In this document: positions 1 to 26,527 of the stretch, piece after piece
Layout: the number at the start of each line of letters is the position of its first letter
Position numbering within the stretch: position 1 is the stretch's first letter
DNA from: an uncultured Bacilli bacterium
GTDB lineage: Bacteria; Bacillota_I; Bacilli_A; RF39; UBA660
Direction of reading: 5' to 3'
DNA: 26,527 nt
Assembly (NCBI GenBank): GCA_947598455.1
Contig: CANQFI010000006.1
Coordinates: 1-26,527 of the forward strand
Made by a program: the position numbers and the translations under genes
Notes under the pieces: model-generated
The model's input: only the letters and a program-made list of their open reading frames with translations
Databases searched by the model: none
Told to the model about the DNA's origin: nothing

Positions 1-122
1 AATTGTGATAACATTTTCTTTAACGTTTCTTGATTATCAGTTATAAGTTTTATAATGTCAGATAATTCTTTAATTGAAATATTTAAATTTAAATTCAACG
101 TAAATGCTAAATTTTTTTCCAT
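1..122 (-). CDS. Partial small protein at left edge, function unknown (5' end only)
   Basis: Only the first 40 codons are inside the window; the gene runs off the left edge. The ATG at 122-120 is preceded by a clear GGAGG seven bases upstream, and the frame stays open to the edge. The N-terminus begins MEKNLAFTLNLNLNISIKEL and looks soluble and helical after about residue 14. I do not recognise a family. It is transcribed leftward, divergent from the non-coding RNA promoter at 147-175, and lies within the presumed mobile element, so it is probably an element gene. Confidence is for the existence of a gene, not a function. Confidence 0.6.
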   Translation of the reverse strand, partial: MEKNLAFTLNLNLNISIKELSDIIKLITDNQETLKKMLSQ

Positions 123-146
123 CTTATACCTCCATTTCTAAATAGT

Positions 147-175
147 TTGATTTTTTAACTATTGTTTGATATACT
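147..175 (+). promoter_or_regulatory. Strong extended -10 promoter for the non-coding RNA
   Basis: TTGATT at 147-152, a 17-bp spacer, then TATACT at 170-175 with the extended element TG at 167-168. Predicted start is near 182. No ribosome site or open frame follows, so it appears to drive an untranslated RNA. Confidence 0.65.
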
Positions 176-181
176 TTAATT

Positions 182-600
182 GCCCTAGACGGCAAGAAAG
201 AAGTGATCTACTTTGTTAGAAAAATTTTTATTCTTGCCCTGCCTGAATGCTTTTTAAAAAGTCTTAACAGCTATGGGGCAAGTATTTAACTTTATCTAGA
301 GAGTAAACTCGTAAGTGTTAAGTTACTGCAACTAACATGCTAGTAAATGTTAGGGATGCCAAAATCCAAAACCAAGCACTAACTTGTAAAACTAGGATGA
401 GAACTTGACTCACATTTAATAAACAAGGAACTCGCGTTTACAATTACGCATTTAAAGAAATTGCTGGTAATGGAACAACATCTGCAATAAATTCAGATAT
501 TAAATCCGTAGATTAAATCGTGTACTAGCACAATTTATTCTTCGTTAATCTTGAGTAGGAAATCATTTTATGTTTGACAACTGAATGATTTCTTTTATTT
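182..600 (+). ncRNA. Candidate structured non-coding RNA, about 420 nt
   Basis: This stretch has no ORF with a start and ribosome site on either strand until the 3' end of the gene at 563, yet it is visibly richer in G and C than its surroundings and full of short perfect stems. Seen pairs include 182-184/191-193, 233-239/276-282 (7 bp), 332-338/347-353 (7 bp), 354-357/364-367, 398-401/409-412, 434-437/446-449 and 515-522/529-536. The loop at 185-189 (CTAGA) can pair with 295-299 (TCTAG), a possible pseudoknot. It has its own promoter (147-175) and ends at a hairpin plus T-run (559-600). It is not a tmRNA: no T-loop, no encoded CCA and no plausible tag frame. Large ornate phage RNAs (ROOL, GOLLD classes) are a comparison worth making, but I cannot match it to one by eye. 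Strand and ends are inferred. Confidence 0.5.
559..600 (+). terminator. Rho-independent-type terminator of the ncRNA
   Basis: A 9-bp stem, 559-567 with 584-592 (GAAATCATT / AATGATTTC), has a 16-nt loop and is followed by TTTTATTT. The stem is AT-rich, so strength is uncertain. It overlaps the 3' end of the convergent gene at 563-775. Confidence 0.5.
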
Positions 601-775
601 TGTTTAAATCTAAATCAAATGCTATTGCAATTTCAATTAACTCGTCAGCAGTTAACTTTCTTTTACCATTTAATGATAAATTAATTTTACTTCTTGCAAT
701 TTTTGTTCTTCTCTCTATTTCATATTGAGTTATATTATTTTTTTTAAAGTATTCTTTTAAATATTTAAATAACAT
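563..775 (-). CDS. Small HTH (XRE/Cro-like) DNA-binding protein, 70 aa
   Basis: A short protein made almost entirely of one Cro/C1-type helix-turn-helix fold. Residues 14-45 carry the pattern of the family: an ITQYEIERRTKIARSKIN recognition unit followed by a G-K-R-K-LTADELIEIAIAF helix. Such proteins act as phage-style regulators binding short operators. The ATG at 775 is preceded by a weak AAGGT-type site about 12 bases upstream. It lies 40 bp downstream of the other small HTH gene (816-1037) on the same strand and is probably co-transcribed from the promoter at 1070-1098. Its 3' end overlaps the ncRNA terminator. It could be Cro, an excision regulator or another early regulator; which one cannot be told. 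Confidence 0.75.
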   Translation of the reverse strand: MLFKYLKEYFKKNNITQYEIERRTKIARSKINLSLNGKRKLTADELIEIAIAFDLDLNKIKEIIQLSNIK

Positions 776-815
776 ATTTACTCACATACCTTTTTTATTT
801 TTCTAATAATCTCAA

Positions 816-1037
816 TTAACTATCAACTGATGTACCATTTTCGTACATTGGTGGCAAAAAAATTTCATTAATTGGTTTTTTTAATATGTTTGATATTATA
901 AACATTTCCGTACTTTTAAAATCGGATTTTCCTTTTAATTTTAATCCGAATTGTTTTTCAGATATGCCTATCTTCTCAGCCAATGCTTTATTTGTTATAT
1001 TTTTTTCTATCATCAACAGCATTAATTTAGTTTGCAT
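816..1037 (-). CDS. Small Cro-like HTH protein, 73 aa, divergent from the repressor
   Basis: The first gene leftward of the switch region, opposite the repressor gene at 1179. The protein has a compact HTH: residues 12-40 (NITNKALAEKIGISEKQFGL and following K-L-K-G-K) match the XRE pattern of two helices and a recognition helix. A strong AAGGAGG lies 8 bases before the ATG at 1037. By position it is the Cro-type antirepressor of a lambda-like switch: made from the leftward promoter and expected to bind the same 19-bp operators as the repressor. One copy of that operator (832-850) lies inside its own 3' coding end. Role is inferred from layout and fold. Confidence 0.8.
   Translation of the reverse strand: MQTKLMLLMIEKNITNKALAEKIGISEKQFGLKLKGKSDFKSTEMFIISNILKKPINEIFLPPMYENGTSVDS
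832..850. promoter_or_regulatory. Operator-like 19-bp motif (third copy, inside the Cro-like gene)
   Basis: GTACCATTTTCGTACATTG here differs at one base in 19 from the intergenic copy at 1076-1094. It lies in the last codons of the 816-1037 gene, encoding the MYENGTS end. A weaker relative (12/19) is at 899-917. Likely an auxiliary repressor site. Confidence 0.55.
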
Positions 1038-1069
1038 ATTTTACCTCCTTCTGTCCTATTGACACTTTC

Positions 1070-1098
1070 ATTTTAGTACCATTATCGTACATTGTCAA
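1070..1098 (-). promoter_or_regulatory. Leftward (Cro-side) promoter with operator in its spacer
   Basis: On the minus strand: perfect TTGACA (1098-1093), a 17-bp spacer and TAAAAT (1075-1070). The 19-bp operator copy 1076-1094 fills the spacer and touches the -35, so bound repressor would block polymerase. Confidence 0.75.
1076..1094. promoter_or_regulatory. Operator copy 1 of the switch region
   Basis: GTACCATTATCGTACATTG, shared at 18/19 with 832-850 and 14/19 with 1127-1145. Its position within the leftward promoter and the neighbouring HTH genes identify it as a repressor/Cro site by inference. Confidence 0.65.
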
Positions 1099-1124
1099 CA
1101 CTTTTTTTACCACTCATTAACTTT

Positions 1125-1155
1125 TTGTTCCATTTCCGTAAATTAATGTTATAAT
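1125..1155 (+). promoter_or_regulatory. Rightward (repressor) promoter with operator copy 2
   Basis: TATAAT at 1150-1155 with extended TG at 1147-1148; the best -35 is TTGTTC at 1125-1130 with a long 19-bp spacer. Operator copy 2 (1127-1145, 14/19 matches to copy 1) covers the -35 and spacer, suggesting autoregulation of the repressor gene at 1179. Confidence 0.65.
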
Positions 1156-1178
1156 ATTCTTAAAAGAAGGAGGAAAAA

Positions 1179-2042
1179 ATGAATGTTTCAAAATATGTTG
1201 GAGAAAAAATAAGATTTTATAGAACAAATAAAAAAATAACACAACAAGAATTAGGTGAATATCTTAATACAACCTCTCAAACTATTTCTCGATATGAAAA
1301 TGGAATCTTGGAAGCTAATCATGATGTACTATTTAAGCTTGCTGAATATTTTAAAATTTCTATTAACGATTTTTTTCCACCACTTACTTTTGATGTGGAA
1401 GACAAGTTAAAAAAAATGATAATTGAAAAATTCGGTTCAGTTAGACAATTTGCTGCTCAAATTGATATTCCTTATACAACTGTCGATACAATTCTTAAAA
1501 GAGGAATAGATAATTCTAATGTGACTAATGTTATAAAAATGTGCAAGGGTTTAAATATATCGGTTGACAAATTAATTGATGAACATAAAATTATTAATAT
1601 TGGTTTTGACAATGCTGAATTAGTGAATTTAGATAGTGACATTATTAAAATAGCAGTTTATGGTACTATCAAAGCTGGAATACCAATCGAAAGTCAATCA
1701 GATATAATCGATTATGTTGAAATTCCAAGAAAGTGGACTATTGGTGGTAAAAAATTCTATGGATTAAAAATCAGTGGCGACTCAATGTTCCCTAAGTACA
1801 GTGAAAATGACGTTGTAATATTTGAACAAAATGATGATCAAGAATTATATAATGGTAAAGATGTAGCAGTGATGATCAACGGTACTGAATCAACATTTAA
1901 AAAGATATTAGTAAATGATCAAGGAATAGTACTTCAACCTTATAACACAGCTTACGATATTATGATGTTTACTAAAAAACAAGTTGAAGACTTACCAATC
2001 AAAATTGTAGGTATAGCAATAGAAAAGAGGACTAAGTTATGA
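1179..2042 (+). CDS. Self-cleaving lysogeny-type repressor: two HTH domains plus S24/LexA peptidase, 287 aa
   Basis: N-terminal Cro/C1 HTH at residues 5-60 (TQQELGEYLNTTSQTISRYE). A second HTH-like segment lies at about 75-135 (SVRQFAAQIDIPYTTVDTIL, then NISVDKL). The C-terminal peptidase S24 domain spans about 155-285. The cleavage bond Ala166-Gly167, the nucleophile Ser202 in GDSMFP and the general-base Lys241 in TFKK are all present, at spacings close to those of LexA. Family knowledge: RecA filaments trigger self-cleavage, so the element should respond to DNA damage. An AAGGAGG ribosome site precedes the ATG. Expression comes from the promoter at 1125-1155, which overlaps an operator. The stop TGA overlaps the next ATG (ATGA). 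The two-HTH arrangement is less usual than the one-HTH phage repressor. Confidence 0.9.
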   Translation: MNVSKYVGEKIRFYRTNKKITQQELGEYLNTTSQTISRYENGILEANHDVLFKLAEYFKISINDFFPPLTFDVEDKLKKMIIEKFGSVRQFAAQIDIPYTTVDTILKRGIDNSNVTNVIKMCKGLNISVDKLIDEHKIINIGFDNAELVNLDSDIIKIAVYGTIKAGIPIESQSDIIDYVEIPRKWTIGGKKFYGLKISGDSMFPKYSENDVVIFEQNDDQELYNGKDVAVMINGTESTFKKILVNDQGIVLQPYNTAYDIMMFTKKQVEDLPIKIVGIAIEKRTKL

Positions 2043-2542
2043 AAATAAAGAAATATATATTTAATATTATAATTTCGTTTTTATGCATAGGTTCAATAAC
2101 AACTTCTATAATTACTACAGTAAATACTAATAAAAAATACGAAAAATTAAAAAAAGAATCTAATATTTCTTACATAGAAAATTCTAATATAGATAATGTT
2201 GAAGATAATGAATTTGCACCTTATATTCAAGAAATAAATCAATTAAAAACTACCATTGACGAGCAACAAAAAATTATAGATGAAAATTCAAGTACTATTA
2301 ATGAATATAAATCAACAATTAATACACAATCTCAATCGATAAAAAATCTTGAAACAAAAATAAATGAATTAAATGTATCAAACAAAATTAGTGATTTAGA
2401 TACAAGAATCAAAGAAATTGAAGACTATAAAGCATTTGTAATAAACGTTGGACATAAATATAGTTCTTGGTATACAACAACTCCATTTGAACTCTGTATA
2501 AAAAGATACCCAATCTCATTAGAAGATGAACGCTGTATATAA
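2039..2542 (+). CDS. Membrane-anchored coiled-coil protein co-expressed with the repressor, 167 aa
   Basis: The start ATG overlaps the repressor stop (ATGA), so the two are translationally coupled and this protein would be made in the integrated, quiet state. One N-terminal membrane segment covers about residues 6-28; no lipobox is evident, so it is an uncleaved anchor or a signal peptide. Residues 60-130 are a heptad-patterned coiled coil rich in Gln, Ile and Asn (INQLKTTIDEQQKIIDENSS and similar). The C-terminal 30 residues contain Tyr, Trp and two Cys. No family recognised. Position suggests a conversion or superinfection-exclusion protein acting at the cell surface, which is inference only. 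Confidence 0.75.
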   Translation: MKIKKYIFNIIISFLCIGSITTSIITTVNTNKKYEKLKKESNISYIENSNIDNVEDNEFAPYIQEINQLKTTIDEQQKIIDENSSTINEYKSTINTQSQSIKNLETKINELNVSNKISDLDTRIKEIEDYKAFVINVGHKYSSWYTTTPFELCIKRYPISLEDERCI

Positions 2543-2550
2543 AAAAAAGA

Positions 2551-2657
2551 CAAGTGCAGGAACACTTGCCGAAAAGAGCATAAGCTCTATAGAAAAAAAC
2601 CAAACGCAATAGGAATTTTTTCTATGTATTTATTTTAACATAGATTAAGCTCCTATT
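2551..2657 (+). repeat. Cluster of inverted repeats before the integrase gene
   Basis: Four perfect stems lie in the 134-bp gap: 2551-2556/2563-2568 (CAAGTG/CACTTG), 2575-2579/2584-2588 (AGAGC/GCTCT), and an outer stem 2608-2614/2651-2657 (AATAGGA/TCCTATT) enclosing 2622-2627/2638-2643 (CTATGT/ACATAG). The last ends just before the integrase ribosome site AAGGAG (2664-2669). It may be a leader that modulates integrase expression or a set of protein-binding sites. Confidence 0.45.
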
Positions 2658-2676
2658 CAAGATAAGGAGTGATAAA

Positions 2677-3774
2677 ATGACAGTATATAAATCAAAAAAA
2701 GCCACAAAAGATGGCAGACAATATTTTTTTAGAATAAAGTACAAAGATATTTATGGAATTTCACATGACTATACTTCACGTAAATATAAAAAAGAAAAAG
2801 ATGCTAAAGATGAAGAAGCTTTATATAGAATTAAGATAGCTGAAAATAAAGTTCATACCAGTACTATAACGATTGAACAAGCTTTTACAGAATATTTAGC
2901 TCAAGAAAAGAATAATCTAAAAAAACAAACAATTAAAAAAATTGAAAATCTTTTTACTCATTTAAAATCAATTGAGAAATACAAAATAAATGATATTAAT
3001 TTAAATATATATAAAAAGTGGTATCTAGAATTAGAAAACTCCCCTTTTTCAGTACATCATAAAAATAAAATATTAGGATTGTTTAAAAGGATCATCAAGT
3101 ACTCTAGCCTATATTATAATACGAGTGATTCTATTATAAAATTCGTAAACAACTTTAAAGAAGTTGGAGCAATAAAAAAAGAAATGGAATTCTTTACTTA
3201 TGAAGAATATTTAAAATTTGATAGTGTTATAACAGATCATGATTGGCATACTTTTTTTGAGATACTCTATTTCTTAGGTTTAAGACAAGGAGAATGTACA
3301 GCTTTAAACTGGAACGATATAGACTTCGAAAAGGGAACAATAAGAATTAATAAAAGTTTAACTACCAAAATAAAAGGCGAAGAATGGACAATATCAAGTC
3401 CTAAAACAAAAAATAGTATTAGAACCTTACCTTTAACAAAAAATATCTTAAATGATTTAAAAAGCATATATAACGAAGTATCAAAATATAAAGATTTTAA
3501 AAAAGAATGGTTTATATTTGGCAATACTATACCATTCAAGGAAAACAGAATACAATTAAGAAAAAATAAATATTGCAAGTTAGCAGAAGTGAAGCAAATA
3601 AGAGTTCACGACTTTAGGCATAGTTGTGCATCTCTATTGATCAATAAAGGAGCTAACATTACATTAGTAAGTAAATATTTGGGACATTCAAATATAAGTA
3701 TTACATTAAATACTTATACTCATCTATATAAAAATCAATTAACTGAAATGACTGAAATTTTAAATAATTTATAA
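2677..3774 (+). CDS. int: Tyrosine recombinase (phage/ICE integrase), 365 aa
   Basis: Catalyses site-specific integration and excision of the element. Residues 1-52 form a basic arm-binding domain (KATKDGRQYFFRIKYKD). Residues 63-165 are the SAM-like core-binding domain and 172-365 the catalytic domain. All active-site residues can be read: Arg203 in LGLRQGE, Lys243 in SPKTKNS, His311 and Arg314 in HDFRH, His337 in LGHSN and Tyr347 in NTYTHL. AAGGAG lies 7 bases before the ATG. It sits 77 bp from the 3' end of a tRNA gene in the opposite orientation, the usual position next to attR/attL. Length is normal for Tn916/phage-type integrases. Confidence 0.95.
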   Translation: MTVYKSKKATKDGRQYFFRIKYKDIYGISHDYTSRKYKKEKDAKDEEALYRIKIAENKVHTSTITIEQAFTEYLAQEKNNLKKQTIKKIENLFTHLKSIEKYKINDINLNIYKKWYLELENSPFSVHHKNKILGLFKRIIKYSSLYYNTSDSIIKFVNNFKEVGAIKKEMEFFTYEEYLKFDSVITDHDWHTFFEILYFLGLRQGECTALNWNDIDFEKGTIRINKSLTTKIKGEEWTISSPKTKNSIRTLPLTKNILNDLKSIYNEVSKYKDFKKEWFIFGNTIPFKENRIQLRKNKYCKLAEVKQIRVHDFRHSCASLLINKGANITLVSKYLGHSNISITLNTYTHLYKNQLTEMTEILNNL

Positions 3775-3777
3775 AAT

Positions 3778-3798
3778 GTGTGTTTAAAGGTGTGTTTA
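3778..3798 (+). repeat. Two 9-bp direct repeats just after the integrase gene
   Basis: GTGTGTTTA occurs at 3778-3786 and again at 3790-3798, a 12-bp period, between the integrase stop and the tRNA att site. Direct repeats in this place are commonly integrase arm or excisionase sites; that role is inferred. Confidence 0.45.
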
Positions 3799-3816
3799 GA
3801 ATTATTTAGGCAATTA

Positions 3817-3840
3817 AAAAAGCCCTAAAATAAGGCTTTT
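3817..3840 (-). terminator. Bidirectional terminator between integrase and tRNA
   Basis: AAAAGCC (3818-3824) pairs with GGCTTTT (3834-3840) across a 9-nt loop. Read on the minus strand the hairpin is followed by six T, so it best serves the tRNA transcript; on the plus strand it may also end integrase transcription. Confidence 0.65.
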
Positions 3841-3851
3841 ATAAGTATAAA

Positions 3852-3928
3852 TGGTGGACCTCGTAGGACTCGAACCTACGACCGCCCGGTTATGAGCCGG
3901 ATGCTCTAACCAACTGAGCTAGAGGTCC
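3852..3928 (-). tRNA. tRNA with CAU anticodon, most like tRNA-Ile2 (k2CAU); possibly tRNA-Met
   Basis: A 77-nt cloverleaf with encoded CCA (3854-3852). The 7-bp acceptor stem is GGACCTC/GAGGTCC, the anticodon CAT is at 3894-3892, and the T-arm has GGTTCGAGTCC. The acceptor, D-arm and CTCATAACCG loop resemble the Bacillus Ile2 tRNA, whose CAU anticodon is changed by TilS (lysidine) to read AUA, more than the elongator Met tRNA. The 3' end faces the integrase and is the probable attachment site. Confidence 0.93.
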
Positions 3929-3940
3929 ATCGACCATTTA

Positions 3941-3969
3941 ATAATAACACAAACTTCCAATTCTTGCAA
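3941..3969 (-). promoter_or_regulatory. tRNA promoter
   Basis: On the minus strand: TTGCAA (3969-3964), 17-bp spacer, TATTAT (3946-3941). The start falls about 5-7 nt before the mature tRNA 5' end. Confidence 0.65.
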
Positions 3970-3979
3970 CAATATTTTT

Positions 3980-4735
3980 TTAAAAGATTACTATATAAGC
4001 AAAAAATACAATTAATAAAACAAATACTACATCAACAAAAATGAAATTTCCTTTCTTATCAAATTCTTTACCACATAACTTTGTAACAAATATAAACAAT
4101 GCATAAAATAAATTAAATATCACAAATCCAATTAAAGAAACAGCTAAACATATCGTACCAGCATTTAAACTAGTTATATTATTAAATGCTTGTAAACTAA
4201 AACTTATTCCACTTACCATCCCAATTGTTATTGCAACAAATATCGCCACAATAGATACAATATCTATCATATTTTTATCATATCTATTTTTTAAATCTTT
4301 AACTTTATTATCTAATTTAACAAAATCTTCATTACTACGATCAAATACATCTTTTAAAAGTCTTATTTTAAAGCCATCACTAACCATATTCTTAGTACTA
4401 ATATTAGCTTTTTCTATTCTATCCATCGTATCATAGTAATTATACATACTTACTAAATCTTCACGATGAACTTCCATCTCAATTGATTTAAGCATATTAT
4501 CATAAATATTATCTTCAATTAAAATAGACTCACAATAATAACATATCTTCTTTAAATTAGCTGTAAACATTCCATTATCATTCTTATAATATTCATAAAT
4601 GAATCTTTCTCTAGCATCATTATCTTTTAAAAAATAAAGAAGATCAAAAGCAACTATAAAACAAACCACATTAGTCCCATTTCCTCCGTTATCCAACCTC
4701 TTTATCTTTTCTAACATATCTTCAAGATTCATCAT
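3980..4735 (-). CDS. Unknown protein with soluble N-terminal half and three C-terminal membrane helices, 251 aa
   Basis: Residues 1-150 are soluble and mainly helical with a charged stretch (DFVKLDNKVKDLKNRYDKN) before the membrane. Hydrophobic helices lie at about 156-182, 192-218 and 231-250, the last reaching the C-terminus. Four Cys (25, 65, 68 and 197) are visible in the N-half and helix 2, with the CYYC pair notable. There are two adjacent ATG codons (4735 and 4732); GGGAAG lies about 5 and 8 bases upstream. An extended -10 (TGTTATACT) is at 4762-4754. I do not recognise the family. A soluble domain followed by a helical bundle is also the plan of some pore-forming defence effectors, and it sits next to an integration site, but nothing in the sequence proves that. 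Confidence 0.75.
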   Translation of the reverse strand: MMNLEDMLEKIKRLDNGGNGTNVVCFIVAFDLLYFLKDNDARERFIYEYYKNDNGMFTANLKKICYYCESILIEDNIYDNMLKSIEMEVHREDLVSMYNYYDTMDRIEKANISTKNMVSDGFKIRLLKDVFDRSNEDFVKLDNKVKDLKNRYDKNMIDIVSIVAIFVAITIGMVSGISFSLQAFNNITSLNAGTICLAVSLIGFVIFNLFYALFIFVTKLCGKEFDKKGNFIFVDVVFVLLIVFFAYIVIF

Positions 4736-4830
4736 ATCACTTCCCTACAATTTAGTATAACATAAAATAAATAATTAAAATTATTATATTTTACATTAAG
4801 AAACCTCACTATTTCTTTTTCTTGTTTCAT
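4732..4830 (-). CDS. Possible short upstream ORF, 32 aa, overlapping the next start
   Basis: An ATG at 4830 is preceded by a strong GGAGGAGG, and the frame runs 32 codons to a TGA at 4734-4732 that overlaps the ATGATG start of the 251-aa gene. The strong ribosome site and exact coupling favour translation. Against it, the second half (NVKYNNFNYLFYVILN) also contains the -10 element of the downstream gene and looks like AT-rich intergenic DNA. It may be a leader peptide or a chance frame. Confidence 0.35.
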   Translation of the reverse strand: MKQEKEIVRFLNVKYNNFNYLFYVILNCREVI

Positions 4831-5020
4831 CAGAGTATCCTCCTCCACAAGCCTAAATTCCGATGATCACCATCATATATTTTTTTCTTTAATCTACAAA
4901 AAATAATTTTTTAGTCCCTAACATACATTATAATTTTTCTCCATAAAACAATTATATAATAGCAAACTAGTGTTCATCAATGTTTTTTTTACATTTTCGA
5001 GAACTTTCCTATAACATAAA
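4831..5020. other. Intergenic region with a candidate leftward promoter, otherwise unexplained
   Basis: Minus-strand TATAAT at 4932-4927 has no good -35. A partial palindrome around the ATGATGGTGATCAT segment (about 4862-4878) lies upstream of the GGAGGAGG. I see no complete gene, tRNA or riboswitch consensus. A minus-strand frame just right of the short ORF, ending CGGGYSDETRKRNSEVS at about 4803, is blocked by a stop and looks like either chance or a gene scar. Confidence 0.3.
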
Positions 5021-5046
5021 ATAAAAAGTACCAAAAGGTACTTTAT
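5021..5046 (-). terminator. Terminator of the seven-gene unit
   Basis: AAAGTACC/GGTACTTT (5037-5044 with 5025-5032, loop of four) is followed on the minus strand by TTATTTTA. The stem includes the stop codon of the 5043-5291 gene. Confidence 0.8.
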
Positions 5047-5291
5047 AAAAAATGTGCTAAATCTTCCTTTATATAAATAATATAAATAAATAATAAATCA
5101 TAATAATCTTCTTCAAACAAAATATCCTTATTATTTATAAATATTGAACTTTTTAAAGTATCAATTTCAATATTTCTTTTCTTACATATATCCTCTAAAG
5201 TATCAAGTAATTCTTTTACTTCTTTAAGTAAAATATCTCTTTTAGAATCAATAGACAATTCTTTATATTTTAAAATAAAATTTTCTAACAC
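5043..5291 (-). CDS. Small acidic helical protein, unknown, 82 aa, last gene of the unit
   Basis: The start is a GTG at 5291 with GGTGA close upstream; an in-frame stop lies just before, so no longer form exists. Residues 1-45 form amphipathic helices rich in Lys and Glu; residues 60-80 are acidic and aromatic (EEDYYDLLFIYIIYIKEDL). No membrane segment is certain, though the second helix is hydrophobic. It lies 12 nt after the stop of the 606-aa gene and shares its transcript, so it may be a partner of that protein. No family recognised. Confidence 0.7.
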   Translation of the reverse strand: MLENFILKYKELSIDSKRDILLKEVKELLDTLEDICKKRNIEIDTLKSSIFINNKDILFEEDYYDLLFIYIIYIKEDLAHFL

Positions 5292-5303
5292 TTTATCACC
5301 ATC

Positions 5304-7124
5304 TTAATTCTTAACATATCGAACCCATTTACTTATTTCCTTAAATTCATTTCTTGCTTTTAAGAATTCATCATACTTTTTTCGATTAAAAGCTTCATCT
5401 GCTTCGTTATTAATAAATAATGCTTGTTCATTTAAATATCCATAACAAATATCACGATATTTTGTAATTACATCATTTGGGTCAACTATCTCTAATTTCA
5501 TATTATTATATAATTCTTTTACTACAAACTCTTGAGCTGCCTTTAATAAATAATTTTTTTCCTTTTCTAAAGTGAAATCTAAATCCCCAAAAATTTTTGT
5601 TGAAAAATCAAAAGTACTAATTTTATACTTTATATTTTCATAAAGATTAATTAATTCATCATTACTTAACCCATCTGCCATAACATGTAAATCATAATTT
5701 CTTGTATCATAATTATTAAACAAATCAACATTTACTAAATCTGTTATGCAATGTTCCAATATAAAATCAAGTTTTCTTTTTAATACATTACTTTTTATCA
5801 TTTCTATATTAGGCAAAGGTCCATGATAATTACATTCAATTTTACGCGTATTTAACTCTTTTGCGTACTGTTCAATAAATTCGTTATCATGTCTATTAAT
5901 CAAAAAGTCAAAATCATTTTTAGCATTTTGATAAGCATTAAGTAAATATATTGGATTATATAAATCATATATTTTAATTAGAAGAGCGCTATTAACATCA
6001 TTATTTCTCATTAAATCAAGCGAATGACTACTATCAAAAGTTACTTTTTCAAATATTTGATTAGCTAAATCTCTAGCTAATCCATATAATTCAATCGCTC
6101 TATCTACATAATCTTTTATTTTACTATCTTTTGTTAAACTACTTTTATATCTTAAATCAAAATAATTATTTATTAAATTTTCTTTAAATTTAATGGTATA
6201 TGACGCATTTTCCGTATTAAATTTAACATAACTTCCATTTTCATAATTCATCATTAAATTTTCTTTTTCATTAACTAACATTTCAACTATTTCGCAAAAT
6301 TTTTGATATGTTATATTATTTGTTTTATTAAACATTTCTTTTAAAGCAATATCATTTTTATTATCATTATAAATTTTATCTATATAACTCGTAATAATAT
6401 CTTTTATATCACTCATCCAATCATCAAACTTATATTTATAAGCAATTTCCATCTGCTCTTTTATTACTTCATAATCATCACTATATCTAGCTTTTCCTTC
6501 TAATCTTTTATATAAATGTTCACATACCAAAACAATTCTTTTAGTTCTATTATAATAATCATTATAAGACTCATTATATAACGGCTTTATACTTAATATA
6601 CTATAAGCTTTTTTTATAAACTTTTCATACAGAAAGCAATTATCTCTACTCTCTAATAATTTAATAAAATATTCCAAACTACTTACTTTCTTAGCATCCT
6701 CTCTAATATTCTTTTTTTCCAAAGAAGTAAATCTTGGAATCATATTATTATTTATATAGTTTCCTTTCTTATCAATTTTATAATCTTCATAAAAGGAATC
6801 AACTATAATAATTGGTAATTCTTCTAAAGTTTTCGTAACATCATTGCATTTTGTTTTATATAACAAATAAAAGTATTCAAAAATATCATTATTATATTCC
6901 ACAATTTTTCCCAAATTATATTTTAATCTCTTCTTTAATCTATTTAATTTAATATTATAATAATTAACATTATTTTTAGGTGTTGTTCTTATTGTTAAAA
7001 CAATACTCCTAATCTTTCTAATATTTCGTTCAACATTATAATAATTAACAGATGAATTATTTTTATAAACTATCTCATTATAAAAAAACTTAAAAACAGA
7101 GAAATTATTTTGATCTTTTCCCAT
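5304..7124 (-). CDS. Large soluble, Tyr/Asn/Lys-rich helical protein of unknown function, 606 aa
   Basis: I place the start at the ATG at 7124, preceded by AGGTG at a proper distance; the in-frame GTG nine bases earlier is part of that ribosome site. No signal peptide, membrane helix, nucleotide-binding loop or catalytic motif can be seen. The protein reads as a long series of helices with short coiled coils (LKKRLKYNLGKIVEYNNDIF near residue 65, EKNYLLKAAQEFV near 520) and only a few Cys. It could be a scaffold or a divergent repeat protein. The previous gene's stop is separated from this ATG by one base, so the two are translationally coupled; the next gene follows after 12 nt. Confidence 0.8.
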   Translation of the reverse strand: MGKDQNNFSVFKFFYNEIVYKNNSSVNYYNVERNIRKIRSIVLTIRTTPKNNVNYYNIKLNRLKKRLKYNLGKIVEYNNDIFEYFYLLYKTKCNDVTKTLEELPIIIVDSFYEDYKIDKKGNYINNNMIPRFTSLEKKNIREDAKKVSSLEYFIKLLESRDNCFLYEKFIKKAYSILSIKPLYNESYNDYYNRTKRIVLVCEHLYKRLEGKARYSDDYEVIKEQMEIAYKYKFDDWMSDIKDIITSYIDKIYNDNKNDIALKEMFNKTNNITYQKFCEIVEMLVNEKENLMMNYENGSYVKFNTENASYTIKFKENLINNYFDLRYKSSLTKDSKIKDYVDRAIELYGLARDLANQIFEKVTFDSSHSLDLMRNNDVNSALLIKIYDLYNPIYLLNAYQNAKNDFDFLINRHDNEFIEQYAKELNTRKIECNYHGPLPNIEMIKSNVLKRKLDFILEHCITDLVNVDLFNNYDTRNYDLHVMADGLSNDELINLYENIKYKISTFDFSTKIFGDLDFTLEKEKNYLLKAAQEFVVKELYNNMKLEIVDPNDVITKYRDICYGYLNEQALFINNEADEAFNRKKYDEFLKARNEFKEISKWVRYVKN

Positions 7125-7125
7125 T

Positions 7126-7383
7126 TTAATCACCTGCTTGACTTGTATATTCTTTGTTAATTTTCATTAATTCTTCATACATTTTAGGTGTTGTTTCCAA
7201 ATTATTTAATATTAAATCAATTAAATCAATTTGTTGCTCTACTAAATCTTGTTTTTGCTCTTTACTTTTTGCTTTTTCATCTTCTGCTTGGTTATACAAA
7301 ATATTAATTTCTCTTTCTAATTTGGTATATACATTTTCAAGTTCCGTTCTTAAGGTACTTAATTCGTCACTATCAATATTCAT
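7126..7383 (-). CDS. Short coiled-coil protein, 85 aa
   Basis: Almost the whole chain is predicted as two long helices: residues 5-45 with heptads (LRTELENVYTKLEREINILY) and a highly charged middle, then 46-75. Size and two-helix form recall WXG100-like secreted partners, but no WxG motif and no C-terminal secretion motif is present, so I do not make that call. GGGGATG precedes the ATG at 7383. Its stop is one base from the start of the 606-aa gene, suggesting matched production and perhaps a complex. Confidence 0.75.
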   Translation of the reverse strand: MNIDSDELSTLRTELENVYTKLEREINILYNQAEDEKAKSKEQKQDLVEQQIDLIDLILNNLETTPKMYEELMKINKEYTSQAGD

Positions 7384-7416
7384 ATTATCATCCCCAATTA
7401 TTCTAATTACTAATAA

Positions 7417-8568
7417 CTACTTTTCCTCTTCAAAAGATAACGAATTTATAAATTTATCATAAAAAGAAGAACACGTACCATCTCCATCTAAGTTTGCATA
7501 TCTAATATCATAAAATGTTCCTTTATAAATCATCGCAACATATTTATATCTTGTTGAAGTAGAATATCCTCCAGTACCTGAAGGATTCTCTTGTAATTTT
7601 AAAACATTTAATTCTTGCCAAGTATTACCATTTACTTTTAATTCTTCTGTTGAAGTTGTATACCCTTCTACATCTTCGTACTCAGACCTTACCTCATTAA
7701 AATAATTAGATACAAATCCATCAACATCATTTGTTTTCCCATAAGAAATACTAATTGTACAATTTTCTCCATTAGTATAATATCTACTAAAATTATCATC
7801 CTTTTTCAAGATAAATTTTGAATCTAATGAATATACTAATCCTCCGAATTTAATGTTCTCATCTTGTTTTGGCTTAAAATAACTAAAGTAAACAAAAATC
7901 ATTACTCCAACAAATAATAGAAAAGAAATTAAGTTAAAGATAAAAGTTAAACTTACATGAAATTTAACTTTATTATTATCATTTAAATTATCTCCCCAAT
8001 TAATTTGTGCATCATTATTATCCGTCGGTACATTATTCATTGGCACATTGTTCATCGGCATATTATTATTTATTGGCTGCTGGATATTCATATTATTTTG
8101 ATTATTCATCATATTATTAGATTCCTGAACATAAGCACCACTATCAATCACATCATCTTGTACTGTACTAGCTTTTTTATTACCTTTTCCTCGTGCTGCA
8201 CCATCAAAATTAGCTCTTTGCATATTATTCATTGCATTAAGTTCATCTTTACTTTTAAATCTTGAATCATCAGAAAAAATTTTTTCTAACGCTGTTCTTT
8301 CGTCGTATTGTATTGAATTTAAATTATTAAATTGATCTTTAAATAAATTATTAGAATTACTACTTTGAAAGCCATTATCACTATTATTATTAATACTATC
8401 TAAATTATTAAAAACATTATCTTGACTTTTTGTAACAGTAGCTCCAATTTGTTTATCAAAAGCTTCACCAAAATTTAAGGGAGTGTTATTATTTAATACA
8501 GTACCACACATATAACAGGTTCTCTTAGAATCATCTAAAACTGTTCCACACTTTGGGCACTTTTTCAT
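7417..8568 (-). CDS. Zinc-ribbon, single-TM protein with Cys-paired ectodomain (paralogue B), 383 aa
   Basis: Residues 4-21 form a zinc ribbon (CPKC ... CYMC: Cys4, 7, 18, 21). Residues 25-200 are a low-complexity Asn/Met/Gln/Asp linker, including short PMNNV and NNM repeats. One membrane helix lies at about 205-231. The rest (235-383) is outside the cell by the positive-inside pattern. The ectodomain shares with the neighbour (8579-9583) a pattern of Cys-x-Ile-Ser, a Trp-x-x-Leu-Asn strand, TRYKY-like and YKGxxYDI-like strands, and a late Cys before SLxF. The two Cys may form a disulfide. Layout resembles zinc-ribbon envelope proteins such as TcaA/YvbJ, without clear identity. AGGAGGG lies just before the ATG. 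Confidence 0.85.
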   Translation of the reverse strand: MKKCPKCGTVLDDSKRTCYMCGTVLNNNTPLNFGEAFDKQIGATVTKSQDNVFNNLDSINNNSDNGFQSSNSNNLFKDQFNNLNSIQYDERTALEKIFSDDSRFKSKDELNAMNNMQRANFDGAARGKGNKKASTVQDDVIDSGAYVQESNNMMNNQNNMNIQQPINNNMPMNNVPMNNVPTDNNDAQINWGDNLNDNNKVKFHVSLTFIFNLISFLLFVGVMIFVYFSYFKPKQDENIKFGGLVYSLDSKFILKKDDNFSRYYTNGENCTISISYGKTNDVDGFVSNYFNEVRSEYEDVEGYTTSTEELKVNGNTWQELNVLKLQENPSGTGGYSTSTRYKYVAMIYKGTFYDIRYANLDGDGTCSSFYDKFINSLSFEEEK

Positions 8569-8578
8569 TTAATCCCTC

Positions 8579-9583
8579 CTAAACATCAATAAATTTTAAT
8601 GATTTTGCAAAATTATCTAGTGAAGCATTACAAGCTGCTTCATTACTATTATTTACTAATTCTATATCATAGTAATAACCTTTATATGTTGATGTTAAGT
8701 ATCTATATTTTAATATAGTCGGATCAGCATCTAAAGCTGGTTTATAAAATATATTTAAATAATACCAATTTTCTGAATTAATACTCATACTACTATCTGA
8801 TGCCGTAAATATTTTAAGTTCATCAACAACATTAGTCTCACTATCTCTTTCAGGATCTAATGCAGCTTTTTTACTTTGAAAATAATCATGGACATGATCT
8901 CCAGAAGTTGTTGAACCAAACGTTACTGAAATAGAACAAGCACTTCCCTTCTCCCCACTTTTGTTAAATACTACTGAACTTCCTGAATTAGATGATACTT
9001 GTTGTAAACTAGAATCAACTTCAAAGTATAAATTTTGTAATATCGGTTTAACTTCTTCAGGTTTACTTTTATATTGGTAATATTTATAAGCTGCAAAAGA
9101 TAATATTCCAAAGAGTAATACTATCAAAACAATTCTAATAGTTGTTTTATTTTCAGAAAAGAAATCAAAAATATCTTTATCTTCTTTTTTTATATTAGTT
9201 TTATAATCTAAATTTTTATAATTACTATTAAATTTATTTTCATAATCTTCTTGTCTTTTACTTATAGGTTGATTTATATTAGGATATCCTGTACTAAATG
9301 AACTACCAGTACTAAAACTTGGATTGACATTAGGATTCCCATTAAATGCTTGATTCATACTACTAGAACTAGAAACATTATTTGAATTAAATGTATTCAT
9401 ATTACCAAAATTATTGTTTCCAAAACCATTATTACCAAACCCTTGGTTAGAATTAAATGGATTACCAACATTATTATTAATATTGTTAAAATTCAACCAT
9501 TGATTAGTATTAAGAGTAGTTCCACACATTGTACAAACAGCTTTACCATCTTCAACATAAGCACCACAGTTAGGACACCTCAT
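8579..9583 (-). CDS. Zinc-ribbon, single-TM protein with Cys-paired ectodomain (paralogue A), 334 aa
   Basis: The ATG at 9583 follows AAGGTGA at the right distance; the GTG at 9592 lies inside that ribosome site, and the shorter start makes the N-terminus match the paralogue (MRCPNC against MKKCPKC). Zinc ribbon Cys3, 6, 17 and 20; Asn/Phe/Gly/Ser low-complexity linker at about 22-115 (NNGFGNNNFGN repeats); a basic/acidic stretch; membrane helix at about 148-166; ectodomain 170-334. The ectodomain aligns by eye with paralogue B, including the Cys pair (ACSIS and ACNAS). Gene duplication in place is likely. The low-complexity cytosolic tail could be a flexible tether. Function unknown; presumably a cell-envelope sensor or complex component. 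Confidence 0.85.
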   Translation of the reverse strand: MRCPNCGAYVEDGKAVCTMCGTTLNTNQWLNFNNINNNVGNPFNSNQGFGNNGFGNNNFGNMNTFNSNNVSSSSSMNQAFNGNPNVNPSFSTGSSFSTGYPNINQPISKRQEDYENKFNSNYKNLDYKTNIKKEDKDIFDFFSENKTTIRIVLIVLLFGILSFAAYKYYQYKSKPEEVKPILQNLYFEVDSSLQQVSSNSGSSVVFNKSGEKGSACSISVTFGSTTSGDHVHDYFQSKKAALDPERDSETNVVDELKIFTASDSSMSINSENWYYLNIFYKPALDADPTILKYRYLTSTYKGYYYDIELVNNSNEAACNASLDNFAKSLKFIDV

Positions 9584-9595
9584 TTGTCTCACCTT

Positions 9596-9808
9596 CTACA
9601 TTGCAATTTCTTTATTTTTTTCTTTAAACTCAATAATTCTTCTTACTCTTTCAAGTAAATCACGATTTTTTGACTTTACTATTATTTCTTTTAAATAGTT
9701 CTCAACACCAGAAAATAATCTATCAAATTCTTCACTATAACTAAATGAAGTTAAAGAATCTAAATAACCGACAATCAAATCTTTTCTAAAACTGACATTA
9801 TTTTGCAA
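9596..9808 (-). CDS. Small unknown helical protein, about 70 aa, uncertain non-ATG start
   Basis: No in-frame ATG exists near the 5' end. TTG at 9808 lies about 9 bases after AAAGGA, a usable spacing; TTG at 9817 is directly against that site and gives 73 residues. The chain is helical and charged, with a C-terminal basic helix (RRIIEFKEKNKEI). It overlaps the end of the previous gene by 11 nt in another frame and precedes paralogue A by 12 nt, so it belongs to the same unit. No family recognised; a small partner protein is plausible. Confidence 0.65.
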   Translation of the reverse strand: MQNNVSFRKDLIVGYLDSLTSFSYSEEFDRLFSGVENYLKEIIVKSKNRDLLERVRRIIEFKEKNKEIAM

Positions 9809-10118
9809 TTTTACCAATCCTTTCTAGATTAAATTCTTCTAAAACCAAATTTACTAACTCTAATAATAAATCACATGCTATATTAGTACTGCTAATTTTA
9901 ACCTCCTGCTTATTTATAATTGTATAAATAAGTTTATTTAAAAATATATAGGGATCATTTTCTAATAAAACTGATATACGATATTCTATTGGTTCTATAT
10001 CAATTAACTTATCTTTAACCAAATCTATTTTAGCAAGATTAAAGCTTGATTCTATAATATCCATATTTTCTTTTATTCTTTTTGTTATTTCTTTTATGAA
10101 TTCATCTTTAAACTTCAC
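9798..10118 (-). CDS. Small helical protein, unknown, 106 aa, first gene of the seven-gene unit
   Basis: GTG start at 10118 with AAGGGGTGA about 7 bases upstream. The chain is predicted helical throughout, with Lys/Glu-rich amphipathic helices and no membrane segment. There is loose resemblance in size, charge and hydrophobic spacing to the next small protein (9596-9808), not enough to call paralogy. An extended -10 (TG-A-TATAAT at 10168-10160) lies about 40 bases upstream, right after the terminator of the previous unit. No family recognised. Confidence 0.7.
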   Translation of the reverse strand: MKFKDEFIKEITKRIKENMDIIESSFNLAKIDLVKDKLIDIEPIEYRISVLLENDPYIFLNKLIYTIINKQEVKISSTNIACDLLLELVNLVLEEFNLERIGKIAK

Positions 10119-10159
10119 TAAATATCACCCCTTGAACTTAAATCCCCTACTATATAAAA

Positions 10160-10168
10160 ATTATATCA
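10160..10168 (-). promoter_or_regulatory. Extended -10 promoter element of the seven-gene unit
   Basis: TGATATAAT on the minus strand, with no recognisable -35 because the preceding terminator hairpin occupies that place. The exact extended -10 makes it a likely promoter. Confidence 0.5.
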
Positions 10169-10171
10169 CAT

Positions 10172-10198
10172 AAAAAAGAAGATATCATCTTCTTTTTT
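10172..10198 (-). terminator. Terminator after the 10199-10516 gene
   Basis: A 12-bp stem (10187-10198 with 10172-10183, loop of three) whose T-rich 3' arm itself supplies the T-run. It starts directly at the stop codon of the upstream gene. Confidence 0.8.
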
Positions 10199-10516
10199 TT
10201 ATTTTTCATTTTTTTCATCAAAATATTTAACTATTACATATAAAACAAACAACACAACACAACATATAAAGATAAATTCATTTCTAAAAAATTCACTCAT
10301 TAAAATACCAAACCCACATACTAACATTCCTAAAATAATACGTTCTGCATAAGCCAAAATAACACCAAGATTCCCTTTTTTATCATTTACTAATTCAAGA
10401 TGATAATCAAATCTTGTTTTCTTACTAACATGTGATAGTAAATAATTGAAAAATACTAAAACAGGTAAAAAAGTTATACAAAGTCCTAATATTGTAATAA
10501 TCGCTTCTACTACCAT
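10199..10516 (-). CDS. Small membrane protein with three helices, 105 aa, unknown
   Basis: Hydrophobic helices at about 5-27, 52-75 and 80-98. A short charged loop (KKTRFDYHLELVNDKKGN) between helices 1 and 2 is likely cytosolic. AGGAGG sits before the ATG at 10516 and is formed by the last codons and stop of the upstream gene, so translation is coupled. It is the second and last gene of a two-gene unit, followed at once by a terminator. No family recognised; perhaps a partner of the anchored protein encoded upstream. Confidence 0.75.
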   Translation of the reverse strand: MVVEAIITILGLCITFLPVLVFFNYLLSHVSKKTRFDYHLELVNDKKGNLGVILAYAERIILGMLVCGFGILMSEFFRNEFIFICCVVLFVLYVIVKYFDEKNEK

Positions 10517-10517
10517 A

Positions 10518-11564
10518 CTAACCTCCTATAATTTTATTTGTATAATTACATCCTTCATTTTCAAGGCCAAATTTGACAAATTCTGGCATTTTAAAACTAG
10601 CATTTGCATAATCATACTTAATTCTAAACTCATAATAAGCAATATTATTGCTATTGCTATTTTCAACACACATTTTATCATTATTACCAATTAATAAAAT
10701 AAAATCTCTATTAGAAGCATCATACTTAACAAAAATACTATTATCACCTGTTAAAGATACACCATTTACAATAATTGGCAATTTATTACTTAAATCATAA
10801 ATTATTCCATCCTCATTCATAGCTTTAAAATTATATTTTAATTTACCAAGAGCTTCATCCTTTTCTATAACTACTAAAGTCTTACCAAAAGTATAAAATA
10901 CTGGTAAATTATTATAATCTGTTTTATTAATTTTATAAATTGCAGTGTTATTTCGATTAGCTTTAAAAATACTTATATCATAAGTTCCATTATCCAATCT
11001 ATCAAAACCAAATAGTAAATTAGAAGATAAATTTTTAATAGTAGCTGCTATTTTATAATAATTGCCTTCAAATTCTGTTTCATTTAAAATAAGTTCATAA
11101 TTAGCTACATCAATTTCCTTTAATCTATTAGCAATCTCATTATTAGTTTGAATCTCTTTTATTGTATCATCTTTTTTATATTCATGATCATTATAATTCA
11201 ATACATAACTTGTTTTTTCTTCATTTTCATTTATTTCTAACTTTTCTGTTTTTCCTTCTTCTATAGGATAAGTTCCCATACAAGAACTTTTAAAACTATA
11301 AAAATCATCATTAACTACTAAAACATAATAACTTATTTCACTAATACTACAACCAGTATATATAAACTTAGCACCATTTAAACTTTCTTTATATACATAA
11401 ATTCCATTATAATTATCATTTACTTTTTGCTCATTATTAATTATATTAATAATATTTGCTATTGGATTTTTACCATGAGTCAAAAAGTAAGCTAAAAACA
11501 CTCCTCCACCAAGAAAAATAACTATAATAAATATAATAATGAATTTTGTCTTTTTTTTCTTCAT
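10518..11564 (-). CDS. Membrane-anchored extracellular protein, unknown, 348 aa
   Basis: Four Lys after the first Met and a hydrophobic helix at about 8-29 make an N-in anchor; there is no lipobox Cys. Residues 40-348 are outside and read as beta-rich, with Cys in YTGCSI, SSCMG, DKMCVE and NEGCNY, an even number that could form two disulfides. No catalytic motif visible. AGGAG precedes the ATG at 11564, and a promoter (11590-11619) lies about 25 bases upstream. It is first in a two-gene unit with the small three-helix protein. Confidence 0.78.
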   Translation of the reverse strand: MKKKKTKFIIIFIIVIFLGGGVFLAYFLTHGKNPIANIINIINNEQKVNDNYNGIYVYKESLNGAKFIYTGCSISEISYYVLVVNDDFYSFKSSCMGTYPIEEGKTEKLEINENEEKTSYVLNYNDHEYKKDDTIKEIQTNNEIANRLKEIDVANYELILNETEFEGNYYKIAATIKNLSSNLLFGFDRLDNGTYDISIFKANRNNTAIYKINKTDYNNLPVFYTFGKTLVVIEKDEALGKLKYNFKAMNEDGIIYDLSNKLPIIVNGVSLTGDNSIFVKYDASNRDFILLIGNNDKMCVENSNSNNIAYYEFRIKYDYANASFKMPEFVKFGLENEGCNYTNKIIGG

Positions 11565-11589
11565 AGTAAATTCTCCTATACTATAAACA

Positions 11590-11619
11590 ATTATATCATA
11601 AATTAACTCTTTTAAACAA
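11590..11619 (-). promoter_or_regulatory. Promoter of the 11564-10199 unit
   Basis: Minus strand: TTGTTT (11619-11614), 18-bp spacer, TATAAT (11595-11590) with extended TG before it. Confidence 0.65.
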
Positions 11620-11644
11620 AAAGAATGTTTAATAATTAAACACT
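11619..11644 (-). terminator. Terminator of the 14156-11636 unit
   Basis: A 9-bp AT-rich stem (11636-11644 with 11624-11632, one G-U) followed by CTTTTTG on the minus strand. It includes the stop codon of the 11636-12760 gene. Confidence 0.6.
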
Positions 11645-12760
11645 CTCTTTCTTACCCTTACTATTTTCATCAGTAAATACCAATGAATATGATTCATCTT
11701 CCGAATCTGATAAATCACCTAAAATTGTATTATCTACTAAATAATCTTTTTCTAAAGCTAAACTACTAACAATTCCTTTCTGTGTAGCAAACAATTTAGA
11801 AATTTTATTATTAGCTAAACTTATTTTATAATCAGCTCTTTTAGCAATTGTATAATCATAATAATTAATAAATTCCTTTAATTTACTAAAAAACATCGCA
11901 CTATCAAGTTCTTCTGCTGAAGGAAAATCTGCAAAATCAATAAATACTGAATATATCTTTTCTTTATCTATATTAGCTAATTCATCAACTGAAGGTTCTT
12001 TAATTCCTAAGTCTTCATCATCATAATTAACTCCAATACCAGCAACTAATTTATAAGACATAAAAGCTCTTTTTCTAGCTATCTCCTTATCTAATAAATC
12101 ATAAAATAATTTTCTTAATATATCACAATATTCTTTTACAGATAAAGCAAATTTATCATATGACTTTTCAACTTTTGGAATACTACTTATATTATGTTGT
12201 TTTAATTGTGATTGTAATTTCTTTACTTTTCTTAAACCTAAAGCTCTAACAATTATTCCCTTTTTATTAACATCTGTAATAGAATCAGTTATTTTAGCTC
12301 TTTGCATTCCATCCTTAGTTCTCGTTGATATAAATTCATCTCTACTACTATTAACATGAGAAAAAGCAATCTTTGCTCTAATAATTGGTATTTCTCTTAA
12401 TACCTTATCCATTTCTTCTATATTTTTTTTAGCTTTATTCTTTCTTTCAGAAGCTAATTTACGTTCTGTATAAATCTCATTAATATTAGTAGTTAAAAGA
12501 GTTAAATTATCCAAAGCATCACCAAGTGCTTTTACTCTCTTAATTCTAACAAAATCTAAATATTTCTTATAATACAATAAATCTTCACCAACTACATAAT
12601 GTTTAAAAATAGTTTCAAGCATCTCTTTCCTTTGACTATTTTCATTCCCTAAATTATTGTTTTTTATAATTTCACGTAATTCTTCATCTTTTTTACTTTT
12701 TAATGTATCTAAAAAACTCAATGTATTTTTTAAACTATTTACTACTTTTTCATCTATCAT
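11636..12760 (-). CDS. Soluble helical protein, unknown, 374 aa
   Basis: The ATG at 12760 is chosen: it follows the previous stop TAA by one base, as at 7124, with a weak GGT site upstream; an earlier in-frame TTG (12772) is unlikely. The protein has a coiled-coil stretch at about residues 80-120 (NEIYTERKLASERKNKAKKN) and an acidic tail (DLSDSEDESYS). No signal peptide, membrane helix or enzyme motif is visible. It is coupled to the 464-aa gene upstream and ends at a terminator. Function unknown; the two may form a cytosolic complex. Confidence 0.75.
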   Translation of the reverse strand: MIDEKVVNSLKNTLSFLDTLKSKKDEELREIIKNNNLGNENSQRKEMLETIFKHYVVGEDLLYYKKYLDFVRIKRVKALGDALDNLTLLTTNINEIYTERKLASERKNKAKKNIEEMDKVLREIPIIRAKIAFSHVNSSRDEFISTRTKDGMQRAKITDSITDVNKKGIIVRALGLRKVKKLQSQLKQHNISSIPKVEKSYDKFALSVKEYCDILRKLFYDLLDKEIARKRAFMSYKLVAGIGVNYDDEDLGIKEPSVDELANIDKEKIYSVFIDFADFPSAEELDSAMFFSKLKEFINYYDYTIAKRADYKISLANNKISKLFATQKGIVSSLALEKDYLVDNTILGDLSDSEDESYSLVFTDENSKGKKESV

Positions 12761-12761
12761 T

Positions 12762-14156
12762 TTAATTACCAACTTTCAAATTTAAAATAGGCCCCTCTAA
12801 ATATTCTTTCGTCAAATTAGTATTAACAAAATTCTTCATATCTTCATACATTTTCATAATTTCTTCTGCACTAAATCCTAACTCTAATAAAGTTTCATCA
12901 ACATTATTTAAATCATCACAATTATCATCATAATATTTTCTAACGATTTCATGTGCTTTTATTTCTTCTATTTGACTACTTAACATATCGCTATCAGAAG
13001 ATAACAATATCATAATACCTTTTAATTGCTCATTTTTTTCATCAATCATCTCTTTAAAATAATTAATCATTTCTAAAACTAATCTTTTTTTAAATAAATG
13101 TGGTTCAACATAAGAACAACTACCATAAACTTTAGCATAATACTTATCAAAAGTCTCTACTAAACTTATTTCTTCATCTGTTTCTATAAAATATTTTATA
13201 AACTGTATAAAACCAGAATATTTACCATAATAACCAAATATTTCTCTTAAATCTTCTTGATTAGAATTAACCATTTTCTTTTTTCTATTAAAAATCACCT
13301 TTTTCTTTACTGATGATTCCTCAAAACCATCTTTTACTAACTCACTAGTTAAACTTATCATTAAATTAGTAGTACCGGCAATTTCTTCATTTAATTTTTT
13401 GACTTGTTCTAAATTTTCACTTACTTCTAAAGTTCTATTTTTAACAATATCAATTTGGCTTTCCTGATCCATTGTACTTATTTCTTTTTCACATTCTTCT
13501 TTAATATATCTTCTCTTATACCAATTATAATATTCTAAATTTATACCATAAAATGTCTCAACAGTTTGCATAAATTGTCTAAAATTACTTTTTAAAACAT
13601 CAGCAATTAATTTATCCTTTTCTTGTGTAAGTACTCTTAATTTTTCTTTTATCTTTTGATAAGTCAAACTTTGATAATAATTTTCACCCAACGCCACTTT
13701 TAATCTAGCAATTTCTTCTTCACAACTAGTAAATTCTGGCATATAAGTTTTATTTATTTCTTCTATAAAAAGATCTTTTCTTCTCTTTTCATCAAGATTA
13801 TCATAATGATAAAAGATTCTAATCGATTTCTCTATACAATTAAAGTTATTTTGTTTTTTTGTTATACTATCATTTACCATATCAAGTAATAATAATCCAG
13901 ATGCATTAAATTTACCATATGATCTTAAATATTCTACTTCTTCTTTACTTAACTGATACATAGAAGGAATACGTTCATCATAATTAAAAATATATAATTT
14001 TCTTATATAGTCATATTCTTCTTTATTAATTAATCCTTTTTGATAATCATTCTCTAATAGATAATGACACCTTTGAAATTTATTATACAACATTAGAAGT
14101 CGATTCTTTATTTCATCAACATAACTATTATATTCTAAAAAAATTCCCATTTGCAT
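12762..14156 (-). CDS. Large soluble helical protein, unknown, 464 aa
   Basis: ATG at 14156, with AGGGGG six bases upstream (a second ATG is at 14150). All-helical in appearance, rich in Glu, Lys, Tyr and Asn, with coiled-coil stretches at about 140-190 (EEEIARLKVALGENYYQ, KIKEKLRVLTQEKDKLIADV) and about 245-265. No transmembrane helix, P-loop or metal site seen. In style it resembles the 606-aa protein (5304-7124), but I cannot align them by eye. First of a two-gene unit from the promoter at 14182-14210; its ribosome site lies in a short hairpin (14163-14178). Confidence 0.78.
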   Translation of the reverse strand: MQMGIFLEYNSYVDEIKNRLLMLYNKFQRCHYLLENDYQKGLINKEEYDYIRKLYIFNYDERIPSMYQLSKEEVEYLRSYGKFNASGLLLLDMVNDSITKKQNNFNCIEKSIRIFYHYDNLDEKRRKDLFIEEINKTYMPEFTSCEEEIARLKVALGENYYQSLTYQKIKEKLRVLTQEKDKLIADVLKSNFRQFMQTVETFYGINLEYYNWYKRRYIKEECEKEISTMDQESQIDIVKNRTLEVSENLEQVKKLNEEIAGTTNLMISLTSELVKDGFEESSVKKKVIFNRKKKMVNSNQEDLREIFGYYGKYSGFIQFIKYFIETDEEISLVETFDKYYAKVYGSCSYVEPHLFKKRLVLEMINYFKEMIDEKNEQLKGIMILLSSDSDMLSSQIEEIKAHEIVRKYYDDNCDDLNNVDETLLELGFSAEEIMKMYEDMKNFVNTNLTKEYLEGPILNLKVGN

Positions 14157-14162
14157 CTAAAT

Positions 14163-14178
14163 CCCCCTTTTAATGGGG
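14163..14178 (-). promoter_or_regulatory. Hairpin covering the ribosome site of the 464-aa gene
   Basis: On the minus strand CCCC (14178-14175) can pair with the GGGGG (14167-14163) that is the Shine-Dalgarno site of the gene starting at 14156. This could lower or regulate translation. It lacks a T-run and so is not a good terminator. Confidence 0.4.
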
Positions 14179-14181
14179 TTT

Positions 14182-14210
14182 ATTCTATCACAACTTTAAA
14201 ATAATAGCAA
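14182..14210 (-). promoter_or_regulatory. Promoter of the 14156-11636 unit
   Basis: Minus strand: TTGCTA (14210-14205), 17-bp spacer, TAGAAT (14187-14182) with extended TG before it. Confidence 0.65.
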
Positions 14211-14212
14211 AT

Positions 14213-14235
14213 AAAAAGGCCTAAAAAGACCTTAA
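14213..14235 (-). terminator. Terminator of the GH25 lysozyme gene
   Basis: AAGGTC and GGCCTT form a 6-bp stem (one G-U pair) followed by TTTTTAT; the stem starts within the stop codon region of the gene ending at 14232. Confidence 0.65.
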
Positions 14236-15914
14236 CTACTTGATTTATATATATTATCTTTAACAACATCATAAAAATCAACATCATTTACATAATATTC
14301 TTTATCATCTATCATAATTCTTACATATTCAGTATTTAATCCAGTAATCGTTATTTCATCATCTACATTTAACATCTTATATTTATTATCATCTAAATAG
14401 TTATAAGGTTTATATAAAACTTGAACTTCTTTATTAACTTTAACTGTTAAATTAACTTCTTCAAATTCTATTTTATCTAAAATATAGTCATAAAAATCAA
14501 CATCATTTACATAATACTCTTTATTATTAATCATAATCCTTATATATTCACTATTTAAACCAGTAATTGTTATTTCATCATCTATTGCTAATCTCTTATA
14601 ATCATTATCAAATAAGAAATTATATGGCTTATACAAAACTTGAACTTCTTTATTAACTTTAGCTTTTACATTTACATCTTTAAATAGAACATTTTCTAAA
14701 ACTAAATTAAAACAATTAACATCATTTATATAATATATATTATTTTCATAAAGTATTTTTATCCATTCTCTTCCTAAACCAATAATTTTTATTCTAGTTC
14801 CTTTTTCTAATATTCCTGCTTTATTAGGAATATTTATATATGGACTAATTCTTAAATTAGCATCTTTAGTTAAAGGTGTTTCTATATTCACATCTTTAAA
14901 TTCAACATCAGCTAAATTACCAGGATTATACACTCCATTTACAATACTTCTTTTAGTTGCATCATTAGTAACACTAAAATAAGAAACATCCATATCTACT
15001 CTTCCATTAATTCCTGGAACACTACCACCACTAGTATATTGCCACATATAATATCTTCCTTTATATGTAACTTCATCATTATACTGAGCAAGCCATATAC
15101 GATAATTATCAAATTTAGCCGTATCAAAATATAAATTAAAAGCTCGTAAATAAGAATATATCATTGGTGTATATCCTTGACTTTTTATATAATCACTAAA
15201 TGCTATAGCATTATCCGTTAAAGTACCATAACTTACCCCTGCCAAACGATACCTATCAAAAATTTCTGTATCAATTGCTACTGGATAAGAAATATCATAA
15301 TCCTTAATTAAATTTACAACCCATTTTGCTTCTTCAATCGCTTCTTCTCTATTTTTAGCCATTGAAAAGAAATAAACTCCAACATTTATATTATTAGCAA
15401 TTGCTCCTTTTATATTTTTTAAAAAATATGAATCAATAGTTATTTCACCAGACTCCATCCCTCTAAAACCACATCTAATCATCGCAAAATTAATCCCTGA
15501 TTCTTTAACTTTCTTCCAATCAATTGTTCCTTGCCATGTTGAAACATCTATACCTAAACTAGTTTCATTTGTTTCATATTTTTCAACAGCTTTTTGAGCA
15601 GTAGTACTCTTTGCCTTACCTTTAAGAGCCTCATTTTTCTTAACTTCTAAAGATGGATCTTCTTTAACTACTTCCGGTGTTGTTAATATTATGTTTTTAG
15701 CTTCTAAAGATAAATCATCAAAAACAGATATATCTTGAACATTACCTAAAAACTCAAATATTTTATCATCATCAACATTATTAGCAATTTTAATATCCTT
15801 TTGTTTTCCTATTGCTAAAGCATAGTTTTTATTATTTACTAAAGCAAAAGAAAGTATTGTCATTAACAACACTAAACCTACAATAATAAATTTTAAAGAT
15901 ATCCTTTGTTTCAT
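14232..15914 (-). CDS. Exported GH25 lysozyme (muramidase) with three C-terminal repeats, 560 aa
   Basis: Cleaves the N-acetylmuramic acid beta-1,4 linkage of peptidoglycan. A hydrophobic segment at residues 7-26 exports or anchors it. Residues 118-315 are a GH25 domain: GIDVSTWQG (Asp123), FAMIRCGFRG, VGVYFFS, the acidic pair in AIDTE (Asp215, Glu217), MWQYTSGG and a final DMD. Three repeats of about 72 residues follow, beginning at about 341, 413 and 486, each of SH3-like beta type and ending NDV(D/N)(F/C). Repeats two and three are nearly the same in protein and DNA. Single gene with own promoter (15933-15961) and terminator. AGGAG precedes the ATG. Likely a cell's own wall-remodelling enzyme rather than a phage lysin, since no holin is near. 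Confidence 0.92.
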   Translation of the reverse strand: MKQRISLKFIIVGLVLLMTILSFALVNNKNYALAIGKQKDIKIANNVDDDKIFEFLGNVQDISVFDDLSLEAKNIILTTPEVVKEDPSLEVKKNEALKGKAKSTTAQKAVEKYETNETSLGIDVSTWQGTIDWKKVKESGINFAMIRCGFRGMESGEITIDSYFLKNIKGAIANNINVGVYFFSMAKNREEAIEEAKWVVNLIKDYDISYPVAIDTEIFDRYRLAGVSYGTLTDNAIAFSDYIKSQGYTPMIYSYLRAFNLYFDTAKFDNYRIWLAQYNDEVTYKGRYYMWQYTSGGSVPGINGRVDMDVSYFSVTNDATKRSIVNGVYNPGNLADVEFKDVNIETPLTKDANLRISPYINIPNKAGILEKGTRIKIIGLGREWIKILYENNIYYINDVNCFNLVLENVLFKDVNVKAKVNKEVQVLYKPYNFLFDNDYKRLAIDDEITITGLNSEYIRIMINNKEYYVNDVDFYDYILDKIEFEEVNLTVKVNKEVQVLYKPYNYLDDNKYKMLNVDDEITITGLNTEYVRIMIDDKEYYVNDVDFYDVVKDNIYKSSS

Positions 15915-15932
15915 ATGTTAACTCCTATTTTA

Positions 15933-15961
15933 ACTATAACAAAGAACATTTTTTTCTTCAA
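15933..15961 (-). promoter_or_regulatory. Promoter of the lysozyme gene
   Basis: Minus strand: TTGAAG (15961-15956), 17-bp spacer, TATAGT (15938-15933) with extended TG. Confidence 0.65.
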
Positions 15962-15993
15962 TAAAACAATCTAAAATTCCTAATACTTAACGT

Positions 15994-16017
15994 AAAAAAA
16001 GACTTATTAAGTCTTTA
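15994..16017 (-). terminator. Terminator of the S55 protease gene
   Basis: AAAGACTT/AAGTCTTT (16009-16016 with 15998-16005) followed by T on the minus strand, overlapping the end of the gene at 16015. Confidence 0.8.
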
Positions 16018-16983
16018 TTCCATTATTTTATCTCCTTCTTCTAACATTTTTACAATACTAATTCCATAACCATTAGTAACATCATCTACTAAAACTCTTG
16101 TAACAGCTCCTATTATCATATTATTCTGAATAATTGGTGATCCACTCATTCCTTGAACAATTCCCCCACTCATTTTAAGCAAATCTTCATCAATTACTTC
16201 AAAATAAATATTTTTTTCATCAGTATCTTTATTTATTTCCAAAATTTCTATCTCATATTGCTCAATTTTATTATCTTCATTAGTAGTATATATATAAGCT
16301 TTACCTAATTTTACTTCATCCAAACTACCAACTTTTATCTTCCTTTTATTTACATCTATATTATTATATAAACCAAATATTCCATAATTACTATTTCGAT
16401 CAATACTTCCTAATATTTTGTCTTTATCTATATTAGCATTCTTACTACCAGGATTACCATTAGTACTTCTTGTAAAACTAGTTACATCAGCTTCATAACT
16501 ATATCCCGTTCTAATTTCAATTTTCTGATTAGTCTCACCCAAATTCAAACTATGTCCTAATACACCATATACTTTTGTCGCCGGATCAATATATGTAAGC
16601 GTTCCAATTCCTAAAACACTTCCCTTTATATATAAGCCTGTACGATAAGATCCATTATATAACACTAATTCTAAATTATTTTTATACTCTTTATTTTTTC
16701 TTTCATATGTTATTTCTACTTGATTATCTTTCATATACTTATCAATTAAATTAACCAAATTTTCAGTTGTAATAACTTCTTCATTATTAACATAAGTTAT
16801 TTTATCGCCAACTTCTAAAAAATTATTAATACTTTCCCCATTAACTTTATAAAATCCTATTACCATAACACCTTTACTATTTACTTCTATTCCTAAAGTA
16901 TCACCACCCGGAATAATATAATCACTATAAGCGAATACCACAAATGGTAAGATTAATAAAAATAACCATAATACTTTTTTCAT
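16015..16983 (-). CDS. spoIVB: SpoIVB-like PDZ / S55 serine protease, 322 aa
   Basis: ATG at 16983 follows AGGTG; the GTG at 16992 is within that site. Residues 2-18 are a signal or anchor helix. About 24-110 is a PDZ domain (GIEVNSKGVMVIGF; VGDKITYVNNEEV). About 115-322 is the S55 peptidase: GVLGHS with His144, an aspartate at about 265 in VIDEDLL, and the nucleophile Ser280 in the GMSGSP motif, then the GAVTRVLVDDVTNGYGI signature of SpoIVB. In sporulating Bacilli, SpoIVB is secreted by the forespore to start sigma-K processing and usually lies next to spo0A. Here the neighbours are a lysozyme and a WG-repeat protein, and the chain is shorter than the usual 420 or so residues. The role may therefore differ. 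Confidence 0.9.
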   Translation of the reverse strand: MKKVLWLFLLILPFVVFAYSDYIIPGGDTLGIEVNSKGVMVIGFYKVNGESINNFLEVGDKITYVNNEEVITTENLVNLIDKYMKDNQVEITYERKNKEYKNNLELVLYNGSYRTGLYIKGSVLGIGTLTYIDPATKVYGVLGHSLNLGETNQKIEIRTGYSYEADVTSFTRSTNGNPGSKNANIDKDKILGSIDRNSNYGIFGLYNNIDVNKRKIKVGSLDEVKLGKAYIYTTNEDNKIEQYEIEILEINKDTDEKNIYFEVIDEDLLKMSGGIVQGMSGSPIIQNNMIIGAVTRVLVDDVTNGYGISIVKMLEEGDKIME

Positions 16984-17000
16984 ATTACTCACCTAGTAAT

Positions 17001-17020
17001 ATTATTTAATATTATTTAAT
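17001..17020. repeat. 10-bp tandem repeat upstream of the S55 protease gene
   Basis: ATTATTTAAT occurs twice in a row, with partial copies on both sides, in the leader or promoter of the gene starting at 16983. AT-rich low complexity; no function claimed. Confidence 0.5.
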
Positions 17021-17042
17021 ATTTATGAAACCAAAAAATACC

Positions 17043-17074
17043 AAAAAAAAGAAAAAACTCAGTTTTCTTTTTTA
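17043..17074 (-). terminator. Terminator of the 17059-18513 gene
   Basis: An A/T stem (AAAGAAAAC / GTTTTTTCTTT) straddles the TGA stop and is followed by a long T-run on the minus strand. Confidence 0.65.
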
Positions 17075-18513
17075 ACAATTTCATAAATACCATTATCTAC
17101 TATAACAAAATTTCCTTGAACAATCATTTTTTCTCCCGTTATACTATCTAATAGATTTCCTTCATTATCTTTCACATTTAAAACTTTATTACCATTTTCT
17201 TCCTTTAAATAAACTACATATTCATCATTTCTTAAGACTAATTTACCTTCTTCAAAAGTAGTTTCCATTCCATCTATATAATAATACTTATTAACTACTT
17301 CATCATTATTTAAAGTATAATTAATACTTACAATATTATTAGCTACATAACCTACTTTATTAATCTTCTTAACATCATCTAACTTAGTTTCAAATAATAA
17401 ATTAAAATCCGTATCATAAATTTTAATATTATAATCTTTATCATATAAATATATCAAATTATTTACATTAAAACCTAATTGTTTAATTGTTTCAACTAAT
17501 TTACCATTATTAATAACATATAAATTATGCTTATCATATTCTGTTTTATTAGCGTCTTCCATATAATTATTAACAACAAATAAACGTCCACCCGCCCTAA
17601 ACAATTTAATACTATTCATATTACTTCTTAAATCAAAATCTAAAAGAGTATCATAATCTAAATTAAAACCAACTATCTCTTCATAATTACTACTATATAT
17701 TGCCATTTTATTATTTTTATTAACTAATAAATAATAATTATTATATAAATCTACTACTTTATAATTAATCTTAATTAACTCCTCACCTTTACTAGATACA
17801 ATACCATATAAATCTTTATTATTTTGTACAATAAAAGAATCATTAAAAGTATTAATCATATTCTTATACTCACATGGAATCACAATATTTCCACTATAAT
17901 CAATAGCACCCATTAAACCATCATTATTTTTTATTATTAAATATTTATTACTATTAACATAATATTTATCATTATTAATATTATCTTCGACAATAATTGC
18001 ATCTTTTATTGTTACAACATCACTATTATATACATTATATAAATATGTATTATTTTCATCTACTGCTACAAAGCCAACCAAATATTCTTGATAAGAATTT
18101 TTATATAAAATAGGTCTCACATTACCTACATTACTAATACTATATAATTCTTTTATATCTATTCCATTAAAAATATAAGTATTTAAATTATTATCACTAT
18201 TACTATAAATTAAATAATTATCATCTTTTAATAAATAAATATCATCATAGCTTATATCACTTAAACCTTTATATATTTCTTCACCATTATTATTAATGAT
18301 AACACTAATCGTTTTATCATCATACGTTCCAACAAAATACTCACCCATCATACTTAATTTGTAATCAGATGAATATATTTGATTTATTTTAACATTTAAT
18401 TTATTAGTTTTATGAGCATTTATTATAAAAAGAATAGTAACTGATATTACAACTAAAAGTAATATTACAACAATAGCTATAATAGTACATTGTGTTCTTT
18501 TTTCATTATTCAT
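17059..18513 (-). CDS. Membrane-anchored WG-repeat-like protein (paralogue 2), 484 aa
   Basis: One N-terminal membrane helix (about 10-32), then about 450 residues outside, rich in short beta strands. WG-type repeats are visible: LMGAIDYSGNIVIPCEYKN, DLYGIVSSKGEELIKINY and a degenerate KMAIYSSNYEEIVGF, each of about 40 residues, as in beta-propeller-like domains. It shares with the next gene a motif NYMEDxxxTEYDKHxLYVI, which marks the two as paralogues. No catalytic residues seen. GAAGTGA is a modest ribosome site. Possibly a ligand-binding surface protein; ligand unknown. Confidence 0.8.
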   Translation of the reverse strand: MNNEKRTQCTIIAIVVILLLVVISVTILFIINAHKTNKLNVKINQIYSSDYKLSMMGEYFVGTYDDKTISVIINNNGEEIYKGLSDISYDDIYLLKDDNYLIYSNSDNNLNTYIFNGIDIKELYSISNVGNVRPILYKNSYQEYLVGFVAVDENNTYLYNVYNSDVVTIKDAIIVEDNINNDKYYVNSNKYLIIKNNDGLMGAIDYSGNIVIPCEYKNMINTFNDSFIVQNNKDLYGIVSSKGEELIKINYKVVDLYNNYYLLVNKNNKMAIYSSNYEEIVGFNLDYDTLLDFDLRSNMNSIKLFRAGGRLFVVNNYMEDANKTEYDKHNLYVINNGKLVETIKQLGFNVNNLIYLYDKDYNIKIYDTDFNLLFETKLDDVKKINKVGYVANNIVSINYTLNNDEVVNKYYYIDGMETTFEEGKLVLRNDEYVVYLKEENGNKVLNVKDNEGNLLDSITGEKMIVQGNFVIVDNGIYEIVKKEN

Positions 18514-18552
18514 ATAATCACTTCAATAAAAAGCATATCACAAAAAAAGTAT

Positions 18553-18580
18553 AAAAAAAAGATGAATCTAATCACCTTTT
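18553..18580 (-). terminator. Terminator of the 18568-20232 gene
   Basis: AAAAGGTGA (18580-18572) pairs with TCATCTTTT (18565-18557), 9 bp with one G-U, followed by further T. The stem overlaps the end of the gene. Confidence 0.75.
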
Positions 18581-20232
18581 CTTATCATAAAATAAACTTG
18601 TCCATCAGAAAATATTACTTGTTTATCATTTATTATATTATAAAGTTTTATATAATCATATCCATAACTTAAATCTCCTGAACCATACTTATAATTATAT
18701 ATTTCTTTATCATTTAGCATTACCATTGCTTTTTTATCTTTACCATTATATCTAATTGTTACATCATCTAATACTTTTTCTTCATAATCATTAACATTTT
18801 CTAGAGCTTGACCAGTCTTTAAATCATAATATAAATCACTTTCCATAAAACTAATAAAAATTGTATTATAAATTATCTCTAAGTCTGGCATTCTTTCAAA
18901 ATCATAATCATTTATATCTATTTTATATAATTCATTATAATCTAAATCATAAAAAGTATATTGTTTAGTTTTCTCATCATAAATCCACATTATTTTATTA
19001 TCTAAATCAACAATCATATTATTTTCATTAATCGTTTGATATTTACCATTTTTATCAATTAAATAAGCCTCATGTTTATCATAAGATGTTTCTATATATT
19101 CTTCAAGATAATTCGTTATTAACAAATATTTATCATTTAACTTATAAGCTTCAAATGTATTATAATTACCACAACATTCATCATATAAATAGCCGATTGT
19201 ATCATCTGAAGCCTGATGATCAAAAACAAAATCAGTTACAAGCTTATAACTACTATCCATTATTGCTAATTTATTATTCTTTCCTACTACAAAAAAATCT
19301 TCATTAGCATCAATAAAATCATACATATAATCAACAATCTTTTTTAATTTTATATCAATAATTCCTGCTTTTTTATCCTTAACAGCTACAAAATTATCTG
19401 TACCTTCAATAGCACGTAAAAAATCATAATTTGCTTCTACTACTTTAGTATTATTTATAATATCAAATACTCCATACTTACCATCTTCATCCATATATAA
19501 AACATTAGCGTCATCATATAAATATAGTGGATCATTAACGGCAAGTGTTAACCAATTAGATAATAAAGTCATATTAGTTAATTCATATTCTTGACCATTT
19601 AATAAATAAATATAATCAGTTCTAACTTCATTATTATCTTCATCATATCCATAAAATATACCATCATAACCAATGATATAATCTTCATTTTCAATTTTTT
19701 TATAAATAGGACGATAATAAGCTCCCTCATTATATAATTCTTTAACCTCTTTAATATCTTTACCTTCTAAACGATACAACGAAATAGCATTACTACCATT
19801 TTCTTCATCTTCTTTATAAAAATATAGCTTTCCATCCTCAGCAACAAAGCAATTAGTAAACACCTCTTCATTCTCATACAAGACATTTAAATCTAAATCC
19901 ATTACTTTTAAAACTGAAGTATCATCAGATAAAAGAACATATTTATTACCTAAAACTTTTAAAGTATTATCATCCTTCGTTTCATAGCTAACATACTTAT
20001 AACCATTTTCTGAAGCTACTTTAGATTCCCCTTGTTCATTACTATTTTTATTTTTTATTTCCATATACCATATACAACTTACAGCTATCACTGAACAAAT
20101 AATTGCTACTAAAATAAGACAAGCTTTAAATTCATCAAAAAATCTATTTATTTTTTCTTTTTTAACTTCTTGTTTTTCTAAATTTTTTTTATCATCTTGC
20201 TCAGTATTAACCATTTTCTTGTCTTTCTTCAT
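18568..20232 (-). CDS. Membrane-anchored WG-repeat-like protein (paralogue 1), 554 aa
   Basis: A charged cytosolic N-terminus (1-35, many Lys), one membrane helix (about 36-56), then an acidic extracellular part with repeats of WG type: GKYGVFDIINNTKVVEANYD, KAGIIDIKLKKIVDYMYDF, KLAIMDSSYKLVTDFVFDH. The motif NYLEEYIETSYDKHEAYLI is shared with the 17059-18513 protein. Both are followed by their own terminators, so each is a separate transcript. GAGGTG precedes the ATG at 20232; an extended -10 (TGATATAAT, 20269-20261) lies about 30 bases upstream. Function unknown. Confidence 0.8.
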   Translation of the reverse strand: MKKDKKMVNTEQDDKKNLEKQEVKKEKINRFFDEFKACLILVAIICSVIAVSCIWYMEIKNKNSNEQGESKVASENGYKYVSYETKDDNTLKVLGNKYVLLSDDTSVLKVMDLDLNVLYENEEVFTNCFVAEDGKLYFYKEDEENGSNAISLYRLEGKDIKEVKELYNEGAYYRPIYKKIENEDYIIGYDGIFYGYDEDNNEVRTDYIYLLNGQEYELTNMTLLSNWLTLAVNDPLYLYDDANVLYMDEDGKYGVFDIINNTKVVEANYDFLRAIEGTDNFVAVKDKKAGIIDIKLKKIVDYMYDFIDANEDFFVVGKNNKLAIMDSSYKLVTDFVFDHQASDDTIGYLYDECCGNYNTFEAYKLNDKYLLITNYLEEYIETSYDKHEAYLIDKNGKYQTINENNMIVDLDNKIMWIYDEKTKQYTFYDLDYNELYKIDINDYDFERMPDLEIIYNTIFISFMESDLYYDLKTGQALENVNDYEEKVLDDVTIRYNGKDKKAMVMLNDKEIYNYKYGSGDLSYGYDYIKLYNIINDKQVIFSDGQVYFMIRKGD

Positions 20233-20260
20233 TATTACACCTCGTTTATTTTATATAACA

Positions 20261-20269
20261 ATTATATCA
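20261..20269 (-). promoter_or_regulatory. Extended -10 promoter element of the 20232 gene
   Basis: TG-A-TATAAT on the minus strand; no clear -35. The same TATGATATAAT string occurs before 11564, so it is a recurring promoter form here. Confidence 0.55.
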
Positions 20270-20300
20270 TAAAAACAAAAGAAGAAGATTTATTCTTCTA
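20266..20300 (-). terminator. Terminator of the xseA-xseB operon
   Basis: AGAAGA/TCTTCT stem (20299-20294 with 20288-20283) within the final codons of xseB, followed by CTTTTGTTTTT on the minus strand. Confidence 0.7.
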
Positions 20301-20529
20301 CCTCAAAATCTTCTAATACTCCATTTTCTTTTAATATAAGATTAACTTTTTCACTTGCTGCATTAAGTTTATCACTTGCATATTTTGCTAGTTTCATTGC
20401 TTCACTATATTTTAGTATTGCTTGATCTAAATCAATATTCCCAGTCTCTAACTCCTTTACAATATTTTCTAATTCTACTAAATTTTCTTCAAAAGTTTTT
20501 TCTTGTTTTTCACTACTTGCTTTGGCCAT
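20290..20529 (-). CDS. xseB: Exonuclease VII small subunit
   Basis: The 79-residue chain has the family signature: an N-terminal FEENLVELENIVKELETGNI helix, then LDQAILKYSEAMKLAKYASDKL. Several copies bind one XseA to form exonuclease VII, which degrades single-stranded DNA from both ends. GGAGAT precedes the ATG at 20529. It overlaps the 3' end of xseA by 17 nt in another frame, so translation is coupled. Confidence 0.96.
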   Translation of the reverse strand: MAKASSEKQEKTFEENLVELENIVKELETGNIDLDQAILKYSEAMKLAKYASDKLNAASEKVNLILKENGVLEDFEVEE

Positions 20530-21859
20530 CTTTATCTATCTCCTTTACTATCGCCTTTATATTGCCTTTATGCAATCTAATATCTACAACATCATCTACT
20601 TTAATTTTACTTGTATCTTTAACTACCAGACCATCTATAGTAACTAAACTATATCCCTTACTCAAAATATTTAAAGGATTTAATAAATCTAACTTATTAA
20701 CTATAATTTCAAATTTATGTTTACTATTATCAATCTTATTAATAATTATTTTATTTAAAATTTTTTGATAATTACCTATTTTTTCTTTTTTAACTTCATA
20801 TGTTGCTAAAGGATTTTTTAAGACATATGCTTTTTTTATATTATCAAGTCTAACCTTATAATCATTTAATAATGTCATTATTCTTTTATTTAAACGATCT
20901 ATATAATTATCTAATTTTTGTTCTTTAACTTCGTATAAAGCCATTGGATTTTTTAAGACATATGCATTTCTTATATTATCTAACCTTTTATAATTATAAT
21001 TTATAATCGTCTTAATAGTTTCATTTAAACGAATTGTATATTGATTTATTAATGTTTTTAAATCAACCAAATTTGGTACAGCCATTTCTGCTGCTCCAGT
21101 CGGAGTTGGTGCTCTTAAATCCGCTACAAAATCAGCTATTGTAAAATCTATTTCATGCCCAACTGCACTAATAATAGGTATTTTTGAATCATATATTGCT
21201 CTTGCAACACATTCTTCATTAAAAGCCCATAAATCTTCAATTGAACCGCCACCACGACCACAAATAATTACATCCAAATCAAAATCTTGGGCTCTTTTTA
21301 TTTGTTCTACAATACTTTCTTTAGCTCCTACTCCCTGAACTAAAGCCGGAAATAATATTGTTTCACACAAAGGATATCTTCTTTTTATTGTACTTAAAAT
21401 ATCTCTAATCGCTGCTCCCGTTGGTGCCGTTATAATACCAATTTTTCTTGGAAATTTAGGAATAGGTTTTTTATGCTCTATTCTAAATAAACCTTGCTCT
21501 TCCAACTTTTTCTTTAATTTTTCATATTCTAAATAAAGATTTCCTATCCCGTCTAAATCCATCTGTTCAACATATATTTGATAACCACCAGTCGCTTCAT
21601 ATACCGTAACTCTTCCACATACTAATACTTTCATCCCATCTTCTGGTTCAAAAGTCATTTTACTAGCTGAAGAAGCAAACATCACCGCTGCAATACGACT
21701 ATTTTCATCTTTCAAAGTAAAATACAAATGTCCTCTTGAATGATGTTTAAAATTACTAATTTCACCCTTAATATATACTCTATTAAGTTCTGGCTTACTA
21801 TCAAACATATTCTTAATTGCTCTATTTAATGCTGTAATAGAATAATACTTTATATCCAT
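20513..21859 (-). CDS. xseA: Exonuclease VII large subunit
   Basis: Catalytic subunit of exonuclease VII (single-strand DNA degradation to oligonucleotides; repair). Residues 1-100 are the OB-fold DNA-binding domain (RGHLYFTLKDENSRIAAVMF). The catalytic core follows with IGIITAPTGAAIRDI, GRGGGSIEDLWAFNEE, and SAVGHEIDFTIADFVADLRAPTPT. The C-terminal helical region carries two copies of an AYVLKNPxAxYEVK segment, the usual internal repeat of the coiled-coil arm; at DNA level a 20-bp stretch recurs at 20811-20830 and 20947-20966. Length 448 is normal. GGTGA lies before the ATG. Overlaps xseB. Confidence 0.97.
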   Translation of the reverse strand: MDIKYYSITALNRAIKNMFDSKPELNRVYIKGEISNFKHHSRGHLYFTLKDENSRIAAVMFASSASKMTFEPEDGMKVLVCGRVTVYEATGGYQIYVEQMDLDGIGNLYLEYEKLKKKLEEQGLFRIEHKKPIPKFPRKIGIITAPTGAAIRDILSTIKRRYPLCETILFPALVQGVGAKESIVEQIKRAQDFDLDVIICGRGGGSIEDLWAFNEECVARAIYDSKIPIISAVGHEIDFTIADFVADLRAPTPTGAAEMAVPNLVDLKTLINQYTIRLNETIKTIINYNYKRLDNIRNAYVLKNPMALYEVKEQKLDNYIDRLNKRIMTLLNDYKVRLDNIKKAYVLKNPLATYEVKKEKIGNYQKILNKIIINKIDNSKHKFEIIVNKLDLLNPLNILSKGYSLVTIDGLVVKDTSKIKVDDVVDIRLHKGNIKAIVKEIDKDGQSK

Positions 21860-21910
21860 AAAATCACCATATCTCTTACATTATATCAAACATTAGTTTT
21901 GCGCTCAACA

Positions 21911-21934
21911 AAAAAGTAGTTACTTAACTACTTC
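21911..21934 (-). terminator. Terminator of the Tam41-like gene
   Basis: AAGTAGTT/AACTACTT (21926-21933 with 21914-21921), loop of four that contains part of the stop codon, then TTTTTTG on the minus strand. Confidence 0.8.
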
Positions 21935-22835
21935 TATACTTCTTTTCTAACTTCTTTCCAATATATAAAGCACTACGATATAAACCATTAGTTGCAAATC
22001 CTTCTAATATCTGTGCTAATTCCTCTTTTCTATTTCGTTCTCTTAAAAAATTAATAATTCCTAATCTTATACTATCCAAATTATTAAAATTAACCATATT
22101 TTCCACAAAATAATCTAATAAAGTTTGTGGTAATAAATCTAAATGTTCTAATTGTTTAACCCTATCTATTAAAACAGTATCATCTTCTCCTAAGTAAATA
22201 TAATCTCTACCATTACGATAAATTCTTAATAAATCTAAATAATTACCACTAACTATATTTTCTACTTTATGTGGATTCTCTGCTATTTCCATTCTTAAAG
22301 TTCCTAAATAAGATAAACTACATAATTTAGTTAATATTTCTCTTCTAGAAGTAACCTCATCGCAAAATAAAGTTGCTATTAAAAAAGCTACTTCTCTATT
22401 ACGATCAATCGCTTCATCTAAAGTATGATTAGATTTTATAGCTAAAATTGGTTTATGAAATCTTCCTGCCATAAAGAAAGTTGACCAAGAATAAAACTCT
22501 TCTATAAAATCATTTATTTCTTTAACTCCGTATTTAAACATTCTACCATTTTCTTTAATATGACTAATATATGTTACCTTATTATATCCTTTTAATCTAT
22601 TTAATGAAACTAAATTTATATAGGCTTTACCAATTAAAGGATAATCTCTTTTGTTTAATTCCATATTTTCTAAATGCCATTGTTTCATATCCTCTACAAC
22701 AAAAAGCATATCTATTTGTGGTTTGTCTGATGGTAAATAAGATTCTTGTCTAAAAACACCAGATCCATAACAAAAAATTCCTAAGGCATTAGGTCGATTA
22801 TTAGCAAAATTTTTAGTCTTTTCAACTATATCCAT
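21924..22835 (-). CDS. Tam41-family phosphatidate cytidylyltransferase (CDP-diacylglycerol synthase), 303 aa
   Basis: Predicted to convert phosphatidate and CTP to CDP-diacylglycerol, the precursor of anionic phospholipids. The match to mitochondrial Tam41/TAMM41 is strong across the chain: FCYGSGVFRQ (residues about 21-30, nucleotidyltransferase GS motif), QIDMLFVVED followed by QWHLEN (conserved acid at about 42, and WH), NGRMFKYGV, a W-x5-MAGRFHKP motif, AIDRN, LSYLGTLRM followed by KVxNIV, and a C-terminal RLGIINFLRERNR with GLYRSALYIGKKL. The start is the ATG at 22835 after GGGGTGA; an upstream frame of 14 more codons lies in the leader. It is a single gene with own promoter and terminator. 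Tam41 is known chiefly from eukaryotes, where it replaces the bacterial CdsA; whether cdsA is also present cannot be seen. Confidence 0.9.
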   Translation of the reverse strand: MDIVEKTKNFANNRPNALGIFCYGSGVFRQESYLPSDKPQIDMLFVVEDMKQWHLENMELNKRDYPLIGKAYINLVSLNRLKGYNKVTYISHIKENGRMFKYGVKEINDFIEEFYSWSTFFMAGRFHKPILAIKSNHTLDEAIDRNREVAFLIATLFCDEVTSRREILTKLCSLSYLGTLRMEIAENPHKVENIVSGNYLDLLRIYRNGRDYIYLGEDDTVLIDRVKQLEHLDLLPQTLLDYFVENMVNFNNLDSIRLGIINFLRERNRKEELAQILEGFATNGLYRSALYIGKKLEKKYRSS

Positions 22836-22865
22836 CCAATCACCCCTTTTTAAAAACAAGAGTCT

Positions 22866-22874
22866 ATTATAACA
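22866..22874 (-). promoter_or_regulatory. Extended -10 promoter of the Tam41-like gene
   Basis: TG-T-TATAAT on the minus strand (TATAAT 22871-22866), about 30 bases upstream of the start; -35 is poor (TTTAAA). Confidence 0.6.
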
Positions 22875-22926
22875 CAATTTTCTTAATTTTTAAATTTTTA
22901 TATAATTAATTTTCAATTTTATACTT

Positions 22927-22962
22927 AAAAAGCAAATAGAAGCTAATTTATAGCTTCTATTT
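22927..22962 (-). terminator. Terminator of valS
   Basis: A perfect 12-bp stem (22951-22962 with 22934-22945, loop of five), then GCTTTTT on the minus strand. The stem includes the valS stop codon (22959-22957). Confidence 0.9.
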
Positions 22963-25503
22963 CATATTATTAAGTCTTTCTTGTACTAGTTGTAATCTTT
23001 CTTCTTCTCTTGTTAAATTTTCTTTTTCTTGATTAACAATATTAGCAGGTGCTTTAGCAACATAATTTTCATTAGCTAGTAATTTCTTTCTTCTTTCTAT
23101 TGAATTTTCTAAATTTTCTTTTTCCTTAGTTAAATTTTCTAATTCTTCACCCTTTTGTTTAGAATCATCATAACAAATAACTAGTTTATACTTATCTAAA
23201 GTTACCTCTAATCTACCAGTAAGTTTACTGTCCTTAACTATCTTATCTGAAAGTTTTAACATCTTTAAAATTAATTCATTATCAATATCCGTAATAACTT
23301 CAAAATCACTACCAATATTATTTTCAGCTTTCATATTCCTAAAGTAAGCTATATATTCAATAATTAAATCAACATCTTTTTTAACCTTTGTAAAGACTTT
23401 CGTTTTATCATACTTAGGATATTCACTTATCATAATAGATTCACTCGTCTTAAATGGTAACATACCATATATTTCCTCAGTAACAAATGGCATAAATGGA
23501 TGCATTATCTTTATAATACCAGTTAAAACAGTATATAAAACACTCTTTGTTGTCTTACTATCTAAATTAAATTTAGCAAATTCAATATAACTACTACAAA
23601 AATCTTCCCATATAAAGTTATAATTTTCAGCTCCTACTAAATTAAATTCATATTTATCCATATGTTTAATTGTACTTTTTAATACTTCTTCATATTTAGT
23701 TAAAATCCATTTATCAGCATCAGTTAAATTATCAAATGTAAGTTCATCTAAATCTTCTATATTAAGTAATACAAATCTTGAAGCATTCCATAATTTATTA
23801 ATAAAATTCCAAGTACTAGCTACTTTATCTTGATCAAATCTTAAATCGGTACCCATTGCTACATCCGTTGCTAAATAATATCTTAAAGCATCAGCACCAT
23901 ATTCATCAATTAAATCCATCGGATCTACACCATTACCCAAAGATTTACTCATCTTTCTTCCATCTTTAGCTCTAATAAGTCCATGAATAAGACAATCTTT
24001 AAATGGTCTTACACCTGTAACATGTTCTGCTTGGAAAACCATTCTTGCTACCCAGAAGAAAATAATATCATAAGCTGTAACTAATACATCATTAGGATAA
24101 AATCTTTCCATATCTTCTGTTTTATCTGGCCAACCTAAAGTACTAAAAGGCCATAAGGCACTACTAAACCATGTATCTAATACATCTTCATCTTGTACCC
24201 ATCCATCACCTTTAGGTGCTTCCATACCAACATATATTTCATCATCACGATACCAAGCAGGTATTCTATGTCCCCACCATAATTGACGAGATATACACCA
24301 ATCATATGATATTTCCATCCAGTGATTTAATACTTTTTCAAATCTTGCTGGAATAAAATTAACTTTTTCATCCTTCTTCTTTTGAGTTTCTAAAACATGT
24401 TTAGCTAAATCACCCATTTTAACAAACCATTGTTTAGATAAATATGGCTCAACCATAACACCTGTTCTTTCACTATGACCTACTGAGTGTGTCATTTCTT
24501 CTATTCTAATTAATAAACCTTCTTTTTCTAAGTCTTTTAATAACTCTTCACGACACATTTCTCTACTCATACCTTGGTATTTACCAGCATTAGAGTTCAT
24601 TGTTCCATCTGGATTCATTACAATAATTCTCTCTAAATTATGTCGATTACCTACTTCAAAGTCATTAGGGTCATGCGCTGGTGTTATTTTAACAACACCT
24701 GTTCCAAATTCTGGGTCTGCATGTTCATCAGTAATAACTGGTATGGCTTTTCCAACTATTGGTAAAATAACATTTTTACCAACATATTTTTTATATCTTT
24801 CATCACTTTCATTAACAGCTACCGCTGTATCACCAAATAAAGTTTCAGGACGAGTTGTTGCAACATCTAAATACTCATCAGTTCCTTCAATATAATATTT
24901 TAAATGATAAAAGGCTCCTGGAACATCCTTATAAATAACTTCTTCATTAGATAAAGCTGTTTGAGCTTCAGGGTCCCAGTTAATTATCTTTTCTCCACGA
25001 TAAATAATCCCCTCATTATAATAATCAACAAATACTTTTTTAACCGCTTGATTCAACCCTTCATCTAAAGTAAATCTTTCCTTATTATAATCAACAGAAA
25101 TACCTACTTTACCCCATTGATCTCTTATATTTCCACCATATTCATGCGTCCAATCCCAACAAGCTTCTAAGAATTTTTCACGTCCATATTCATATTTATC
25201 AATACCTTGTTCCTTTAACTTCTTAACTACTTTAGCTTCAGTTGCAATTGCAGCATGATCCATTCCTGGTAGCCATAAACAATCAAACCCTTGCATTCTT
25301 TTATAACGAATAATAATATCTTGAATAGATACATCTAAAGCATGTCCCAAATGTAATTTACCTGTAACATTTGGTGGTGGAATAACTATACAGAATGGAT
25401 CTTTACTCTTATCTCCTGAATTAAAATATCCCTTCTTTTTCCAATTATCGTATTTACCTTCTTCTATTCTCTTATGATCATATTTCGTTTCTATTTCTTT
25501 CAT
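22957..25503 (-). CDS. valS: Valyl-tRNA synthetase
   Basis: Charges tRNA-Val with valine (class I synthetase). The HIGH motif is HLGHA at about residues 51-55 (PPPNVTGKLHLGHA); the KMSKS motif is at 517-521 (DGRKMSKSLGN). Also visible are the editing-domain TTRPETLFGDTAVAV and GTGVVKITPAHDPND segments, the zinc-free SRQLWWGHRIPAW motif and the C-terminal coiled coil of ValRS (EENLTREEERLQLVQERL-type heptads). Start ATG at 25503 follows GGAGAGG; a TTG nine bases earlier is less likely. It overlaps the upstream HD gene by 26 nt and lies in a T-box operon whose specifier is GUU, so it is made when valine tRNA is uncharged. 848 residues is in the normal range. Confidence 0.98.
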   Translation of the reverse strand: MKEIETKYDHKRIEEGKYDNWKKKGYFNSGDKSKDPFCIVIPPPNVTGKLHLGHALDVSIQDIIIRYKRMQGFDCLWLPGMDHAAIATEAKVVKKLKEQGIDKYEYGREKFLEACWDWTHEYGGNIRDQWGKVGISVDYNKERFTLDEGLNQAVKKVFVDYYNEGIIYRGEKIINWDPEAQTALSNEEVIYKDVPGAFYHLKYYIEGTDEYLDVATTRPETLFGDTAVAVNESDERYKKYVGKNVILPIVGKAIPVITDEHADPEFGTGVVKITPAHDPNDFEVGNRHNLERIIVMNPDGTMNSNAGKYQGMSREMCREELLKDLEKEGLLIRIEEMTHSVGHSERTGVMVEPYLSKQWFVKMGDLAKHVLETQKKKDEKVNFIPARFEKVLNHWMEISYDWCISRQLWWGHRIPAWYRDDEIYVGMEAPKGDGWVQDEDVLDTWFSSALWPFSTLGWPDKTEDMERFYPNDVLVTAYDIIFFWVARMVFQAEHVTGVRPFKDCLIHGLIRAKDGRKMSKSLGNGVDPMDLIDEYGADALRYYLATDVAMGTDLRFDQDKVASTWNFINKLWNASRFVLLNIEDLDELTFDNLTDADKWILTKYEEVLKSTIKHMDKYEFNLVGAENYNFIWEDFCSSYIEFAKFNLDSKTTKSVLYTVLTGIIKIMHPFMPFVTEEIYGMLPFKTSESIMISEYPKYDKTKVFTKVKKDVDLIIEYIAYFRNMKAENNIGSDFEVITDIDNELILKMLKLSDKIVKDSKLTGRLEVTLDKYKLVICYDDSKQKGEELENLTKEKENLENSIERRKKLLANENYVAKAPANIVNQEKENLTREEERLQLVQERLNNMK

Positions 25504-26221
25504 AATTATCAATCCTCTCCTTTAAATAATTAAGTACAATTTCATAAACTTCATCAAAATGATGCTTTTTATTTACAACATTATTATAAATAATAAAATT
25601 TTTCATATACTCCTTTAAACAAATATCATTATATATTTCAAAAGCAAATGCATATTGAATACAAATTCGATCATTAACATTTTTACAAAATAATCTATTT
25701 ACTAATTGATGCTTTTTTATTGCTTCCATTACTTCAAATGATATTTCATCATCACTACTATTATAAACAATTTCATTAGGTATACCATATAAAAACATTA
25801 TATCTAACTTATCAACATCTTTAATTAATTTAACATGTTTTAATATACGCTCATCACTTGTATCAGGAAGTTCAAATTTATTATGATATTTTATTGCCAT
25901 TTCAATAATTGGATACCAATCTTTTTTATCACAAAATAATTTAATTTGACCTTTTTCAAATAATTGTTGAACACTATAATCAGCATGATCTACAGTATCT
26001 TTATCGATAAAGCTATCAAAGACTCGTACTTGTTCAAAACGTCCTATATCATGAAGTAAACCAATTGTTGTCGCTAGTTCAATATCTTCTTTATTAAATC
26101 CTAATAATTTAGCATACTTATTAGCTAATTTCATCACTCGTATTGAATGATTATATTTTAATTTAATCTTTTGATTAGTTAAATCATAATTATTAACATA
26201 CTTTGTAAATTCTTCAATCAT
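25478..26221 (-). CDS. HD-domain phosphohydrolase upstream of valS, 247 aa
   Basis: The HD superfamily metal sites are visible: His25 (KYNHSIRV), His57-Asp58 (LLHDIGR), His79 (DHADYS), His113 (AIKYHNKFE) and Asp137 in KDVDKLD. Such proteins hydrolyse phosphate esters of nucleotides or related small molecules; the substrate here is unknown. It is not a SpoT-type enzyme, as no synthetase or regulatory domain follows. Start ATG at 26221 after AAGGGGTG; the GTG at 26230 overlaps that site. First gene of the T-box operon, overlapping valS by 26 nt, so it is co-regulated with valine tRNA charging. Confidence 0.9.
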   Translation of the reverse strand: MIEEFTKYVNNYDLTNQKIKLKYNHSIRVMKLANKYAKLLGFNKEDIELATTIGLLHDIGRFEQVRVFDSFIDKDTVDHADYSVQQLFEKGQIKLFCDKKDWYPIIEMAIKYHNKFELPDTSDERILKHVKLIKDVDKLDIMFLYGIPNEIVYNSSDDEISFEVMEAIKKHQLVNRLFCKNVNDRICIQYAFAFEIYNDICLKEYMKNFIIYNNVVNKKHHFDEVYEIVLNYLKERIDNYERNRNEI

Positions 26222-26230
26222 TTCTTTCAC

Positions 26231-26445
26231 CCCTTTTTCAAGAATAAAAAAATAGTTATAACTTAAGGACGAGACAAACCCGCGGTACCACCTTAATTTA
26301 TAACTATTGTTATACCCTTCTAATATTTAACGCATATTAACGATTTACTCCCAAGCAACCTTCTTCTACTATCCATATTCTTTTCCACCAACCAAGAATT
26401 CTCTTTAATTTCAAAGTAGAATACTCCTCTTGTTCAACATACTTA
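26231..26445 (-). promoter_or_regulatory. T-box leader (valine, GUU specifier) controlling the HD-valS operon
   Basis: The T-box core AGGTGGTACCGCG is at about 26293-26281 on the minus strand; its UGGU can pair with the ACCA end of uncharged tRNA. In Stem I, CAAG (about 26432) can pair with CTTG (26355-26352), and TTCTACT with AGTAGAA, leaving an internal loop with GGAGTA on one side and AAGAAGGTT on the other. The GTT at 26359-26357 is the predicted specifier (valine). The terminator/antiterminator choice follows at 26245-26308. Confidence 0.9.
26245..26308 (-). terminator. Regulated terminator of the T-box
   Basis: A long stem, 26308-26291 with 26267-26251 (one bulge or mismatch), followed by seven T on the minus strand. 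Its 5' arm includes part of the T-box sequence, so antitermination is exclusive with it. Confidence 0.85.
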
Positions 26446-26450
26446 AAGGT

Positions 26451-26479
26451 ATTATAAAACAAGAAAAAAATAAAAGCAA
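26451..26479 (-). promoter_or_regulatory. Promoter of the T-box HD-valS operon
   Basis: Minus strand: TTGCTT (26479-26474), 17-bp spacer, TATAAT (26456-26451). Start near 26444, giving a leader of about 220 nt. Confidence 0.75.
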
Positions 26480-26489
26480 TAAAATTTTA

Positions 26490-26518
26490 TTGAGTAAAAA
26501 ATATAAATAAGTTATAAT
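26490..26518 (+). promoter_or_regulatory. Divergent rightward promoter at the window edge
   Basis: TTGAGT at 26490-26495, 17-bp spacer, TATAAT at 26513-26518. The gene it serves would lie beyond 26527. A perfect 16-bp palindrome (26477-26492) lies between the two divergent promoters and touches both -35 elements. Confidence 0.55.
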
Positions 26519-26527
26519 TATATAAGA

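Follow-up and report, generated by a model that had tools for sequence, protein, structure and literature searches.

A very probable structured RNA gene in the lysogeny module of a prophage-like element, with a core likely related to PGK RNA

PGK RNA, one of the 2017 candidate RNAs, was reportedly placed upstream of the phosphoglycerate kinase gene, pgk, and its Rfam family (RF03040) carries the type 'Cis-reg'. Discussion of PGK RNA was not found in the literature searched. Among phages, P4 CI and P1 c4 are immunity or antisense RNAs. ROOL (659 nt) and GOLLD (more than 800 nt) are described as large structured RNAs of prophages and phages that contain pseudoknots and kissing loops and whose function is unknown (PMC12286853). 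Here, we analysed a stretch of 26,527 nt from an uncultured Bacilli bacterium (the window), and we are highly confident that a region near its start is a structured RNA gene. A preliminary description had proposed that 147..600 is transcribed independently into a large structured RNA, and the proposal is borne out by a promoter, a terminator, the lack of an ORF of at least 40 aa and covariation in homologues. The extent needed adjustment: the RNA starts near 180, not at 147, and its 3' end lies inside an HTH gene at 563-775(-).

The promoter (147..175, plus strand) consists of the -35 element TTGATT (147-152), a 17 bp spacer and TATACT (170-175) with TGn ahead of it, giving the extended -10 TGATATACT that had been described at this end. 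Taken alone it is not above chance, since 21 promoter-like sites were found in 3 kb against a shuffle mean of 21.7. The stretch or its -10 recurs in homologous phages. GATATACTTTAA was observed at the equivalent position in L001, L009, L010, L031, L057 and L058, and a TTTGATTTTCTAA-like sequence lies upstream of it in all of these except L001; in L005, L007 and L056 the -10 is TATAAT instead. The hairpin and T-run noted at the other end form an intrinsic terminator (559..601, plus strand), in which a stem of nine pairs, GAAATCATT (559-567) with AATGATTTC (584-592), is followed by the T-rich tail TTTTATTTT. The stem and T-run are kept in most homologues in the alignment. A consensus terminator scan did not list this hairpin, whose loop exceeds the length that the scan allows. 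With the 5' end placed from the promoter and the 3' end from the terminator, the predicted RNA spans 180..601 on the plus strand (~420 nt). As had been stated, the region lacks an ORF: none of at least 40 aa overlaps 182-560 on either strand.

Folding of 176-601(+) gave -95.5 kcal/mol compared to -79.6 +/- 5.5 kcal/mol in shuffles (z -2.9; 1 of 100 as good). Because the minus strand folds nearly as well (z -2.6; 0 of 100 shuffles as good), folding energy is uninformative on strand. An RNA on the minus strand was rejected, as the promoter, the terminator and the orientation of PGK RNA are all plus. The 18 G.U versus 1 A.C cells in the alignment agree with the plus strand, the strands for this count having been picked by the analyst. 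The higher G/C content claimed for the region holds against the DNA immediately to its right (0.30-0.34 in 201-600 versus 0.20-0.26) and fails against parts of the repressor gene (0.31-0.32).

Six homologues were found besides the window, three on IMG/VR phage contigs (L001, L005 and L031) and three in genomes. L001, a clear RNA homologue, was identified by an IMG/VR scan with the repressor; L005, L031 and L007, the latter from a Bacilli MAG of goat rectum, were added by pattern scans, and G008 (L009/L051) and G184 (L010/L052) by whole-genome searches around the L007 MAG. A DNA query gave three real matches in 243 genomes (G001, G008 and G184) and four judged to be chance. With a core covariance model, R1 (117 positions; window core 262-379), strong matches were obtained in 2 of 385 genomes at the level of the order, 2 of 395 for the class, 2 of 386 for the family of G184 and 1 of 392 for the phylum, in genome sets that overlap; the single match in the phylum is G001 itself. 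Strong core-model matches are few, and the RNA is therefore rare and accessory. A distant BLASTN search with the RNA found nothing among 50,697 phage records, and when window 1-3900 was compared with phages and plasmids, only the tRNA-Met region appeared among the matches listed (20 of 25). L002 and L003 carry related phage genes and gave no core-model match. Several candidates were judged to be chance, namely L006, which does not align to the RNA, L012-L015, which lie in coding-like sequence, and L029, L030, L032 and L033.

To assess covariation, a seven-sequence alignment (A7; the window and six homologues) was scored over seven helices and 45 pairs. In A7, 92.3% of cells were paired and 22 of 45 pairs had changes on both sides, whereas shuffles had a mean of 10.0 double-change pairs and 0 of 500 reached 22. 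The covariation score was 0.388 versus 0.157, and a control with slid partners gave at most 6 double-change pairs. The slid control flatters the structure because the structure was drawn from the same sequences, most helices having been chosen after viewing them; this after-the-fact choice is not the sole basis of the shuffle comparison or of the loop-loop result. The core by itself had double changes in 5 of 21 pairs, and 1 of 500 shuffles was as high. The covariation that was to be looked for is thus strong.

The clearest element is a kissing interaction between two hairpin loops across ~180 nt. Hairpin H3 (332-338 with 347-353, loop 339-346) was 100% paired with double changes in 5 of 7 pairs. 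Hairpin H8 (515..536) carries the loop 523-529 that kisses 339-345 of the H3 loop; its own helix was 75.9% paired with double changes in 6 of 8 pairs, and a one-position misregister of L009 and L010 in the alignment explains part of the unpaired cells. The H3:H8 contact was 91.1% paired with double changes in 7 of 8 pairs. The loops are GCTAGTAA/GTACTAGC in the window, TCTAACTG/CTAGTTAGAA in L001, GCTAACAC/GTGTTAGA in L005, GCAGATCC/TTGGATCTGCAT in L007 and ACTAGTAAT/TTTACTAGG in L009. All seven sequences have complements of 7-8 nt within their own loop pair, the true partnering was the best of 120 permutations among five loop classes, and 20000 letter shuffles never rose above 26 compared to 36 observed. 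Upstream of H3, helix P2 (263-269 with 316-322; 100% paired, double changes in 2 of 7 pairs) forms the PGK-like core and encloses an invariant GAG..CTC hairpin (299-310; 0 of 3 double changes). Helix B:C (191..238) pairs GGCAAG (191-196) with CTTGCC (233-238), with 95.2% of cells paired and double changes in 2 of 6 pairs. Collectively, the comparison shows a predicted fold of P2, H3 and H8 in which the H3:H8 contact connects the central part of the RNA with its 3' end.

The 5' end may also be tied in. Segment A, TTGCCC (180-185), can pair either with segment D, GGGCAA (276-281), or locally with B. The A:D pairing has a parallel at the 5' end of PGK-type RNAs, and by analogy TTGCCC may pair with GGGCAA in the window RNA. 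A:D was paired in 90.5% of cells with double changes in 0 of 6 pairs, the changes in the phage set being one-sided only. A:B/C:D is an alternative to A:D, with C:D an equal alternative. Between H3 and H8, a possible H-type pseudoknot at 398..427 combines TGAG/CTCA (398-401, 409-412) with CTTG/CAAG (404-407, 424-427), its strands having been traced by eye in seven homologues. A possible second pseudoknot at 434..463 (GCG/CGC with CAATT/AATTG, also by eye) is weak in L031, and in L001 and L005 a different hairpin takes its place. Both candidate pseudoknots have different letters in homologues, as judged by eye. The alignment also contains a conserved block, CTGGTAATGGA..CATCTG (464..484). A GGAT/ATCC hairpin after H3 was rejected, as it is broken in L001, L005 and L031.

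Loop-loop double changes 180 nt apart are unexpected from coding sequence, which bears on the alternative of a hidden small protein, encoded on one strand or the other, in place of an RNA. As for coding frames, the window copy has none of at least 40 aa, and a few homologues have antisense ORFs of 51-95 aa over or near the RNA that are not common to the window. Those over the RNA in L009, L010 and L005 (60-78 aa), together with a short frame near the 5' end that by eye is similar in L007, L009 and L010, speak for a protein, which we nevertheless consider highly improbable. A conserved 5' leader peptide was rejected, as its start and frame are not common to the window, L001 and L031 (by eye).

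We compared the region with known RNA families. As the preliminary description had suggested, all Rfam models were searched, and none reached its gathering score in the RNA region; ROOL, GOLLD, OLE, raiA, HEARO and other Rfam RNA genes gave no covariance-model match there. In the whole window only T-box and tRNA reach gathering. The T-box leader (RF00230; 26262-26446, minus strand) lies upstream of HD-domain-like and valyl-tRNA synthetase-like genes, named from their translations. A divergent tmRNA, RNase P or 6S RNA was rejected, with no match in the window and with hosts that mostly have their own copies: among 13 genomes tried, tmRNA was over the cut-off in 10, RNase P b in 12 and 6S in 6 (10 with any match). 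G001 has two tmRNA matches over the cut-off, at C4:61645-62026 and C17:3473-3821. At loose settings, window 1-1200 gave only four weak matches, of which the best was PGK RNA (RF03040) at 256-354 with 33.3 bits and E 0.072, below the gathering score of 50.8.

In 385 genomes, R1 gave, beside the strong matches, 11 second-tier matches at 28.8-35.9 bits. Ten of these 11 loci are PGK RNA at the Rfam gathering score, and the kissing loop is present in the eleventh, L018. In the reverse search, RF03040 was over its cut-off in 12 of 117 genomes; below the cut-off it matched the phage-type RNA of G008 (43.5 bits) and G083 (42.6 bits), and it gave no match in 14 control genomes. Similarity between the models of the window-type core and RF03040 was thus found in both directions. 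The window RNA also has the pairing of the H3 loop with a loop near the 3' end, a feature outside the Rfam model. Its next gene is the HTH gene on the other strand, so the position upstream of pgk does not apply. From these sequence comparisons, the RNA core is very likely related to PGK RNA. Judged against Rfam 15 and the literature searches, the suggestion of a new or rare class stands as to rarity; given the kinship of its core with PGK RNA, the RNA is not entirely novel.

PGK-type loci elsewhere show a similar contact. In 21 of 22 loci (24 given minus two flagged duplicates), the loop of the T-tailed hairpin is complementary over 6-8 nt to the H3 loop. In L018 and L045 the letters differ but still match, and L047 lacks the contact. 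Matches occurred in 5 of 141 control windows, and a recheck over 23 loci, with L049 left out, listed three distinct control matches, two of them neighbouring RNA copies of the same locus. Under stricter hairpin rules the contact was found in 14 of 21 loci. A TTGACA promoter match lies upstream of the RNA in 18 of 23 loci. In 14 of 23, the sequence right after the promoter is complementary, in several letter sets, to a segment of the P2 loop, which would be a pseudoknot tying the RNA 5' end; nine loci have no clear 5'-end pairing. L041 (G093:C62) has tandem PGK-type copies ~315 nt apart (480, 1578 and 1892 in the RNA sense), of which RF03040 reports two and the loop motif suggests a third. In L019, a skipping-rope RNA (RF02924; 1801-1911) lies just downstream of the PGK-type RNA, before a PBECR3 nuclease-like ORF.

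The neighbours of these loci bear on whether the RNA is a cis-acting leader, an attenuator or riboswitch-like element, as the Rfam type of PGK RNA implies. The next ORF is co-oriented in 22 of 23 PGK-type loci, which fits cis-regulation there, and the kiss involves the terminator hairpin itself in these RNAs and could control termination. Upstream ORFs are likewise co-oriented in 19 of 22 loci. However, the next genes differ: pgk follows in 1 of 18 loci scanned, and others are SpoIVA, rubrerythrin, HU, glycosyltransferase 28, PPIase, PBECR3 nuclease, LPG synthase and unknowns. A promoter-like match, by a loose pattern, separates the terminator from the next ORF in 12 of 23. In the window and four homologues, the terminator is followed by an opposite-strand gene. 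We regard a cis-acting leader as very unlikely.

The window RNA belongs to the lysogeny module of a prophage-like element, the end of which makes up the first 3.85 kb of the window. Next to the RNA, the small HTH protein (563..775, minus strand) is kept in 5 of 7 loci. It is followed by a Cro-like HTH protein (816..1037, minus strand), a CI/S24 repressor (1179..2042, plus strand) and a tyrosine integrase (2677..3774, plus strand) that adjoins tRNA-Met (3852-3928, minus strand). Two terminator-like hairpins, at 2549-2570 and 2701-2715 (-), lie between an ORF at 2039-2542 and the integrase. TACCATTNTCGTACA repeats at 833, 1077 and 1128, the last with three mismatches, look like repressor operators. 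In the window, L001, G008, G184 and L031, the RNA lies between the small HTH gene and opposite-strand early genes; the HTH genes of these loci have 65-78% identity to that of the window, and the RNA terminator overlaps the HTH gene 3' end. In L005, the RNA has a minus-strand HTH gene on one side and a plus-strand repressor on the other. The phage modules of L051, L052, L031 and L005 contain integrases or recombinases, HTH/S24 repressors and early-gene domains (DnaB_2, DUF6291). The mobile element that had been described is phage-like rather than an ICE, with an integrase, an S24 repressor, Cro-like proteins and, in homologues, replication-type early genes. The RNA of L007 precedes no phage module: directly after it, at 3200-5452, are a type II restriction enzyme (NgoFVII-type C-terminal domain) and a C5 methyltransferase.

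An IMG/VR scan with the HTH alignment gave five loci, two already known and three new (L056, L057 and L058). The new loci have a similar promoter and HTH-overlapping terminator in the same place with different sequence between, and their predicted slot transcripts of ~200-330 nt adjoin the HTH match. None had a core-model match or an Rfam match up to E 2. By eye, L056 contains GAGAAAGAAAACTC, an H3 loop CTTTCAA and a later TTGAAAG, and still reads as a distant member; L057 and L058 look unrelated. The L057 RNA has a strong predicted fold (a raw energy of -62.5 kcal/mol for 221 nt). In several related phages, this promoter-terminator slot next to the HTH gene is occupied by other RNAs and so behaves like an exchangeable RNA cassette; that the slot is such a cassette of the lysogeny module is supported but not proven.

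These observations are consistent with a stand-alone plus-strand gene that would give a ~420-nt structured RNA from its own promoter and terminator. The RNA would be made in the lysogen, because it shares its strand with the repressor and integrase and because an operator pattern search, which overall barely beats chance (7 matches versus 3.2 in shuffles), revealed no CI-type operator at the RNA promoter. It may then act as a compact RNA or RNA-protein particle and serve the prophage or lysogen, for example against competing phages. We favour, as a fairly probable overall explanation, a stand-alone PGK-related RNA gene in an exchangeable cassette that acts in trans in the lysogen. Action in trans, taken separately, is somewhat probable; a role in immunity or defence is a doubtful proposal. 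A still wider reading would place the RNAs of phages and those of PGK type in a single superfamily of stand-alone RNA particles with a 5' pseudoknot and a 3' kiss, which temperate phages of uncultured Bacilli carry in a dedicated, swappable lysogeny slot for trans-acting immunity or counter-defence; as a whole, it is rather unlikely.

The main rival to a trans-acting lysogeny-strand RNA is an antisense regulator that would pair with the early-operon transcript, which crosses this DNA on the opposite strand, and damp lytic genes in the lysogen. Its structure would give stability and loop-loop recognition, as structure does in plasmid antisense RNAs. Such pairing fits 5 of 7 loci (window, L001, L009/G008, L010/G184 and L031), where minus-sense early genes flank the RNA on both sides, although the five share the HTH neighbour and are not independent. 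Slot contents vary between phages, as specificity determinants would. In contrast, the fold is common to PGK-type RNAs at ordinary chromosomal sites and to L007, and intramolecular kissing consumes the loops needed for antisense pairing. We judge antisense regulation to be unlikely and retain the trans-acting RNA as the preferred reading.

Through this locus, a little-studied RNA family would gain a phage-borne branch with strong covariation. The locus also suggests that the Rfam PGK RNA belongs to a larger RNA gene and is not a pgk regulator. If true, a fixed slot with differing RNAs would be the RNA counterpart of prophage accessory-gene slots. The class could also serve as a compact test object for RNAs with both ends tied into a tertiary fold.

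Compared with PGK RNA, the window RNA has the same P2 enclosing a GAG..CTC hairpin, then an H3 that pairs with the loop of a 3' hairpin, a 5' end with a possible pairing partner inside the P2 loop and, as in most copies, a flanking promoter and terminator. It differs in its length of ~420 nt, its extra conserved blocks and possible pseudoknots, its phage location and its H3 loop, which kisses the separate hairpin H8 instead of the terminator. Like P4 CI and P1 c4, it is a non-coding RNA in a temperate-phage control region whose contents vary between relatives; unlike them, it has a conserved tertiary fold common to chromosomal RNAs. With ROOL and GOLLD it shares the character of a structured phage or prophage RNA with pseudoknots, here putative, and kissing loops, and it differs in being shorter, in having no Rfam match and in its place in the lysogeny module.
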